This document shows positions 1 through 64,000 of a stretch of DNA of 64,000 nucleotides, piece after piece. Both the position numbers and the translations under genes were made by a program. The stretch covers positions 1-64,000 of the forward strand of contig NZ_KB899279.1 of the NCBI RefSeq assembly GCF_000378145.1, given 5' to 3'. Position 1 is the first letter of the stretch. Every line of letters starts with the position of its first letter. A model generated the notes under the pieces. The model did not search any database. It worked only from the letters and a program-made list of their open reading frames with translations, and was not told the origin of the DNA. This DNA comes from Saccharibacillus kuerlensis DSM 22868. Its GTDB lineage: Bacteria > Bacillota > Bacilli > Paenibacillales > Paenibacillaceae.

Positions 1-2
1 AA

Positions 3-269
3 ATTGAAGTGTTTTTCCGTTGGATTAAGCAGCACTTGAACGTGTCTCGACTTTTCGGAACCACTCCAAATGCGGTGTACGGCCAACTCTATACGGCGTT
101 ATTCGTGTACGTATTATTGAAATTTTGGTTCGAGCAAGGCAACCGAACTGTCCATCTTTCGGCTCGATTATCTTTGGCCGAATTCGATCGATTATTTAAG
201 CTCAATTGTCTTCCTGTCGAATGGATTTTTTACTTCAGTAACCAGATTTCATTTCCAGAAAATAGCTAA
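3..269 (+). CDS. IS4-family transposase, C-terminal part (cut by window start)
   Basis: An open frame enters from the left edge and ends at TAA 267-269. The visible 88 residues match the C-terminus of IS4-family DDE transposases: an E followed six residues later by K (E-VFFRWI-K), which is the end of the YREK signature that supplies the catalytic Glu, then QHL, a GT.NAV turn and a hydrophobic segment (residues about 25-45). The N-terminal part with the two Asp residues lies outside the window, so intactness cannot be judged. No convincing terminal inverted repeat is visible just downstream, so the right end of the element is not fixed. The family call is inferred from motif recognition and is fairly secure; the specific IS name is not known. 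Confidence 0.75.
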   Translation: MEVFFRWIKQHLNVSRLFGTTPNAVYGQLYTALFVYVLLKFWFEQGNRTVHLSARLSLAEFDRLFKLNCLPVEWIFYFSNQISFPENS

Positions 270-746
270 TCAACAGGCCTAGCAAATATGCAATTAAATG
301 AACGCCAAAGCGAATTTATCTTAAAATAAGTGCATAGGTACAACTATTTGTTCAATAAATGAAGCTTCAGAAAAAAAAGCAATCATTTAATTGTATCAGC
401 GCACTTATTTGGAGGAAAAACGAAAAAGAAGCCGAAATAAGTGTACTCTCGCACTTATTCAATCGCTGCCTCTTCTTTTCTCTACTCGTCTCCACCTTAC
501 TCTACTCTACTCTACTCTTCGCTTCTCTATCCTACTGTAATGGTGCCGAGAAGCCGCATCAAAGTGTACCTTGTGAAGCTGATAAGACGATAAGTCATGT
601 TTAAAAATGCTCCGCGTAAAAAACGATGTTTCGATAGCGGAAAATGATGCCTCGTCGAGAACATGTATGCAGACAGCAAAAAGCTTTCCGACCCAGTCGG
701 AAAGCTTTTTTGACTTGCTGCCCCAAAACAAACCATTTTCCGAAAC
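270..746. repeat. Intergenic 477 bp with AATAAGTGC/GCACTTATT inverted repeats
   Basis: No credible gene is seen. The sequence AATAAGTGC (324-332) faces GCACTTATT (401-409), and a second, tighter pair AATAAGTG (436-443) / GCACTTATT (451-459) encloses only 7 nt and could form a hairpin. A CTACT pentamer repeat sits at about 497-518. The 9-mer occurring four times in 140 bp in both orientations suggests a small repeated element, or the leftover outer end of the adjacent insertion sequence. A bidirectional terminator lies at 678-711. Confidence 0.5.
678..711. terminator. Bidirectional intrinsic terminator
   Basis: A perfect 15-bp stem (AAAAAGCTTTCCGAC, 3-nt loop CCA, GTCGGAAAGCTTTTT) with A and T runs on both sides. 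It lies 36 bp beyond the stop codon of the leftward chromate transporter gene and would stop transcription from either side. Confidence 0.85.
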
Positions 747-1973
747 TTACAACAAGCCGAGCAGCCACCCTCCGGCAGCCCCTACCGCAACGACCAGCCA
801 CGGCGGCAGTTTCCAAAAAACCAACAGCAAAAACAGTATCGCAGCAAGCGCAAAATCGGCAGAGGATCGAACAGCGGAGGTCCACACCGGATCATACAAC
901 GCCGCCAAAAGTATGCCGACAACCGCCGCATTTACGCCGCTCAATGCCCCGCGTACATGCGGACTCCGACGCAAGCTTTCCCAGAAAGGCAGCGTACCGG
1001 CAATGAGCAGGAAAGCAGGAAGAAAAATGGCTGCCGTAGCAATCAACGCTCCTTGAAACCCTCCTGCGACCGCACCCAGGTAAGATGCAAATGTAAACAA
1101 TGGACCCGGCACAGCCTGTACAGCTCCGTAACCGGCCAAAAAATCTGCTGCGCTTACGAGTCCCGAAGGTACAACTTCCCGTTCAAGCAGGGGAAGCACG
1201 ACATGACCTCCTCCGAAAACGAGCGCACCTGAGCGGTAGAAACCATCGAATAGCGTCAGGCTGTCACTTGGAAGCGCAAAACGCAGCACCGGGAGCAGAA
1301 TCAGCAGGCTGAAAAACAAAGCCAGACATAATGCTGCAAATTTTCGGCTGATTGGAATGGGCAGTTCAAGAGGCGTCTGCTCCGCTTCTTTGTTTCGATA
1401 CAGCAATATTCCGATAATCGCTGCCGCCGCAATAACCGCAATTTGGCTAAATGCCGTCTGCAGCAGCAGGACACCGCAAGCAGACAGTACAGCTATCGCG
1501 GCACGCGCCCGATCCGGTGCCAGGCTTCTGCCCATACCCAGTACGGCTTGTGCGACAATGGCGACAGCTGCGATCTTCAATCCGTGAATCCAGCTGCTCC
1601 CTCCAATATCGAATGCTCGCAGAAAAAAGGCGAAAGCGATCATCAAGACAATTGATGGAAGCGTAAATCCGATCCAGGCCAACAGTCCGCCTCCCAGACC
1701 GGCGCGAACCATACCTATACCGATTCCGACCTGACTGCTTGCGGGTCCAGGCAAAAATTGGCACAAAGCAACAAGTTCGGCGTAGCTGCGCTCATCCAGC
1801 CATTTGCGCTTTTTGACATACTCTTCTCGAAAGTAACCCAGATGGGCAACCGGTCCGCCGAACGAAGTCAAGCCGAGTTTGAACGATACGGCAAGCACTT
1901 CAAGCATTCGGTTTCCTGAACGATCCGTCTTTTCCGATTCGGCACCGGATACGCGATCAGGTTCAATATCCAT
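747..1973 (-). CDS. chrA: Chromate transporter, long two-domain ChrA
   Basis: 408-residue integral membrane protein of the CHR family, which exports chromate in characterised members. Both homologous halves are visible. The first has SFGGP and LPGPASSQ near residues 35-75; the second has FGGGHVVLPLLERE and AVPGPLFTF around residues 245-285. Each is followed by hydrophobic helices. The frame stays open to a TTG at 2021, but the ATG at 1973 is preferred because a GGAAGGGG ribosome binding site lies about 12 nt upstream, whereas AAGGAG sits too close to the TTG. The gene stands alone and is followed by a strong terminator. Some CHR proteins have no proven chromate transport, so the substrate is inferred from the family. 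Confidence 0.9.
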   Translation of the reverse strand: MDIEPDRVSGAESEKTDRSGNRMLEVLAVSFKLGLTSFGGPVAHLGYFREEYVKKRKWLDERSYAELVALCQFLPGPASSQVGIGIGMVRAGLGGGLLAWIGFTLPSIVLMIAFAFFLRAFDIGGSSWIHGLKIAAVAIVAQAVLGMGRSLAPDRARAAIAVLSACGVLLLQTAFSQIAVIAAAAIIGILLYRNKEAEQTPLELPIPISRKFAALCLALFFSLLILLPVLRFALPSDSLTLFDGFYRSGALVFGGGHVVLPLLEREVVPSGLVSAADFLAGYGAVQAVPGPLFTFASYLGAVAGGFQGALIATAAIFLPAFLLIAGTLPFWESLRRSPHVRGALSGVNAAVVGILLAALYDPVWTSAVRSSADFALAAILFLLLVFWKLPPWLVVAVGAAGGWLLGLL

Positions 1974-2021
1974 AAGAACAATAATCCCCTTCCTTCTTGC
2001 ATCCAGATCCGCTTGTATCAA

Positions 2022-2361
2022 GATCTCCTTGCATTAAGTTTTGCTTTCCTCAAGTTCCCTTCTAATTCTTTATAAGTTTTGCAGTCTGGCTCGTCCAGTC
2101 CTTTTGTGTTATCAGAGATGTTGATTTGTGTAAACTGTCGATTGTAAGCTGGTACGGATCAGAGGCACAGCCAATACGAAATCGGTGCGAAACCGTAATT
2201 AATGCCATCCAATAGGAATAAGGAGTACACAAGTTTGTTATTCTAAGCGTTGAAAAATAAAAAAGCCCGTCAACGGATGTGTAATCCGTTAACAGGCCTG
2301 CATTTTGCTGCTGCTGTGAAATGCAGAGGGTCCCCCATCAGCTAGCCGCGTTATCAACTTA
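2022..2361. other. Intergenic region, chrA upstream and VWA-operon terminator
   Basis: 340 bp between the leftward VWA gene and chrA. Apart from the terminator at 2264-2299 no coding or repeated structure is apparent. It must hold the chrA promoter on the minus strand, but no convincing -35/-10 pair was found. Confidence 0.4.
2264..2299 (-). terminator. Intrinsic terminator of the MoxR/VWA cluster
   Basis: Read on the minus strand: a stem of GCCTGTTAACGGAT against ATCCGTTGACGGGC with a short loop, followed directly by TTTTTT. It lies about 63 bp after the stop codon of the large VWA gene, as expected for the end of the leftward operon. Confidence 0.85.
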
Positions 2362-5300
2362 TCAACGGCTGCTGCGTTTCTTCGCAGCCAGCAGCCGATC
2401 CATGGCGCTGCCGCCAGCTTCGCCGCTGGAGTCCGGCGGCTGGCCTTCCGACTGCCCTGAGCGGTCGGAACCTGGATTTGGCCGCTTGGAACTGTCTGCG
2501 TCGTGAGGCTTTGTATCGGCTGCTTGGCGCCGCTTCGCATTATCCGCGCCATTCTCGCCGTGCAGCTTCGCGCGCTGGACGCTGCCTGCATCACTTTGCA
2601 GCTTCGCGCTATCGATACTGCCGGCGCTGTTGGCGCTGTTGGTGCTGCTAGCGCTATCGGCGCTGTTAGCGCTACCCGCGCCGCGAAGCGGCGCTCCAGA
2701 AGCCGCCCCCGCATTGCGGCCGCTCCCGCGCTCCGCGCGGAGACGGTCCACAGCGGAGGCAATGCCTCCCTCCGCAGCGGACCCCGTCCCCCCGCCTTCG
2801 GCGCGGGGGGACTCTTCCGGCCGCTGCGCAGGCCGTTCCGCCGCGCCCTGCGGAGGCGCGGCATTGCCCGCGGCGGCGTGCTTCTCGCCGCCGCGGAAGG
2901 CCGTGCTCCGCCGCTTGGCGGAGGACAGGCGCGCGAGCGCGCCTTTCTCCGCAGGAGCGGCTTCGCCTTCCGCGGCGCCGGAGCTCCGCCGGCGGGCTGC
3001 CGCGAACGGCAACGCCAGCGCGGCAGCGAGCCGTTCCCATGGAACGGCCAGGCGGCGGACCGCGACATCCGCGATCCACAAGGCCAGCACCGCGGCCAGC
3101 AGGATCGAGGTCCAGTCCCGCATCTGCTTATGCGGAGCGGCCGGCTGATTATAGACAGCCGCCGGATCTTCCCAGGACAGCGTGCGTCCGCCGGTCAAAC
3201 GTGCCAGTTCGGCCAAACGGGCCGATCCTTCGTCCGAAACGGTGGAAATCCGGTATTCCGGCGAATACGGGATGACCAGTCCGGTCCCGGTTGCGGCAGG
3301 CAGGCCGGAGGTTTCTTCGCCTCCGGCACCGTTTACCCCGGAGTCAGCCTCTACGGAATCGTTCTCTACGGAATCATTTTCTCCTGAGCCCTCTGCCGGA
3401 CTTCCCGCATCCTCTTGATCGGTTCCTGACGCGCCACTTTCCGAAGATCCTTCCGCTGCATTCCCCGCCCCGGCAGGCGACAAATTCAACAGATAAGCCC
3501 CCGGCTCGCTTACCGGCAGTACTCCGGTATAACGTCCTGGAGATGTCTGCACCAGCGTAATCGGCTCTGAAGCCGTTTCGTCGGTGCCGCCCCCGTCACC
3601 TCCGATTGAAGCGATCAGTTCGTCCGGCAGTGCAGCATCACCACTCTGCGAAGCCGTTACGGTCAATTCCATACCTCCCTCGCCCAATGCCGTTTCCACC
3701 CGGTAAGGTGAAGTGCTGAACTGTGGAAAAGTCCATTTTACCGTTTGGGTCAGCACATTGGCGAACTTGTCCCAAGAGACCCAATCTGCCGACCATTTTC
3801 CCGTCAAATCGCTTGTCCAGGCTACACTCCTGCCTGAACCGTACTGCCATCTGACCAGCAGAGGATCAGGCTCCGGACTGACAAGCGCCGTTTGGGCGGA
3901 AGGTTTGGCACTTGTTGCGACATAACCGCCAAGCTGAGGCAGTCCATCCGCAAACAGCGATGTCCAATCGCCCGCATCAGCTACGGCTGGCGTAAAAGGC
4001 TTATCTACCACATAAGTACGAGCAAGCAGCACCGCTTCGCGGCTGAAAATTGCCGGCAGCGTCGTCTCATCCTGCACATCGTAGAAGCGTCCTTTGCCGA
4101 GATTTGCAATGTTTTGCAGCAGTCCGCGATCCGCATCGGAACCGACCGCCACACTGGATACCGTTACATTTTTCTCAAGCAGACCGGATATCAGCTCTTC
4201 GTAATTTCCGCCTCCGGCCGATTGTCCATCTGTCATCAGAATGATGTGCCTGCGCTGTGCACCGATTTCCAGTATGGATTCCGTAGCCGCAGCCATCGCC
4301 GGATAAATATTAGTTCCTCCGCCGCTCGGAATGGACTGAATCTGTTCCAGCACCTCTTCCTTATCAGACAGCTTCTGCGGTTCTACGACCCACCACGGAT
4401 GATCGTCGAAAGCGACAACGCCTACCGTATCCTTCGCTCTCATCAATTCGACCGTGCGCATGGCCGCTTCCTTTGCCAGTTCAATCTTGCTTCCGGCCAT
4501 ACTGCCCGAGCGGTCGATCACAAGAATCAGACCCAGTTCGGGGATTTCGCGCTTACCCTCCAGCTCCATCGAAACAGGCAGCGCCCGTTCGATCGGGGTA
4601 TCAAAGTATCCGCCGAGTCCAAAGCTCTGATCGCCGCCGCTCATCATGAAGCCGATCCCGTAACTGCGTACTGCCGTCTCGATGGCATCCATTTTAGCCT
4701 GTCCGAGCGAGTCGCCCGAGACGTTGTTGAACAGAATGCTGTCATAGCGCGCGTAATCCGCCAGCTGCGTCGGCATTTGACCGGGGGAGATAACAGTGGT
4801 CTCGATCAATCCGGCATTCAGCGCCTTGGCAATATTCGCCGACGTATCCGGTTTTCCCTCGACAATCAGCACAGACGGACTGCCTTCTACCCGGGTAAAG
4901 GCAAAAGCGGCATTGTTCGCGGATTGTGTATCGCCTGGCATGCTTAATTCTGCGCGATAGCGATGCAGGCCGGGACGCTTCGCGAGCCCCTGCAGCAGCA
5001 CACTGCTTTCTCCACGCTCTACACGTACCGTTTGCGAACCGATCTCTACATTGTCTTCGTACAGCCGAATTTCGCCCGTTCCCGAAAATGTACTGCGCAG
5101 CTGCGCTTCGACCGTAAACGCTTCGCCGAGATACAATTTGCCCGGCAGCGACAGCGAATCGATTGCGGCATCACGTTCAGCTCCGGTTTCTTTCTCCAAC
5201 ACATCAACGGTAATTCCGCGATTTTTGAGCAGCCGGCCCGCTTCAAGCATACTGCCGACATTCTCTGCTCCGTCGCTGATCAGCACAATTCGCGGATCGC

Positions 5301-5748
5301 CGGTCCCCAGCATTCCCGAAGCCAGCTGCAGCGCCCGCTGCACGTTCGTATAATCCGGATCGACCGCAGCTTCAAGTCCGCCCAGCGGAGCTTCTCCGCT
5401 CATCGTCTGTTCTGCCGAAGCAGCGCGTCCGAAAGAGATCACTGCAAACTCATCCTCCGCCTTCTTGCTCTCAAGCGAATCTCCAATCCATTCGCGATCT
5501 TCTCTGCTGGATTCCGTGCTTGAAGAACGATCAACGGCATAGACCACTTCATGCTGACGCTGCACCGTATAGAGCTGCACGCCGGCAAGGAGCAGGACAA
5601 GCAGCAGCAGTGCCAGCGTACGCAGCGCAGCCGCCAGACGATGACGAAAGGCGGAAATTCGCGCAGGTCCGCGAAGCGCAAATACCGCAAATACCGCGAG
5701 TGGAATCAACAGCAGCAGGACCCAAGGATGATCAAATTGAACGCCCAC
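2362..5748 (-). CDS. Large membrane VWA protein with GATase-like middle and low-complexity tail
   Basis: 1128 residues, GTG start with GGGGGGTG 7 nt upstream and a 17-bp overlap with the preceding VWA gene. Two N-terminal membrane helices (about residues 8-25 and 40-60) precede a first von Willebrand A domain with a DRSSS motif (D73-S77). A class I glutamine-amidotransferase-like segment follows (about 290-395), then a second VWA domain with a canonical DRSGS MIDAS (D412-S416), which in the family binds a divalent metal and partner proteins. Another membrane helix lies near residue 855 and is followed by roughly 250 residues rich in Ala, Ser, Arg, Gly and Asn that look disordered and cytoplasmic. 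It is the last gene of the MoxR/DUF58/VWA set; such sets are thought to act in envelope or complex assembly. The exact role is unknown. Confidence 0.85.
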   Translation of the reverse strand: MGVQFDHPWVLLLLIPLAVFAVFALRGPARISAFRHRLAAALRTLALLLLVLLLAGVQLYTVQRQHEVVYAVDRSSSTESSREDREWIGDSLESKKAEDEFAVISFGRAASAEQTMSGEAPLGGLEAAVDPDYTNVQRALQLASGMLGTGDPRIVLISDGAENVGSMLEAGRLLKNRGITVDVLEKETGAERDAAIDSLSLPGKLYLGEAFTVEAQLRSTFSGTGEIRLYEDNVEIGSQTVRVERGESSVLLQGLAKRPGLHRYRAELSMPGDTQSANNAAFAFTRVEGSPSVLIVEGKPDTSANIAKALNAGLIETTVISPGQMPTQLADYARYDSILFNNVSGDSLGQAKMDAIETAVRSYGIGFMMSGGDQSFGLGGYFDTPIERALPVSMELEGKREIPELGLILVIDRSGSMAGSKIELAKEAAMRTVELMRAKDTVGVVAFDDHPWWVVEPQKLSDKEEVLEQIQSIPSGGGTNIYPAMAAATESILEIGAQRRHIILMTDGQSAGGGNYEELISGLLEKNVTVSSVAVGSDADRGLLQNIANLGKGRFYDVQDETTLPAIFSREAVLLARTYVVDKPFTPAVADAGDWTSLFADGLPQLGGYVATSAKPSAQTALVSPEPDPLLVRWQYGSGRSVAWTSDLTGKWSADWVSWDKFANVLTQTVKWTFPQFSTSPYRVETALGEGGMELTVTASQSGDAALPDELIASIGGDGGGTDETASEPITLVQTSPGRYTGVLPVSEPGAYLLNLSPAGAGNAAEGSSESGASGTDQEDAGSPAEGSGENDSVENDSVEADSGVNGAGGEETSGLPAATGTGLVIPYSPEYRISTVSDEGSARLAELARLTGGRTLSWEDPAAVYNQPAAPHKQMRDWTSILLAAVLALWIADVAVRRLAVPWERLAAALALPFAAARRRSSGAAEGEAAPAEKGALARLSSAKRRSTAFRGGEKHAAAGNAAPPQGAAERPAQRPEESPRAEGGGTGSAAEGGIASAVDRLRAERGSGRNAGAASGAPLRGAGSANSADSASSTNSANSAGSIDSAKLQSDAGSVQRAKLHGENGADNAKRRQAADTKPHDADSSKRPNPGSDRSGQSEGQPPDSSGEAGGSAMDRLLAAKKRSSR

Positions 5749-7891
5749 GACGGTACACCCCCCATTCCGTCAGCATAATTGCGATAATTAGCGCCGCCAG
5801 CGGGATCGTCAGCGGCAGTCGGCTTCGGTTGTCTTCCGCAGCTGCCTGATCCGGTACCGCCTGCTGTCCTGCTGCATTTCCGGAAGCTTCACCGAATACC
5901 GGATTTTCGGCAGGAGGCACCGCCGATTCCGCAGCGTCCGGCCGCACGTCAAGCAGATAGACCGGCGCGTCTTCCAATTCACTGCCGGATTGTTCAAACG
6001 CGTATAAGCCAGGCATATTAGGCGTGATCTGCGAAGAACTCAATATTCCGTCTGAGCTTTTCGCAGCGGGCTGCGAAAAACTCGACATTCCTTTTGTACC
6101 TTTTGCATCAGGCTGCGAAGAACCAGGCAATCCTTCCGTACCTTCCGCAGAAGTACCTTCACTGCCAATCGCCGCATCTACGGTCGAACCCGCAGCAAAA
6201 GCCAATCCCTGCAGTGGCTGCCAGACGGCGGACTCTGCACCGGCGGCAATCGGAACATCTATTGCCGAGCCGGATACCGCACGGCCCAGCCCTCCTCCTC
6301 GTCCTCCGGACAACCAGGTTACCGCGTTATTAACCAGAACCGGAAACTCGCTGTTCAACGGAAGATCTCCGCTCTGCAAATTGAAGCCGAACCAGAGTGT
6401 TCGCTGTCCGTTCACCATACCGGCTGCAATGGCGGGACGCTGACCGATACTCAAGATGGTCTCCAGACCGTCCGGTTTTCCTTCTGTCAACGGACCGAAA
6501 TACGGCTCGTTCAAAGATAGATACTTCATAACCGGATGAGAAACGATCTCCACTCGCCGGTTTCCCGGCTGCTGCCTCTCTTCATCCCCTCCGATTTTCC
6601 AGATTGTTGCTTCGCTCATCAGCCTGTCCCATTCTCCGCTTTGCATGGCAGCAGGCAGCTCTCCTTCAATCACAACTAGGTCAGGCCGTTCTTCTGGCAG
6701 CGGAGGAACATCTGATGACGGATCTTCACTTTCAGAAGCCGTATCTGAGCCATTCGAACCTTCTAAGCCTTCCGATCTGGCGGAACCAGCGTTCGTCATG
6801 CTTGTGTGCAAGTCCATCCGGGTGACCTCCGCTCCAGACAGACGCATCGCCTTCTCCAGAAACAGATTGCCATTCGACAGCAGCAGCGCCTTGACTTCAC
6901 CGCCTGTTTCCGGAAAAGCGAACGCATCGTCGTCCGCCGCATAATCGTCTGACGTCTCTCCGGTCAGACTCAGCCTGTATACATTCGCGGCTTCGGCAGC
7001 TTCGAACGTCACCGTTCGCCTTTCGCCAGGCTGGAGAGTCAGATCTTCACCCGTCAATGTTTGCCCATCGCCGGACAGTTCCACGCGAACTTCAAGGGCG
7101 GTCGTTCCCGTGTTAGAAACCACGCCAACAGCCCGTCCGCTTCCGTCTACGCCGAACTGCTCGACCGCAGCGTTGCGATAGCCGCCGCTTTCGATACGCC
7201 GGACTTCGATGGGCACAGATACGGGCAGGTCGTCCGTCCGTTCGCTCCACTGTCCATCGGTGTAGACGACAATGCGGGCATCCTCGTGTCCTTCGGCGAC
7301 CGCCGACGCCAACGAGATTGCTTCGCGGTACGCGATGCGTGCATAATCCGGCGACAAGGAATCCACTGTCCGTTCCCATGACGCGCGATCTTCCATCCCT
7401 GATGCAATAACTTGCGGATTAGCACCCATTCGGATCAGCGTCAATCCACCGTCCGACTGACGGGTATCCGCCAATATTTCATCTTTCATTTGATCCAATC
7501 TGGTCTCATTCGATGTCGAATGATCCGCTTGCGTACCGGCTGCGGAAACATCATTCTCCCCGCCATCTTCGCCGGAACGCAAATTCGCACTCATGCTCGC
7601 CGATACGTCGGCCACGACAATCGTATAGCCTCCTGTCCCATTTTCCGCCCAGAGAAAAGGACGCATCAGCGCAAAAGCCAGCAGAGCTGCCGCCAACAGC
7701 TGCAGCCACATCAGCAGGCGGCTTTTCAGCTTCTGCCAGGGGCGATTCGCCTCCGTATTTTCCAGCACCCGCTTCCACAGCAGATGGCTGGGCACCGGCG
7801 TATCGATAAACTTCCGCTTGAACAAATACATAATCAGGATTGCCGGAATACCCAGCGCAAACCATAACCCTGCCCACGAACCGATTCCCAT
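5732..7891 (-). CDS. BatA-type aerotolerance/VWA membrane protein
   Basis: 719 residues. The N-terminus (about 1-80) is a BatA-type aerotolerance-regulator region with two membrane helices separated by a conserved basic linker (KRKF, then SRLLMWLQLL). A VWA domain follows, with the MIDAS-like DVSAS at D95-S99 and YTDG further on. A long Ser/Gly/Pro-rich extracellular region and a final helix near the C-terminus complete it. ATG 7891 is chosen because AAGGAGG lies 8 nt upstream; the GTG three codons earlier is too close to it. It overlaps the large VWA gene by 17 bp, suggesting translational coupling. It is likely a membrane partner of the MoxR ATPase encoded upstream, by analogy with other MoxR-VWA clusters. 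Confidence 0.82.
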   Translation of the reverse strand: MGIGSWAGLWFALGIPAILIMYLFKRKFIDTPVPSHLLWKRVLENTEANRPWQKLKSRLLMWLQLLAAALLAFALMRPFLWAENGTGGYTIVVADVSASMSANLRSGEDGGENDVSAAGTQADHSTSNETRLDQMKDEILADTRQSDGGLTLIRMGANPQVIASGMEDRASWERTVDSLSPDYARIAYREAISLASAVAEGHEDARIVVYTDGQWSERTDDLPVSVPIEVRRIESGGYRNAAVEQFGVDGSGRAVGVVSNTGTTALEVRVELSGDGQTLTGEDLTLQPGERRTVTFEAAEAANVYRLSLTGETSDDYAADDDAFAFPETGGEVKALLLSNGNLFLEKAMRLSGAEVTRMDLHTSMTNAGSARSEGLEGSNGSDTASESEDPSSDVPPLPEERPDLVVIEGELPAAMQSGEWDRLMSEATIWKIGGDEERQQPGNRRVEIVSHPVMKYLSLNEPYFGPLTEGKPDGLETILSIGQRPAIAAGMVNGQRTLWFGFNLQSGDLPLNSEFPVLVNNAVTWLSGGRGGGLGRAVSGSAIDVPIAAGAESAVWQPLQGLAFAAGSTVDAAIGSEGTSAEGTEGLPGSSQPDAKGTKGMSSFSQPAAKSSDGILSSSQITPNMPGLYAFEQSGSELEDAPVYLLDVRPDAAESAVPPAENPVFGEASGNAAGQQAVPDQAAAEDNRSRLPLTIPLAALIIAIMLTEWGVYRRGRSI

Positions 7892-7949
7892 CGGCCGCAC
7901 CTCCTTTCTTCCTTCGCGTCAATTCCGCCTCTTCGGCCGCGAAGATCAT

Positions 7950-8852
7950 TCAGCGTACAAGTCCGGATTCGCGCATCGTACCCAGGATCGTTTCAATGGA
8001 AGGTACGTCGGTAGGCGCCAAAATATAAGCAATTCCTCTGCGTGCGCAAAATTCCGCCAACCTTCCGCGGTAGGAAGCAAATTCCCGCTCATAGGCTTCG
8101 ACCAGCCGACCGGTCAAAGCTGCTTCTTTGAACGTGCCCAATTCCGCATCAATCAGCTTGAGGTCCCCGCTTAAGCGCGGCTGAATCTCTCCTCTTGTCA
8201 GCACTTGGACCAATACCACTTCCTGACGCGCTGCCTGCAGTCTCGCTATAACTTCCTCCAGCTCTTCTTCGCCTCGTTCGGTCCAACAGTCAGAAAAGAT
8301 CCACGTCATGCCAGGCAGCTTCGGCAGACGGGAACGATCGGTGAACGCCTCGGACAAGGCTCCGCGTCCCGCCGGCTCCGAAGACGCCAGAAATTCCAGC
8401 ATTCGGTGTATCGCAGGACGGCCTCGCAGCAGCGGCAGCCCTTCTCCGACCCGTTCGTCTACCCGGTAAACGCCAAGTCGATCGTATGCGGCAAGCGTCA
8501 TATATCCGATGCTTGCCGCAAGGCGAGAGGCATGCAGCAGCTTGGAAGGTCCGTTCTCGTCGGCAAAAGCCATCGACTGCGAGCAGTCCACATAGAGCGT
8601 CACCTGCAGCTCCTGCTCGTCAAGATACTGACGTACAACCTTGCGGCCTGTTCGTCCGTATACACTCCAATCGAAACGGCGAACATCGTCGCCCGGCGAA
8701 TATTCTCGGTAATCTGCAAATTCGAGCGAAGCTCCCATCTCCCGCGAACGCCTTCTACCTTGTCTCGTCCCACGTACCCGGCGCCCTGTCGATAGAGTCA
8801 GCCGATCCAGCCTGGCAATCCAGTCCGCTTTCAGCAGATCGTCTGGCTTCAT
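7950..8852 (-). CDS. DUF58 domain protein
   Basis: 300 residues, no signal peptide or membrane helix. The DUF58 core is clear: GDDVRRFDWSVYGRTGR (about residues 53-69), then a VWA-like strand with VDCSQSM (about 88-94). The DxSxS pattern resembles a degenerate MIDAS. DUF58 proteins almost always accompany MoxR AAA ATPases. Here the ATG overlaps the moxR stop by 4 bp (ATGA), so the two are translationally coupled. The gap of 58 bp to the next VWA gene carries only its ribosome binding site. A role as adaptor between the ATPase and the membrane VWA proteins is inferred from context, not from direct evidence. Confidence 0.88.
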   Translation of the reverse strand: MKPDDLLKADWIARLDRLTLSTGRRVRGTRQGRRRSREMGASLEFADYREYSPGDDVRRFDWSVYGRTGRKVVRQYLDEQELQVTLYVDCSQSMAFADENGPSKLLHASRLAASIGYMTLAAYDRLGVYRVDERVGEGLPLLRGRPAIHRMLEFLASSEPAGRGALSEAFTDRSRLPKLPGMTWIFSDCWTERGEEELEEVIARLQAARQEVVLVQVLTRGEIQPRLSGDLKLIDAELGTFKEAALTGRLVEAYEREFASYRGRLAEFCARRGIAYILAPTDVPSIETILGTMRESGLVR

Positions 8853-9838
8853 CTCGAATGCTCCAAGCGGTCCAGAATATCAGCAACAAGCGTATCCGGT
8901 GAGACCCCTTCCGCTTGTCCTTCGAAATTCAGCAGCAGCCGGTGCCGCATCGCCGGCTTCGCAGCAGCAAGAATATCCCCGGTCGAGACATGCATACGCC
9001 CTTTGGCAATCGCCCGGACTTTGGATACAGCGATTATCGCCTGAAGACCGCGCGGTCCGGAACCGAAACGCACATAGCGTTTGACCGAATCCGGCGATTC
9101 GTTCCGGTCCGGATGGGTCATCATCAGCAGGCGTACCGCATAATCGAGCACGTCTTCCGACAACAGTACTTCTTTGACCCCCTGCTGGATATCGAGCAGA
9201 GCTGCAGCGTCAGCCCGCTTTACGGCCTGTCGGCTGCCTGAAGCGGTCGTTCGCCGAATAATTTCTTTGAGTTCGTCCGGCGACGGGTAATCGACATCCA
9301 ACTTCAACAGAAAGCGGTCCAGCTGCGCCTCCGGCAGTGGGTATGTACCTTCATTTTCCAGCGGGTTCTGCGTCGCCAATACGAAGAAAGGTTCCGGCAG
9401 ACGATGCGTAACTCCGCCGACGGTCACCGTTTTCTCCTGCATCGCTTCCAGCAGGGCGCTCTGCGTTTTCGGTGTCGCCCGGTTAATCTCATCAGCCAGT
9501 ACAATACTGCCGAACAGCGGTCCCCTCCGGAACTCGCCGGCTGCACCGCCTTCTGCCCCAAAGTGAATAACGTCCGTCCCCGTAATATCGCTTGGCATCA
9601 GATCGGGCGTGAACTGAATACGCGAAAAAGGCAGATCCAGCGCATCCGCCGCCGAGCGGACCAACATGGTTTTCCCGAGTCCCGGAATGCCTTCCAATAA
9701 GGCGTGACCGCCCGCAAATACGCACCACAGCATTTGTTCGACGGTCTCTGTCTGGCCGACGATGACCTGCCCGATTTCTTCACGGACTTCTTCCATCGTG
9801 TTTCTCCAGGTTTCAATGCGATCGGTTTCCTGAAGCAT
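8849..9838 (-). CDS. MoxR-family AAA+ ATPase
   Basis: 329 residues. Walker A is GIPGLGKT (50-57), Walker B VLADEIN (113-119), followed by the AAA_3 features ALLEAMQEKTVTVGG and LATQNPLENEGTYPLPEAQLDRFLL, and a C-terminal lid with RYVRFGSGPRGLQA. MoxR ATPases act as chaperone-like remodelling enzymes for metal-cofactor or membrane complexes, working with VWA proteins. The start codon has AGGGGAG 7 nt upstream. It opens the moxR-DUF58-BatA-VWA part of the cluster; a 236-bp gap with a 13-bp tandem repeat separates it from the preceding coiled-coil gene. The substrate is unknown. Confidence 0.93.
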   Translation of the reverse strand: MLQETDRIETWRNTMEEVREEIGQVIVGQTETVEQMLWCVFAGGHALLEGIPGLGKTMLVRSAADALDLPFSRIQFTPDLMPSDITGTDVIHFGAEGGAAGEFRRGPLFGSIVLADEINRATPKTQSALLEAMQEKTVTVGGVTHRLPEPFFVLATQNPLENEGTYPLPEAQLDRFLLKLDVDYPSPDELKEIIRRTTASGSRQAVKRADAAALLDIQQGVKEVLLSEDVLDYAVRLLMMTHPDRNESPDSVKRYVRFGSGPRGLQAIIAVSKVRAIAKGRMHVSTGDILAAAKPAMRHRLLLNFEGQAEGVSPDTLVADILDRLEHSR

Positions 9839-9948
9839 GGCTTTCTCCCCTTTGGTCGGTCTGGATCAGACCGTTGGATTATTTTATTTGACCCCTCGAA
9901 ATCCTCCGGGATTGTAGGTAATACCCAAGAGTGTTCCGTGCATTCAAC

Positions 9949-10039
9949 AGCTTGGTTCCATAGCTTGGTTACGCAGTTTGGTTCTATAGCTTGATTCCAC
10001 AGCTTCGTTCTACAGCTTCGTTCTCTGCTTGATTTCGAT
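9949..10039. repeat. Degenerate tandem array, 13-bp unit x 7
   Basis: Six consecutive 13-mers of the form AGCTTGGTTCYAC run from 9949 to 10026 with no insertions or deletions, and a seventh weaker copy ends near 10039. The array lies in the gap between the coiled-coil gene and moxR. The unit drifts by 1-4 bases per copy while the period is exact. No hairpin or known site is evident. Confidence 0.8.
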
Positions 10040-10074
10040 TATGCCTCTGTGCCGCTTGCGTTTATTCGTTTTAT

Positions 10075-11769
10075 TCAGGATTCAGGGCGAATCTCGGTAA
10101 AATAGCTTTCAACGAGACCCTGTACACTTTGCGGCAGGTCGCTGCGATCAAGCGATTCCTGGGCCCTTGTGGAATATTCGCCGTATACTTCTTCATAGGG
10201 GCGGCTCACTCCGTCGATCGTCGGCGATACGCCTCCCGTTTGTTTGTCGCCGCCGCTGGACGGTCCGCTGTCGGACTGAATATTGCCTTCGCCTTGAAGC
10301 TCTCTCGGCGTCGTGACAAGATCGCGGCCGCCGCTTCCCCAGCCGGCTCCTCCTCCTTGTCCTGTTCCACTGCCGCCAGAACCGGAACCCGAACCGCTTC
10401 CCGATCCCTGTCCTTGCCCCTGACCCGAGCCGCTGCCTTGCGAACCCGAGCCTTGTCCTTGTCCTTGTCCGGAAGAACCTGCTCCGCTTCCGGCACCTTC
10501 TCCAGCAGCTCCTTCACCAGACTTCCCATTGGACCCGTCCGACCCCTCCCCAGCGGATTCGCCTGTAGATGCGAGTGCTTCGGCTGTACCGCCGCGGCCC
10601 CAGGCATCGGACACCGACATTCCTGCGGCCGTCAGTTGGCCTGCCATTTCCATACCGCTTTGAGCAAGCTGCGCGGCTGCCGCCGCAGCCAGTTCACTTT
10701 GCTGGCCAAGCGATCCGGACTCGGCCGCCGCTGCAGCCAGCTTCTCGGCCAGTTCCCGGATTTGTTCATCCGACAGCTGACCGGAAGCCGCCAATTCCTG
10801 GGCTGCTTTCTTCAACGCCTCCTGCAGAGCGGCCGTTTGCTTGCCGCTTTCGGGTGCCTGCTGCGCAAGATTCTGCATCGCATTTGCCAATTCCTGTTTT
10901 TGCTGCTCCGACAATTTCGACATCGCATTTTTCAGGTCCTCCGCACGCTTCGATGCATCGGCAGACTGCTGCCCTGCCGCTTCTTTAAGCGCCTGCTGGG
11001 CGGCAAGGCGACGGTTCCATTCTTCCATCTCTTGCTGCTGCTTCGAAGCTTTCTCCGCTTGGCTGCCCAGTTTCTTCATCGCTTCTTCCATTTTGCTCAG
11101 TGCTTCGTCCGCACGGCGCGAATCGCCGAGTTCTTGGGCCAAGTTCGCAGCAGAATCAGCCAACGGGGTTCGAGCTTCCGGAGGGATCGGGGCTTCGTTC
11201 AGCTCTTTGGCCAATGCCTCGGCTTTCTTCTGCTGAGTGTCGATCATCGCCCGTTCCTGCTGCCGCTGCCGAAGCTCATCGTCCATCGGATTCGGCAGAA
11301 GCAGCAGCAGTGCACAGATTGCGAGCAGCGCGGAAGACCCAGCTGCCGAGCGGCCAAACTTCCATGTGAACGGCAGACGTTCTCTGCGCTGCGCCGCAAA
11401 CTCAAGGCCGTATGTTTCCGCTTGCGCCCTCTGCCATTTTGCGGCGGAAGAATCCTCATCCGAAAACTCCAGGGCGGTCGTCATCAAATCGCGGCGCTCT
11501 TCGCCCGGATCGGCCCGATCCATCGCTTTCGCCGCTTCTTCCGTTCCGACGGGACGAATATAGGCGCTGGCAGCGCCAACCACCGTGCCTAGCAGCATGC
11601 AGCCCAGCGCCCACAATGCCGGATTCGGCAGCGGAAATAAATAAGCCGCAGCCAGCAGCAGGACGGCTGCGGCAAGCCCAACCAGCAGACCTCGCAGTGC
11701 AAATTCACGAATCTTGAACAGCTGAAGCCGAAGCCGAACTGTCCGAATCGAAGCCAGAATGTTTTCCAT
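10075..11769 (-). CDS. Membrane protein with long coiled coil and Gly/Ser-rich region
   Basis: 564 residues with GGGAGGG upstream of the ATG. Two membrane helices lie near the N-terminus (about 25-45 and 50-72) and a third near 145-162. From about 165 to 370 the sequence is Ala/Glu/Gln/Lys-rich with heptad character (repeats such as AQQALKEAAGQQ), predicted as a long coiled coil or helical rod. A strongly Gly/Ser/Gln-biased stretch (about 400-490) follows, and the C-terminal 70 residues look folded again. It lies between the ABC permease and moxR in the same direction. No catalytic motif is recognised. It may be a structural scaffold for the envelope complex; that is inference from architecture and position. 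Confidence 0.75.
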   Translation of the reverse strand: MENILASIRTVRLRLQLFKIREFALRGLLVGLAAAVLLLAAAYLFPLPNPALWALGCMLLGTVVGAASAYIRPVGTEEAAKAMDRADPGEERRDLMTTALEFSDEDSSAAKWQRAQAETYGLEFAAQRRERLPFTWKFGRSAAGSSALLAICALLLLLPNPMDDELRQRQQERAMIDTQQKKAEALAKELNEAPIPPEARTPLADSAANLAQELGDSRRADEALSKMEEAMKKLGSQAEKASKQQQEMEEWNRRLAAQQALKEAAGQQSADASKRAEDLKNAMSKLSEQQKQELANAMQNLAQQAPESGKQTAALQEALKKAAQELAASGQLSDEQIRELAEKLAAAAAESGSLGQQSELAAAAAAQLAQSGMEMAGQLTAAGMSVSDAWGRGGTAEALASTGESAGEGSDGSNGKSGEGAAGEGAGSGAGSSGQGQGQGSGSQGSGSGQGQGQGSGSGSGSGSGGSGTGQGGGAGWGSGGRDLVTTPRELQGEGNIQSDSGPSSGGDKQTGGVSPTIDGVSRPYEEVYGEYSTRAQESLDRSDLPQSVQGLVESYFTEIRPES

Positions 11770-11861
11770 GTCTTTTCCCTCCCTTTCGTTTTCGCAATGT
11801 GGAACCGCCTCGTATTCTGCATCTTGTTACGTACTATGCACTATAAACTATGTACTAAGGC

Positions 11862-11897
11862 GGCAAACGGCACGGCAGTGCTGCCGTACCGTTTGCC
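11862..11897. terminator. Strong hairpin, possible terminator without U-tract
   Basis: GGCAAACGGCACGGCA faces TGCCGTACCGTTTGCC with one mismatch and a 4-nt loop, giving a 16-bp GC-rich stem. No T run follows on either strand, so it may be a processing or mRNA-stabilising hairpin rather than a terminator. It lies downstream of the leftward ABC permease gene. Confidence 0.5.
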
Positions 11898-12004
11898 AAA
11901 GCTTTCAAAACAAAGCCGCGCAGGCAAAATTTATTTTTCTATTCGGGAACTGCCGCGCAAAAAATACGAACAGCAGCTTTTCAAATCATGACCTTCCGCT
12001 GACA

Positions 12005-12079
12005 ATAACTTCCCGAATGATAAGCACTCGAATGTCAACTTCTCGAATACTGGCTTTTTGAATGCCAACTTTATCAACA
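12005..12079. repeat. Degenerate tandem array, 15-bp unit x 5
   Basis: Five contiguous 15-mers; the first four end in GAATG or GAATA at exactly 15-bp spacing (12015, 12030, 12045, 12060). The array stops 1 bp before the stop codon of the ABC permease gene. The units are diverged, but the phase is kept throughout. Confidence 0.7.
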
Positions 12080-12080
12080 A

Positions 12081-13076
12081 CTACTTGCTGTTCTTCCCGT
12101 TTCCCGACGGTGTCATCTCCGCAATCTCCCCGCTTGGAATTCCTTCTTCCGCAGACGTAGAAATATCTTCCTTGCGTTTGCGCCGAACCGGCCGAATACG
12201 CCGGATCGCGATCCATAGAGCGCCGACAATAACAACTGCATATACCAGCAGAAATTCCAACCAGAGCGCAATCGGTGCTTTATCCTGCAGATTGCCGCTG
12301 TTTACGAGAAAGGCTTGTCTCGAAATACCGGGCTCGAAAATACTAACCAGAGCACCGGCCGGATTCAGCCCCAGAATAAATCCGACCCAGGAATATTTCG
12401 GAGGTACCATGCCCGGGCTGTAGGCCGACTGCTGCACGATGGCCAGGAACAGAAGGTAGGCTACTCCAGTCACCGCGAAGATGAACATGGTCATTCCGTA
12501 CGTCATAATGACCGAGACAATTGTGCGCTTGAACAGCGTCGAACACATAATGCCCAGCGATCCAAGCAGCAGCATCGTAAACAGATAGAACAGGAAGACA
12601 AGCGACAGCTGTGTCGGAGAGATCCCGCCGTACAGGAACACAATACTGTAAATCGGCAGCGTCGCTAACACGATCAGGACCATGAACGCCAGCGAAGAAA
12701 CCAGCTTGCTCAGTACGATCGCGGACGAACTCTGCTGGGTCGTCAGCAGGATGTTGAGCGTCTGCTTCTCCCGTTCACCGCTGATGACGCCGGCCGTTAA
12801 CGCCGGTGTCATAAAAGCGATCAGCACAAGCTGCGCAATACTGAGCACATAAAATAAAACTCGGCTCGTCGACGGGTCGAAGCGCATGCCGGACTGCTGA
12901 TTCTGCAGCCCCATGGTTACATAGATAAATCCGATCGCGAGAAGCCCCAGTATCAGAATATAGGCCAGCAGCGCGATAAAAGAGCGCGGCGTACGCATCC
13001 GCAGCCGGAACTCTTTGTCCAGCACCGGATTGATCCACAAACTTCTGCCTTCCCCGCTTTTGTTTTTCAAGTTCAT
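12081..13076 (-). CDS. ABC-2 type transporter permease
   Basis: 331 residues. An N-terminal cytoplasmic NPVLDKEFRLRMRTPRSF segment precedes about six membrane helices, followed by a basic, Glu/Ser-containing C-terminal tail. The motif GVISGEREKQTLNILLTTQ (about 110-128) is typical of ABC-2 permeases of the gliding/Nos-type exporter class. Its ATG overlaps the stop of the ATPase gene by 4 bp, so the two form one transporter. Substrate unknown; context with the exported protein upstream and the MoxR/VWA cluster downstream points to the cell envelope. Confidence 0.88.
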   Translation of the reverse strand: MNLKNKSGEGRSLWINPVLDKEFRLRMRTPRSFIALLAYILILGLLAIGFIYVTMGLQNQQSGMRFDPSTSRVLFYVLSIAQLVLIAFMTPALTAGVISGEREKQTLNILLTTQQSSSAIVLSKLVSSLAFMVLIVLATLPIYSIVFLYGGISPTQLSLVFLFYLFTMLLLGSLGIMCSTLFKRTIVSVIMTYGMTMFIFAVTGVAYLLFLAIVQQSAYSPGMVPPKYSWVGFILGLNPAGALVSIFEPGISRQAFLVNSGNLQDKAPIALWLEFLLVYAVVIVGALWIAIRRIRPVRRKRKEDISTSAEEGIPSGEIAEMTPSGNGKNSK

Positions 13077-14002
13077 GTCGCAGCCCCTCCCTTCGTAATT
13101 TCGAGGAAGACGTCCTCAAGATTGGTCTGCGCTTCGTTGAAGGACACGACTTCGTATTCCCATTCCAGAATACGGCGCAGCAGCTTCATTTGTTCGGCAT
13201 CTTGGCCGCTGAAATGCACCTGAATGCCGTTGGCATCGCTGAGCACCCGGCTGACATGCTCTTCGTCCCGCAAACGCTCCGCCAGTTCATCCTGACGCCC
13301 TAGCGTACGAATATGCAGAACCCGGTTAACCCGCATCCGGCTTTGAATATCGGCGACTTTTCCCTGAGCAACCATCCGGCCGTGCTCGATCACACCGATC
13401 TCGTCCACCATTTCCGCCAGCTCCGGCAAAATGTGCGAGGAAATGATAATCGTTTTGCCCATTCGCTTTAGCTCTTTGAGAATTTCCCGCATCTCGATTC
13501 GCGCCCGCGGATCAAGTCCGGAGGCTGGTTCGTCGAGAATCAACACTTCCGGATCGTGTACCAGACTGCGCGCCAGACACAGACGCTGCTTCATCCCGCG
13601 CGATAATCCGTCTACATAAGATTCTTTTTTGTCCGATAAATTGACCAGCTCCAGCAGCTGCGGAATCAGCTTTTCCCGCTCTGTCCGTGCAATGCCATAG
13701 CTCGCTCCGTAGAAATGCAGATACTCATCCGTCTTGAAGCGATCGTATACTCCGAAGAAATCGGGCATATAGCCGATACGGCGCCGTACTTCTTTCGGAT
13801 GCCGGGTCACATCGTAACCGCTAACCCTTGCAGCACCCGAATCCGGCAGCAGCAGTGTCGCCAGAATGGACATAGTCGTCGACTTGCCTGCCCCGTTGGG
13901 ACCGACAAAGCCGAATACTGTTCCCGAATCAATACTCATGCTGATATTATCGAGCGCTTGAAAACTGCCATAGCGCTTGCTTAGCTCCTTGATCTCGATC
14001 AT
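13073..14002 (-). CDS. ABC transporter ATP-binding protein
   Basis: 309 residues from the ATG at 14002, which overlaps the stop of the preceding gene (ATGA). The open frame extends another 52 codons upstream, but that is the interior of the neighbouring gene. Walker A GPNGAGKST (35-43), signature LSRGMKQR, Walker B VLILDEP with the D-loop SGLDP and the switch His in IISSH are all present. The C-terminal 80 residues resemble the regulatory extension of ABC-2 exporter ATPases. It energises the downstream permease. Confidence 0.92.
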   Translation of the reverse strand: MIEIKELSKRYGSFQALDNISMSIDSGTVFGFVGPNGAGKSTTMSILATLLLPDSGAARVSGYDVTRHPKEVRRRIGYMPDFFGVYDRFKTDEYLHFYGASYGIARTEREKLIPQLLELVNLSDKKESYVDGLSRGMKQRLCLARSLVHDPEVLILDEPASGLDPRARIEMREILKELKRMGKTIIISSHILPELAEMVDEIGVIEHGRMVAQGKVADIQSRMRVNRVLHIRTLGRQDELAERLRDEEHVSRVLSDANGIQVHFSGQDAEQMKLLRRILEWEYEVVSFNEAQTNLEDVFLEITKGGAAT

Positions 14003-16404
14003 GACTGCACCGCTCCTTTCAGCTTGATTTCCGGCAGCACCATGTTCGTCCAAGCGTTCACCCTTACACGGATTTGTACCAAGTCGTCTGCCACATAGTC
14101 TGCCGCGTTTGTATACGAAGCCGCAGCGCCTCCGTTTTTCCAACTTATCGCTTCCCATTCGCCTTCGGTTTCGTTCCAGATTTCAAACGTTGTCGTCTGT
14201 GATTGACCTTCCGTAAGGCGGATATCAAGCTGTTCGTACTCCGCTTTCCCCGGATTCGGAAGTGAATACCCCAGCGTCATGCTGCCCGGAGAAGCGCTGA
14301 TCCGTCCCGACCCATCGTCCGAAACCTGTGTTGTATTGGTATGGATAATCGAACCCCCTATGTAGCCGTAAGGGATGTTGATGGCTCCGTCCTGTACAAG
14401 GTCGACCGAGATCGCCTGCGTATACATGCTCAGACGGTCATTGGCAACCGTCTTCCCGCCCACGCTCAACGTATCCTTGGAGTCTTCCGAAAAAGCGATC
14501 AGGAACGAGTTCTGTACCCCTCCGCCTGTTGGAATCGGAATATTTTGCACCATTGAACGCTGACGGACATAAGGATCGTTCACCGATGTCTGATTTGCGA
14601 ACAAGTAGCTGCCGATATCGTAATAACCTCCCGACAGCGACATCCCTTTGCCAAGCGAAGCTTCGGCGCCAGGCTCAAGCGTACCCAGCTTGTACAATTT
14701 TCCGCCAGCTACAAGTCCTGCATCGGTAAGACGAACACCGGTGTCGTTCACTATGCTGCCCGTAATCGTTCCCTGCTCGTCGACCGACAGTTGGGAGTCC
14801 AATTTACCCGTTTCAACATTGCCCGGTTCTTCGACATTGAATTTGGAGACCGACCAGTAGGGCATTCCGCCAAGACGAAGCTGTACGGCATCATTTTCTT
14901 GACGCACATAATTTTTCAGTTCGCCGCTGACTCCTCCGTTGTTAACCATCCAGCCGTCATTGTTCATCATCGTCAGCTGCGTACCGGCCGGAAAATCCAC
15001 CGTATAATTGCCGGCACTCGGTACAAACAGCGCAGTTGCGCTTTTCCGAATTCCTTCGCCTTCTCCATTCAGCGTCACATAACTCAATGTATGCGCGAGC
15101 TCTTTCGTTTTATCCGACGAACCGGCCATGTAGATCGCTGCGCTGGATATGACGGCAACGAGCGGAATAAACACCCAAGCCCATTCGCGTTTGTCGAATT
15201 TGCGCAGCACCAGATAGAGTAGCGGAGCCACAATTACCACATAGATCAGCAGCATCCAGACAAGAATGCTCAGCTTCGGCATATGCAGCGAAGGGAAATA
15301 ATCGAGTATATACGAGAGGTTGTACAGATTGGAGTTGAACGACGAACCATACATTCCTCCACCGGGTATGCTGACATTCAATGGGTTCAGAAGCAGCTTA
15401 CCCCACAGCGAAGCGCTGCCTGCCCAAGAAGACAGAGGTTCCAGGGAAAGATCGTAAGCGGCATACCAGACTCTGCCCGACTGTGCCTGCATCGAAGCGA
15501 TCAGCGGAAGCTGACCGGAACTATAGCGCACTTCGGCCTCTGGCTTTACAGAAGCTTTGGCAGCTGTAATCGATGCATCTGCAGGAAGCTCTTTGCCTCC
15601 TCCGCCCGAAGCCAACGGTGCAGCCGATACGGATTCCGTTCCGCCTGTGACTTCAACCGGGGACAGATCTTCCAGTCCGGCAGCCGTTTTCCCATAACCG
15701 GCACCGCCGCCCAGCACCAGCGAGCCTCCGCTGTTTATCCAAGAACGAATAGCTTCAAGCTGCGCTTCGCTCAGCGTATCGGAAGCAAAATCGTTCATGA
15801 CGAGCACATCCAGGCCGTCCAGCATCATCGGATTTTCGCTAATATCGTCTGCTTCTAGCGGAATGATACTGACAATCTGTCCGCTGCCCTGCAGCAGACT
15901 CAAGAAATTCATCGTATCGGGATCGGAAGCCAGCACGCCCACGATTCCGCCGTATTGGGTAGAGCTCGTCAGATAAGCACGTCCCTCTCTGAAGGGAAGG
16001 GAATCTCCTTTTTCTATCGAACCCGGATAAAATCGCAGCATGCTCGTATTCCGGGAATACGAACCGCCCGGCACCGCGATTGTCACTTCTTTCGCCGTCC
16101 CGGCAGGAAGCTCGACGCGGCGCACATATGTACTTTCTCCCATTCCGTTCTGCGGTGTGATCTGCACAACTAGATCGCCGGTCAAATCCCGGTCGCTCGT
16201 CAGTGTGACCTTGAGCGGATTCATTCGACCTTCATTAACTTTGCCTCCGTAACCGAATTCGGTGGCTACTCTTAACCCGCCTTCTGCGGAGTTTCCGGCA
16301 GCGTTCGCGCCAACCGGCAGAATCGGCAGCATTACTGCAATCAGTATAAGCACTTGCATCAGCGCCATACTTTTTTTGCCTGTGCGCTTTCCCCATGCAA
16401 ACAT
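13999..16404 (-). CDS. Exported/membrane protein of unknown function upstream of ABC genes
   Basis: 801 residues from the ATG at 16404, which has AAAGGAG six nt upstream; an ATG nine codons earlier lacks a site. A signal sequence (basic start, then MALMQVLILIAVMLPILPVG, then ANAAG) is followed by a beta-rich extracellular domain, a segment resembling GATase-like folds (about 180-250, GGSLVLGGGAGYG), two membrane helices (about 390-412 and 420-440) and a second extracellular C-terminal half rich in beta strands. No enzyme motif is found. The 4-bp overlap with the ATPase gene means it is co-translated with the ABC transporter. A function as an extracytoplasmic partner of that transporter is inferred from position. 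Confidence 0.78.
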   Translation of the reverse strand: MFAWGKRTGKKSMALMQVLILIAVMLPILPVGANAAGNSAEGGLRVATEFGYGGKVNEGRMNPLKVTLTSDRDLTGDLVVQITPQNGMGESTYVRRVELPAGTAKEVTIAVPGGSYSRNTSMLRFYPGSIEKGDSLPFREGRAYLTSSTQYGGIVGVLASDPDTMNFLSLLQGSGQIVSIIPLEADDISENPMMLDGLDVLVMNDFASDTLSEAQLEAIRSWINSGGSLVLGGGAGYGKTAAGLEDLSPVEVTGGTESVSAAPLASGGGGKELPADASITAAKASVKPEAEVRYSSGQLPLIASMQAQSGRVWYAAYDLSLEPLSSWAGSASLWGKLLLNPLNVSIPGGGMYGSSFNSNLYNLSYILDYFPSLHMPKLSILVWMLLIYVVIVAPLLYLVLRKFDKREWAWVFIPLVAVISSAAIYMAGSSDKTKELAHTLSYVTLNGEGEGIRKSATALFVPSAGNYTVDFPAGTQLTMMNNDGWMVNNGGVSGELKNYVRQENDAVQLRLGGMPYWSVSKFNVEEPGNVETGKLDSQLSVDEQGTITGSIVNDTGVRLTDAGLVAGGKLYKLGTLEPGAEASLGKGMSLSGGYYDIGSYLFANQTSVNDPYVRQRSMVQNIPIPTGGGVQNSFLIAFSEDSKDTLSVGGKTVANDRLSMYTQAISVDLVQDGAINIPYGYIGGSIIHTNTTQVSDDGSGRISASPGSMTLGYSLPNPGKAEYEQLDIRLTEGQSQTTTFEIWNETEGEWEAISWKNGGAAASYTNAADYVADDLVQIRVRVNAWTNMVLPEIKLKGAVQS

Positions 16405-16474
16405 AGTATTCTCCTTTCGTTTCGTAAGCATTTAAACCTTTTTTAGATAAAATTTACATCCCGGACAACGACAG

Positions 16475-16500
16475 CGGCCTGTTGAGAGTTCAACAGGCCG
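16475..16500. terminator. Hairpin between purU and the ABC cluster
   Basis: A perfect 11-bp stem, CGGCCTGTTGA against TCAACAGGCCG, with a GAGT loop. It lies 110 bp beyond the purU stop and 70 bp upstream of the exported-protein gene, both leftward. A T tract is missing, so it is either a weak terminator for purU or a leader hairpin. Confidence 0.5.
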
Positions 16501-16609
16501 GATATTGCGCCATTTTGGCTGTGAAATGCAATTGGAATCGACTGCCCGGATGTCCCCTTACTAAGACGCCTCCCGGAAGTCTTTTGTTACGAAATCTATA
16601 TAATTCCTA

Positions 16610-17509
16610 TTAATTGAAGACGACCGTCTTGTTATGATGCACCAGAATACGGTCTTCCGCATGCCATTTAACCGCACGCGCCAATACAACACGCTCGATT
16701 GTCCGGCCGATCCGCTTAAGCTCCGGCACATCGTCTCGATGGCTGACCCGCTGCACGTCCTGTTCGATGATCGGACCTCCGTCCAGCTCTTCCGTCACAT
16801 AATGCGCGGTTGCACCGATGATCTTGACACCCCGGTCATACGCTTGAGCATAAGGTTTGCCGCCAACGAACGCCGGCAGGAAGGAATGGTGAATATTGAT
16901 AATCCGATTCCGGTAGTTCTCGATAAAATACGGCGAAACGATCTGCATATAACGTGCCAGTACGATCAGATCGATATCGTCTCCCACTGCCTCAAGCTGC
17001 TGACGCTCCGCTTCAGGCTTGTTTTCTTTGGTAACCGGAATATGGCGGTATTCAATGCCGAACGATTCAACGTACTCCCGCATATCCGGATGATTGCTGA
17101 CAACGACCGCGATTTCCGCGTCCAGGTCGCCCGCCTGCCACTGCCAGAGCAGTTCGACCAGACAGTGATCTTCTTTCGAGACGAAGATAGCGAGTTTTTT
17201 CTTTTTCGCCGCCCGGTAGATGTTCCAATCCATCGAAAAGCGTTCTGCAATCTCCGCAAAATCGGACTCGAGCTTAGGCAGTTTTTCGCTCAATTCTTCG
17301 AGATCGAACTCAATTCGCATAAAGAACATGCCGCCGTCCGGATCCATCGTATATTGGTCGGATTGTACGATATTCGCTCCATGATCGAACAGGAAGCGCG
17401 ATACCGCTGAGACGATTCCTGGACCGTCCGGGCATGAAATAAGCATGCGAGCCCGATTTTTCGGCTGCTGCTGACCTGCGGAACCCGCAGTTTTGACGTG
17501 TTGCTCCAT
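16610..17509 (-). CDS. purU: Formyltetrahydrofolate deformylase
   Basis: 299 residues. PurU hydrolyses 10-formyl-THF to THF and formate, balancing one-carbon pools and feeding formate to PurT. An ACT domain at residues about 20-100 (ISCPDGPGIVSAVSRFLFDHGANI) senses Met/Gly in E. coli PurU. It is followed by the formyltransferase fold with NIHHSFLPAF (catalytic His) and GATAHYVTEELDGGPII (catalytic Asp). A short hydrophilic N-terminal extension (about 18 residues, Gln-rich) is unusual but common in Bacillales. It is flanked by hairpins on both sides, so it is probably monocistronic. Confidence 0.94.
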   Translation of the reverse strand: MEQHVKTAGSAGQQQPKNRARMLISCPDGPGIVSAVSRFLFDHGANIVQSDQYTMDPDGGMFFMRIEFDLEELSEKLPKLESDFAEIAERFSMDWNIYRAAKKKKLAIFVSKEDHCLVELLWQWQAGDLDAEIAVVVSNHPDMREYVESFGIEYRHIPVTKENKPEAERQQLEAVGDDIDLIVLARYMQIVSPYFIENYRNRIINIHHSFLPAFVGGKPYAQAYDRGVKIIGATAHYVTEELDGGPIIEQDVQRVSHRDDVPELKRIGRTIERVVLARAVKWHAEDRILVHHNKTVVFN

Positions 17510-17587
17510 GATTCCAAAATCCTCCTTATATACAGACGCGACAATTGTACCTATCGGTCTTGTTGACGTGTCGCACGAAGAAATGGT

Positions 17588-17627
17588 CCGGCAGACTGCA
17601 CAATGTCTATTTGCGCAAATCTGCCGG
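17588..17627 (-). terminator. Hairpin downstream of nfo
   Basis: CCGGCAGA...TCTGCCGG with further pairing inside (GC.CAA/TTGcGC) forms a stem of about 14 bp, lying 83-122 bp past the nfo stop and about 80 bp before purU. On the minus strand it is followed only by a loose pyrimidine stretch, so termination is probable but not certain. Confidence 0.5.
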
Positions 17628-17709
17628 CTTCACTCTCATACGCTTTTTAAATTCTTATCGTTCATTATAAATAACACATACGGCCCGGATTCTATAGAAT
17701 GCCGCCGTA

Positions 17710-18837
17710 TTAGAAGCTCGCCAGCGCGTCTTTGCCCGCCAGCACGGCAATCAGACGCTTGTTGAGATCCTCTTCGGACGCGTTCGGCAGCACTGCCGCT
17801 TCCAGCGCCAGATCGTACAGCCGCTCAAGCGGTTCGCGCGGATCGGCCTTTTTCGCTTTTGCATCGTTTTTCAGCACCGACCAGATATCCAGCGTGAAGG
17901 ATCGTGGATCGATGTCCTGCGACGCGAAAAACTTATGCAGCTTCTCGACGTCTTCCGCAAATCCTGTGCCGAATCGCTCTCTCACGTTGCCGCGCAGCAG
18001 TGCAATTTCGATCTCGTACATCGGACGCTGCGTTTTGACGTCTTTGCCGATCCACGGTGTTTCCAAAATAAACGGCAGATGCTGAAGCGACGAATGATTG
18101 ACGACCTTGTTGATGGCGTCAAATCCGATCCAGCCTGCACCGATCGGCGTATGGCGGTCTTTTTTCGCTCCGACCGGATTTTTGCTGTCGTTAATATGCA
18201 TCACGCCGATCCGATCCAGTCCCAAGATGCGATCAAACTGCTCCAGGACACCGTCGAAATCGCCTGCGACATCGTAACCGGCATCATGAATGTGACATGT
18301 ATCCATGCAGACGCTGAGGCGTTCGTTATTCGGTACTTTCTCGATAATGCGTGCCAGTTCCTCGAACGAGCGGCCGACTTCCGTGCCTTTGCCCGCCATC
18401 GTTTCAAGCGCGATATTCACATCCGTCTCCTGAACGCCGTTCAGAACTTCCGTCAAACCGGCTGCGATACGTTCGATGCCGTATTCGACGTCCTTATCTG
18501 TAAAAGCGCCCGGGTGCAGTACGATCTGCTTGGTGCCAATTGCATGCGTGCGGCGAATTTCTTCCTGCAAAAAGCTGACGCCCAGCTCGTACGTATGATC
18601 TTTGTAAGAACCCAGGTTAACGATGTACGGTGCGTGCACGACGATCTCGGGCACTCCGTTCTGTTCCATCAGCTTGAGGCCTTCTTCAATATTCATCGTT
18701 TCCATAGGCTTGCGCCGCGTATTCTGCGGAGCGCCGGTATATATCATGAACGAAGTCGAGCCGTAGCCGTTCGCTTCGTTCGCCGCGCTCACCAATCCCT
18801 TGTCCGAAAAGGACACGTGGGAGCCGATTTTAAGCAT
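17710..18837 (-). CDS. nfo: Deoxyribonuclease IV (endonuclease IV) with C-terminal extension
   Basis: 375 residues. The AP2Ec TIM barrel is complete up to about residue 285: [10 protein letters not shown] start, [71 protein letters not shown] (metal-binding His, Asp and Glu). It cleaves at abasic sites in base-excision repair. Bacillus Nfo ends near residue 297, whereas this protein has about 80 extra residues with charged, helical character ([19 protein letters not shown]). The extension shows no known motif. The gene is isolated, with its own terminator-like hairpin downstream. Confidence 0.93.
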
Positions 18838-19307
18838 GTTTCATCCTCCTCTTTGTCTGCGGCCGCCTTCTTTTTCCGAAAGCTTGTCCAAGCTCTTCGA
18901 TCAGGCAGCCATCCAAACCTTGTCTCATTTTAACGTGAAGCGGGCAAGAAATCCATGATTAAGTGCCGATCCATCAAGAAAGAGACAAAGCAAAACAGCC
19001 GGCTTCATTATTGCTCTATACGAAATCGATTTCTAATGGAACGTAATGACAACTGATTGAAAGGGCGTTTGAAAGAAGCCGATTCAAAAACAGAGAAAGG
19101 TCGGAACCGAAGTTGGATTAGAGCAGCAATGAAAGCATAAATTAGAGCGCAGATGAAAACATAGATTAGAGCATAGATTAGAACATAAATTAGAGCCTAG
19201 ATGAAGCAGAGCTGAACGCGCAGCCAAGAAGCATTCGAGGAACGTTTCCTATATAATGTAGAAAAAGAATGCGGGAGCAATGCGGTTTCCGCCCAAGGAG
19301 GAACGGA
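18838..19307. other. Divergent intergenic region (470 bp) with 12-bp tandem array
   Basis: The region separates leftward nfo from the rightward epimerase gene and must hold both promoters. The only notable structure is the perfectly phased 12-bp array at 19118-19213, described separately. No small gene is supported. Confidence 0.5.
19118..19213. repeat. Degenerate tandem array, 12-bp unit x 8
   Basis: Eight contiguous 12-mers. Each begins TTAGA or TGAAR: the starts fall at 19118, 19130, 19142, 19154, 19166, 19178, 19190 and 19202. The consensus is TTAGAGCATAGA. In the first four units TTAGA and TGAAA types alternate. The phase is exact with no indels, which implies tandem expansion followed by point drift, or selection for spacing. 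Confidence 0.85.
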
Positions 19308-20213
19308 ATGAAGATTGCAATCGGCGGAGGAACAGGATTTATCGGACAGAAGTTGACGGAAAGACTGATTCACTCAGGGCACGAAGTGATTGTCATTTCC
19401 CGCAGACCGGCGGAGGAAAAGGGTTCTTCCGGGCCGCACACCCTCACCTGGGACGAGATTGGACACGATCCTACTTTGCTCGCGGACTGCGACGGTATCG
19501 TCAATCTCACCGGTTCTTCGATCAGTCAGCGCTGGACGGAGCAGGCCAAAGCGGAAATGGAACGTTCCCGGCTGGAATCGACTCGTCAGTTGACGGAGGC
19601 GGTTCAAGCGCTGGATAAACCGCCGGCCGTATTTGTTCAAGCATCCGCGATCGGCATCTATGGGACGTCGGAAACGGCAGTCTTCGATGAAACCTCTCCT
19701 CCCGGCGGAGATGATTTCCCGTCGCAGCTGTCCATCAAATGGGAAGCGGCGGCGGACGACATCGAAAAGATGCCGGAAGTCAGACTGGTCAAAATGCGGA
19801 TCGGATTAGTACTGGGCCGGGAAGCCGGCGTTTATCCGATGCTCAAGCTGCCTTACAAATTGATGGGCGGCGGACGTTTGGGCAGCGGAAAGCAGTGGAT
19901 GTCTTGGATTCATATCGACGATCTGACTGCGCTGTTCGAATTCTGTCTGACCCATCCGGATATTTCGGGACCCGTCAACGCCGCTTCGCCGAATGCCGTC
20001 ACTCAAGACGAGCTGGGCCGAGTCATTGGCGGAACGGTCGGTCGCCCGCACTGGTTCCCGGTTCCAGCTGTGCTGATGAAAACGGTACTCGGTGAAATGT
20101 CATTAGTCGTAACTGGCGGCCAGCACGTAGTTCCGGCAGCTGCGAAGCAGGCGGGGTTTACGTTCAAGCATCCGTATGTAGAGGAAGCAGTACGGGATTT
20201 GGAGCGGAAATAA
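19308..20213 (+). CDS. TIGR01777 family NAD(P)-binding epimerase (SulA/YfhF type)
   Basis: 301 residues from the ATG at 19308, with AAGGAGG 6 nt upstream. It is an extended-SDR Rossmann protein: the GGGTGFIG nucleotide-binding loop at about residues 6-13, VNLTGSSI, ASAIGIYG in place of the catalytic SYK region, WISWIHIDDL (MSWIHIDDLTALF) and the C-terminal DUF1731 region with FPVPAVLMKTVLGEMS. Members are called epimerases, but the substrate is generally undefined; relatives in Bacillus are YfhF. Monocistronic, ending at a hairpin 75 bp downstream. Confidence 0.9.
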   Translation: MKIAIGGGTGFIGQKLTERLIHSGHEVIVISRRPAEEKGSSGPHTLTWDEIGHDPTLLADCDGIVNLTGSSISQRWTEQAKAEMERSRLESTRQLTEAVQALDKPPAVFVQASAIGIYGTSETAVFDETSPPGGDDFPSQLSIKWEAAADDIEKMPEVRLVKMRIGLVLGREAGVYPMLKLPYKLMGGGRLGSGKQWMSWIHIDDLTALFEFCLTHPDISGPVNAASPNAVTQDELGRVIGGTVGRPHWFPVPAVLMKTVLGEMSLVVTGGQHVVPAAAKQAGFTFKHPYVEEAVRDLERK

Positions 20214-20287
20214 TTTGCTTGCAGCTTTATTTGTTGTGGTTTTGTTTATAGCTTTGTTTGAACAATTGAACAACAGAAGATCGAAAA

Positions 20288-20320
20288 AAGTCCGGCTCAG
20301 AGTTGAATCTGAACGGACTT
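20288..20320. terminator. Bidirectional terminator between epimerase gene and Tad operon
   Basis: AAGTCCG...CGGACTT outer stem with inner TCAGA/TCTGA pairing. On the minus strand it is followed by TTTTTTC, making it the likely end of the Tad operon. On the plus strand the trailing sequence is GTTTGTTTC. It serves convergent genes. Confidence 0.8.
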
Positions 20321-20352
20321 GTTTGTTTCTTTCCACAAATGCAGTTTCTTCA

Positions 20353-22182
20353 TTACCCGCAGCGCAGCGTATATGAGATTCCCGCGATTTTGAATGTATC
20401 GCCTTCATGCAGCTCATAAGCTTTGTAAGGCGTGAGTGCTTCTTCATTCAAAAACGTTCCGTTGCGCGAACCGATATCTTTGATCAGGCACTGACCCTCC
20501 GAAAGCTCCAGCTCTACATGCGCACGGGAAATACCGACAGCCGTTTCGATATGCTGAGACACTTCATCCGATCGTCCGATTGTAAAACTGCCTAATGGCA
20601 GGCTGATACTTTTCGGAAGCGACCCGCTTTCCAGACGCTCCAATCGGTAACTCGTCGTTACAGCAGATACGCCTGCCATATTTGCGGATGCTGCTGCTCC
20701 ACGGTCCCCGTCAAGAAGCACAGTCGGTTGAGCAGCCGGGGCTGCCAGAATTCCAGTCCCTCCTGCGGCAGCCGGCATCAGATGCTCCTCAATTTGCATC
20801 TGCATGCCGCTTACTGCCGAATCAGTCATCGCGTAACGTCCCTCACTAGGTTCTCTATCGTAAGAAGACGCCGGTCTAAGAAAACTCGGAATATGACGCT
20901 CCTGTACCTCCGGTTGTGGCGAGCTTTGCATTCCCCACTTTTTAGCCGCGCCCAAAGACTCATCTATCGCCGAGCTTCTTCCATTTTGCTGTACCCCGTA
21001 AGACATGCGATGCCCCTTCACCTCTTTTGGTTCCTGCCAAGAAGATTCCAGAGCGGCCGCTTCTTCTTCCTCCTGAAGACGCTCGACTCTGCGGCCACCG
21101 AATTTTAACTTCCGCGTCCAGCCCAAGTAAGCGAAAACAAGCAGCAGGGGAGTCGCTACAACGCAGATCAACAGAGCGATTTTACTCGGATTTTCCAAAT
21201 ACAGCATCTTCCACAATACAGCCAGGAGCAGCAGACTGATCAGCGGAGCGACAAGTCTGCCGTTTTTGTTCTCCTCGGCTCCTTCCTCTGCGGGTTCTGC
21301 CGCTGGATTTGGCCTATTTTGTAGTTTTCTTTGTCCGCTGCCTTCTCCTTTTTGCCAAAGTGTACTGCCCATCGGCTTCCGGCGTTCGGTTATTTGTTCT
21401 TCGCCTTCGGGTGATGCCTGAGGGAATGCCTGAGAGAATGATTCGGCAGAAGTACGTTCCGGTGGCCTGCTTGTCCATGATTCATATCCGCCGTTTCCTC
21501 CGTCCCCCCCACCTCGGGTTTCCGAATAATTTTCCATCGGCGGGAACGGCTTGGGCGCGGCTGCACCTGCAGCTTCCAGTCCTCCTGTAGTTCGTTTACC
21601 GCTGCCGGCCAGCAGACCGATCAGCAGGCTCTTCAGAGCCTGAAGCGAAAATGAAGGCTGTTCGCACATTTGCAGGATTCGCTGAACTCCGCTTCCGCGC
21701 AGATCATCTATCGTTGTCATCCAGCGCGAAGCCAGTCCACCGATTCGTTCTCTGATCGGAGCGATTTCTGCCGTTTTGTTAAGAGGCAGGTAGGTCAAAT
21801 AGATCGTTCCTTCCGACAGCGGCCCATCTACGAACATATAGTTTTCCTTCAGCAAAAATCCGTTTGGATTCAGCATATAGGTCATACCATATTCAAGCGC
21901 CGTGACAATTTGCAGCAGCAGCGCATAATATTCGACTAAAGTAATCTTTTCCGTTTTCATGCAGGTCGACAGCATTCTTTTACCGCCGATGTTATAGTGC
22001 AGTTCTGCTTCCGCATCTACCTCTCGTACATGCAGATCAAGTACATGCGGTACATTTGAAGAAGCCAGCATTTTGACCTGAACCCGATTCAAACGTTCTC
22101 CGCCTAATTTCTGTTTGCTTTTGATCACCATATAAGTCGTATCTTTTTGTATGAAATCCGTAACAAAATCCTCCACGTCCAA
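20353..22182 (-). CDS. DUF6382 / FHA domain protein of the Tad operon
   Basis: 609 residues, GTG start preceded by AAGGAGG. Residues about 1-190 form the DUF6382 domain. Two hydrophobic helices occur near 320 and 335-350, and a low-complexity linker follows. The C-terminal FHA domain (about 525-605) has IGRSDEV, SRAHVEL and DIGSRNGTFLNEE, the Arg/Ser/Asn set that binds phosphothreonine. It is the last gene of the Tad operon, 6 bp after the peptidase gene. In Firmicute Tad loci the same pairing occurs; a signalling or assembly-control role through a Ser/Thr kinase is likely, but no kinase gene is in the window. Confidence 0.88.
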   Translation of the reverse strand: MDVEDFVTDFIQKDTTYMVIKSKQKLGGERLNRVQVKMLASSNVPHVLDLHVREVDAEAELHYNIGGKRMLSTCMKTEKITLVEYYALLLQIVTALEYGMTYMLNPNGFLLKENYMFVDGPLSEGTIYLTYLPLNKTAEIAPIRERIGGLASRWMTTIDDLRGSGVQRILQMCEQPSFSLQALKSLLIGLLAGSGKRTTGGLEAAGAAAPKPFPPMENYSETRGGGDGGNGGYESWTSRPPERTSAESFSQAFPQASPEGEEQITERRKPMGSTLWQKGEGSGQRKLQNRPNPAAEPAEEGAEENKNGRLVAPLISLLLLAVLWKMLYLENPSKIALLICVVATPLLLVFAYLGWTRKLKFGGRRVERLQEEEEAAALESSWQEPKEVKGHRMSYGVQQNGRSSAIDESLGAAKKWGMQSSPQPEVQERHIPSFLRPASSYDREPSEGRYAMTDSAVSGMQMQIEEHLMPAAAGGTGILAAPAAQPTVLLDGDRGAAASANMAGVSAVTTSYRLERLESGSLPKSISLPLGSFTIGRSDEVSQHIETAVGISRAHVELELSEGQCLIKDIGSRNGTFLNEEALTPYKAYELHEGDTFKIAGISYTLRCG

Positions 22183-22188
22183 CCCTCC

Positions 22189-22704
22189 TTAGTACATATA
22201 GAAGTATCCGACCAGCGCGCCGGGCAGAACCGCCCACATAAACGGAAACGTCAGATGATTGACTCTGTCCGAAGTCAGTGGTGTAAGGCTGCGGAACATG
22301 AACACTCCAGTGAAACTGCTAAAGATTTTCTTGATCCGGCGTGCTCCTTCGCGCCGCCAACACAAAATGCCCAGTCCAATGACCCCTGCAAACAGAATCG
22401 AATACAGCAAAGTTTGCGCAGTAAACAGGACTCCCGTCCAAGCACCAATTCCTGCAAACAGCTTAACATCTCCTGCACCTACCGCACCTAACAAATACAG
22501 AATGAACAGGACAATGAATCCGGCGGCGCAGCCTTTTAGCGCAAACAGGAGACCGTCGAGTCCGTGAGCAGCTCCTTGATACAGAAAGCCGCTGGCTGCA
22601 AACAACAAATTAAGCGGATTAGGAATTTTTCGGGTACGGATATCGGTCATAAACGCTGCTGTCAAAAAGCAGCCGCAGCCGAGATAAGGCAGAATGTCGT
22701 GCAT
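22189..22704 (-). CDS. Prepilin peptidase, A24 family (TadV/CpaA type)
   Basis: 171 residues from the ATG at 22704 (GAGGGG 7 nt upstream). It is a polytopic membrane aspartyl protease with both catalytic Asp residues: D21 in MTDIRTRKIPN and D79 in the GAGDVKLF motif (GxGD class). It lacks the N-methyltransferase domain of PilD, as expected for TadV-type enzymes that process Flp pilins. It probably cleaves the Flp protein encoded at 26917-27105 and the TadE-like pseudopilins in the same operon. About six membrane helices are predicted. Confidence 0.9.
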   Translation of the reverse strand: MHDILPYLGCGCFLTAAFMTDIRTRKIPNPLNLLFAASGFLYQGAAHGLDGLLFALKGCAAGFIVLFILYLLGAVGAGDVKLFAGIGAWTGVLFTAQTLLYSILFAGVIGLGILCWRREGARRIKKIFSSFTGVFMFRSLTPLTSDRVNHLTFPFMWAVLPGALVGYFYMY

Positions 22705-22773
22705 CTTTCGTCCCCTCATTTCTTTTTCTGTATGTCTCAAATATTGAAATTATAGCTATAGCAGCTGCCTCAA

Positions 22774-22833
22774 CGTCCGCGATACCGGACCGAAGCAGAT
22801 ATTGTACGGTTCCGATCCGCGGTATCGCCGACG
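22774..22833. terminator. Long imperfect hairpin between TadE-like and prepilin peptidase genes
   Basis: CGTCCGCGATACCG pairs with CGGTATCGCCGACG across a 32-nt loop that itself can pair partly. It has no T run, so it is more likely an mRNA processing or stability hairpin inside the Tad transcript than a true terminator. Confidence 0.45.
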
Positions 22834-22865
22834 CTATGGCATGTCTTTCAAATCAAGCTTTCCAC

Positions 22866-23819
22866 CTACTTACTCTTCTGAACTTGGAACGTTGCTTCAG
22901 CCGCCGTCCCTCCATCCACCTCGACCACCAGCGTCCATTCCCCAGGTGTTGTATTTCCGCCGACCAACCAAGTCCAAGAGAGATTCCCTGAGGCGTCTGC
23001 CGTCTGCCGTCCCAGATAGCGTGCCTTACTCTGGCCGCTTTTATACACGACTTTGATCATTGCAGTTTGACCGGGCTGGACTTTGGCAGTAACCGTCGCT
23101 CTGGTCCCTGGATAAGCAGGATCGGGTACGGAAGTAATGGTCGCCGAACCTCCTGCCGCTTTCCCTGCATCTGCCGAGACGGCAACTTTTTCCCCGGTAT
23201 CTCCGATCCAGGCTCTTTCTTCCGCTTTGGCGCGGATCGATAACACCTTGCCTGTAAAAGGGACTTTGAGCGGAAGTTCGTAAGACAGCTCTACACCAAA
23301 ATAAGGCTGATTGCTCCCGCCGGTTGTAGGTATCGTGATACCGATCACATGGAGCTTATCCATATCGAGCGGCCCGTCCGCTATCAGCGGCTGCAGCAGA
23401 GGCTTGATTACCGGATCGAGTACTGCCGAAGACATCTGATCTTTAAGCGACTGCAGCGGCAGATCGCCTCTGGCCGCCGCTTCTCCAACCCATTTGCCGA
23501 TCGGTTCGGGAAGCGAAGAAGCATACTGCGCAGCAAGTTCGCTGAATGAAATTTTCGAGAATCCCTGCAGCGCTTTGGATACAGGCTCGACTTTACTCAA
23601 ATTGTCCGCCGCCATCTGAACCGGATAGAGATGAGTAGACACCTGCTTTGCCGCTTCGGAAGCAGTAGTCTGCAGTACGGTCGAATACGCGGTCATTTGG
23701 ACAATATAAGCGAGGAAGATAAAGGTGAGCAGGAAAATAGGCAGGACAAGCGACGCCTCTACAGCGATGCTGCCCCGTTCGCCGGCAGCCCGCCAGCTGT
23801 TATTGTGATCTGTCTTCAT
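22866..23819 (-). CDS. TadE-like pilus assembly protein
   Basis: 317 residues with GGAGGGG before the ATG. The N-terminal GSIAVEASLVLPIFLLTFIFLAYI (residues about 16-40) is the TadE signature: a short basic leader, Gly before the cleavage site, then E and a long hydrophobic helix. The exported part ends in a beta-rich segment (about 220-315) with the look of a surface Ig-like or bacterial big domain (TVTAKVQPGQTA, GNTTPGEWTLVVEVDG). TadE-type proteins are minor pseudopilins processed by the TadV peptidase. The C-terminal domain suggests an adhesive or tip role, which is inference. Confidence 0.82.
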   Translation of the reverse strand: MKTDHNNSWRAAGERGSIAVEASLVLPIFLLTFIFLAYIVQMTAYSTVLQTTASEAAKQVSTHLYPVQMAADNLSKVEPVSKALQGFSKISFSELAAQYASSLPEPIGKWVGEAAARGDLPLQSLKDQMSSAVLDPVIKPLLQPLIADGPLDMDKLHVIGITIPTTGGSNQPYFGVELSYELPLKVPFTGKVLSIRAKAEERAWIGDTGEKVAVSADAGKAAGGSATITSVPDPAYPGTRATVTAKVQPGQTAMIKVVYKSGQSKARYLGRQTADASGNLSWTWLVGGNTTPGEWTLVVEVDGGTAAEATFQVQKSK

Positions 23820-23834
23820 AGGCCCCTCCGTGAA

Positions 23835-26132
23835 TCAGTAAGAATAATCGGCCTGCAGATCGACCGTGTAGGCATGGCCTTCCCATGTACCCTCACCGAC
23901 TCCCAGCGTTTTCATAACTCCCGGCAGAAACCAGACCGGAATAGACATCGACGCGTCACCAGATAGGTATGTATAATGTTCGTCGGGATTGATCCCGGTA
24001 TCGAAGCGGATCAACGCCAGCATTCGGGATAGACGATTATCATTGCCGGGATGCGCGAATAAAAACAGCCGCAGATGATCTTTGTAGGTCAGCTCGATCG
24101 GCAGCGATTTGGCCAGTTTTAAATGTCCCTGTTGTGCCAACATCGTTAAGTCGATAATCGCCTGAGTGATCCCCTGAAGCACGGCCTTGGCTAGAATTGC
24201 AAGCGGATTGACCAATGCTAACACGTTCGAATCAGCAAATGCTTCCATTGTACGAATCGCCACCCGCATAGCAAATATTTCTCCGTATGCTGCGGCGATA
24301 TTACCGGCAGGGTTGCCGAATCCATAAATGATGTACTCCAGCTCCTGATTCGCTACGCTCAGCAGGTCGGCAGCAGCTGAACCATCAAGCGGCGTGCCTG
24401 GCTTGGCAAGCTGCTGCATCTTGGAAAAGTCGAAATTGGAAAAGTGATCGGAAGCATATTCGTTTTGCAGCAGTCGATCACCTGTCGCATCCAGCATCCC
24501 CGCAATTCCTCCGAAAAACCCATCCATATTTTCCATTGCATCTTTGCCGGCTGCTGTCGGATCTTCCTCTATACTTGTCCGCCCCGCTTCGGCAGCGATG
24601 CCTCCATTCAAATTAAGATTTTCCTGGTAGTATTTTTGCAGCGTTTGAAAATCTTCGTGATGTCCCTGGGTTTCCGATAAAAACTTGATAATCTCATTGA
24701 CCTCTTTAAGTTTGCTTTTGGCGTCCGCCTCATCCTTTTTGCGAGCTTCATCATTCACGCGGTGTTTTCCGAATTCTTCTTCAATCTCCTGTATCACGCT
24801 GCCGCCATTTCCGTATCGTCCGTTATAACGATCCGCTTCCCGTCCGGAGGCGATAACCAGATGCTTTAACGTATAACTGTCTATTCCGGCATCGCCAAGC
24901 GCTTGACCAAGATTTTGCTGCAGCTGATCAACCTCCGTCTGCATTCGGGAAAAGTCGCTTTCCTGTCCGGCAATGCGCTGCTCCATTCCAGTGAAAAATT
25001 CCGGCTTTAACAGCAGCTCCTTTATGTTATCCCGGACAGCGCCTGCTCCTCCTTCAGGTCTTCCTTCCGCTCCCGGAATGTTCGATTGCCTGACCGCATC
25101 GTAGGCTCTATCCGCGCTGCGGTTGCCCATCGCTTCAATAACGGCTTCCATCTCGCCATTAATCTCTTTAGCTTTATGCAGATGTTCCCGGGCTTTGATC
25201 ATATCGCTTGAATGAGGAGGAAAAGCACGCGAGATAATTCCCTGTATCCGACCTGTCACAGATTGTGAACCGGATTCATAAGAAGAAATTCTGGCCAGCA
25301 GTTGAACCCATTCAAAAAATCCAGGAGCCGGATTTCCCTCTTCATCGGTTTCAGGAGGCGGAACTTCCAAAGAAGCTCTTTGTTTCTGCACCCTGTAATC
25401 GTCATACTGCGCAGCCATGTCGACCGCGCTCCTTACCCCCCCACCTAGCGAGGCGTCTGCTATTCCATTTCCGCCGTTCGTTCCAATCTTCCCAACCAGA
25501 CCGTCCGTCCTTTTGCCGGCGGTCTTCTGCAATTTCAACATGTTGTCGAGCTCCGCTTCACGCTTGTCATACAGCTTCTGCAGCTTCTCCAAGATCTCGA
25601 CGGCGGCTGAGGTCTCCTTCATCGTTTCAGACATTGGTTTAAACCGTCCTACAACCTCGATAGCAAAGTTGACTGGAGCCTTGTATTTCATTTCTTCGTT
25701 GATTTGACCTTTGAAAATTTCATAATCGCCCAGCTCCCGGCTGAGTTCTACCGATGAAGAAACCAACTTGGCGTCCAAGATCGGCAGCATATCTTCTCTG
25801 GCTTTATACTCCAGACTGCGTTCCAGCACTCCGGAGAAGATCAATGAAGGATCGGTTTTCCCATAAGCGAATAGTCCATACTGGAGCTGCAGTTCCGGCA
25901 CGTATGCCGACATAACCGAACGCGTTGCCGCATGCAGCAGCCTCTCGCTCTTAGCTTTTAATGCCGCCATCCGCGAGTAGTCGATAAAGATAGCTACGAA
26001 TGCCAGTGTAACAGCCAACACCAAACTCAGGAAAATGGTAATCGATCCGCGTGCGCTTCTCCAAATGAGTGGCTTGTTCATACGCCGCCAGCTCGAATGC
26101 CAGTTTCGGTATTTATTGAAGCGAATTTTCAA
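23835..26132 (-). CDS. DUF5702 / TadG-like pilus protein
   Basis: 765 residues starting at TTG 26132 with GGGGGTG 5 nt upstream. The N-terminus has a basic stretch and the hydrophobic helix ITIFLSLVLAVTLAFVAIFIDYSR (about 31-53), typical of DUF5702/TadG-like proteins. The body is largely helical, with coiled-coil-prone segments (about 185-220, 380-400, 440-480). The 15-bp gap to the following TadE-like gene and the operon position fit a large pseudopilin-like tip or surface component. No enzymatic motif. The rare start may limit its synthesis relative to the pilin. Confidence 0.8.
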   Translation of the reverse strand: MKIRFNKYRNWHSSWRRMNKPLIWRSARGSITIFLSLVLAVTLAFVAIFIDYSRMAALKAKSERLLHAATRSVMSAYVPELQLQYGLFAYGKTDPSLIFSGVLERSLEYKAREDMLPILDAKLVSSSVELSRELGDYEIFKGQINEEMKYKAPVNFAIEVVGRFKPMSETMKETSAAVEILEKLQKLYDKREAELDNMLKLQKTAGKRTDGLVGKIGTNGGNGIADASLGGGVRSAVDMAAQYDDYRVQKQRASLEVPPPETDEEGNPAPGFFEWVQLLARISSYESGSQSVTGRIQGIISRAFPPHSSDMIKAREHLHKAKEINGEMEAVIEAMGNRSADRAYDAVRQSNIPGAEGRPEGGAGAVRDNIKELLLKPEFFTGMEQRIAGQESDFSRMQTEVDQLQQNLGQALGDAGIDSYTLKHLVIASGREADRYNGRYGNGGSVIQEIEEEFGKHRVNDEARKKDEADAKSKLKEVNEIIKFLSETQGHHEDFQTLQKYYQENLNLNGGIAAEAGRTSIEEDPTAAGKDAMENMDGFFGGIAGMLDATGDRLLQNEYASDHFSNFDFSKMQQLAKPGTPLDGSAAADLLSVANQELEYIIYGFGNPAGNIAAAYGEIFAMRVAIRTMEAFADSNVLALVNPLAILAKAVLQGITQAIIDLTMLAQQGHLKLAKSLPIELTYKDHLRLFLFAHPGNDNRLSRMLALIRFDTGINPDEHYTYLSGDASMSIPVWFLPGVMKTLGVGEGTWEGHAYTVDLQADYSY

Positions 26133-26205
26133 ATTTTCACCCCCAAACCGGGACGCTTATTTTTCAATTCTGCGTCCCGATTTCCGTTGATTTTCTATTG
26201 TTCTT

Positions 26206-26910
26206 TTATTTCTTCGCTTTCTTGCTTAGCTGGACTCCGGCATTCTCCGGCGTCATGGCAACAGCTGCTCCGCCTTTTTTCTCGTTGGGTACAGCCTTGT
26301 CGGCTTTGAACTTGCCCGCATAGTAACGGATCAGCTCAATATTCCGAATAAACTCGACCGGTTCAACTACTGTCGAGTACTGCGCACCACCCATTTCATT
26401 GCCCGCGATACGCTGGATCGGCGTCAGCGAAAGCGGGGTGTGCAGCACCGTCTTGATCGGATGCAGCAATCCCCGTTTACTCGTCATTGTGCCGTTCATT
26501 CCTGCGGGAAGCTCTTCGGCTGCTTTGACCATCTTTTTGGAACCGAGCGATGCTCCTCCGCCTCCCGGCACAGCAACCGTTTCCGAAGCTTCGGCGCCGC
26601 CCAGACCGCTGAACAAGGCGGACAGCAGCTGATCTTCAGTCAGACGCCAGTACAGATCTTCATTTTGGCCTTTTTCAAAACCGCCTGTACGAGCCTCCTT
26701 ATGCTGATTGTTCCAGCTGTATGCGGCTCGTTCCGATGTGATCGCTGAAGCCTGCACGAGCATGGCGCTCTGGTACAGGTACAGACAAAGCATCAGGATC
26801 ATAATGAGGCAGAGCATGACGATTGGCATGACGAGCGAGGACTCGAGAGTGAAGCTGCCTTGGGTGTTGTGAAGTATTGATTTTACGACCCTTCGGTTGC
26901 AGACTTTCAT
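26206..26910 (-). CDS. TadE-like minor pseudopilin
   Basis: 234 residues. The leader TQGSFTLESSLVMPIVMLCLIMILMLCLYLYQS (about 16-48) has the Gly-Ser-Phe-x-x-E arrangement cleaved by prepilin peptidases. The rest is exported and ends with a basic tail. It begins 6 bp after the Flp pilin gene with only a weak binding site (TTTGAG), so it probably relies on coupling. It is a likely minor pilin of the Tad pilus. Confidence 0.82.
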   Translation of the reverse strand: MKVCNRRVVKSILHNTQGSFTLESSLVMPIVMLCLIMILMLCLYLYQSAMLVQASAITSERAAYSWNNQHKEARTGGFEKGQNEDLYWRLTEDQLLSALFSGLGGAEASETVAVPGGGGASLGSKKMVKAAEELPAGMNGTMTSKRGLLHPIKTVLHTPLSLTPIQRIAGNEMGGAQYSTVVEPVEFIRNIELIRYYAGKFKADKAVPNEKKGGAAVAMTPENAGVQLSKKAKK

Positions 26911-26916
26911 AGCTAT

Positions 26917-27105
26917 TTACTCAAAGAAACTTTTACTTTTAGTGTCTACACTTTGAAGCAAGCCTTTCACTAATTCTGTAATTTGTTTTTTGAACAGCAA
27001 AGCAATAATCAACGTGACACCAATGATTAAAATAACTTCCAGCGTCCCCAGACCCTCTTCTTCTTTCCAAACTCCCTTGAACTTCTTCCCGATTGCTTGC
27101 AGCAT
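26917..27105 (-). CDS. Flp-type IVb pilin
   Basis: 62 residues with AAGGAGG before the ATG. A 20-residue charged leader ends KEEEGLGTLEVILIIG, where Gly precedes the mature N-terminus and Glu lies at position 5 (TLEVI). A hydrophobic helix to about residue 41 follows, then a short Lys/Ser-rich tail. It is the probable major subunit of the Tad pilus, cut by the A24 peptidase in the same operon. Sequence is close to the Flp1 group found in Gram-positive Tad loci. Confidence 0.88.
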   Translation of the reverse strand: MLQAIGKKFKGVWKEEEGLGTLEVILIIGVTLIIALLFKKQITELVKGLLQSVDTKSKSFFE

Positions 27106-27141
27106 AGATAAATCCTCCTTAAATGATTGTTTTTGATTTTC

Positions 27142-28020
27142 TTACATTTGAATCAGCATCATAGCCGGTCCCCCAACCATCAGCATGACGACAACTAGGA
27201 TCAGTACCATGGGAAATACCATCTTCGACGAAGCCTTCTCCCCTTGAATCCGTCCCAACGACTTCCGCTTTTCCCAGAGCGTTCTCGACAAGTCTCTCAG
27301 CGCCATAGCAAATTCTCCGCCTCCGCGTTTATGGTTGAGCAGCACCGTCGTTACAAAAATGCTAGCCTCCTGTACGCCGCAGCGCTTGCCGAACTGTTCG
27401 AACACCTGATGAAACGGATCTCCGCTTCGCCATTCAGCGGTCATGCGATCGAGCTCCTTGTAGAGCGGATGATCGATTCCCTCCTTCTGCTGCGAGCAGC
27501 GAACAATCGCCTGCTGTACTGTCTCCCCCGCCCCAACCAACAGAATGATCTTGTTCAGCATTTCCGGAAGTTCGAGCAGAATCTTCTCCTCACGCTGCTT
27601 GACTTTGGATGCTAGATCCTTAATCAATGCAAATGGAAGAACTACTGCAAGCCCAAGTCCGATAGCGAGCCAAGCTGCCGACCCTTCATTGGCAATTGCC
27701 ATTATGCAGCCGAAAATCAGCAGCAGTATGACGTAAAACAGCATCTGAGCCATAAACAGCATCGTCCGCTCCGCACTGTCTCGCAGTCCCTCTCCGCGCT
27801 GTACAGACGACTGCAGTTTATGAAAAAAAATTGGGAAGCGTGCAGCAATCCTCATTCGTTCTACAAGCACCAACATCAGCGGCATCAGTCCGCGCATACG
27901 AATGCCATCCATCGGAAGGGCTGCGATTTTACGGTGTGCCGGCGTTCGCTTGCCGATCGCCAGCAGCAGAAACGCAGCCAGAACCAATAGCACGATACCC
28001 GCAGCAGCTGTTACCAACAT
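27142..28020 (-). CDS. Type II secretion F-domain protein, TadC-like
   Basis: 292 residues from the ATG at 28020 (GAGGGTG upstream); the open frame extends 17 more codons but without a site. One N-terminal helix, two helices near 95-135 and a last helix at the C-terminus enclose the cytoplasmic GspF domain with KIILLVGAGETVQQAIVRC and GGEFAMALRDLSRTLWEKRKSLGRIQGEKAS, the GxxxxxAL and LGRI..EKAS motifs of TadB/C. It forms the inner-membrane platform together with TadB. Confidence 0.9.
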   Translation of the reverse strand: MLVTAAAGIVLLVLAAFLLLAIGKRTPAHRKIAALPMDGIRMRGLMPLMLVLVERMRIAARFPIFFHKLQSSVQRGEGLRDSAERTMLFMAQMLFYVILLLIFGCIMAIANEGSAAWLAIGLGLAVVLPFALIKDLASKVKQREEKILLELPEMLNKIILLVGAGETVQQAIVRCSQQKEGIDHPLYKELDRMTAEWRSGDPFHQVFEQFGKRCGVQEASIFVTTVLLNHKRGGGEFAMALRDLSRTLWEKRKSLGRIQGEKASSKMVFPMVLILVVVMLMVGGPAMMLIQM

Positions 28021-28034
28021 TTCTTCACCCTCGT

Positions 28035-28808
28035 TCAAATTTGAATATTCATGATCCGCCCCATCAGCCATGCGCTCAGAAACAACAGGGATAAACCGAT
28101 AGTCGCCAACGCAATCCCCATAGGCGTGCCGTACAGCGGAGCCATAAATTCGGGGGCGGAAGCATTAATAAAAAGGATAAAAACGAACGGTGTTCCGAGC
28201 AAAATATTCGATTCGAATTTTTTTTGAGAAATCATGACCGAGATATCCTGCTGGATATCCATCTTCTCCCCGATTACCGTTGAAGTCCGCCTTACCACTT
28301 CGATCAAATCGCCGCCTGTGCGCTTGCAGGTGATAAAGACGTCAACAAAATTGTCGATGTCTTCGATCTGCGCCCGCCGCCCAAAATCCAGCAGTGCCGA
28401 TTCGATTGGTTCCCCGTATTCCAATCGTGTCGTGATCACATCCAACTCCCGAATCATGTCGCTGTTCCCGCCCGGATACAGCAGCTCCAGATCTTTTGCC
28501 GCTTCGCGAAAAGCATTTTCAACCGAGCGACCTGCGGCCATGGACGAAGATAACGAATACAAAGCCTGCTTGAAGTGCAATCTCAGCAGCGTACGTTTGC
28601 GCTCGATCTGCCGCCTTTGCCACAGCTTCGGAGCTTTAAGTGCGGGAAGCGTCAGCAGCAGTGCCAACAGCCATATTTTGTAGAACAGCATGCCCACCGC
28701 AAACAATATGCCCGCCGTGACAAGGATACTGAGCACCCGTTCGTACGCTGCCAGCTTATACGTCTTGTAGTCCTTCAGCTTGTCGGCCGGTGACGACTGC
28801 ATTTCCAT
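28035..28808 (-). CDS. Type II secretion F-domain protein, TadB-like
   Basis: 257 residues from ATG 28808. A GTG at 28907 overlaps the cpaF stop (GTGA) and would add a 33-residue Arg/Gly-rich N-terminus, but AAGGGGGG abuts it directly, so the internal ATG is preferred with moderate confidence. The F domain contains LYSLSSSMAAGRSVENAFREA and FVDVFITCKRTGGDLIEVVRRTS, and three to four helices lie around it. Companion of TadC in the pilus platform. Confidence 0.88.
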   Translation of the reverse strand: MEMQSSPADKLKDYKTYKLAAYERVLSILVTAGILFAVGMLFYKIWLLALLLTLPALKAPKLWQRRQIERKRTLLRLHFKQALYSLSSSMAAGRSVENAFREAAKDLELLYPGGNSDMIRELDVITTRLEYGEPIESALLDFGRRAQIEDIDNFVDVFITCKRTGGDLIEVVRRTSTVIGEKMDIQQDISVMISQKKFESNILLGTPFVFILFINASAPEFMAPLYGTPMGIALATIGLSLLFLSAWLMGRIMNIQI

Positions 28809-28903
28809 GTCCGGCCCTTTTTGCAGCGGAGTGCCTTTCCCGGACGCGGCTCTGCCCCTGGCCGGCCTGCGGCCCCCGCCTGCGTTCGTACGCAGCAATA
28901 AAT

Positions 28904-30178
28904 TCACCCCCCTTCAGGCAGCCCGGCTGTCTTGCGCCAGTCGGCCGCTCCGGCACCCTGCAGTTTATCTGTATGCAGCATGGGTTCATGCCCCCGCTTC
29001 AGTCGTCCGACAATACGTCCCTCCGATTCGCCTTCCTCTTCAAAACGGAAGATCGGACGAAGCTCGACCTGCCCGTTTTTCATACCAAGCACCTCACTGA
29101 TCTCGACTACCCGGCGGGAACGATCCCGCAGCCTTGATAAATGCACAAACAGATCGATCGCGGATGCAATCTGCTGACGTACAACTTCAATCGGCAGATC
29201 CGCTCCGCTCAACACCATCGTTTCCAGACGGCTCAGCATATCTTTGGCGCTGTTCGCGTGACCGGTAGACAAGCTTCCATCATGTCCCGTGTTCATCGCC
29301 TGCAGCATATCGAGTGCCTCCGCGCCGCGCACTTCGCCGACAACGATCCGGTTGGGACGCATCCGCAGCGAGGAACGAATCAGGTCGCGGATCGAGATCT
29401 CGCCTTTGCCTTCCACGTTGGCATTGCGCGTCTCTAGAGAAACCAAGTTCGGCACTGTGACGATCTGCAGTTCCGCCGAATCTTCGATCGTAATGACCCG
29501 TTCATCGGGCGGTATGTACTGCGATAGAGCATTCAGAAATGTTGTCTTGCCTGACCCTGTTCCTCCGCTGATAAAAATGTTGTAACGACTGCGCACCAGT
29601 GTCTTCAGAAATTCAGCCGCTTCTTCACCAAGCGCTCCGCGCCGAACCAGCTCATCCATCGTCATCGGCTTCTCCGGAAATTTACGGATCGTCATGGTCG
29701 GCCCTTTCAACGCAATCGGCGGCAGCACGACATTGACCCGCGAGCCGTCTTTAAGACGCGCATCGACAATCGGCGACGATTCGTTAACGATCCGATTGAC
29801 GCCGGATACAATGGTCTGCACGATGTCTTCCAGCTTCTCTCGAGATTCAAAAGCCTGGGGAATCTGTCGAACTTCGCCGTCCCGCTCGATAAAAATTTCC
29901 TTATGCCCGTTGATCATAATTTCCGTGACGCTTTTGTCATCCACCAACGGCTGCAAAATATCGAGACCTCGAAACGAATCGTAGACCCGGCGCACCAACT
30001 TTCTCTTCTCTCCCGATGTCATGACTGACGAACGCGAATCGGACAATATTTTGCGCTCGATCAAATTCATCAGCTCTGCATCGTCCGCCGACTGCGTAAC
30101 ATCCAGCGAAGAGCGGACCTCCGCCCGCATGGTACGAAACAATTCTTCCTGCAGCTGTTCTTCGGCCGTAACTCTCAT
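28904..30178 (-). CDS. CpaF/TadA secretion ATPase
   Basis: 424 residues, ATG overlapping the stop of tadZ by 4 bp. It is a type II/IV secretion NTPase: Walker A GGTGSGKT (205-212), the Asp box [10 protein letters not shown], Walker [27 protein letters not shown] and the His box [16 protein letters not shown]. The N-terminal domain carries [21 protein letters not shown]. It drives pilus polymerisation at the membrane platform. The hydrophilic C-terminal tail (about 385-424) is variable. Confidence 0.94.
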
Positions 30179-31356
30179 TGCCAGCCTCCTGCAGCCTGCA
30201 TCGACTGCCGGACAGAGCCCTTCTGCCCTTTGCTTTCATCCAGACCAAGCTGTTCGCACAGTGCCAGAATATCGCGCTGAAAGATCGGCGAGCCGAGCAG
30301 TACATCTTCTCTCGATAAGTATTTCCATGACGGAATGTACGACAGAAAAGCGGCGGGACGAAGATCCGGACGAGGCAGCGTATTTTCTAATCGGCCTCCA
30401 TAGCGGTTGACGACAAACAAACTCTTGCCAAGCAGCGTATAGAAGTCGTTCGGCTGCCGGACTTCTCTATAACTCATCCATCCTGCGGTCTTCCGCATAT
30501 GCAGCAGATCATCGGCAAGCAGCCACAGCACGCGATCCGCTCGACTCAGCACAGCCCGGGAACGTTCATGACTTTCCGTGTCCGTGTCTACAATGACCAC
30601 GTCGCACATTCCGCTGCTTGCGATATAATCGATCAGCAGAACGGTATCCGCCTCGTTCATCTGCAGCAGCTCATCTGGGCGATCAAGCGGTGAGAACGAA
30701 GCCGCCTTGATTTTTTCTTGAAAAGAAGCATAACGAGACAATGGAAATTGGCATGCTTCTCCGTTTTCCTTCGCCGCACGCAGATCATACAGCAGTTCCG
30801 GCAGACCGCCTTCCGCTCCCTGCTGTCCGCCGCTTCCGCTGCGAAAAGTAATGGAGCTGTCTACCGTTTCCAGATTGAGATAGAAAACTCGCAGCCCGCG
30901 GCCGCCCAGCTGTTTGGACAAATTCAAAGCTGTTGTCGTCTTGCCCGCGCCTGGAGCCGCCGAATGCACAGCGATGACTTCCGCCTTTCCAGAGACAAAC
31001 GATCCGTTAGAAGTCTGTGCCGCTCCGGCCAGATCCATCACCGCCATCAGCAGCAGATTCAGCGGCTGGAAAGGCAGCAGAACGGGTCCGCCGAGCGCAA
31101 TGCTCTCCTCCCCTCCTCCAAGCGCCGCCCAAGGTATTCTTCCGCCGCCTTCCGATTCCAGCCACGGCGTCAGAAAAGCCGGCTCACCAAGTACAAAGTC
31201 CGGCCGATCTTCTCCCATTGCCGTGAGAAAAGCTTCGATCTTTGAAAAAGCACGTACACTCACTTGTTTGGCAAACTCTCCTGTGCGAGCATACAGCAAG
31301 AAGGGTTCAATATATTGTTCGTCCTCTACGGCTAACATAATCTGCAGATTCCGCAT
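30175..31356 (-). CDS. CpaE/TadZ-like MinD-type ATPase
   Basis: 393 residues from the ATG at 31356 (AAAGGAG upstream). An N-terminal receiver-like half (residues 1-110; no phospho-acceptor is obvious) is followed by a P-loop of the MinD/ParA class (SAAPGAGKTTTALNLSKQL) in which the first Lys of the deviant Walker is replaced by Ala-Gly, then IDYIASSGMCDVVIVDTDTE. TadZ proteins place the Tad machine in the cell. It is the first gene of the operon. Its start lies only 35 bp after a strong intrinsic terminator. Confidence 0.85.
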   Translation of the reverse strand: MRNLQIMLAVEDEQYIEPFLLYARTGEFAKQVSVRAFSKIEAFLTAMGEDRPDFVLGEPAFLTPWLESEGGGRIPWAALGGGEESIALGGPVLLPFQPLNLLLMAVMDLAGAAQTSNGSFVSGKAEVIAVHSAAPGAGKTTTALNLSKQLGGRGLRVFYLNLETVDSSITFRSGSGGQQGAEGGLPELLYDLRAAKENGEACQFPLSRYASFQEKIKAASFSPLDRPDELLQMNEADTVLLIDYIASSGMCDVVIVDTDTESHERSRAVLSRADRVLWLLADDLLHMRKTAGWMSYREVRQPNDFYTLLGKSLFVVNRYGGRLENTLPRPDLRPAAFLSYIPSWKYLSREDVLLGSPIFQRDILALCEQLGLDESKGQKGSVRQSMQAAGGWQ

Positions 31357-31390
31357 TTCGATGTCTCCTTTCCTTCCTTGCAGCACAAAA

Positions 31391-31439
31391 AAGCACCGCT
31401 CGCAAACCTGCCGGAATCGGCAAGTTTGGAGCGGTGCTT
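31391..31439 (-). terminator. Strong intrinsic terminator in the Tad operon leader
   Basis: On the minus strand, AAGCACCGCTC pairs with GAGCGGTGCTT around an inner CAAACTTGCCG/CGGCAGGTTTG stem, then TTTTTT follows. It stands between the DCC gene (ending 31655) and the tadZ start (31356). Only 35 nt separate the T run from the start codon, too few for a full promoter, so the operon may be governed by read-through or antitermination, or the promoter may overlap the stem. Confidence 0.88.
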
Positions 31440-31654
31440 CCGCTGTGCTTCGTTTAGTTGTCCTCACAATAGCATAAGAGTCCGCAAGCAGGCAAGACCC
31501 AATTTTTTCTTTTTCCCGCTTAATTGGCTCTGAATCTAAACAGTATGTTTATATAGGAGGAGTCTCGAAAAACGAATACATCTCTGCATCAAGTCGGAGA
31601 AGACGAAACAGATTTTTTTGGCATAGAACATGGTAAAGAAAATGAGGGCAGCAA

Positions 31655-32128
31655 TCAAGCCTGTCCCGCACCCGTATCCAAGAACCGCTTCCGCACTCCT
31701 GGCGGCGGAATCGGGCATGTATCGTCCTTACCGAACCAACGGTAGCGGTTGCGCGCGATATAACGGTAGACTGTATCTCGCAGCGGCCTTGGCACGATAA
31801 TCAAGGCATACAACAGCGGCCAGGGAAAACGCAGTCTGCGTGCGATGCGCAGCGCGGCGGTCGAGCGGACATATTTGCGCCCGTTCTCGATCAGCACCAG
31901 CGTGTTCGGCTCGCCGGATTCCTCGAATCCTGTTCCGCCGGCCAATTCCGTTCCCAATTCGGACTGGAGCGATGCAAACTGGAACGTGCCTTTCGGATCT
32001 CTGTCGACAATAAAACGAACAGCTCCCTGGCAAAAATGGCATACGCCATCGATCAATACAATATCCTGATCCGGAAGCTCTCCGGCCTGTCTATCGATTC
32101 TTCCTTCATCGGTTGTCGCCTGCATCAT
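31655..32128 (-). CDS. Thiol-disulfide oxidoreductase, DCC family (DUF393)
   Basis: 157 residues. The DCC signature IDGVCHFCQGAVRFI is at residues 26-40 (Cys30 and Cys33), followed by DRDPKGTFQFASLQS and a C-terminal RNRYRWFGK region typical of YuxK-type proteins. The predicted fold is thioredoxin-like; the natural substrate is unknown. The gene seems to be monocistronic and leftward, and the terminator at 31391-31439 may also end its transcript. Confidence 0.88.
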   Translation of the reverse strand: MMQATTDEGRIDRQAGELPDQDIVLIDGVCHFCQGAVRFIVDRDPKGTFQFASLQSELGTELAGGTGFEESGEPNTLVLIENGRKYVRSTAALRIARRLRFPWPLLYALIIVPRPLRDTVYRYIARNRYRWFGKDDTCPIPPPGVRKRFLDTGAGQA

Positions 32129-32503
32129 CCTGCCTCCTGTTCGAGAATATTTTTCTTTTCCTGCCTATCATCTTCTTCCTCTACTATCCCTTTAACCCTG
32201 TTGACCGGCTTGAACCTCGTTTAGATTCTCTGCTCCACTTCAACTTACAAATACTGAGAAGAAGATTGCTGTAAAACAGATCCCTACAAGAAAGATTACA
32301 CAGGAAGGAGATACAAAAAGAGATACAGAAAAGACGCTAAAAAAGAAAACAGCGGATGCACAGGAGGAAGATTCCCATACGTCCGCTGTTTTCGTATCCG
32401 AACTGACAAAGCAATACCTGCCTGCCGTTCAAAAAAATCCACCTGTTCCGCATTGGATCGCATTTCGCTCCCATTCAAGGAGGAACGGAGTGCGCATCAT
32501 GAA
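32129..32503. other. Intergenic region with terminator
   Basis: 375 bp of mostly A/G-rich sequence without a credible gene. It holds the terminator at 32347-32392 and a short run of roughly 12-bp periodic GATACARAAAAG words near 32308-32343 that is too brief to call an array. Confidence 0.4.
32347..32392 (-). terminator. Terminator of the Cys-rich small protein gene
   Basis: AAAACAGCGGA and TCCGCTGTTTT pair over a 24-nt loop. On the minus strand the stem ends in TTTTCTTTTTT. Located 112 bp after the leftward small gene. Confidence 0.7.
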
Positions 32504-32779
32504 CTAGGCGAGAAGTTCTTCGACTCTTCCGTCTTTCATCTGCGCGTCCAGTTCGCCTTTGAACTTCTCGAAGCAGTTGCAGATATAATCCTTACGGCAG
32601 ATCGGGCAAGGAGTCTTGAGCAGTCGGCTGACGTGCGTCATTCTCCAACCCTCCGGAAAACGATTGTAGAAAGTGCGGCACATTGTGCCATCTTCCAAAT
32701 GGAGGACATATTCATACAGTCCGTCCTTTTCATTGCTTCCGGCCTTATCTACACCTACGACAGTTGGTCTGTAAGCCAT
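32504..32779 (-). CDS. Small Cys-rich conserved hypothetical protein
   Basis: 91 residues from the ATG at 32779 (GGGTG 7 nt upstream); ATG 32812 is an alternative. The N-terminal half (VVGVDKAGSNEKDGLYEYVLHLEDGT) looks beta-rich and the C-terminal half carries CPICRKDYICNCF. The four Cys in 11 residues have the spacing of a small zinc or metal knuckle. No known domain is recognised. It sits alone between two terminators next to the peroxide genes. Confidence 0.6.
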   Translation of the reverse strand: MAYRPTVVGVDKAGSNEKDGLYEYVLHLEDGTMCRTFYNRFPEGWRMTHVSRLLKTPCPICRKDYICNCFEKFKGELDAQMKDGRVEELLA

Positions 32780-32904
32780 ATTATAATCACCCGTTATTCT
32801 TAGTTTCGTCATGGGATATAACTCCACCCATGCCGCGTGCTTATATAGCTTAATGAATTTAACCCGTTGTGTCAACCGCACTTCAGCAGCCGCAGCATCG
32901 AAAA

Positions 32905-32942
32905 GGCCAGAGGCCTTTCCCTAAGGAAAAGCGTCTCCGGCC
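32905..32942 (-). terminator. Terminator of ohr
   Basis: GGCCAGAGGCCTTTCC and GGAAAAGCGTCTCCGGCC form an imperfect stem. On the minus strand it ends in CCTTTTCG. It lies 16 bp after the ohr stop. Confidence 0.65.
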
Positions 32943-32958
32943 CGGGTTTTATTTTACA

Positions 32959-33381
32959 TTAGACTACAGTAAGCTCCACATCCATGTTGCCTCGTGTTGC
33001 TTTGGAGTAAGGGCAGAAATTATGCGCTTTTTCTACCAAATCTTTGGCTTTATCCGGATCCAGTCCCGGAATGCGAACTTCCAGCTTGGCAGCCAATTTA
33101 AAACCGCCATCCGACTCATCCTTGCCGATCATCACGTTGCAGGTGACTTCGGTATCGGGAATATCCAGCTTTTCTTTGCGTGCGATATTGGCCAGAGCGC
33201 TCTCGAAGCATGCGCTGTATCCGGCGGCAAACAGCTCTTCCGGGTTTGTTCCCGTGCCGCCTTCACCGCCGAGACCCTTAGGCATCGACAATTCAAGATT
33301 TAGTGCACCATCTGTCGATTCGACTATTCCGGTTCTTCCACCTCTGCGTGCCGTTGCTTTTGCCGTGTATAAAGCATCCAT
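32959..33381 (-). CDS. ohr: Organic hydroperoxide resistance protein (OsmC/Ohr)
   Basis: 140 residues, standard Ohr length. The two reactive Cys are at 58 (AAGYSACFESAL) and 123 (AHNFCPYSKATRGN); Arg18 and Glu50 region motifs are present (NPEELFAAG). Ohr reduces organic hydroperoxides with lipoylated partners in the cytoplasm. RBS AGAGGAG precedes the ATG. It is divergent from the glutathione peroxidase gene, so the two share a control region. Confidence 0.95.
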   Translation of the reverse strand: MDALYTAKATARRGGRTGIVESTDGALNLELSMPKGLGGEGGTGTNPEELFAAGYSACFESALANIARKEKLDIPDTEVTCNVMIGKDESDGGFKLAAKLEVRIPGLDPDKAKDLVEKAHNFCPYSKATRGNMDVELTVV

Positions 33382-33472
33382 GTTCTGTCACTCCTCTAAT
33401 AAATTTAAAATTCTCGAACTGCCAAACTACCTAATCTATAAAGCAAACGACAGCTAATGAAACGAATTCGAA

Positions 33473-33501
33473 TTGCAAAAATCAATTAAATTGTTTACAA
33501 T
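33473..33501 (+). promoter_or_regulatory. gpx promoter with palindromic operator in the spacer
   Basis: TTGCAA (33473-33478), 17-bp spacer, TACAAT (33496-33501). The spacer contains CAATTAAATTG (33483-33493), a palindrome similar to the CAATT-AATTG core of Bacillus OhrR operators. Placement between -35 and -10 suits repression relieved by peroxide. An ohrR gene is not in the window. The regulator is inferred. Confidence 0.6.
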
Positions 33502-33543
33502 CAAAGTGATAATAACTATTTTGATCCAGAGAGGAGTTTTGAC

Positions 33544-34023
33544 GTGTCCGTATACGACTATGAAGCTCGCACCTCCAAAGGCGAAGAGGTCAAACTGTCC
33601 GATTATCAGGGAAAAGTAGTATTGATCGTCAACACGGCAAGCAAATGCGGGTTTACGCCTCAATTCCAAGGACTTCAAGAATTGTATGACAAGTACCATG
33701 AACGCGGCCTTGAAATCCTCGGATTTCCAAGCAACCAATTCAATGAACAGGATCCAGGGAGCAACGAAGAAATCGTAGAATTCTGTCAGTTGAACTACGG
33801 CGTTAAATTCCCTATGTTCGAGAAGATCGACGTTAAAGGCGGCAGTGCGCATCCTCTGTTCCAGTACCTAAGCGCAGAAGCGCCAGGGCTGATGGGTTCC
33901 AAAGCAGTCAAATGGAACTTCACAAAATTCTTGGTCGACAGAGAAGGCAAACCGGTCAAGCGATTCTCTCCGCAAACGTCGCCGGAACAGCTTACCAAGG
34001 ATATTGAGAAATTGCTGGGTTGA
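33544..34023 (+). CDS. Glutathione peroxidase-like thiol peroxidase
   Basis: 159 residues, GTG start with GAGAGGAG upstream. Thioredoxin-fold peroxidase of the Gpx/BsaA family: [13 protein letters not shown] with the peroxidatic Cys35, [16 protein letters not shown] with Gln, and [13 protein letters not shown] with the catalytic Trp and Asn. A second Cys in EFCQLNYG can act as resolving Cys, so it probably uses thioredoxin rather than glutathione. Followed by a strong terminator. Confidence 0.93.
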
Positions 34024-34060
34024 TCAATCGAAACGTCCAACTAACATCTACCTGAAAATA

Positions 34061-34090
34061 AAAAGCCCTCGCATCATGCGATGGGCTTTT
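34061..34090 (+). terminator. Terminator of the glutathione peroxidase gene
   Basis: AAAAGCCCTCGCAT and ATGCGATGGGCTTTT form the stem, with T residues following. It lies 38 bp after the stop codon. Confidence 0.85.
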
Positions 34091-34177
34091 AGTGTGATAT
34101 TATTTCCAATCGATACTCGCTTAATTCTAATCAATACTTATTCGAATATAAAAAAATACTTATTTAAGTACATAAAA

Positions 34178-34209
34178 AAGCCGAAATATCCCCTAGGATA
34201 CTTCGGCTT
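34178..34209 (-). terminator. Terminator of the left tRNA-Leu
   Basis: AAGCCGAA...TTCGGCTT stem with inner TATCC/GGATA pairing, then TTTTTT on the minus strand. It directly follows the 3' end of the tRNA-Leu at 34218. Confidence 0.85.
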
Positions 34210-34215
34210 ACTCGT

Positions 34216-34307
34216 TATGCGGTAGAGAGGACTCGAACCTCCACGGGTATACACCCACTACCCCCTCAAGATAGCGTGTCTGCCATTCCACCACTACCGC
34301 ATATCAA
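34216..34307. repeat. 92-bp direct repeat, left copy (contains tRNA-Leu)
   Basis: Identical to 36548-36639. The identity covers the whole tRNA gene plus 2 bp on its 3' side and 7 bp on its 5' side, and stops sharply. The pair brackets a block of four unusual genes. Confidence 0.9.
34218..34300 (-). tRNA. tRNA-Leu (GAG), left copy
   Basis: 83 nt, CCA not encoded. The acceptor stem is GCGGTAG/CTACCGC, the anticodon stem CTATC/GGTAG with loop TTGAGGG gives anticodon GAG, a long variable arm is present and the T loop is TTCGAGT. It is identical in sequence to the copy at 36550-36632. It stands alone, separated from the main tRNA cluster by about 2.2 kb. Confidence 0.95.
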
Positions 34308-34621
34308 ATAAATGAGTCAACTCCTATATCATACTTCCTCAGAAGCATGCAGTCAATCATTTTTTTGCAAATTCGTTTTCAAAAAAGCTATCTTATCCAC
34401 TTCCCCTTGATATGTATATGTTATATAAAGTAACACAAAAGTATTTAAGAAGCAGGATTTTATAAAAGTATGATCAAATAACTGACATTTCATTGACCAA
34501 ACCATTATTCAGGTGTAAAAATAGATATTATAAATGATCGAATAATATAAATTATAGTATAATTAACACAAACCTAACATAATCGATTTTACAGTTTTTC
34601 ATTATAAGGAGGCGCAGTGCC
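34301..34621. promoter_or_regulatory. AT-rich leader with candidate promoter for the UreF-like gene
   Basis: 321 bp of clearly AT-rich DNA without a gene. A candidate promoter is TTGACC (34493-34498), 17 bp, TAAAAA (34516-34521). A second possible -10 (TATAAT) occurs near 34556-34561. The long AT-rich leader contrasts with the GC-richer neighbouring genes. Confidence 0.4.
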
Positions 34622-35275
34622 ATGCATAGCGGACAAAAGCTTCTCAGTTACATGACTCTTCTCGAAACGTCGTCCCCATCGCCTGTAGGGTGCATTAAAG
34701 AGGATTTGAACGGCAATCGTTTGAGCTGTATTGAAGCTTTTGAAGAAGTCATGCGCTCCTATATTCATCCTCGCTTAGCGCACATTGAAGGAAAAAGTAT
34801 CGAGGATTTGTATGCAGCATTCTCGCGCGGCGATTACGAAACCGTCTTCCAAATTGATCGCTGTCTGCGAACCCGAACTTGCCCGAATGAGATTGATGCG
34901 GAAATGCGCCGTACCGGACGCAAATTGTTGAAACTATCGAGATCTCTGTACCCATGGATAAATTTCACTCCGCTGTCCGAAGCTCTTCAAGCCGAAAAGG
35001 CATTTGGGTGCCCGGCCGTCTGCTATGCCTGGATCAACTTTCAATTGGAGATTGAACCGAGTGAGGCCGTACCGGTTTACCTGTACCATTACACAACCGC
35101 TTATGTCGAACATTGCTCCCGGCTTCTGAATCTCGACGATGTCAGCCGACGCAAACTGCTGATGCGAATGATCGATGATATATCGGAGCGCTGGGCACTC
35201 GTTCGCAATATAGGTGCTCCGTCTTTCATGTCGGGAACGGCTTATGAGGAATCTTTCATTCAAAAAACACTTTGA
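34622..35275 (+). CDS. Orphan UreF-like protein
   Basis: 217 residues; AAGGAGG precedes the ATG at 34622. The middle and C-terminus match the all-helical UreF urease accessory family: ETVFQIDRCLRTRTCPNEID, then RRTGRKLLKLSRSLY, then EKAFGCPAVCYAW and EAVPVYLYHYTTAYVEH. The N-terminus departs from it: the usual G-FSHS-G-E loop that contacts partners is not visible and the region reads SPSPVGCIKEDLNGN. No urease structural or other accessory gene is in the window. Either a divergent UreF with a new partner or a relic. The fold call is moderately confident; the function is unknown. Confidence 0.6.
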   Translation: MHSGQKLLSYMTLLETSSPSPVGCIKEDLNGNRLSCIEAFEEVMRSYIHPRLAHIEGKSIEDLYAAFSRGDYETVFQIDRCLRTRTCPNEIDAEMRRTGRKLLKLSRSLYPWINFTPLSEALQAEKAFGCPAVCYAWINFQLEIEPSEAVPVYLYHYTTAYVEHCSRLLNLDDVSRRKLLMRMIDDISERWALVRNIGAPSFMSGTAYEESFIQKTL

Positions 35276-35300
35276 AGCCCCGGCTTCAAAGTGTTTTTTT
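35262..35300 (+). terminator. Terminator overlapping the UreF-like stop codon
   Basis: A perfect palindrome, AAAACACTTTGAAGCC, CC, GGCTTCAAAGTGTTTT, that includes the TGA stop and continues into TTTTTTT. Confidence 0.9.
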
Positions 35301-35330
35301 GCCTTATCCGGCAAGCAGCTTCCTGCTTCA

Positions 35331-35421
35331 TTCTCATACTTTATTTATATGCTCTGTTCTCACACTCTATTCTTATGCTTTATCCTTATCTTCTGTTCTT
35401 ATGCTTTATTTTTATGCATCC
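35331..35421. repeat. Degenerate tandem array, 13-bp unit x 7
   Basis: Seven contiguous 13-mers of consensus TTCTTATGCTTTA: starts at 35331, 35344, 35357, 35370, 35383, 35396 and 35409, exact phase. The two units at 35370 and 35396 are identical. The array runs into the last three codons and stop of the repressor gene (35412), so the protein C-terminus is encoded by an array unit. Confidence 0.85.
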
Positions 35422-35798
35422 GTATCTTCAATCTCCAGCTTACCCAGTCTTCGGCTGCGCCGATAAGCGGCAAATTCCATATATTCACGTATAAACGTCT
35501 TCTCTTCATCGGACAGCTCATCTTCTTGGCAATTGGATTGCCCAGATTGTTCAAAAAAATAAGCACTCCCCGTTTCCTTAACCTCTTCCGGTTGCCATTC
35601 TTTTCCTGTCATCAACCAATCCAGGCTTACCGAAAAAAATGCCGCAATTTCGATCAACTTGTGCGTACTCGGTGTAGACTTGCCCCGGCGCCAATCACCC
35701 AAGTTCCCCGCACTAATCCCGAGGCGTTCTCCGAACGCCTTTTTGGTCATGCCACTGCTCTTAATCAGCTGCTCAATCCGCTCATAAATCGACTGCAA
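35412..35798 (-). CDS. XRE/cI-type transcriptional repressor
   Basis: 128 residues from TTG 35798, chosen because GGAGGAGG lies 7 nt upstream; the GTG at 35816 overlaps that site. An N-terminal helix-turn-helix (KKAFGERLGISAGNLGDWRRGKSTPS, about residues 18-44) is followed by an acidic linker and a charged C-terminal helix. No peptidase motif is seen, so it is not a LexA-type repressor. It is divergent from the next HTH gene, and a palindrome lies between them, as in phage cI/cro modules. Confidence 0.82.
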   Translation of the reverse strand: MQSIYERIEQLIKSSGMTKKAFGERLGISAGNLGDWRRGKSTPSTHKLIEIAAFFSVSLDWLMTGKEWQPEEVKETGSAYFFEQSGQSNCQEDELSDEEKTFIREYMEFAAYRRSRRLGKLEIEDTDA

Positions 35799-35855
35799 AT
35801 TCCCATCCTCCTCCACGACACATCCATTAAAATGACTTATATGCGTATGTAAATA

Positions 35856-35884
35856 TTGATAAATTACGCAATTGCGTATATAAT
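35856..35884 (+). promoter_or_regulatory. Promoter with perfect palindromic operator in the phage-like switch
   Basis: TTGATA (35856-35861), 17 bp, TATAAT (35879-35884): near-consensus sigma-A. The spacer contains the perfect 14-bp palindrome TACGCAATTGCGTA (35865-35878). A half-site ATGCGTA recurs at 35841-35847, over the likely leftward promoter. The arrangement fits one repressor controlling both directions. Confidence 0.7.
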
Positions 35885-35959
35885 CGGTTTTATGGTAAAT
35901 GATCCCTCTTGATCTCTTATCGATTATAATTCATCCTTTTGCACCTGAATAGGAGGAGT

Positions 35960-36235
35960 ATGATTTTGCATAGAAAAAAAGCCATTACCCCGTTTGGATG
36001 GGAAATTAAAAGACGTCTAGCAGAGCTGGAGATCGACCAGAAAACTTTTTGCGAAATGCATAACATTCCGCCTTCCCGTCTCTCCAACTTGATCAATGGC
36101 AGCCGCAAAGCCGCTAAATACCGCAAGCAGGTCTCACAGCTGCTCGGATTATCTTACACTTCAAGCCCCTCATCCATAGAGCTTCCTGTAAATGAACTTT
36201 TGCGTCTAACAGAAACTGCAGGAACAAGGAGGTAA
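35960..36235 (+). CDS. Small phage-type HTH protein
   Basis: 91 residues from ATG 35960; a TTG two codons on is better spaced from AGGAGG and is an alternative. The sequence ITPFGWEIKRRLAELEIDQKTFCEMHNIPPSRLSNLINGSRKAAKYRKQVSQLLGL is an XRE-like helix-turn-helix of the kind found in Firmicute prophages. It faces the repressor gene at 35412-35798 across a shared operator and could play the Cro role. Its end carries the RBS (AGGAGG) of the next gene. Confidence 0.75.
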   Translation: MILHRKKAITPFGWEIKRRLAELEIDQKTFCEMHNIPPSRLSNLINGSRKAAKYRKQVSQLLGLSYTSSPSSIELPVNELLRLTETAGTRR

Positions 36236-36242
36236 ATGTCCT

Positions 36243-36470
36243 ATGCCGCACTCCCGTTCCTTTTTAAGCCGTTTCACACCGAGCAGATCGTCTGACTTAC
36301 CCGCCTCTTGGACTGCTGCCTGCGCCCGCTGCAGCAGGATCTACCATGAAGGCAAATGGATTCATCCGGATTCCCACAAAAGCAGAAACGCCGTACTTAC
36401 ACACGATATCTGTCCCGACTGCATTCGCATCCTATATCCGAATTACGCTCATATCGCTGACATTTTATAG
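36243..36470 (+). CDS. Small protein with paired CxxC and LYP motif
   Basis: 75 residues; AAGGAGG lies 10 nt upstream, at the end of the HTH gene. The motif CARCSRIYHEGKWI and, 28 residues on, THDICPDCIRILYP resemble the CxxCKKIRDDxGxW...SHGICPxCxxxLYP element found at the C-terminus of some bacterial histidine kinases and response regulators. Here it stands as a separate small protein. It is probably a zinc-binding or structural element. Function unknown. Confidence 0.6.
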   Translation: MPHSRSFLSRFTPSRSSDLPASWTAACARCSRIYHEGKWIHPDSHKSRNAVLTHDICPDCIRILYPNYAHIADIL

Positions 36471-36510
36471 AACAGTCCATTATCTCAGAAAACATCTGTA
36501 CAAAAACAAA

Positions 36511-36540
36511 AAGCGCAGATCCCTTAAGGAATCTGCGCTT
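36511..36540 (-). terminator. Terminator of the right tRNA-Leu cluster
   Basis: AAGCGCAGAT...ATCTGCGCTT with inner pairing, followed by TTTTTG on the minus strand. It closes the Glu-Lys-Leu tRNA transcript and may also end the small-protein transcript from the other side. Confidence 0.8.
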
Positions 36541-36547
36541 TGGATCG

Positions 36548-36639
36548 TATGCGGTAGAGAGGACTCGAACCTCCACGGGTATACACCCACTACCCCCTCA
36601 AGATAGCGTGTCTGCCATTCCACCACTACCGCATATCAA
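36548..36639. repeat. 92-bp direct repeat, right copy (contains tRNA-Leu)
   Basis: Second copy of the repeat at 34216-34307, in the same orientation, 2332 bp away. The flanking terminators of the two copies differ in sequence, so the duplication covers only the tRNA gene and its immediate edges. Confidence 0.9.
36550..36632 (-). tRNA. tRNA-Leu (GAG), right copy
   Basis: 83 nt, same sequence as 34218-34300 including anticodon GAG. It is part of the tRNA-Glu, tRNA-Lys, tRNA-Leu transcript running leftward. Confidence 0.95.
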
Positions 36640-36696
36640 TATGGTTCGTTAAACGAACATTCACCATCTCTTCACTTCTGCAAAGAAATAAAATGG

Positions 36697-36769
36697 TGAG
36701 CCATGAAGGACTCGAACCTTCGACACCCTGATTAAAAGTCAGGTGCTCTACCAACTGAGCTAATGGCTC
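36697..36769 (-). tRNA. tRNA-Lys (TTT)
   Basis: 73 nt without CCA. The acceptor is GAGCCAT/ATGGCTC, anticodon loop CTTTTAA gives TTT, T arm GGTTCGAGTCC. It lies 64 bp upstream of tRNA-Leu in the same direction. Confidence 0.95.
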
Positions 36770-36775
36770 AAAACA

Positions 36776-36847
36776 TGACCCGTAGGGGATTCGAACCCCT
36801 GTTACCTCCGTGAAAGGGAGGTGTCTTAACCCCTTGACCAACGGGCC
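36776..36847 (-). tRNA. tRNA-Glu (TTC)
   Basis: 72 nt without CCA. Acceptor GGCCCGT/ACGGGTC, anticodon loop CTTTCAC gives TTC. Only 6 bp from tRNA-Lys, so both come from one transcript. Confidence 0.95.
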
Positions 36848-37001
36848 TCATTGTGTTAGCGCTTGTCGCTCTCGCTTAAGCACAAGTAAGAGTATAGCAA
36901 ACATGTATGCTAGATTGCAAGCCTTTTTTTAAAAATAATTTATTTTTTATTTTTCCACTTTTAAACCGCTTTATTTCTAAAAATTATAAGACGTATTGCT
37001 T

Positions 37002-37048
37002 AAAAATATAAGAAAATACAAAAAGAAATATAAAGGAAAATACAAAAA
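37002..37048. repeat. Two tandem 23-24 bp AT-rich repeats
   Basis: AAATATAAGAAAATACAAAAAG is followed at once by a near copy with AAGG in place of AG. It lies in the 263-bp AT-rich gap between tRNA-Glu and tRNA-Ser; nothing else is seen in that gap but the terminator at 37049. Confidence 0.6.
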
Positions 37049-37070
37049 GAGGAACCTTCTCAGGTTCCTC
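37049..37070 (-). terminator. Terminator of the Asn-Ser tRNA transcript
   Basis: GAGGAACCT, TCTC, AGGTTCCTC with TTTTTG on the minus strand, 40 bp after the tRNA-Ser 3' end. Confidence 0.85.
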
Positions 37071-37110
37071 ATCCGGTCAAGTATTAAAGTCCCTTATAAT
37101 TGAAACGATA

Positions 37111-37202
37111 TGGCGGAGAGAGAGGGATTCGAACCCTCGCACCGCTAACGCAGTCTAACCCCTTAGCAGAGGGTCCCCTTATAGCCACTTGGGTATCTCT
37201 CC
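37111..37202 (-). tRNA. tRNA-Ser (GCT)
   Basis: 92 nt including encoded CCA. Acceptor GGAGAGA/TCTCTCC, anticodon loop CTGCTAA gives GCT, long variable arm. It follows tRNA-Asn by 7 bp. Encoded CCA contrasts with Leu, Lys and Glu nearby. Confidence 0.95.
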
Positions 37203-37209
37203 ATAAAAA

Positions 37210-37285
37210 TGGCTCCCCGAACAGGACTCGAACCTGTGACAACTCGATTAACAGTCGAGTGCTCTACCAACTGAGCTATCAGGGA
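37210..37285 (-). tRNA. tRNA-Asn (GTT)
   Basis: 76 nt including encoded CCA. Anticodon stem CTCGA/TCGAG with loop CTGTTAA gives GTT. It heads the Asn-Ser transcript. Confidence 0.95.
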
Positions 37286-37315
37286 ACATTGGCTAACGTT
37301 TCAACAAGATATAAT

Positions 37316-37582
37316 TTAGCATGCCAGGTTTTTTTCGTCAACCCCTTTTTTGATTTTTTTCATCAAACAAAAAGAACCCTGATCACCTCCGGTGAAATTC
37401 GGGTTCCTGTAAGTTTCTTTATGCAGATTTTTATGTTTGATTTTCCCGAGCTCCTCCCGCTTTGTTTTCGTCTTACGGGTTCTAAGATCCGCAAGAGCAA
37501 ATGGGCTTCGCAGCTCCCCTGCATCCATCTTGCCTTCCCGGATTCGCTTGTCGCGAACTTTTCTTGCTGACGATTTGGCCAT
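37316..37582 (-). CDS. Small basic conserved Bacillales protein
   Basis: 88 residues, AAGGAGG upstream of the ATG. MAKSSARKVRDKRIREGK, then SPFALADLRTRKTKTKRE and a Lys/Asn/Gly-rich tail with GSFC match a small basic protein family conserved in Bacillus and Paenibacillus. Its charge suggests RNA or ribosome contact, which is inference. The last 20 residues (KKIKKGVDEKNL) go beyond the usual end and may be variable. Leftward, just upstream of tRNA-Asn. Confidence 0.75.
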   Translation of the reverse strand: MAKSSARKVRDKRIREGKMDAGELRSPFALADLRTRKTKTKREELGKIKHKNLHKETYRNPNFTGGDQGSFCLMKKIKKGVDEKNLAC

Positions 37583-37686
37583 ACTACTTAACTCCTCCTT
37601 CGTGCTTCAAACAAGATATGGGACCCTTAACTTAAGGCCTTTATTAATTATATCTTATTTTCAGACAGGAAAGCGAAAGTTTCCGT

Positions 37687-38193
37687 TCAAGCTCCGCTGC
37701 CGCTCTTCGTCTCCGACTTCAATTCTTCAAGACGAAGCCTGCCTGCACAGCGTCCGCAGCGATAACGCGAAGCATCCATACGCCGCTTGCGTTTGTATTC
37801 CATGCCGCATGTGGAGCAGGTCAGCTTGTACTTGAATGGCAGCACGCGCTTGGCCTTGTCCGGCAGTGCCTGGCAGTAGCGGCTTCCGCCCACTTTGGCC
37901 AGCAGACGCTTGAAATCGGCATCCCGGTGACGATAGCCACGTCCAGCAATATGCAGATGATAATGGCAAAGCTCGTGTTTGATGATCCCTTCTACCGCTT
38001 CCCGGCCATGCGCTTGAAGCTGGTGAGGATTGATCTCAATATCGTGTGACCGAAGTGCATAGCGCCCTCCCGTCGATCGAAGTCTGGCATTGAAAAAGGC
38101 ACGGTGCCGGAACGGCACGCCGAAATGCTCGAGCGACACTTTTTCGATCCATTGTTGCAGTTCTGCGTCGGTCATTGTCCGCTCGCTGTGCAA
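37687..38193 (-). CDS. SprT-family zinc protein
   Basis: 168 residues, TTG start with AGGGGG 7 nt upstream. The HELCH motif of SprT-like metalloproteases is at 73-77, followed by HYHLH and GRGYRHRDADFKRL. A C-terminal zinc ribbon has CSTCGMEYKRKRRMDASRYRCGRCAGRL. In Bacillus the equivalent is YdcK. Peptidase activity is assumed from SPRTN relatives but not proven for the bacterial group. Confidence 0.88.
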   Translation of the reverse strand: MHSERTMTDAELQQWIEKVSLEHFGVPFRHRAFFNARLRSTGGRYALRSHDIEINPHQLQAHGREAVEGIIKHELCHYHLHIAGRGYRHRDADFKRLLAKVGGSRYCQALPDKAKRVLPFKYKLTCSTCGMEYKRKRRMDASRYRCGRCAGRLRLEELKSETKSGSGA

Positions 38194-38392
38194 TTTGCAT
38201 CCCCCTCTGTATGATCCTTCTATTGAATTGTAACTTGCGATTGGTCTACACTGTCAAGGAAAGGTTCTATGAAAGCGGTAACTAAAAATAAGGAATTAAG
38301 AAATCATGCGCCGTGAACATTCGATAGATGGCGCAGATCACAAGATCCTTTCGAGAATCCGAAGAAAATTATTTGTCTGGAGGCATGCACTG

Positions 38393-39892
38393 ATGCACAC
38401 AACCAAACTCCCGAGACGCCGACCTGAAGAAGCAGGAATCGATCCTCGCGGAATTCTCGATTTTCTGGATGCGGTATCGGAGGAACAATTCGATCTGCGG
38501 AGCTTCATGCTGCTGAGACGCGGCGAAGTCGCTGCCGAAGGCTGGTGGGCGCCCCATGCATCGGAAGACCGGCACGCGATGTATTCGGTCAGCAAAAGCT
38601 TTACGTCGACAGCTGTCGGTCTTGCGGTAGATGAAGGACTGCTCAATGTCGAAGACAAGGTCGCCGAGCTGATGCCGGAGCTGATGCCGACCGACCCGGA
38701 TACCCTTTTGCTCAAAATGACTGTACACGACCTACTCGTTATGGGTACGGGACACCGGGAAGATCCGTTAAACGCCGTTCGTCCGATACCGGATTCCGAC
38801 TGGGCTCGGACCTTCCTCTCGGCAAACGTTGAAAATGTTCCTGGAAGCGTCTTCTCCTACAGCAGCGGAGCAACCTATATGCTGTCCGTTATTCTTCAGA
38901 AACTCACTGGGCAAAAGATACTTGATTATCTCGAATCCCGCTTATTCGCTCCTCTCGGTATTCAGCGAAAAACGTGGCAGGAAAGTCCGCAGGATATTAC
39001 TGCAGGCGGTTGGGGACTTAAACTTTCCAGTGAGGATCTCGCCAAATTTGGACAGCTTTATCTGCAAAAAGGCATGTGGAACGGACAGCGAATTATATCT
39101 GAAAATTGGGTCGAACTGGCCTCATCGAAACGTATCGATACCGGCGACGACAAGGACGGCGACTGGACACGCGGTTACGGATACCAGTTCTGGTTGTGCC
39201 GACATAATGCTTACCGGGCCGACGGCGCTTTTGGACAGTTCTGTCTGATTCTGCCTGAACAGGAGGCTGTAATCGTCTTGACGTCTGCAATTTCGCGGAC
39301 TCAGGAGCTGCTTGAAGCGGTCTGGAGACATCTGCTTACGGCGATGCATAATGGGCCGCTTGCCCTCAATACAGCTGGCGAGAAAGCGGCAGAACGGCTG
39401 CAGGCGCTGGAATACGCTTCGGACCCGGCAGGCGAAGTGCCGGCGAATGAGCCTTGGTCCGGCCGATTATACCGGCTGGACGGGGAGCTTGGCGGCGGGC
39501 CGAAGCTTGAGGCTGCCCGCTTTACTGCAGACGAGGACGGTTCGGTCCTCGTCGAACTGTGGGAAGCCGGAGACAAGGCGGCGGATTCAAGAGAGGCCCG
39601 GGAGCATGCGATCACGCTGCGCTGCGGCGCAGGCGAATGGCGCAGAACCGAGACGAAGGTTCCTCCGGGCAGCTCTACTCTTGCGCCGGATACGGGACCG
39701 GCACACGGTTGGGCCAGCCGATATGCGGACGGCTCGCTGCGGCTGGTTATCCGCTTCGCGGAAGAGCCAATTGTCTTAAACTTCACGGCCGTTTTCGACG
39801 GCGACACAATAATATTGACCGAGCATGGCAGCAGGGAGTTGGGCCGCGAACAAGCGAGCGTTACCGGACTGGCCAAGACCTTCCCGGAATAA
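38393..39892 (+). CDS. Beta-lactamase-family serine hydrolase
   Basis: 499 residues from ATG 38393, with GGAGG 9 nt upstream; the frame extends further but without a site. The class C beta-lactamase/penicillin-binding fold is indicated by SVSKSFTS (SxxK, Ser65-Lys68), YSSGATYM (YxS) and DGAFGQFC (third motif). No signal peptide is seen, so it is probably a cytoplasmic esterase or peptidase-like hydrolase rather than a drug-resistance enzyme. The last 130 residues form a separate beta-rich domain. It is divergent from the SprT gene and convergent with tex. Confidence 0.88.
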   Translation: MHTTKLPRRRPEEAGIDPRGILDFLDAVSEEQFDLRSFMLLRRGEVAAEGWWAPHASEDRHAMYSVSKSFTSTAVGLAVDEGLLNVEDKVAELMPELMPTDPDTLLLKMTVHDLLVMGTGHREDPLNAVRPIPDSDWARTFLSANVENVPGSVFSYSSGATYMLSVILQKLTGQKILDYLESRLFAPLGIQRKTWQESPQDITAGGWGLKLSSEDLAKFGQLYLQKGMWNGQRIISENWVELASSKRIDTGDDKDGDWTRGYGYQFWLCRHNAYRADGAFGQFCLILPEQEAVIVLTSAISRTQELLEAVWRHLLTAMHNGPLALNTAGEKAAERLQALEYASDPAGEVPANEPWSGRLYRLDGELGGGPKLEAARFTADEDGSVLVELWEAGDKAADSREAREHAITLRCGAGEWRRTETKVPPGSSTLAPDTGPAHGWASRYADGSLRLVIRFAEEPIVLNFTAVFDGDTIILTEHGSRELGREQASVTGLAKTFPE

Positions 39893-39956
39893 GTTCCGGC
39901 AGCTTGAGCAGGTCCCCTCCTCTCCTACGGAACACCTTTTACTATTTATGAGCAGC

Positions 39957-39993
39957 AAAAAAAGCGTCCCGGAACCATCTCCGGGACGCTTTT
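39957..39993. terminator. Bidirectional terminator between serine hydrolase gene and tex
   Basis: AAAAGCGTCCCGGA, 6-nt loop, TCCGGGACGCTTTT with A and T runs on both sides. Ends both convergent genes. Confidence 0.9.
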
Positions 39994-40031
39994 CATATGC
40001 AGCCTTATCCTTGCCTTTATTGCTGCTGGCT

Positions 40032-42245
40032 TTAACCGTTCTCTACGGGTCCGCGCATCGTAAGACCGACGCGGCCTTTTTTGAGATCCACATTCAGCAC
40101 CCATACCGTGACGGTGTCGCCGACAGCCACAACGTCCATTGGGTGCTTAACAAAGTTTGAGCTGAGCTGCGAAATATGCACCAGACCATCGCTCTTGATG
40201 CCGATATCGACAAACGCACCGAAGTCGATAACGTTGCGCACCGTGCCCTGCAGTTCCATGCCAGGCTTCAGGTCCTCGATCTTCAGCACATCCGTACGGA
40301 AGATCGGCGCCGGCAGCTCTTCGCGCGGGTCGCGGCCCGGACGCAGCAGACTTTCAATGATGTCTTTCAGCGTTGGCAGACCGACTTCAAGCTTGTCCGC
40401 CAGTGCCTGCACATCCGCCGCCTCCAGCGCTTCACGCATCGGTACGGTACCGAGGTCGGCCGCTGTTACCTTAAGCTCGGCAAACAGACGGTCGACAACT
40501 TTATACGATTCCGGGTGAATCGGCGTACGATCGAGTGGATTTGTTCCTTCGATGCGCAGGAAGCCTGCACATTGCTCCAGCGTCTTCGCACCGAGACGCG
40601 GTACCTTCTTCAGCTCCGCCCGGCTGGAGAACGAACCGTTCTCGTTGCGGTATTTAACGATATTGCGAGCGGTCGTCTGGTTGATGCCCGCGACATACGA
40701 CAGCAGCGACGGCGAAGCGGTATTTACGTCGACTCCGACATGGTTAACGGCCGACTCGACGACAGCCTTCAGCTGGCCTTCCAGCTGCTTCTGCGATACA
40801 TCATGCTGATACTGGCCGACGCCGATCGCTTTCGGATCGATCTTGACCAATTCCGCCAGCGGGTCCTGTACCCGGCGGGCAATCGAAGCGGCACTGCGCT
40901 CCGCTGCATCCATATCCGGGAATTCTTCCTGGGCGATCTTCGATGCGGAGTACACACTGGCACCGGCTTCGTTAACGATCAGGTAGGCGAGTTTGCGTCG
41001 TCCCGCATGACCGGCGATCCAATCCGCGACGAACTGCTCCGTTTCGCGAGAAGCCGTACCGTTGCCGATGACGATCAGCTCCAAGTCGTATTTCTCTACC
41101 AGTTCGCTGAATTTCTCCGAAGCTTCGCGGACTTGACTGCGCGGCGGAGTCGGATAAGTCACAGCCACTTCCAGCAGCTTGCCCGTTTCATCGAGAGCCG
41201 CAAGCTTGCAGCCTGTCCGGAATGCAGGGTCAACGCCCAGCACCCGCTTGCCGCGTACCGGCGGCTGCAGCAGCAGACTGCGCAGATTGCCAGCGAAGAT
41301 CGAGATCGCCTGAGCATCGCCCTTTTCCGTCAGTTCGCTGCGCACTTCACGTTCGATCGATGGCGCAATCAACCGCTTGTACGCATCTTCGATCGCGCGT
41401 TCCAGCAGCGGATGCGTCGGCGACGAGCCTTTGATCACTCGTTTGGAAATATAACGTATGATTGGGGCGGAATCGGTCTCAAGCGCAACTTTCAGCACAT
41501 TTTCCCGTTCTCCGCGGTTAATCGCCAGAATACGGTGCGGCGGCATCTTTTTCGCCAGTTCCCGGTAGCTGTAGTACATTTCGTATACGGATTCGGCAGA
41601 TGCATCTTTTGCCTCTGTTGCCAGAATCGCATGATCCAGCGTGTACGTCCGCACCCAGGCACGGATTTTCGCGTCGTCTGCAAGCTGCTCCGCTACGATA
41701 TCAAGTGCGCCTCCCAGCGCTTCTTCGGCCGACGCCACCCCTTTGTCTTCCGAAATATAACGGGCCGCTTCCTTGTCGATATCCGCACGAACCGGCTGGC
41801 TCAGCAGCCACTCGGCCAGCGGTTCCAACCCTTTCTCTTTCGCCACACTGGCACGCGTTTTACGCTTCTGGCGAAACGGACGGTACAAGTCTTCAATCTG
41901 CTGCAGCTTTACAGCTTCCAAAATGGAACGTTTCAGTTCTTCCGTCAGTTTGCCCTGCTCATCGATAATGCGCAGTACTTCCTGCTTGCGCACGTGAAGT
42001 CCGCGTGCATACTGCACGCTCTCTTCAATATCTCTTAACTGGTTCTCATCCAGTTCTCCGGTCATTTCTTTGCGGTAGCGTGCGATAAAAGGCACGGTAT
42101 TCCCTTCGTCGAGCAGCGATACCGCCGCTTTTACCTGCTTCGCCGCTACTCCAAGCACTTCCGCCGTCCGGCGGAACATCGTTTCGCGCTCGGAAGCTGT
42201 CATCTCGGACGAGCCGGCTTCGGTGTTCAATTCCAGATCAGACAC
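40032..42245 (-). CDS. tex: Tex-family RNA-binding transcription accessory protein
   Basis: 737 residues from GTG 42245 (GAGGGAG 6 nt upstream; the upstream extension lacks a site). Order: N-terminal Tex helical region with EGNTVPFIARYRKEMTGEL, YqgF-like nuclease fold with VLGVDPAFRTGCKLA and VIGNGTASRETEQFV, helix-hairpin-helix SPSLLSYVAGINQTTARNIVKYR, and a C-terminal S1 domain (GTVRNVIDFGAFVDIGIKSDGLVHIS). It is implicated in transcription and RNA metabolism. It follows a methyltransferase gene by 220 bp. Confidence 0.95.
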   Translation of the reverse strand: MSDLELNTEAGSSEMTASERETMFRRTAEVLGVAAKQVKAAVSLLDEGNTVPFIARYRKEMTGELDENQLRDIEESVQYARGLHVRKQEVLRIIDEQGKLTEELKRSILEAVKLQQIEDLYRPFRQKRKTRASVAKEKGLEPLAEWLLSQPVRADIDKEAARYISEDKGVASAEEALGGALDIVAEQLADDAKIRAWVRTYTLDHAILATEAKDASAESVYEMYYSYRELAKKMPPHRILAINRGERENVLKVALETDSAPIIRYISKRVIKGSSPTHPLLERAIEDAYKRLIAPSIEREVRSELTEKGDAQAISIFAGNLRSLLLQPPVRGKRVLGVDPAFRTGCKLAALDETGKLLEVAVTYPTPPRSQVREASEKFSELVEKYDLELIVIGNGTASRETEQFVADWIAGHAGRRKLAYLIVNEAGASVYSASKIAQEEFPDMDAAERSAASIARRVQDPLAELVKIDPKAIGVGQYQHDVSQKQLEGQLKAVVESAVNHVGVDVNTASPSLLSYVAGINQTTARNIVKYRNENGSFSSRAELKKVPRLGAKTLEQCAGFLRIEGTNPLDRTPIHPESYKVVDRLFAELKVTAADLGTVPMREALEAADVQALADKLEVGLPTLKDIIESLLRPGRDPREELPAPIFRTDVLKIEDLKPGMELQGTVRNVIDFGAFVDIGIKSDGLVHISQLSSNFVKHPMDVVAVGDTVTVWVLNVDLKKGRVGLTMRGPVENG

Positions 42246-42465
42246 AAAATCTCCCTCTTTCTGCTGCTGCTTGTTCTCCAACCGCCGGAATCCATCTCCG
42301 GGCGGTCCGGTCCATTCCGCGTGCATACAGCGTATCTTCAAAACCACAAGTTTTGAAAATACGCCGGACGCCGCGAAAAACGGTGTTTTTATTATGACAG
42401 ACTAACGTTCCCTTCGGCAAACGAAAATCACTTTGTCAGCCTGCTGCCCTTAAAACATTTCATTA

Positions 42466-43407
42466 TTATTTCGATACAACTAGAAAAATATACCGTGCAA
42501 ACCGACCTTTGCGTACTACACAGCGGTCAGACACGAAAAAATCGGCAGCCTCAAGCTCCGTTTCAATGTCTTCCGTCGCTACAATTAGACAGCGATCGGC
42601 CAAGCGCCTCGCCCCAAGCAGCATCTCAAATCGCTCGTCTGTCGTAAGTACCGAACACAGATTGTAAGGCAGGTCCAGTACCAGCGCATCATACTTTCCT
42701 TGAAGCGTACGCATATCCGCAACACCTACGGTACCCGGCAGGCCAAAATGCGTCAGATTCTCCCGCGCTCCGATTGCGGCCAGCGGATTCAGATCGAAGC
42801 CGTCCATTTGTATGCCCATTGATTTCGCTTCGATCAGCACTGTCCCGATTCCGCAGCAGGGATCGACCGCTGTAACGCCTTCCGGCTGAGGCACGGCAAT
42901 ATTCACCACCGCTCTTGCCATACGTGTTCCGAGTGCGGTCGAATACTGACGCGGCTTCTCGTTGTGATACAGCCAGACAGCTTCGCTCTCCTTATAGGCG
43001 CCGAGCAGCCATATCCCTTTCACATAGGCAATCCCATACAGCCGCTGCGGAGTTTTCATGTCTGCCCGACCGCGAAAATGTGCGCCAATGATTCGCTCGA
43101 CACGCCGTCGTTCGGTATAGTCCGCCGTCCCGTCCGCCGCGATATACCGCAGCTTGAACGTTTGTCCGTCAAGCTCCAACCGGGATGCCGCTTCTGCCAT
43201 CCCTTTCAGACTGTCCTCTGCCGCCTCGACGGCAAGCCGACCATGAACGAACGGACTGCGCGACGGATCCATGCGTCGGTTCGACACAATGAATTTCTCA
43301 CAAGGAGCCGAGTCAAACAAAGTGCGCAGTTCCATTTCGCACAGCGGGCGCTCTTCTTCGTGGCAGGCGAAGTCATACAAATAAGCCGGATAACGCTCCA
43401 ATCCCAT
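42466..43407 (-). CDS. TRM11-like SAM-dependent methyltransferase
   Basis: 313 residues. An N-terminal THUMP-like half with little sequence signal precedes a Rossmann methyltransferase: VDPCCGIGTVLIEAKSMG (SAM-binding motif I), FDLNPLAAIGARENL (acidic motif), and DLPYNL (D-P-Y type catalytic motif IV of N-methylases). tRNA guanosine or nucleobase N-methylation is likely from the family; the exact target is unknown. Leftward, upstream of tex. Confidence 0.86.
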   Translation of the reverse strand: MGLERYPAYLYDFACHEEERPLCEMELRTLFDSAPCEKFIVSNRRMDPSRSPFVHGRLAVEAAEDSLKGMAEAASRLELDGQTFKLRYIAADGTADYTERRRVERIIGAHFRGRADMKTPQRLYGIAYVKGIWLLGAYKESEAVWLYHNEKPRQYSTALGTRMARAVVNIAVPQPEGVTAVDPCCGIGTVLIEAKSMGIQMDGFDLNPLAAIGARENLTHFGLPGTVGVADMRTLQGKYDALVLDLPYNLCSVLTTDERFEMLLGARRLADRCLIVATEDIETELEAADFFVSDRCVVRKGRFARYIFLVVSK

Positions 43408-43557
43408 CCCTATCTCTCCGTTCTCCCATCCTCAAAAAAAGACGAAGCGTCCGGCTGTATCCGCCACCGGCATCCGCTCCGCCTCTCCAATCACTCGTCT
43501 AAAAAACCTTCAAATTCGGAACCCATTCGTTCATGCCGAACTTTGCAAAAATATGAA

Positions 43558-44490
43558 TTATTCTGCCGTTTTGACCGTTTCAGCTGCCTCTTCTGACTCG
43601 GGTTCCAAAGGTTTGCGGCCTTTCATTAGCCCTTCGGTCAGCTTGCGGCCCGTCGGGGTCTGAGCCAATCCGCCTTGTCCCGTCTCCCGGTGTCCGCTCG
43701 GCATAGCCGCGCCAACTTCGAGCATGACGCTGACCACTTCGTCGGAAGGAATAGCGCTGCGCACGCCGGCCAGGCCCATATCCGCCGCAGCCAACGCATT
43801 GACCGCGCCCAAGCCGTTGCGAACAATACACGGAATCTCGACAAGTCCGGCTACCGGGTCACAGATCAGGCCCAGTGTATTTTTAAGTGCCAGTCCAACG
43901 GCATGCATAGCCTGCTCGGCGCTGCCGCCGCGCAGCTCAACGAGCGCTCCGGCCGCCATACCGATTGCCGATCCCACTTCCGCCTGGCAGCCGCCTTCCG
44001 CGCCAGAGATAAACGAGTTATTGGCAATCACATAGCCGATCGCTCCTGCGGCGAACAGTCCGTTCACCATATGCTCATCGCTCCAGCCAAATCGTTCCTG
44101 GGAGCTGACGAAGACGCCGGGAATAATTCCGCACGACCCTGCCGTCGGTGTGGCGATAATGCGCCCCATCGAAGCATTCACTTCTGATACGGCCAGCGCA
44201 TAGGCCATGGCACGCGAAGAAGGATCCCCGGAAGACGGCGTACCGTTTTCAACCAGATCCAGCACTTTTACAGCGTCCCCTCCACTGAGGCCGCTGCGCG
44301 ATACCGTCTGCTCTGTAAGACCCCGACGCACCGCTTCTTTCATCTTCTCGTAATAGTCGGCCATCTGCGCCACAATCTCTTCGCGCGGCACGCCCGTCTC
44401 CGCAGCTTGATCTTCAATCATGACTTCAGCCAGTGTCTTGCTTTCTTCCAGGCTGATCGCAGCCAGTTCCTTCAATGTCCGGAATCTCAT
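43558..44490 (-). CDS. sdaAA: L-serine dehydratase, alpha subunit
   Basis: 310 residues. Iron-sulfur L-serine deaminase that makes pyruvate and ammonia from serine. The Fe-S Cys motifs are PTAGSCGIIPG and CDPVAGLVEIPCIVRNG, with a GGCQAEVGSA element between them. ATG overlaps the stop of the beta subunit gene by 4 bp. The C-terminal acidic tail is slightly longer than in B. subtilis. Confidence 0.95.
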   Translation of the reverse strand: MRFRTLKELAAISLEESKTLAEVMIEDQAAETGVPREEIVAQMADYYEKMKEAVRRGLTEQTVSRSGLSGGDAVKVLDLVENGTPSSGDPSSRAMAYALAVSEVNASMGRIIATPTAGSCGIIPGVFVSSQERFGWSDEHMVNGLFAAGAIGYVIANNSFISGAEGGCQAEVGSAIGMAAGALVELRGGSAEQAMHAVGLALKNTLGLICDPVAGLVEIPCIVRNGLGAVNALAAADMGLAGVRSAIPSDEVVSVMLEVGAAMPSGHRETGQGGLAQTPTGRKLTEGLMKGRKPLEPESEEAAETVKTAE

Positions 44491-45176
44491 TGGCTCTGCG
44501 CCTCCCTGCTGTTCAAGTTAATTACGATCACTTCGATTACATCGCTGATCCCACGAAGCCGCTGCAGCAGGTCCTGACCCGGAACGGAATCCAGCTCCAT
44601 AACGGTCATTGCTTCTGCACTGCGGCCTTTGCGATCGACGCCCATATAGCCGATATTGGTCTCGCTATCGCTCAAAATCGCGGTCAATGAAGCGATCACA
44701 CCCGGACGATCGTGGTGCAGCACGACGATCGTCGGGTACTCGCCGCTGCAGCGGACATCGAATCCGTTCATCTCGTGAATCATGATGTTTCCACCGCCGA
44801 TCGAGGCGCCAAGCACTTGGGCACTGCGGCCATCTGCCGCCGTGAGTTCCAGCTTCGCAGTGTTCGGGTGAGGGGCCATACCGACGCCTTTGACAAACAC
44901 AATCTCGATTTCGCGGCGCGCCGCTTCTTCAAGAGCCTCCGCTATACGGGCATCATCCGTGGCATAGCCGAGCAGCCCGCCCGCCAGTGCCAGATCCGTT
45001 CCGTGTCCCCAATACGTTTCGGCAAACGATCCGTACAGGGCAATTTTCGCACTAACCGGCTCTTCGCCAAGCAGCTGTCTGCCAATTAATCCAATACGAA
45101 CCGCTCCTGCCGTATGTGAGCTAGATGGACCGACCATGGAAGGTCCTATAATGGAAAACACATTTTTAAACCGCAT
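44487..45176 (-). CDS. sdaAB: L-serine dehydratase, beta subunit
   Basis: 229 residues from ATG 45176 (GAGGAG 9 nt upstream; the in-frame TTG two codons earlier is too near). Starts FKNVFSIIGPSMVGPSSSHTAGA, with the family SSHT motif. An ACT domain occupies the last 75 residues (VVLHHDRPGVIASLTAILSD) and gives allosteric serine control. Forms the alpha-beta enzyme with the next gene. Confidence 0.95.
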   Translation of the reverse strand: MRFKNVFSIIGPSMVGPSSSHTAGAVRIGLIGRQLLGEEPVSAKIALYGSFAETYWGHGTDLALAGGLLGYATDDARIAEALEEAARREIEIVFVKGVGMAPHPNTAKLELTAADGRSAQVLGASIGGGNIMIHEMNGFDVRCSGEYPTIVVLHHDRPGVIASLTAILSDSETNIGYMGVDRKGRSAEAMTVMELDSVPGQDLLQRLRGISDVIEVIVINLNSREAQSQ

Positions 45177-45582
45177 GTGCAAGCTCTCCTCGCTTCATCA
45201 GTAATCATTGCCGATAATCGACCGCGAAATTCAATCGTTTGTCTTTATCGTTCACACCTGCTTATTTTACACGCGAAAAGGCTTTGCGTCGACTTATTCG
45301 CATTACTTCGATACCGCAAAAAAGCTTTATCCCACCATAATCGATACGAATTTCCTGAATACATATTTGTTAGATTGATGTCAGATTTATTCCTATTCCC
45401 CTATATCAAAGACATGGAGAAAAATATACGGTCCGATAAAAAAGTAAAACAGCAAAAAAAAGGAGCCGCCTATGCGAATGTTTCGCACAGGTCGTGCTCC
45501 TCTTTCGTGTGGTAGAGACCCGCCCCCGGCTTGCGAACGAGCATTCCACCTTAACGCCGCGCAAACGGCAAGGCGTTCCGGA
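45177..45582. other. Intergenic region between ndoA and sdaAB
   Basis: 406 bp. It contains the ndoA terminator at 45452-45500 and, upstream of sdaAB, no recognisable promoter or riboswitch. No open frame with a good start is seen. Confidence 0.4.
45452..45500 (-). terminator. Terminator of the ndoAI-ndoA operon
   Basis: On the minus strand GGAGC...GCTCC with inner TGCGAA/TTCGCA stem, then TTTTTTTT. It lies 83 bp after ndoA. Confidence 0.85.
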
Positions 45583-45933
45583 TCAAAAATCGACCAAGCT
45601 CAAGCTGATCTGCAGGGATTCGTCTACCCTCTTCATCGTCTCTTCGCCAAGTCTTGTAATCCGGTCCGTCAAGCGCTGCTTATCGATCGTTCGAATCTGT
45701 TCAAGCAGGACGACGGAATCCCGATCGAATCCATGCGTTTTCGCATCGATTTCTACGTGGGTCGGCAGTTTCGCTTTCTGAATTTGGGCGGTAATCGCCG
45801 CGACGATGACCGTAGGGCTGAAGCGATTGCCGATATCGTTCTGAATAACCAATACCGGCCTTACTCCGCCCTGCTCGGACCCCACCACCGGCGATAGGTC
45901 CGCAAAAAATACGTCACCGCGTTTTACAAGCAA
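45583..45933 (-). CDS. ndoA: MazF/EndoA-type mRNA interferase toxin
   Basis: 116 residues, TTG start with GGGGTG 6 nt upstream. Almost the same as B. subtilis Ndo[32 protein letters not shown] and [15 protein letters not shown], with [14 protein letters not shown]. It cuts single-stranded RNA at specific U-rich sites. It is 3 bp after its antitoxin. The weak TTG start fits lower toxin than antitoxin production. Confidence 0.95.
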
Positions 45934-45936
45934 TAG

Positions 45937-46218
45937 TTACACCCCGCTTACTAAGCGAACCAGAGTGATGTCTGCATCTTCCTCCGCATGAAAAGCTTCA
46001 CAAGCCATCGACAAATTGATATGGGCCATTTCCATGTAACCCTGCTGCATCGACTCGCGGATATACCGCTTCTTCCGGTCGACCAGATACTGTCTCATTG
46101 CCAACCTGATCAATTCACTGCGATTGGAATTTTCCAAAGCTGCGATTCCATCCACTTCTTGCAGAAGATGATCGGGTAAGCTGATCATCACTCTCTTGGT
46201 GCTTTGCAAGTTCGCCAC
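45937..46218 (-). CDS. ndoAI: NdoAI/EndoAI ribbon-helix-helix antitoxin
   Basis: 93 residues, GTG start with GGGGTGG upstream. RHH domain STKRVMISLPDHLLQEVDG with SNRSELIRLAMRQYL, then a C-terminal extension that binds the toxin. The alr-ndoAI-ndoA order is that of Bacillus. Confidence 0.93.
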   Translation of the reverse strand: MANLQSTKRVMISLPDHLLQEVDGIAALENSNRSELIRLAMRQYLVDRKKRYIRESMQQGYMEMAHINLSMACEAFHAEEDADITLVRLVSGV

Positions 46219-46381
46219 CGTTCGTCCACCCCCATGAGCTTGTACCCGCCAACGTTTCCTGCCTTACGGATCGTCCATTTTTCGGGAACTGTTGAAAAGC
46301 GTATATACGATGCGTATATCACCTATGCTGCCACTCATTATAGCCTACAATCATTCATCCGTACAGCCCAATTCTTCACAT

Positions 46382-47590
46382 TTATTTAGAAAGAACTTGA
46401 AAAGCAGTCGGATTTTCATGCAGCAGGGGGTTTAATTCCGCAATTTTGACGCCTTGGCGCACGTAAATTCGCGGTACTCGATGGGCGAGCATGCACACCA
46501 CTTCATAATGGATTGTTCCCAGTTTGGCGGCAATTTCGTCTGCGGTAATACTCTCACCGGACTGGCTGCCGAGCAGAACAACCTCCTCGCCTTCTTGGAT
46601 ATCTTCCGCATCTGCGAAAGATTTGAGCGACACCATACATTGATCCATACAAATTGTTCCGGTCACCGGAGCCCGTTGACCCCGGATCAGTACTTCTGCC
46701 TTGCCGCCAAGCATTCGCGAGTAACCGTCGGCATAACCGATCGGCAGCGTCGCGATTCTTTCTCCGGCCTCTGCCGTGTAGAGCGAGCCATAGCTGATTC
46801 CCATAGCGTTCTGCAGCGTCTTGACGAACACTGCCTCCGTCTTGAGCGTCAGCACAGGTTTCAAGGCAACGGCAGTACGGCCCACTTCGCAGGAAGGATA
46901 AAGCCCATACAGCGAAATCCCAATTCGAACCATTTTCGGGGACAACCCCGGCGTGTCGATCGCGGCGGCACTATTGCCGGTATGTATCAACGGGATGTCG
47001 ATGCCTTCCTGCTCAAGCGCGTCCGTTAGGTTTCGGAACTCTTCATATTGGTTCATGGTATAGGTCTTGTCGGCTTCATCCGCTCTGGCAAAGTGCGTAA
47101 ACAGCCCTTCAACTTCGATTGTATCCACTTCCAGCGCCTTTTTGACAAAAGCATGTGCATCTGGTCCAACTATCTGTCCCAGACGTCCCATACCGCTATC
47201 CACTTTAATGTGAACTTTGAGCTGGGCATGAGACGGAGAACTTTCCAACTTACGCGCCGCTTCCAACACTTCATCGCTGAACAAAGCAACTGTAATGCCA
47301 AAGTCCCTTGCGACAGCCAGTCCTTCTGGAGGAGTATAACCCAGTACCAGAATAGGAATAGAGACTCCCGCATAACGAAGCTCCAGCGCCTCATCAAGGA
47401 AAGCGACGCTCAAATAATCGGCTCCCAGACGCTCCAGCTCACGGCTGACTTCCACGGCTCCATGTCCGTAGGCATTTGCTTTGACGCAGGCTAGAAGAAG
47501 GGTCGAAGAATGTAGATGCAAACGAAAAGCCTCGTAATTGGCGCGAAGCGCATCCAAATCTACGACGGCTTGAGTAGGACGATACTGCAT
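46382..47590 (-). CDS. alr: Alanine racemase
   Basis: 402 residues from ATG 47590; a TTG two codons earlier is a possible start with better RBS spacing (GAGGTGG). PLP Lys38 in LLACVKANAYGHG, the C-terminal catalytic Tyr in GISYGSLYTAEAGERIATLPIGYADGYSR. It interconverts L- and D-Ala for the cell wall. It precedes the ndoAI-ndoA pair by 163 bp, as in Bacillus. Confidence 0.94.
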   Translation of the reverse strand: MQYRPTQAVVDLDALRANYEAFRLHLHSSTLLLACVKANAYGHGAVEVSRELERLGADYLSVAFLDEALELRYAGVSIPILVLGYTPPEGLAVARDFGITVALFSDEVLEAARKLESSPSHAQLKVHIKVDSGMGRLGQIVGPDAHAFVKKALEVDTIEVEGLFTHFARADEADKTYTMNQYEEFRNLTDALEQEGIDIPLIHTGNSAAAIDTPGLSPKMVRIGISLYGLYPSCEVGRTAVALKPVLTLKTEAVFVKTLQNAMGISYGSLYTAEAGERIATLPIGYADGYSRMLGGKAEVLIRGQRAPVTGTICMDQCMVSLKSFADAEDIQEGEEVVLLGSQSGESITADEIAAKLGTIHYEVVCMLAHRVPRIYVRQGVKIAELNPLLHENPTAFQVLSK

Positions 47591-47910
47591 AGGCAAAACA
47601 GCCACCTCTAAATGTAAATTTATTAATTCCAGCGTAAACTCGGAAAGCGGGGCTGTCAATGCCGGCAGACCAGTCCACAGAGCTAAAGAATTGTACGCGA
47701 AAACAAGGCCAGAGGACAAAATCCACCTACAATCAAAACATTACCCGCGCAGGGTTTTTTAGAAGCGCTGCTTGGAGCACTTATCCCGAAATAAAGAAAC
47801 AAAGCAAAAAAAGCCGATCAAATCGGCAATCTTCGCAGGAAAAGCTTATTTCGGGAAAGGGAACCAGGCGAACGTTTCCCAAGTCGGCCCTTTACACATT
47901 GTTTTCAATC
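47591..47910. other. Intergenic region with nested hairpins
   Basis: 320 bp. An outer inverted repeat CCCGAAATAA (47785-47794) / TTATTTCGGG (47846-47855) encloses the gbsR terminator at 47804-47827. It must also hold the alr promoter. No gene seen. Confidence 0.5.
47804..47827 (-). terminator. Terminator of gbsR
   Basis: GCCGAT, TTG, ATCGGC followed by TTTTTTT on the minus strand. It lies 84 bp after the gbsR stop and inside a wider inverted repeat. Confidence 0.8.
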
Positions 47911-48471
47911 TTATGATTCTCTGGGAACCAATTTGTACAATTCCCCATCTTCCATCGCATCGATCACCCGGTCAAGCCATCTATAGTAGCTTTCCGCCTG
48001 GCGGATTTTATCACGGTCTTTCGTTAATATTTCAACAACAAATTCACTGGCATCCGGCTGCTCAAGCAGACGGTCAATCTCTTTTAATGCTCTGCGCAGA
48101 ACCTGAAGGTTGCTCTCCACAGCTCTTCTCCATTGTGTAGCAAAATAATCGGTAAAAGTCTGATACCAGTCGTATTCAACTTCATACAGATCTTTACGCG
48201 ACCCTTTTTCCCAAACTTTGTTCACCATATTCAAATCGAGCAGTGTACGTACGCCTGTACTCATACTCGTCTTACTCATCTGCATCTCGCGTCCCATTTC
48301 ATCAAGCGTCATCGGCTTATCCGCGAAAAAGAGCAGTCCATACAGGTGTCCAGTCGACAGTGTAATCCCGTACAGTTCCATATTTCGGCCTACAACCTCG
48401 ATTACACGTTTGCGTATGCGCTGAACAGCTTGGTGTTCTTCTTCACTCCACTGGTTTTGGTCCAAGCCCAT
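47911..48471 (-). CDS. gbsR: GbsR/MarR-type osmolyte-responsive repressor
   Basis: 186 residues from ATG 48471, where AAGGAGG sits 8 nt upstream; the longer frame is not needed. Winged helix: GITLSTGHLYGLLFF, TLDEMGREMQMSKTSMSTGVRTL, NKVWEKGSRKDLYE. GbsR-type proteins repress betaine uptake or synthesis genes and respond to choline. It is divergent from opuA with the inverted-repeat operator between, so it is the likely regulator of that operon. Confidence 0.9.
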   Translation of the reverse strand: MGLDQNQWSEEEHQAVQRIRKRVIEVVGRNMELYGITLSTGHLYGLLFFADKPMTLDEMGREMQMSKTSMSTGVRTLLDLNMVNKVWEKGSRKDLYEVEYDWYQTFTDYFATQWRRAVESNLQVLRRALKEIDRLLEQPDASEFVVEILTKDRDKIRQAESYYRWLDRVIDAMEDGELYKLVPRES

Positions 48472-48633
48472 GCCTGAAACCTCCTTATATCTTCCCCGCG
48501 CGCACCGCCCTTTTGTGCCATGGACGCGATTTATCATATTCATTCTAGGAGAACGCTTATGAATTGTAAAGTGCTCAGAAAGCGAGGATACAGGAGTAAT
48601 TTCGAGCATTTTCGACTATTGTTCTGTACAGTT

Positions 48634-48679
48634 TTTTCTGTACAAACTTAACGTACGGATTTTAAGTTTGTACAGAAAA
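48634..48679. promoter_or_regulatory. 18-bp-arm inverted repeat, probable GbsR operator
   Basis: TTTTCTGTACAAACTTAA (48634-48651), 10-nt spacer, TTAAGTTTGTACAGAAAA (48662-48679): every base of the arms pairs. A third TTCTGTACAG half-site lies just upstream at about 48622-48631. The right arm covers the -35 of the opuA promoter. Confidence 0.8.
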
Positions 48680-48696
48680 GATTAGTCTGTTACAAT
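48668..48696 (+). promoter_or_regulatory. opuA promoter
   Basis: TTGTAC (48668-48673), 17 bp, TACAAT (48691-48696). The -35 is inside the right arm of the operator, so binding would block polymerase. Confidence 0.75.
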
Positions 48697-48836
48697 TTAG
48701 GACGTTGGCATCAAGCAGCTCGCTTGGTTACGGGATCTAAATTAGATAAAACTGACGAGCTCCGGAAATACGCTTAGTGCGGAATACTCTCCATATTTCT
48801 CGAAAACATTTTTAAACCAAAAAAGAGGTGAACGAA

Positions 48837-50057
48837 ATGCCGATACTCAGTATCCGCAACGTGAGCAAATTGTTCGGACCCAATGCGGCGCAGGGAGTTA
48901 AACTTCTGAACCAGGGCTATAACAAAGAACGGCTTGCCAAAGAAAAACAAATCACTGTCGGGGTTAACCAGGTGAACATGGATATCGAGCAGGGGGAAAT
49001 CTTCGTTATTATGGGCTTGTCGGGCAGCGGCAAGTCGACGCTCGTTCGCATGTTCAACCGGTTGATCGATCCGAGCGCAGGACAAATCCTTGTACATGAC
49101 AAGGATATTATGAAGATGAACGCCGAACAGCTGCGTGACGTGCGCCGCAAAACGATCAGCATGGTATTTCAGAAGTTTGCGTTGTTCCCGCATCGCAGTG
49201 TACTCGATAACGTCGAATACGGTCTTGAGATTCAGAAGATAGATAAGTCGAAGCGACGCGCAAAAGCCATGCAATCGTTGGAATTGGTCGGACTCAAAGG
49301 CTGGGAAGACAAAATGCCAGACGAACTGAGCGGCGGCATGCAGCAGCGTGTCGGTCTTGCCCGGGCATTGGCTAACGATCCGGAAGTACTGCTGATGGAT
49401 GAAGCGTTCAGTGCGCTCGATCCTCTGATTCGCCGCGATATGCAGGACGAACTGCTTGATCTGCAGGAGAAAATGAAGAAAACGATCATCTTTATCACAC
49501 ACGATCTGGACGAAGCGCTTCGCATCGGCGACCGAATCGCACTGATGCGCGACGGTGAAGTCGTACAGATCGGTACGCCGGAAGAGATCTTGATTCATCC
49601 AGCCAACCGCTACGTGCAGCGCTTCGTTGAAGACGTTGATCTGTCGAAAGTACTTACGGCTTTACATGTTATGCGTCGTCCAGAAACGATTACACCGGAC
49701 CGTGGACCACGTGTTGCCTTGGAACTAATGCGTGAACGCGGCGTCTCGAACTTGTTCGTGATCGACCGTGGGAAACGCCTGCTCGGTGCTATCACTGCCG
49801 AAGACGCTTCCCGCGCAGTAAAAGAAAAGCTTTCTATTGAAGACATTATGATTTCAGAATGTCCAACATGTCCCCCAGATCGCGTAATTGGAGAGATGTT
49901 CGAGCTGAGCAGTACATCGCCGCTGCCGATTTCGGTCGTGGATGAAGAAAACCGCCTGCTGGGCGTCGTGGTCAGAGGCAGCCTGCTGGGCGCCATGGCT
50001 GGAGAAGTGGAGAACGAAGGAGTGAACGGCAATGCAGCACCAACTATTGTCGGCTGA
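48837..50057 (+). CDS. opuAA: Glycine betaine ABC transporter ATPase (OpuAA)
   Basis: 406 residues from ATG 48837 after GAGGTG. Walker A GLSGSGKST (60-68), signature LSGGMQQR, Walker B VLLMDEAFSALD, and two C-terminal CBS domains (about 285-400) that sense ionic strength in OpuA. It couples ATP hydrolysis to osmoprotectant import. It overlaps the permease gene by 26 bp. Confidence 0.95.
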   Translation: MPILSIRNVSKLFGPNAAQGVKLLNQGYNKERLAKEKQITVGVNQVNMDIEQGEIFVIMGLSGSGKSTLVRMFNRLIDPSAGQILVHDKDIMKMNAEQLRDVRRKTISMVFQKFALFPHRSVLDNVEYGLEIQKIDKSKRRAKAMQSLELVGLKGWEDKMPDELSGGMQQRVGLARALANDPEVLLMDEAFSALDPLIRRDMQDELLDLQEKMKKTIIFITHDLDEALRIGDRIALMRDGEVVQIGTPEEILIHPANRYVQRFVEDVDLSKVLTALHVMRRPETITPDRGPRVALELMRERGVSNLFVIDRGKRLLGAITAEDASRAVKEKLSIEDIMISECPTCPPDRVIGEMFELSSTSPLPISVVDEENRLLGVVVRGSLLGAMAGEVENEGVNGNAAPTIVG

Positions 50058-50901
50058 TATGCCGAAACTTCCGATCGCAAGCTGGGTCGATACGGCCGTT
50101 GATTGGATGAGTACGAATCTGGAAGGACTCTTTGACGGTATTGCCTTCACGATCGAAAAAGTTGTCACCTTTTTCACCGACGTCTTTACTTCCCCGCATC
50201 CCATCTTGTTCATTATTATTCTTGCCATCATTGCCTACTTTGCTGGCAAGTGGAAACTATCCTTATTCTCGGCGCTAGGTTTCCTACTAATCTGGAACCT
50301 GGGCTACTGGGAAGCAACAATGAGCACATTGGCACTCGTCCTGACTTCAGGACTGGTCTCAATCGTTATCGGGATTCCGATCGGCATCCTGTGCGCGAAA
50401 AGCCGCGGCGCTTCGAACGTTATTACCCCTCTGCTGGACTTTATGCAGACCATGCCGGCGTTCGTATATCTGCTTCCTGCCGTTACATTCTTTAGCCTTG
50501 GCGTCGTCCCGGGTGTTATCGCGTCTATTATATTCGCTATCCCGCCTACCATTCGCCTAACTAACTTGGGCATTCAACAGGTATCGAGCGAGCTGGTAGA
50601 AGCGGCAGATGCATTCGGTTCAACCGGCGCCCAGAAACTGTTCAAGGTTCAGCTTCCGCTGGCCATGCCGACGATCTTAGCCGGCATTAACCAAACGATC
50701 ATGCTGTCGCTGTCGATGGTAGTCATCGCCTCGATGATCGGTGCACAGGGTATCGGTGTCGAAGTCTATCGGGCTGTTACGCAGCTGCGTATCGGCCAAG
50801 GTTTCGAAGCCGGCCTCGCCGTCGTCGTACTGGCTATTGTCCTCGACCGCTTATCGCAAAATATATTCAAACCTGCACAAAAAAGGAGAAATGCGAAATG
50901 A
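50032..50901 (+). CDS. opuAB: Glycine betaine ABC transporter permease (OpuAB)
   Basis: 289 residues, about eight helices. The permease EAA loop is EAADAFGSTGAQKLFKVQLPLAMPTI. It forms the membrane channel with OpuAA; the lipoprotein gene overlaps it by 4 bp. Confidence 0.94.
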   Translation: MQHQLLSADMPKLPIASWVDTAVDWMSTNLEGLFDGIAFTIEKVVTFFTDVFTSPHPILFIIILAIIAYFAGKWKLSLFSALGFLLIWNLGYWEATMSTLALVLTSGLVSIVIGIPIGILCAKSRGASNVITPLLDFMQTMPAFVYLLPAVTFFSLGVVPGVIASIIFAIPPTIRLTNLGIQQVSSELVEAADAFGSTGAQKLFKVQLPLAMPTILAGINQTIMLSLSMVVIASMIGAQGIGVEVYRAVTQLRIGQGFEAGLAVVVLAIVLDRLSQNIFKPAQKRRNAK

Positions 50902-51848
50902 AAAAGTTCAACTTTGGCACGAAGAAATGGTTCGGAATGACAAGTCTGGCGGCTGTATTGGTACTGGGGGCCTGCTCCTCGGGTGGTGGCTCAACAACTA
51001 CAGGTACAGATGCTGCAAATAACAGCGATAGTACAAGCACACAGGCTTCGATCGGCGCTCAAGTCGACCACAAGATTATCGGTATCGATCCGGGTGCAGG
51101 TATTATGACGGCTACACAAAAGGCGATCGACGACTACGGTTTGAGCGATTGGAACCTGATTGAAGGATCTGGAGCGGCTATGACGGCCACGCTCGATAAA
51201 GCAATCAAAAAAGAAGAGCCGATCATCATTACAGGCTGGACTCCGCACTGGATGTTCGCCAAATATGATCTGAAATACCTGGAAGATCCGAAGAAATCTT
51301 ATGGCGATGCTGAAGAAATTCACACCATTGCACGCCTTGGACTTCAAGAAGACCATCCGGAAGCTTACCAATTCCTGACCAACTTCGAGTGGACGGAAGA
51401 GGAAATGGGCGAAATGATGATCGCAATCCAGGACGGCACATCGGCGGAACAAGCTGCTGCCGACTTCGTTGAAGCTCACCCTGAGCGTGTAGCAGAATGG
51501 ACAAACGGCATTACACCAGTAGATGGAGAAACCATCACGCTGGCTTTCGTTGCTTGGGATTCCGAGATTGCCAGCACTAACCTCGTGAAGTACATCATGC
51601 AGGAAGAACTGGGCTTTACCGTTAAAGATCTGCAGGTCGATGCTGGTCCAATGTGGCTGGGCGTAGCTCAGGGCGATGCTGACGCAAGTCTTGCCGCCTG
51701 GCTGCCGCTGACTCACGCTGACTACTGGAACCAGTATCAGGACAAGATCGAAGATCTGGGCGCTAACATGAAAGGCGTGAAAACAGGTCTAGTCGTACCG
51801 GCTTATGTCGATGCGAACTCGATTGAAGATTTAGTAGATTCCAAGTAA
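50898..51848 (+). CDS. opuAC: Glycine betaine-binding lipoprotein (OpuAC)
   Basis: 316 residues. Signal peptide with lipobox LGAC (Cys26), Ser/Gly/Thr-rich linker, then an OpuAC-type binding domain in which Trp residues in GWTPHWMFAKYD, FVAWDSE and GPMWLGVAQGD are likely the aromatic cage for betaine. Strong terminator follows. Confidence 0.94.
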   Translation: MKKFNFGTKKWFGMTSLAAVLVLGACSSGGGSTTTGTDAANNSDSTSTQASIGAQVDHKIIGIDPGAGIMTATQKAIDDYGLSDWNLIEGSGAAMTATLDKAIKKEEPIIITGWTPHWMFAKYDLKYLEDPKKSYGDAEEIHTIARLGLQEDHPEAYQFLTNFEWTEEEMGEMMIAIQDGTSAEQAAADFVEAHPERVAEWTNGITPVDGETITLAFVAWDSEIASTNLVKYIMQEELGFTVKDLQVDAGPMWLGVAQGDADASLAAWLPLTHADYWNQYQDKIEDLGANMKGVKTGLVVPAYVDANSIEDLVDSK

Positions 51849-51865
51849 GCACGGCTAAACCTTTG

Positions 51866-51895
51866 AAGCGATCCCTTTCTGGGATCGCTTTTTTC
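51866..51895 (+). terminator. Terminator of the opuA operon
   Basis: AAGCGATCCC, TTTCT, GGGATCGCTT followed by TTTTT, 18 bp after the opuAC stop. Confidence 0.9.
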
Positions 51896-51923
51896 TATTC
51901 GGCCTCTTCTTGGCAGCAAAAAC

Positions 51924-51953
51924 AAAAAACGCGATTCCTTGTGGAATCGCGTT
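51924..51953 (-). terminator. Terminator of yhaM
   Basis: On the minus strand AACGCGATTCC, ACAA, GGAATCGCGTT and TTTTTG. It is back to back with the opuA terminator and ends 20 bp after yhaM. Confidence 0.85.
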
Positions 51954-51972
51954 CTGGTTGTTGAACTGCTGT

Positions 51973-52938
51973 TTAATTCTGGTCCTTGGGGCCCCGATAC
52001 AGCGCTTTGCCTTCCAGCACGCGCAGCGGTACTGTCCATTCTTCATTGTCCGGCATCATATCGAGCGCATCTTCGGCAGCCTGAAGTTTGGCATCGAGCT
52101 GATCGATATAATGCAGCGCAATGGCTTCGGCCGTTTGCGGCTGAACAGGGCTTCCCCATTCGCCTTTGTTGTGATGGGCCAGAATCATATGCTGCATCAG
52201 AATGACTTTTTCCGATGTAGGGTCCATCTCCAGCTTGATCGCCGCTTCCGTTACCCAAGTCGAAGCCATTGCCAGATGACCCATCAGTTTGCCGGTAAAG
52301 CTGTACTCCGAAACCACACCCAGCTCCGCCGTCATCTCCTCCGTTTTGGCAATATCATGCAGGATAATCCCCGCCAGCAGCATGTCCCGGTTCAGGAACG
52401 GACGCTGCTTGCAGATGAATTCGGCCAATTCCAGCATACGTACCGTATGGTAAGCAAGCCCGGCATAAAAGGCATGGTGCATCCCTTTGGCAGCCGGGTA
52501 ATGCATCAGCTTGTCGCCGACCTTCTCGATGCAGTAATCGACGATACGGCGAAGATCCGTATCCGAGATGCCTGCGGCGGTCGTCTTGATCGTGTACACA
52601 AGATCATTCGGCGGCACCGGCGCAGAACGGATAAAGTCGGTTAATGTGTACCCGTCTTCCGGATCTGCTGCACGCAGCTTGACCACTTTGAACTGCGGCT
52701 TTTCTCTGTATTTTTGCACAACACCGCGAACTTTCACCAGCATCGGCGCAAAAAATGTTTCCTTATCCGCAGTGCTGACATCCCAAAACTTCGCGGGTAT
52801 CTCACCGCTCGCGTCAGCCAGTACCAGATCGAAATAATCTTTTGGCGGCGTAGCGTTCGTTTGTTTCAAATCGGCAGACTTCAGCAGGTAAAATCCTACA
52901 ATGTCGTCGCCTTCAACAAATTCTTTGATCGTTTTCAT
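51973..52938 (-). CDS. yhaM: 3'-5' exoribonuclease YhaM
   Basis: 321 residues. An N-terminal OB fold (about 15-100) is followed by an HD domain: MHHAFYAGLAYHTVRMLELAEFIC, LLAGIILHDIAKTEE, MQHMILAHHNKGEWG. It degrades RNA and single-stranded DNA from the 3' end. Confidence 0.93.
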   Translation of the reverse strand: MKTIKEFVEGDDIVGFYLLKSADLKQTNATPPKDYFDLVLADASGEIPAKFWDVSTADKETFFAPMLVKVRGVVQKYREKPQFKVVKLRAADPEDGYTLTDFIRSAPVPPNDLVYTIKTTAAGISDTDLRRIVDYCIEKVGDKLMHYPAAKGMHHAFYAGLAYHTVRMLELAEFICKQRPFLNRDMLLAGIILHDIAKTEEMTAELGVVSEYSFTGKLMGHLAMASTWVTEAAIKLEMDPTSEKVILMQHMILAHHNKGEWGSPVQPQTAEAIALHYIDQLDAKLQAAEDALDMMPDNEEWTVPLRVLEGKALYRGPKDQN

Positions 52939-53050
52939 TTGATTCCTCCGGTTGTGTTAAGTCGTGGATCGAAGCCCTATCGGACCGAATCGCTTTCTTC
53001 TATTATATAGATTACTCGTACAGGAATGAAACCTTTTGCTTATCCGTTAA

Positions 53051-53785
53051 TCAGAAAGCCAGAAGCATCATCGAATACCCAATGGTTCCAAGCAGGAACA
53101 TGCCGAGACTGCTCTGCTTTTCTTCGGGCAGCTCCTCCTTAAGCACATTCAGCAAAATGCCGCCTGACAGGAAAGCGAACAGCGAAGCCAGCACCAGCTC
53201 CGGCACTTCCGTCAGCATTCCGATTCCCCAGCCGATCAGGATACTGGCGGTCAGGATCCATCGGCCTCGGCGGTCGTAACGTTCCTGATGATCTTCCCTC
53301 AATGAATGGTCGTTGACTACAAAGTGCAGCGCCATCGCCAGCGAAAACAGAATCAAATTCCATGCCGTTTCCTGAATCCGGTGTACAAGCAGATAGCCGA
53401 TCAGCGCATTGTAAAGGGCAAACGAGATCATATGCACCCGGTATATGCCATAACTCGGCCGAGCTTCTCCGTGCCGCTCCTGGCTTTGTTGGCGTGAAAT
53501 CTTAACCGTCCGCTCCAGCGCATAAAAGACGACCAGGCCCAGCATCGCGATCAAATAAGCGTGATGTTCCATAAAGCTCAAAATATCCAGATGCTCGCTG
53601 CTTTCAAATGACTCCTGGTGTTCCTTCAGTTCAGGCAAAATATGCACGAAGACATAAGCAACCGCCACGCCGCCGGCCAACGATAGGAAGCGGCTTCGCG
53701 GAACAGTATCCAAAAACTTCATCGAAGCGGAGAACATATGCACCAGCGCCATCAGCACCGCTATCAAAAAAATCAATCCGTTCAT
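53051..53785 (-). CDS. ZIP-like membrane protein
   Basis: 244 residues from ATG 53785 (GGGAGGGG upstream). Seven to eight helices. HILPELKEHQ near residue 48, ALHFVVNDHSLREDH and AFLSGGILLNVLKEELPEE resemble the metal-binding helices of ZIP permeases. Zinc or other divalent cation transport is possible but unproven. It is likely a single gene, preceded by a strong hairpin. Confidence 0.65.
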   Translation of the reverse strand: MNGLIFLIAVLMALVHMFSASMKFLDTVPRSRFLSLAGGVAVAYVFVHILPELKEHQESFESSEHLDILSFMEHHAYLIAMLGLVVFYALERTVKISRQQSQERHGEARPSYGIYRVHMISFALYNALIGYLLVHRIQETAWNLILFSLAMALHFVVNDHSLREDHQERYDRRGRWILTASILIGWGIGMLTEVPELVLASLFAFLSGGILLNVLKEELPEEKQSSLGMFLLGTIGYSMMLLAF

Positions 53786-53817
53786 CCCGTTCCACCCCTC
53801 CCTTCCGATTGATAGAA

Positions 53818-53872
53818 AGATACCCTGCCATCCGAAAACGCGATCGTTCCGCATTTCCGCTGCAGGGTATCT
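53818..53872 (-). terminator. Hairpin between the GH31 gene and the ZIP-like gene
   Basis: AGATACCCTGC and GCAGGGTATCT pair over a 33-nt loop; T-rich sequence follows on the minus strand. It is the probable end of the GH31 transcript. Confidence 0.6.
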
Positions 53873-53941
53873 CTTTCGCTACATTTGTCCTATTCTTCCC
53901 CGTTTCGCCGCTCAATGAAACCGAGCTTCTCCGTGCCGGAA

Positions 53942-56311
53942 TTATCTCTTCAGCCGCACCGTTCCGCTTTCCGCCGGAATATGGAACGTTGTACCTCGGA
54001 TTTCTGCCAAAAATGGAATCGCTTCTCCGTTCAGCTCCACCCAAGAAACGGATAGTCCATGCACAGTAAGCCTGAACGAACTATAGGCCTCCGCATAACC
54101 GGAGTTCCCTTTTTCCAACTTGATCTCCAGCTCGCCATCCTTTTCACTCTGACTGAATCGGTACTCGTTATAACTTCCACTCCGATAATCGAAGCTTTCG
54201 CCGTCGTCTTGGGTGTGCACGTATTCCCCCGTACCCGGATAGACGTCCAGCAGCAATTCCTTGATTTTAAGCTCGCCCACATACTTCTGATCTGGGTAAG
54301 CCGGTAGGAATGATCCCGCACTCACATAGATCGGACAGACATCGAGCGGCGCGTCGGCCAGAATTGCTTGTCCGCCTTCCAGCACTTCGCCGGATGCATA
54401 ATCGTACCATTTTCCTTCCGGCAGATATACCGCACGGTGTCTCTTGCCTTGTTCCACAACCGGCGCGATCAGCATCATGCTGCCGAACAGAAACTGATCG
54501 TCAAGCTCCTGTACGGATTCATCCTGCGGATACTCCAGCACAAGCGGACGCATGGGAGGAAGACCGGTATTTTCCGCTTCGCGCATCAGATCGTACAGAT
54601 ACGGAAGCATCCGGTAGCGCAGCTTCATCGCTTTGCGATACGCATTCAGTGTCTGCTCGTCGTACGCCCACGGCTCCTGATCCCGCGTTCCGATCGCCGT
54701 ATGGTTGCGGAACAGCGGACTGAATGCTCCCACCTGCACCCAACGCGCCAGCAGTTCCGGCGTGCAGTCGTGCGAGAAGCCGCCGACATCGCAGCCGTTG
54801 AACGCAAAGCCGCTCAGACCCAGATTCAGCGTCATGGGGATCGACATGCGCAGATGCTCCCAGAAGCTCTGATTGTCGCCGGTCCATACCGTCGAATATT
54901 TCTGCGTTCCGGCATAGGCGGCGCGGGTGATGACGAACGGTCTTTTGCCTGTCGCGTTCAGAATACCGTCGTAGGTGGACTGGGACATCAGATGACCGTA
55001 CACGTTATGCACTTCGCGGTGATCCGTTTCCCGTCCGTCATTCTTGAACCGTACATCGTCCGGGAGCGGTCCCGTGAAGCTTGCCGGCTCGTTCATATCG
55101 TTCCAAATCCCCGCTACGCCGGCATCGGTCATGATCTTCTGATTGCCTGCCCACCACTGACGGACCGGTTCATTAGAGAAGTCCGGATAGACCGAGTCTC
55201 CCGGCCATACCGTATTCACGTAAGTTACGCCGTCGCGGTCGGTCGCGTAATAGCCTTTGTCCAGTCCTTCGTCATAAATGGAATAGCCTTTGTCCTTCTT
55301 CACGCCCGGGTCGATAATCGTCACAATCTTGATGCCCTGCTCCTTCAGCTTCTCGATCATTGCAGCCGGGTCAGGGAAGCGCTCGCCGTCCCAGGTGAAT
55401 ACCCGGTAACCGTCCATATAGTCAATGTCCAGGTGAATGGCGTCCAGCGGCAGATCGTGCTCCCGGAACTTGTCCGCAATCTCCATAACTCTGGCTTCCG
55501 GCGCGTACGACCATCTGGACTGATGCGCGCCCAATGTCCACAGCTGCGGCAGCGGGGTTCGGCCGGTCAGCGCGGTATAGCGGGTTACGACATTTTTCAT
55601 ATCCGGTCCATAGATGAAGTAATAATCCAGATTGCCATCATCGGCGCCGAAATAATAATAGTCCGAATTTTCTTTGCCCATATCGAAGAACGTCTTGAAC
55701 GGATTATCGAAAAAGAGTCCGTAAGCCGCCCGTTCTTTCAGCGTGATGAAAAATGGAATACTCTTGTACAGCGACTTGTGGCTCTCAACATGCGGAGACG
55801 GATCGTCAGTGTTCCACATCTCGTATTCGTAGCCTTTCTTGTTCAGCGGTCCCGTCTTGTCGCCGAGTCCGTAGAACTTTTCGCCGCCTTCCATCGCTTT
55901 CAGAATCTGGATCTTGTGGTGGCCGGTCGTTCTCATTGCCTCATGGCCTTCGCCCTCGGCAATATCGACGTTACCCCGGCGCAGAAAGGGATCGCGGCTG
56001 CCGCGGTAATCCAGGCAGAGCGGCGTACCGACAGCATCGTAAAAGTCCACATGAAAATGATCGTACACTTTCACATTCAGCTCAGCCGTTACAATCTCAA
56101 TTCGCCCATCCCGCTCACTGACACGAAAATCGCAGTCCTCGAACGCGAAATTGGGATGCTCAACGGCCCGGGACTCATGCTCCTGCGTATGCAGCGGAGA
56201 AAAGACGTTAATTACCCATGGGTTCACAATCTCGATCTGTCCTTCGCCATGTTCGAATTGAATACGTACCCGTCGGCCTTCCTTCTCATACCCTGTCCGT
56301 TTGCCCCACAT
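53942..56311 (-). CDS. GH31 alpha-glucosidase
   Basis: 789 residues from ATG 56311. The N-terminal beta domain (about 20-240) leads to a TIM barrel with HLDIDYMDGYRVFTWD, the nucleophile Asp in GIWNDMNEP, and the acid/base Asp in STVWTGDNQSFWEHL, then a C-terminal beta domain. No signal peptide, so it works on imported alpha-glucosides or related sugars. Follows a Gfo/Idh gene in the same direction, but a terminator lies between. Confidence 0.93.
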   Translation of the reverse strand: MWGKRTGYEKEGRRVRIQFEHGEGQIEIVNPWVINVFSPLHTQEHESRAVEHPNFAFEDCDFRVSERDGRIEIVTAELNVKVYDHFHVDFYDAVGTPLCLDYRGSRDPFLRRGNVDIAEGEGHEAMRTTGHHKIQILKAMEGGEKFYGLGDKTGPLNKKGYEYEMWNTDDPSPHVESHKSLYKSIPFFITLKERAAYGLFFDNPFKTFFDMGKENSDYYYFGADDGNLDYYFIYGPDMKNVVTRYTALTGRTPLPQLWTLGAHQSRWSYAPEARVMEIADKFREHDLPLDAIHLDIDYMDGYRVFTWDGERFPDPAAMIEKLKEQGIKIVTIIDPGVKKDKGYSIYDEGLDKGYYATDRDGVTYVNTVWPGDSVYPDFSNEPVRQWWAGNQKIMTDAGVAGIWNDMNEPASFTGPLPDDVRFKNDGRETDHREVHNVYGHLMSQSTYDGILNATGKRPFVITRAAYAGTQKYSTVWTGDNQSFWEHLRMSIPMTLNLGLSGFAFNGCDVGGFSHDCTPELLARWVQVGAFSPLFRNHTAIGTRDQEPWAYDEQTLNAYRKAMKLRYRMLPYLYDLMREAENTGLPPMRPLVLEYPQDESVQELDDQFLFGSMMLIAPVVEQGKRHRAVYLPEGKWYDYASGEVLEGGQAILADAPLDVCPIYVSAGSFLPAYPDQKYVGELKIKELLLDVYPGTGEYVHTQDDGESFDYRSGSYNEYRFSQSEKDGELEIKLEKGNSGYAEAYSSFRLTVHGLSVSWVELNGEAIPFLAEIRGTTFHIPAESGTVRLKR

Positions 56312-56334
56312 CTGCCTGTCGTCCTCCCTTTTGT

Positions 56335-56346
56335 GCAATCGTTTGC
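56335..56346. promoter_or_regulatory. LacI/CcpA-type operator upstream of the GH31 gene
   Basis: GCAATCGTTTGC is a 12-bp imperfect palindrome with the central CG of LacI-family sites. It is 23 bp upstream of the GH31 start codon, suggesting carbon control or a local repressor. Confidence 0.45.
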
Positions 56347-56480
56347 TTCAAGCTTCTACTCTATACCTTGCAGTAAAATGATAGCGTTGTCAAATTCGAA
56401 ATCTGTAGGTTTAATGCATCTGTATCTTACCTTCCCTTTTTAAATGGACATGATTCTTCACAGGTTGATTCACAAAAGAC

Positions 56481-56516
56481 AAAAAGACATCCCGGCTTCA
56501 GCCGAAATGTCCTTTT
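56481..56516 (-). terminator. Terminator of the Gfo/Idh gene
   Basis: AAAAAGACAT and ATGTCCTTTT with inner GGCT/AGCC pairing, T run on the minus strand. 30 bp after the stop codon. Confidence 0.75.
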
Positions 56517-56546
56517 GATGCCTAATCGGCAGTGCCGATACAAGCT

Positions 56547-57608
56547 TCAAATGTCCCGTACAATGACCGAATTGCTCTCTGCCGATTCAAAAATAGCCTC
56601 AATCAGCGTCATTACGCGATAGACTTCGTCATTGGGTACAGCCTGTTTGGACGCGCCTTCAAGGGTGGAGACAAGGTTGACGTAAAAGTTGTCCGACAAG
56701 TCTTCCACATGCTCGATTGGTCTGCGGATCGTCGATTCCTCGGAAGGAGGCGCCATCGTTTTGGTCAATCCTTTGCCCGCCTGGATCGGCTTTGGCTCGA
56801 CATGCTCAACCTCTCGGTTACGCGTTACAATCTCACCGCTTAAGTCCCAGTCGCGGATGACCGCTGTCCCTTCCGTTCCTTTCACATACCAGCGGGGCAG
56901 CTTGATAAAGTTGGTCGTTCCCACTTCAATCACGGCACTTAACCCGTTCTTGAACTTAATCGATGCCGTGAATCCGTCATCCACTTCCGTTCCCAAAATG
57001 TAACTGAGATCGGCGTACACACTTTCAATCTTGCTGTCTGTGAGCAGCAGCAGTTGGTCCAGCAGATGAACGCCCCAATCAAGCAGCATACCGCCGCCGT
57101 AGGCTTTGAGCTGCCGCCAGTCGCCTGGTATTCCGTTCGCACCTTGTACACGCGATTCCACATGGAAGACGTCGCCGACCTTTTTATGGGCAATCAAGTC
57201 TTTCACGATCAGAAAATCTTCATCCCAACGGCGATTCTGATGGACCATAAACAGACGCTCCGATTCCTCGGCCGCCCGCAGAATCTCAAGCAGATCGGTC
57301 GTATTCACCGCTGCCGGCTTCTCGCAAACGACATGCTTGCCTGCTCGCAGCGATTTGATCGATAACTCCTTGTGCACATCATTCGGCGTTGCAATCAGTA
57401 CAATATCCACTTCTTCGTCATCCAGTATCGATTCAAAGTTTTCGTAAGCTCGGTAACCTCGGCTTCTGGCCAGATCCATTCGGTACTCAGTAGGATCATA
57501 GACGCCGGCTATGGCGATTCGCCCTGTCTCTTCAGCCAGCTTTGCATTATGACTGCCCATTCCTCCAAAACCGACTACAACAAGATTATATATTTTCCCA
57601 TGATTCAT
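56547..57608 (-). CDS. Gfo/Idh/MocA family oxidoreductase
   Basis: 353 residues. Rossmann nucleotide-binding start NLVVVGFGGMGSHNAKL, IATPNDVHKELSIKSLRAGKHVVCEKPAA with the catalytic-Lys EKP motif, and the GGGMLLDWGVHLLDQ His of the C-terminal domain. It probably oxidises or reduces a sugar or inositol derivative; the substrate is not deducible. Confidence 0.9.
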   Translation of the reverse strand: MNHGKIYNLVVVGFGGMGSHNAKLAEETGRIAIAGVYDPTEYRMDLARSRGYRAYENFESILDDEEVDIVLIATPNDVHKELSIKSLRAGKHVVCEKPAAVNTTDLLEILRAAEESERLFMVHQNRRWDEDFLIVKDLIAHKKVGDVFHVESRVQGANGIPGDWRQLKAYGGGMLLDWGVHLLDQLLLLTDSKIESVYADLSYILGTEVDDGFTASIKFKNGLSAVIEVGTTNFIKLPRWYVKGTEGTAVIRDWDLSGEIVTRNREVEHVEPKPIQAGKGLTKTMAPPSEESTIRRPIEHVEDLSDNFYVNLVSTLEGASKQAVPNDEVYRVMTLIEAIFESAESNSVIVRDI

Positions 57609-57777
57609 AGGTCTGCCATCCTTTCCTGGATCGTTCGGTAGAATGATGGTTTATTTTCTTCAACAGAGTGAATACGTTAAAGAGCGCGTTAGCTTTTTTT
57701 AAACACTACCTCTTCGCCCTTAAACAAAGGTCTGCTCGGCTGTGCAATTTTCTCCGGCTGCATGAAACCAACATATG

Positions 57778-57813
57778 CAAAAAGACCGAACGGCTCAGGC
57801 CATTCGGTCTTCT
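57778..57813 (-). terminator. Terminator of the dicarboxylate symporter gene
   Basis: AAAGACCGAACGGC, TCA, GGCCATTCGGTCTT with T residues on the minus strand, 70 bp after the stop. Confidence 0.8.
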
Positions 57814-57883
57814 TATCTATTACGGCAGATGCTTTGTACTCGAATTTTGCTAAAAATTGAATAGAAATCTCTGCTTTTCCGTC

Positions 57884-59104
57884 TTAAAGGACGGCAGCCT
57901 CCTTCGGAGTCTGTACCTGATGCTGACGTTCTTTGGCGCTTACGACAACGGATGCCGATGCATCGCCGCTTACGTTAAGCGTTGTACGGAACATATCCAG
58001 AATCCGGTCCACGCCGGCAATCAGGGCTACACCTTCCAGCGGAAGCCCAACCGCAGCCGTAACCATCGAGAGCATGACAAGGGCAGCACCCGGTACACCT
58101 GCAGCTCCGATTGAGCCAAGCGTTGCGGTAAGGACAATCATCAGCAGCTGAGTGAATGAGAGATCGATTCCGAATACCTGAGCGATAAACAAAGCGGCAA
58201 GTCCTTGGTACATCGCCGTTCCGTCCATATTGATTGTCGCACCCAGCGGCAGTACAAAGGACGTCACTTTACGAGGCACTTTCAGATTATCTTCGCAGGA
58301 TTTGATCGTAACCGGCAGAGTGCCGGAACTGCTTGACGTGCTGAAGGCAACCAGCATTGCCGGCGCTATTCCGCGGACAAAGGTTAACGGACTCATCTTG
58401 CCCAATGTCCGAACAGCAAGCAGATACGTCACAATAAAGTGAACCAGACAGCCGGTCATGAAAGCAAGCAGCAGCTTCATCAGAGGCAGCAGCACAGCCA
58501 GTCCATACTGACCGACAATTGGAGCTGTCAGACCGAGAATGCCGAACGGCGCGAAACGCATGACGATTCCAGTGATTTTATACATAATTTCAGCAAATTC
58601 TTCGAAAAACTTGTAGACCGTCCGGCTTTTCTCTCCAAGAAGAGTAATACCAAGCCCCAAAAATACAGCGAAGAAAATGATCTGCAGCATATTGCCGGTG
58701 ACCAGACTCTCAATCGGGTTGGTCGGCACAATGCCCAACAGCATATCCGTAACGCTCGGCGCCTGTGCTACATCCGGCTGCGACTCGCTGCCCGGCATCG
58801 ACAATCCGGTTCCCGGCATAAAAATATAACCGACCCCGATTCCGATCGCAACAGCAATGGCTGTCGTCACCATATAATACAGGACGGTCTTGCCGCCAAG
58901 TGCGCCAAGCTGCTTGAGGCTGCCTGTACCGGCGACGCCGATTACAAGCGAAGACAGGACGAGCGGAACGACGACAAATTTGATCAGACGCAGGAACAAG
59001 TCGCCGAGAGGCTGGATTACCGCAATCGAAGGACCGAAGATCAATCCTAAAACAATGGCTAACACAAAAGCAATAAAAATCTGGGTAAGCAAATTGAGCC
59101 TCAT
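57884..59104 (-). CDS. Dicarboxylate/amino acid:cation symporter
   Basis: 406 residues, DAACS family (GltP/GltT). Eight helices with two re-entrant loops: AFSTSSSSGTLPVT (serine-rich HP1), LPLGATINMDGTAMYQG (NMDGT), and VPGAALVMLSMV (HP2). Imports glutamate, aspartate or C4-dicarboxylates with Na+ or H+. The exact substrate is not certain. Confidence 0.92.
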   Translation of the reverse strand: MRLNLLTQIFIAFVLAIVLGLIFGPSIAVIQPLGDLFLRLIKFVVVPLVLSSLVIGVAGTGSLKQLGALGGKTVLYYMVTTAIAVAIGIGVGYIFMPGTGLSMPGSESQPDVAQAPSVTDMLLGIVPTNPIESLVTGNMLQIIFFAVFLGLGITLLGEKSRTVYKFFEEFAEIMYKITGIVMRFAPFGILGLTAPIVGQYGLAVLLPLMKLLLAFMTGCLVHFIVTYLLAVRTLGKMSPLTFVRGIAPAMLVAFSTSSSSGTLPVTIKSCEDNLKVPRKVTSFVLPLGATINMDGTAMYQGLAALFIAQVFGIDLSFTQLLMIVLTATLGSIGAAGVPGAALVMLSMVTAAVGLPLEGVALIAGVDRILDMFRTTLNVSGDASASVVVSAKERQHQVQTPKEAAVL

Positions 59105-59227
59105 AGGGATCCTCCTCCAAATATATCCTGACCGAATAGCTAATATCAGACTGTATCGTCAGTTGAATTTCGATGTTTTATATTCTATCATAAAACTCAT
59201 TAGAATAGTGGGGATTATTATGGGCAG

Positions 59228-59256
59228 TTGACATCTTGTTTCCGCCTTGCTAGAGT
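59228..59256 (+). promoter_or_regulatory. Promoter of the GH1 gene
   Basis: TTGACA (59228-59233), 17 bp, TAGAGT (59251-59256). Transcription would begin about 20 bp before the RAT-like element. Confidence 0.7.
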
Positions 59257-59261
59257 TTTAG

Positions 59262-60854
<1,593 letters not shown>

Positions 60855-60971
60855 AACTTATTGACTGGCTTCCGGCTTAACAGGACTGCGGGAGAAATTC
60901 GCTTCTTTTTGAAACCGAATTTCTCTCTCTGCCTATTCGCTTCGCTTTGAAGCAGACTTTCAAGGCGTATG

Positions 60972-61002
60972 AACGGAAATCCTTACAGGGATTTCCGTTT
61001 TT
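60972..61002 (+). terminator. Terminator of the GH1 gene
   Basis: AACGGAAATCC, TTACAG, GGATTTCCGTT followed by TTT. It separates GH1 from the licT transcription unit. Confidence 0.85.
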
Positions 61003-61015
61003 GCGTACATCCGCT

Positions 61016-61029
61016 TGAAAGCGTTGACA
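61016..61029 (+). promoter_or_regulatory. cre box (CcpA site) over the licT promoter
   Basis: TGAAAGCGTTGACA fits the TGWAANCGNTNWCA consensus at every position. It covers the -35 of the licT promoter, so CcpA would repress in glucose. Confidence 0.8.
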
Positions 61030-61052
61030 CCTTTTCTTCTTCCGGCTACACT
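61024..61052 (+). promoter_or_regulatory. licT promoter
   Basis: TTGACA (61024-61029), 17 bp, TACACT (61047-61052). Confidence 0.75.
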
Positions 61053-61075
61053 GGGGGTAATCGCATAATTAAATA

Positions 61076-61128
61076 GGATTGTTACTGTCCGGACATTGAC
61101 TGCAGTCAAGACCGTGTCAGGCAAAACC
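61076..61128 (+). promoter_or_regulatory. Extended RAT upstream of licT
   Basis: The canonical RAT halves GGATTGTTACTG (61076-61087) and CAGGCAAAACC (61118-61128) are separated by 30 nt instead of the usual few. The insert contains TTGACTGCAGTCAA (61096-61109), a perfect palindrome, with CGG/CCG pairs leading to it, so the RAT has an additional apical stem. Confidence 0.75.
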
Positions 61129-61198
61129 TAAGCCGCAACAGCTCAAGACACAGGATATTTCGCCGTGTCTTGCAGATTTGTTGTGCCTTAGGTTTTTT
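61123..61198 (+). terminator. Conditional terminator before licT
   Basis: AAAACCTAAG and CTTAGGTTTT are the outer stem, CAAGACAC/GTGTCTTG the inner one, followed by TTT. The 5' arm overlaps the RAT 3' half. Confidence 0.85.
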
Positions 61199-61239
61199 GT
61201 GTTTTACAATGGGGACAGAGAGAAATCAGGGGGTGCCGC

Positions 61240-62070
61240 ATGAAAATCGCAAAAGTCATCAACAACAACGTAATCAGTGTTTATCAGGCGGACGGCACGG
61301 AGCTTGTTGTAATGGGCCGGGGACTCGCATTCAAGAAAAAACCAGGGGATGCTGTCGACGAACGCAATATACAAAAAGTGTTTGCACTCAAAAATCAACA
61401 GACGACCGACAACTTCAAGATGCTGCTGCGCGAAGTACCGATCGAGCTGGTCGTCATTGTGGAAGAAATGATCGAGTATGCCAAGCAGACGCTCAGCCGC
61501 AAGCTGAACGAAAATCTGTATGTATCGCTGACCGATCATATCAACTTCGCCATCGAACGACAGCGTGAAGGGATTGAGATCAAAAACGCCCTACTGTGGG
61601 AAGTCAAACAGCTGTATAAGGACGAGTTTGGAATCGGGATGAAAATGCTGGAACAAATTCGCGAAAAAATACAGTTGCAGCTGCCTGAAGACGAAGCCGC
61701 ATTTATTGCCATTCATATCGTCAATGCGGAGATGAACGAAGAAGTCTCGACGACGATGAATATCACAAAATTTATGCAGCAAATTATTAACATCGTCAAA
61801 TATCACTTCAAAACGGAGTTTGACGAAGAATCGCTCAGCTACTTCCGTTTCATCACCCATCTGAAATTTTTTGCCCAACGGGTATTCAATGGTGCACATT
61901 ATGAGAACAATTATGATCATCTTTACGAAGCGATTCGGGATAAGCATCCGGATGCAGCTAGATGCACAGAAAAAATCCGCAGCTTCGTATCCAAAGAATA
62001 CAATCATGAACTGACCAGCGAAGAAATGCTGTATTTGACTGTACATTTGAAACGAGTCGTAAATCGCTGA
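61240..62070 (+). CDS. licT: LicT-type transcription antiterminator
   Basis: 276 residues. N-terminal RNA-binding CAT domain (1-55, MKIAKVINNNVISV), then two PRDs with the phosphorylatable His at 100, 159, 207 and 269, the same numbering as B. subtilis LicT. It binds RATs and prevents termination when beta-glucoside is present. Autoregulated by the RAT upstream. Confidence 0.95.
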   Translation: MKIAKVINNNVISVYQADGTELVVMGRGLAFKKKPGDAVDERNIQKVFALKNQQTTDNFKMLLREVPIELVVIVEEMIEYAKQTLSRKLNENLYVSLTDHINFAIERQREGIEIKNALLWEVKQLYKDEFGIGMKMLEQIREKIQLQLPEDEAAFIAIHIVNAEMNEEVSTTMNITKFMQQIINIVKYHFKTEFDEESLSYFRFITHLKFFAQRVFNGAHYENNYDHLYEAIRDKHPDAARCTEKIRSFVSKEYNHELTSEEMLYLTVHLKRVVNR

Positions 62071-62159
62071 TCTGCTGTGCGGCTTTTGCTGGAATGGATG
62101 AATAGATGCTGAATTTCGAGCTTTATCGTCAAAAAATTAATTTTTTTAAAATGTATGCG

Positions 62160-62188
62160 TTGACAATCTTATGAAAGCGTTATATTCT
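62160..62188 (+). promoter_or_regulatory. bglP promoter with cre-like site
   Basis: TTGACA (62160-62165), 17 bp, TATTCT (62183-62188). In the spacer TGAAAGCGTTATAT (62172-62185) matches a cre box except at the last CA. Confidence 0.7.
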
Positions 62189-62217
62189 AAACACATCCAA
62201 ATTGAATATCATCAATC

Positions 62218-62247
62218 GGGATTGTTACTGGTGATGCAGGCAAAACC
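62218..62247 (+). promoter_or_regulatory. Canonical RAT upstream of bglP
   Basis: GGGATTGTTACTG, a short loop and GCAGGCAAAACC, matching the LicT site of Bacillus bglP. Confidence 0.85.
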
Positions 62248-62312
62248 TAAGTCGTGAAAAATAGCGGGCGTATTCTGTGCTCTCTGCTCTTTTTCAAGGC
62301 TTAGGTTTTTTG
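62242..62312 (+). terminator. Conditional terminator before bglP
   Basis: AAAACCTAAG and CTTAGGTTTT with inner GAAAAA/TTTTTC pairing, then T run. The same stem sequence as the licT terminator. Confidence 0.85.
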
Positions 62313-62352
62313 TTTGCCTAAATCACCCAAAATATTCTTCAAATTATAATAA

Positions 62353-64000
<1,648 letters not shown>

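Follow-up and report, generated by a model that had tools for sequence, protein, structure and literature searches.

Among the closest described systems are tRNA-bounded islands of Bradyrhizobium japonicum USDA6, which carry an entire tRNA gene at one end and a duplicated portion of it at the other (PMC3927601). The locus that we describe in Saccharibacillus kuerlensis DSM 22868 shares with these islands a boundary tRNA gene, a direct repeat and variable cargo, with several islands per tRNA; it differs from them in that it has two whole tRNA genes, that no integrase was found and that it is common to whole genera. In chromosomal hotspots, transferred genes are concentrated in few places and gene turnover is rapid (PMC5635113); here, by contrast, the borders are the same tRNA gene twice, and the regulator pair stays. 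Related tyrosine integrases adjoin the same tRNA-Leu, in the same operon, in P. silagei (G288), in two genomes of another family (G050 and G054; only Glu-Leu of the operon lies inside the stretch of G054) and in a viral contig (L195). These insertions differ from the block studied here in that the integrase adjoins the tRNA and that, in all three cellular cases, a 3′ piece of this gene, 53-59 nt long, is left behind. Pairs of full-length tRNA-Leu(GAG) genes also occur in genera g6 and g17 (L192-L194, L198-L201). They stand at the same operon where it is visible, and the P. silagei integrase has no match there, but they enclose other genes without HTH1, and in g17 the Glu and Lys genes are doubled as well. 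As for the genes themselves, the early region of phage BalMu-1 has a divergent repressor gene like HTH1 and a small repressor like HTH2, both distantly similar, and the urease accessory protein UreF shares PF01730 with a protein encoded here in a genome without a urease alpha match. Our literature search, outside which subscription papers mostly lay, found no paper on this locus.

The window, a stretch of 64,000 nucleotides from contig NZ_KB899279.1, holds the locus with the following features.

33544..34023, plus strand: glutathione peroxidase-like gene, flanking copy A (PF00255, E 4e-42)
34216..34307, minus strand: tRNA-Leu(GAG) copy A with its edges, a stand-alone gene and the left repeat arm
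34622..35275, plus strand: UreF-like protein, 217 aa (PF01730, E 4.4e-19, above the cut-off, over most of the protein)
35412..35816, minus strand: HTH1, XRE-type repressor-like protein, 134 aa (PF01381, HTH_3, E 5.4e-11; alignment)
35817..35965, no strand: intergenic control region between the divergent HTH1 and HTH2 genes
35966..36235, plus strand: HTH2, small XRE-type protein, 89 aa (phrog_1468, E 1.4e-20)
36243..36470, plus strand: Cys-pair protein, 75 aa (weak family matches only)
36548..36639, minus strand: tRNA-Leu(GAG) copy B with its edges, last gene of the operon Asn-Ser-Glu-Lys-Leu and the right repeat arm
36694..37285, minus strand: remainder of the conserved tRNA operon, Lys, Glu, Ser and Asn (ARAGORN; order shared with relatives)
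37687..38193, minus strand: SprT-like gene, flanking the tRNA operon (PF10263, E 1.4e-15)

A preliminary description of this DNA had reported that identical tRNA-Leu genes bracket the block, and this was borne out. ARAGORN found two complete tRNA-Leu(GAG) genes, both on the minus strand (34217-34301 and 36549-36633), within a direct repeat of 92 nt at 100% identity (34216-34307 and 36548-36639; spacing 2332). A genome-wide search found no third near-identical copy of the repeat, the other five matches being 74-77% identical or a 29-nt piece at 90%. The operon that ends in copy B adjoins the SprT-like gene, which stands beside it in ingroup and outgroup alike, and many ingroup loci have the glutathione peroxidase-like gene next to copy A. 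Upstream of copy A is a promoter-like TTGACT-17-TATGAT at 34356-34328, a consensus match of a kind no commoner than in shuffles. The terminator-like hairpins of copy A (34209-34178) and copy B (36541-36510) are unlike, as had been stated before; duplication of the tRNA gene along with its own terminator is thus unsupported, since the terminators differ and the spacing exceeds 2 kb. The GC content is 43.3% in the block against 52.1% in the window, with 46-51% in the block genes and 41.6% in the adjoining tRNA stretch.

The UreF-like, HTH1, HTH2 and Cys-pair genes lie between the two repeat arms, as had been described, and the reported lack of an integrase holds: no integrase family matched any of the four block proteins, and no window ORF of at least 100 aa matched the P. 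silagei integrase. At the thresholds applied, these proteins gave no match to replication, packaging or capsid families, save weak HTH-domain matches of the XRE proteins, and neither a transposase nor any other phage gene turned up between the repeats. The divergent XRE pair matches phage families, with HTH1 aligning to the divergent repressor gene of BalMu-1 (NC_030945) at 37.5% over residues 6-83 and HTH2 to its small repressor at 43.8% over residues 3-66, and with a weak match of HTH2 to the BcepMu gp16 family (E 0.0077, under the family cut-off), but XRE-type regulator genes are common in chromosomes. HTH1 matched 57 plasmid records, all below 60% identity and none covering 80%; a defence cargo was considered and rejected, as PADLOC matched HTH1 only, through HTH-bearing models of several systems. 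The Cys-pair protein matched phrog_1581 (E 1.9e-5) and, far under the cut-off, NF040826 (E 9e-5). In the block of P. pabuli a longer protein, read as 133 aa, corresponds to it in its C-terminal portion. The UreF-like gene is the sole UreF match in the genome, and urease alpha (PF00449) has no match in this genome; across the genus, 7 of 16 genomes have one partial PF00449 match each, at no more than 27.7 bits, four of them above the 23-bit cut-off. No solved structure matched the UreF-like protein at 0.001. Its median dN/dS was 0.10 (30 of 45 species pairs, those with finite dS), and by this measure the gene is under purifying selection; the median was 0.12 for HTH1 (43 of 45 species pairs) and likewise low for HTH2.

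In the intergenic region between HTH1 and HTH2, a near-palindrome TTACGCAATTGCGTAT at 35864-35879 lies almost entirely within the spacer of a promoter-like TTGATA-17-TATAAT on the plus strand (35856-35884), promoter-like sites being no commoner than in shuffles. The near-palindrome is a putative operator inside the HTH2 promoter, from which HTH1 would probably repress HTH2 and the Cys-pair gene.

Relatives were compared, as the preliminary description had proposed, and they largely showed the very outcome that it had named as speaking against an island, conserved synteny of both tRNA copies and of genes between them. Judged on one genome per species, all 15 congeners have the two tRNA-Leu genes, and in each the HTH1 and HTH2 genes lie inside the pair. 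In genus g7, two Leu matches were found in 73 of 75 genomes and HTH1 in 74 of 75; of the two single-match genomes, G131 (the genome of L098) is without Lys and Leu B, and in G102 the second copy is cut by the contig end. No genome among 91 (16 of g1, 75 of g7) combined one Leu with the absence of HTH1, which suggests that the resident block genes are probably selected for. Among 79 named loci, picked via HTH1 in genomes that partly overlap these counts, HTH1 stands between two Leu genes in 57 within the fetched stretch and in 18 further by coordinates. The cargo between the Leu repeats differs among relatives, and G105 and G241 keep the Leu pair while HTH1 is absent. We consider, with a probability of roughly 0.75, that the block between the full-length Leu copies has long belonged to the chromosome and has been inherited vertically; in this genome it is not an autonomous mobile element.

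Sites with a single Leu and no HTH1 were found among none of the congeners; all that were seen belong to other genera or families. In ten outgroup loci the SprT-side operon carries a single Leu (L137, L139, L142, L144, L146, L148-L151 and L156), and their genomes showed no HTH1 at 1e-15. In an SprT tree of 73 loci (SprT match above 110 residues), unrooted and built on one short protein, one branch separates the ingroup-block rows from the single-Leu rows (92/96; 94% of 200 bootstrap trees). Two of its 62 ingroup rows, L098 and L182, retain just one Leu; the duplicates L066, L067 and L069 were left out of the tree, as were the genomes of g6 and those of g17 with two Leu. The earlier island reading is partly supported: the single-Leu outgroup sites and the varying cargo speak for it, and the retention of the tRNA-Leu genes and of HTH1/HTH2 in 15/15 congeners speaks against it.

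The two tRNA copies look concerted, being more alike within than between genomes. Within the genus, 15 of 16 genomes have identical copies; across the wider set the copies are identical in 46 of 71 loci, against 13.7 expected from independent draws, an expectation that ignores relatedness, and their acceptor-stem type agrees in 69 of the 71; these loci are the 74 with exactly two Leu genes minus the same three duplicates. Furthermore, G216 has three Leu genes and two HTH2-HTH1 modules whose pieces are 89-96% alike, and L082 carries an HTH1-Leu tandem (539 nt, 93%) with a decayed middle Leu. Such tandem repeats in two species imply that the repeats recombine. The Leu fragment of P. silagei was dropped as a further trace of this kind because it adjoins the integrase, and it was counted as an integrase insertion only.

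For the origin of the arrangement, there is about an even chance that the tail of the operon (Glu-Lys-Leu or Leu) was duplicated in the ordinary way or that a Leu gene moved from another tRNA cluster, chance and selection then having brought in or kept the genes between the copies. Such a course concerns the origin only and is compatible with an old, vertically inherited block at present. Genus g6 has a full-length Leu pair around other genes in all five genomes inspected (G020, G147, G156, G181 and G189), visibly at the same operon in four of them and with HTH1 absent there, and both two-match g17 genomes inspected, G235 and G268 (loci L200 and L201), carry a second Glu-Lys-Leu. At least two Leu matches occur in 13 g6 and 7 g17 genomes among those listed, and G018, G019 and G025 have an additional Leu(GAG) inside large tRNA clusters. 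Counts per genus from two of the genome-wide searches rest on the listed genomes, 101 and 34 matchless genomes respectively standing outside the listings. Because full-length Leu pairs thus exist at this operon without the block, a Leu pair need not mean integration, and the g17 and g6 cases led us to raise duplication over integration. On the other side, ARAGORN found no Glu or Lys remnant adjoining copy A, at this locus or at the loci of relatives, and duplication alone does not account for the joint occurrence, across five genera, of HTH1/HTH2 and the Leu pair.

An origin as a remnant prophage or satellite, integrated at the tRNA by a tyrosine integrase since lost, appears unlikely; HTH1 and HTH2 would be the repressor pair of the element, whose attachment site would have included the second full Leu. 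The earlier idea of an attachment site was a good one, given the integrases at this tRNA in P. silagei, G050, G054 and the viral contig; at the locus studied here neither an integrase nor a 3′ fragment was found, and both Leu copies are complete. The three cellular integrase cases leave a fragment, not a whole gene; the preliminary description had remarked that full-length duplication departs from the usual 3′ fragment. No ORF of the congener loci matched the P. silagei integrase. Besides the BalMu-1 counterparts, viral contig L196 has a relative of HTH1 at 55%, but its fetched stretch holds no tRNA; BalMu-1, annotated with a transposase, would need no tRNA site; and HTH1/HTH2 also occur off Leu in P. 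oryzae, P. methanolicus (G242), G138, G233 and G220, and in G042 and G049 of family f8.

It is improbable, in our estimate, that the twin Leu genes form an integrase-free exchange locus, in which homologous recombination, or a trans-acting integrase, would exchange the contents of a cassette and add to them in tandem, with the phage-related XRE switch on the cassette holding it over genus-level time. A recent, still mobile mini-island or satellite with UreF as cargo is very improbable and was rejected because the block is common to 15/15 congeners, and related integrases are absent from this genome at E 1e-40 and UreF is under purifying selection. Even so, excision by a borrowed integrase working in trans is conceivable in principle, since both Leu copies contain, whole and in direct orientation, the stretch covered by the integrase-made fragments; related integrases are present elsewhere in the genome in 4 of 15 congeners.

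If the block is old and vertically inherited, Leu, which closes the operon, would have been doubled in the ancestors of five sampled genera of the family, Saccharibacillus among them, with the divergent HTH1/HTH2 pair placed between the doubled copies. The doubling may have been a duplication of the operon tail, or a block with a Leu of its own may have been captured at this integrase-used tRNA. Gene conversion probably keeps the two tRNA-Leu genes alike; recombination between the repeats would occasionally double the HTH1-Leu unit, leaving the remnants seen in two species, and it may help cargo come and go.

Judged from sequence comparison, the locus looks like an old chromosomal resident, rather than a recent insertion, in a place that islands and phages occasionally enter. 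The case shows that a textbook island signature, with tRNA direct repeats and phage-like repressors, can mark an old, fixed locus. One tRNA here offers a natural comparison between integrase insertions, with a 3′ fragment and an integrase, and whole-gene pairs without an integrase. The tandem HTH1-Leu units are a record of recombination between tRNA repeats, and the UreF-like gene, an orphan that is nevertheless conserved, is a loose end that can be tested.

The 92-nt direct repeat, identical throughout, contains both tRNA-Leu(GAG) genes of the window, and searching the 4.7-Mb draft genome revealed no further near-identical copy of it. The two genes are as follows:

34217-34301, minus strand: tRNA-Leu(GAG) copy A, complete gene; solitary, adjoining a glutathione peroxidase-like gene
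36549-36633, minus strand: tRNA-Leu(GAG) copy B, complete gene; end of the tRNA operon Asn-Ser-Glu-Lys-Leu, adjoining a SprT-like gene

They enclose a UreF-like gene, the divergent XRE pair HTH1/HTH2 and a small gene for a Cys-pair protein, and none of these was identified as an integrase. The copies have separate terminator-like hairpins and a promoter-like site stands at copy A, set against nine promoter-like sites found versus 7.8 in shuffles and five terminator-like ones versus 3.0. The signature noticed in the preliminary description is real.

Both tRNA-Leu genes, with HTH1 and HTH2 in between, were present in all 15 other Saccharibacillus genomes (Leu spacing 1.2 to 3.0 kb), while the UreF-like and Cys-pair proteins were detected in 12/15 and 9/15 of them (tblastn, 1e-3). 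This comparison shows a long-established resident locus rather than a recent or satellite island. The named relatives retrieved with HTH1 belonged to Saccharibacillus and Paenibacillus, and HTH1 occurred in 95 of the 216 genomes of the family sample. Among the genomes listed, HTH1 was present in Saccharibacillus (g1, 16/16) and three other genera (g13, 25/25; g15, 1/1; g18, 23/24), where two to three Leu matches were obtained in 16/16, 24/25, 1/1 and 24/24 genomes, respectively; any genome lacking both could be among the unlisted ones. In the g13 exception, G234, ARAGORN placed a Leu gene at the position of copy A and found neither Glu nor Lys nor Leu in the operon. A further genus, g7 (75 genomes), gave two Leu matches at E 1e-27 in 73 genomes and HTH1 in 74. 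HTH1 was flanked by two Leu genes at most of the 79 named HTH1 loci, in the fetched stretch for 57 and by coordinates for 18; elsewhere, the two genes lay on separate contigs (L105), one full copy existed in the whole genome (L098), or HTH1 and HTH2 stood away from Leu (L122, P. oryzae; L135, P. methanolicus). The Leu-to-Leu interval ranged from 0.9 to 12.9 kb in 67 loci, and reached 59 kb in genome G216 and 76 kb in P. silagei. The pair of P. monticola (L179:8956-13631) encloses Fe-S assembly-like genes, SufB/SufD-like by eye, so that loss of the block would be costly there.

At ten outgroup loci (L137, L139, L142, L144, L146, L148-L151 and L156), the SprT-side operon carried a single Leu without HTH1, the contigs of L139 and L150 holding little or nothing downstream of it; extra Leu(GAG) genes of G018, G019 and G025 lay elsewhere, within large tRNA clusters. 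Single Leu genes were also seen in P. oryzae (L181), in two g17 genomes (L202, L203) and in families f7, f9 and f10 (L185, L189 and L190, the last with about 1 kb covered downstream; L186, with an adjoining integrase piece; L183, with a Leu fragment). Among the matches listed, block-bearing and single-Leu loci had common genes upstream of the operon, and the genes downstream of the outgroup Leu had no consistent ingroup counterpart. In an unrooted SprT tree of 73 rows, one branch split 62 ingroup rows, of which L098 and L182 retain just one Leu, from 11 single-Leu rows (92/96; 94% of 200 bootstrap trees).

Copies A and B were identical in 46 of 71 genomes versus 13.7 expected from independent draws, including 15/16 in Saccharibacillus, and their acceptor-stem types agreed in 69/71. 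In G216, which has three Leu genes, a 59-kb stretch with HTH2-HTH1 at its far end runs from copy B to the second Leu; from there, 2.7 kb that close with HTH2 and a shortened HTH1 lead to the third. Pieces of the two HTH2-HTH1 modules are 89-96% alike, and the 59-kb stretch holds about 40 kb of polyketide-synthase-like genes (by eye, unscanned) and a transporter set. Transposase- and reverse-transcriptase-like pieces were seen by eye close to copy B (L157-L160). At L082, an HTH1-Leu tandem of 539 nt (93%) has a decayed middle Leu. Unequal crossing-over would be the simplest explanation of both tandems.

Across ten Saccharibacillus genomes including that of the window, median dN/dS was 0.10 for UreF, 0.12 for HTH1, 0.16 for HTH2 and 0.29 for the Cys-pair gene; because synonymous sites were near saturation, these values come from 30, 43, 35 and 24 of 45 pairs, respectively. 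The near-palindrome TTACGCAATTGCGTAT lies inside a putative TTGATA-17-TATAAT site positioned to drive HTH2; CGTATATAAT is present in all ten Saccharibacillus sequences, the full near-palindrome not in all ten. HTH1 probably represses HTH2 and the Cys-pair gene. Distant relatives of both regulators are encoded by phage BalMu-1, and the viral contig L196 (IMGVR_UViG_2928301709_000007) carries an HTH1 relative (55%) with no tRNA in the fetched stretch.

The orphan UreF-like gene (34622-35275) is retained in 10/10 Saccharibacillus genomes read. Urease alpha had no match in the genome of the window, and the seven partial matches in the genus (at most 27.7 bits, four exceeding the curated cut-off) were taken for other amidohydrolases. 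Since urease-like genes (by eye) accompany a UreF-like gene adjoining copy A in the blocks of P. tundrae, P. pabuli and G105, the UreF of the window may be a remnant of such a block, retained for another use.

As for the origin of the doubling, Leu pairs also exist without the block. Among the matches listed, at least two Leu matches were found in 13 g6 and 7 g17 genomes, of which five and two were examined. All five g6 genomes had two full Leu genes, spaced 15.6 (G147), 3.9 (G189), 5.6 (G156) and 5.2 kb (G181) at the Asn-Ser-Glu-Lys-Leu operon and 11.4 kb in G020, close to a contig end; HTH1 was absent from their fetched stretches, and a set of other genes between the copies is common to G020, G147, G181 and G189. 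Both g17 genomes (G235, G268) had a doubled Glu-Lys-Leu, with 2.3 and 0.95 kb between the Leu copies. The operon was the same wherever visible in these pairs (L192-L194, L198, L199; L200, L201), again without HTH1. Hence the last tRNA of the operon was doubled repeatedly or at a very early stage, and simple duplication explains the origin no less well than integration.

For integration speaks the use of this tRNA elsewhere: the suspicion that it is an attachment site was upheld by integrases adjoining it in the following elements and in a viral contig.

G288:C15, about 30.8-97 kb (L175-L178): P. silagei island; integrase at L178:9568-10773
L183:6777-12977: G050 element, about 6 kb, with integrase and 3′ Leu fragment; another family
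L184:6377-17841: G054 element, about 11 kb, with integrase and 3′ Leu fragment; another family

In P. silagei, 66 kb separate copy B from a 59-nt 3′ Leu fragment, and a tyrosine integrase gene (PF00589, E 3.5e-25) lies 165 nt from the fragment. The eight proteins scanned included a pPIWI-RE protein, SNF2- and UvrD-type helicases, a PD-(D/E)XK nuclease domain and a dynamin-family protein, and the stretch is a possible defence island. G050 and G054 carry related integrases about 130 nt from an intact Leu, with 3′ fragments of 54 nt (6.3 kb away) and 53 nt (11.4 kb away); the 3′ fragments span from near the anticodon to the tRNA 3′ end. In the viral contig L195 (IMGVR_UViG_3300002854_000239), a 49%-identical integrase adjoins Leu(GAG) of an Asn-Ser-Glu-Lys-Leu operon, around which an HTH gene and a SprT-like gene were also seen by eye. 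Among 22 places listed for this integrase family, only those of G050 and G054 adjoin Leu, and members occur elsewhere in four congeners (G001, G003, G006, G007). No related integrase was found in the genome of the window at E 1e-40, and among the 5281 ORFs compared, which came from part of the loci, the P. silagei integrase matched only itself.

The newness of the locus is modest; its main value is that, at one tRNA, insertions by integrases can be contrasted with whole-gene pairs lacking an integrase.
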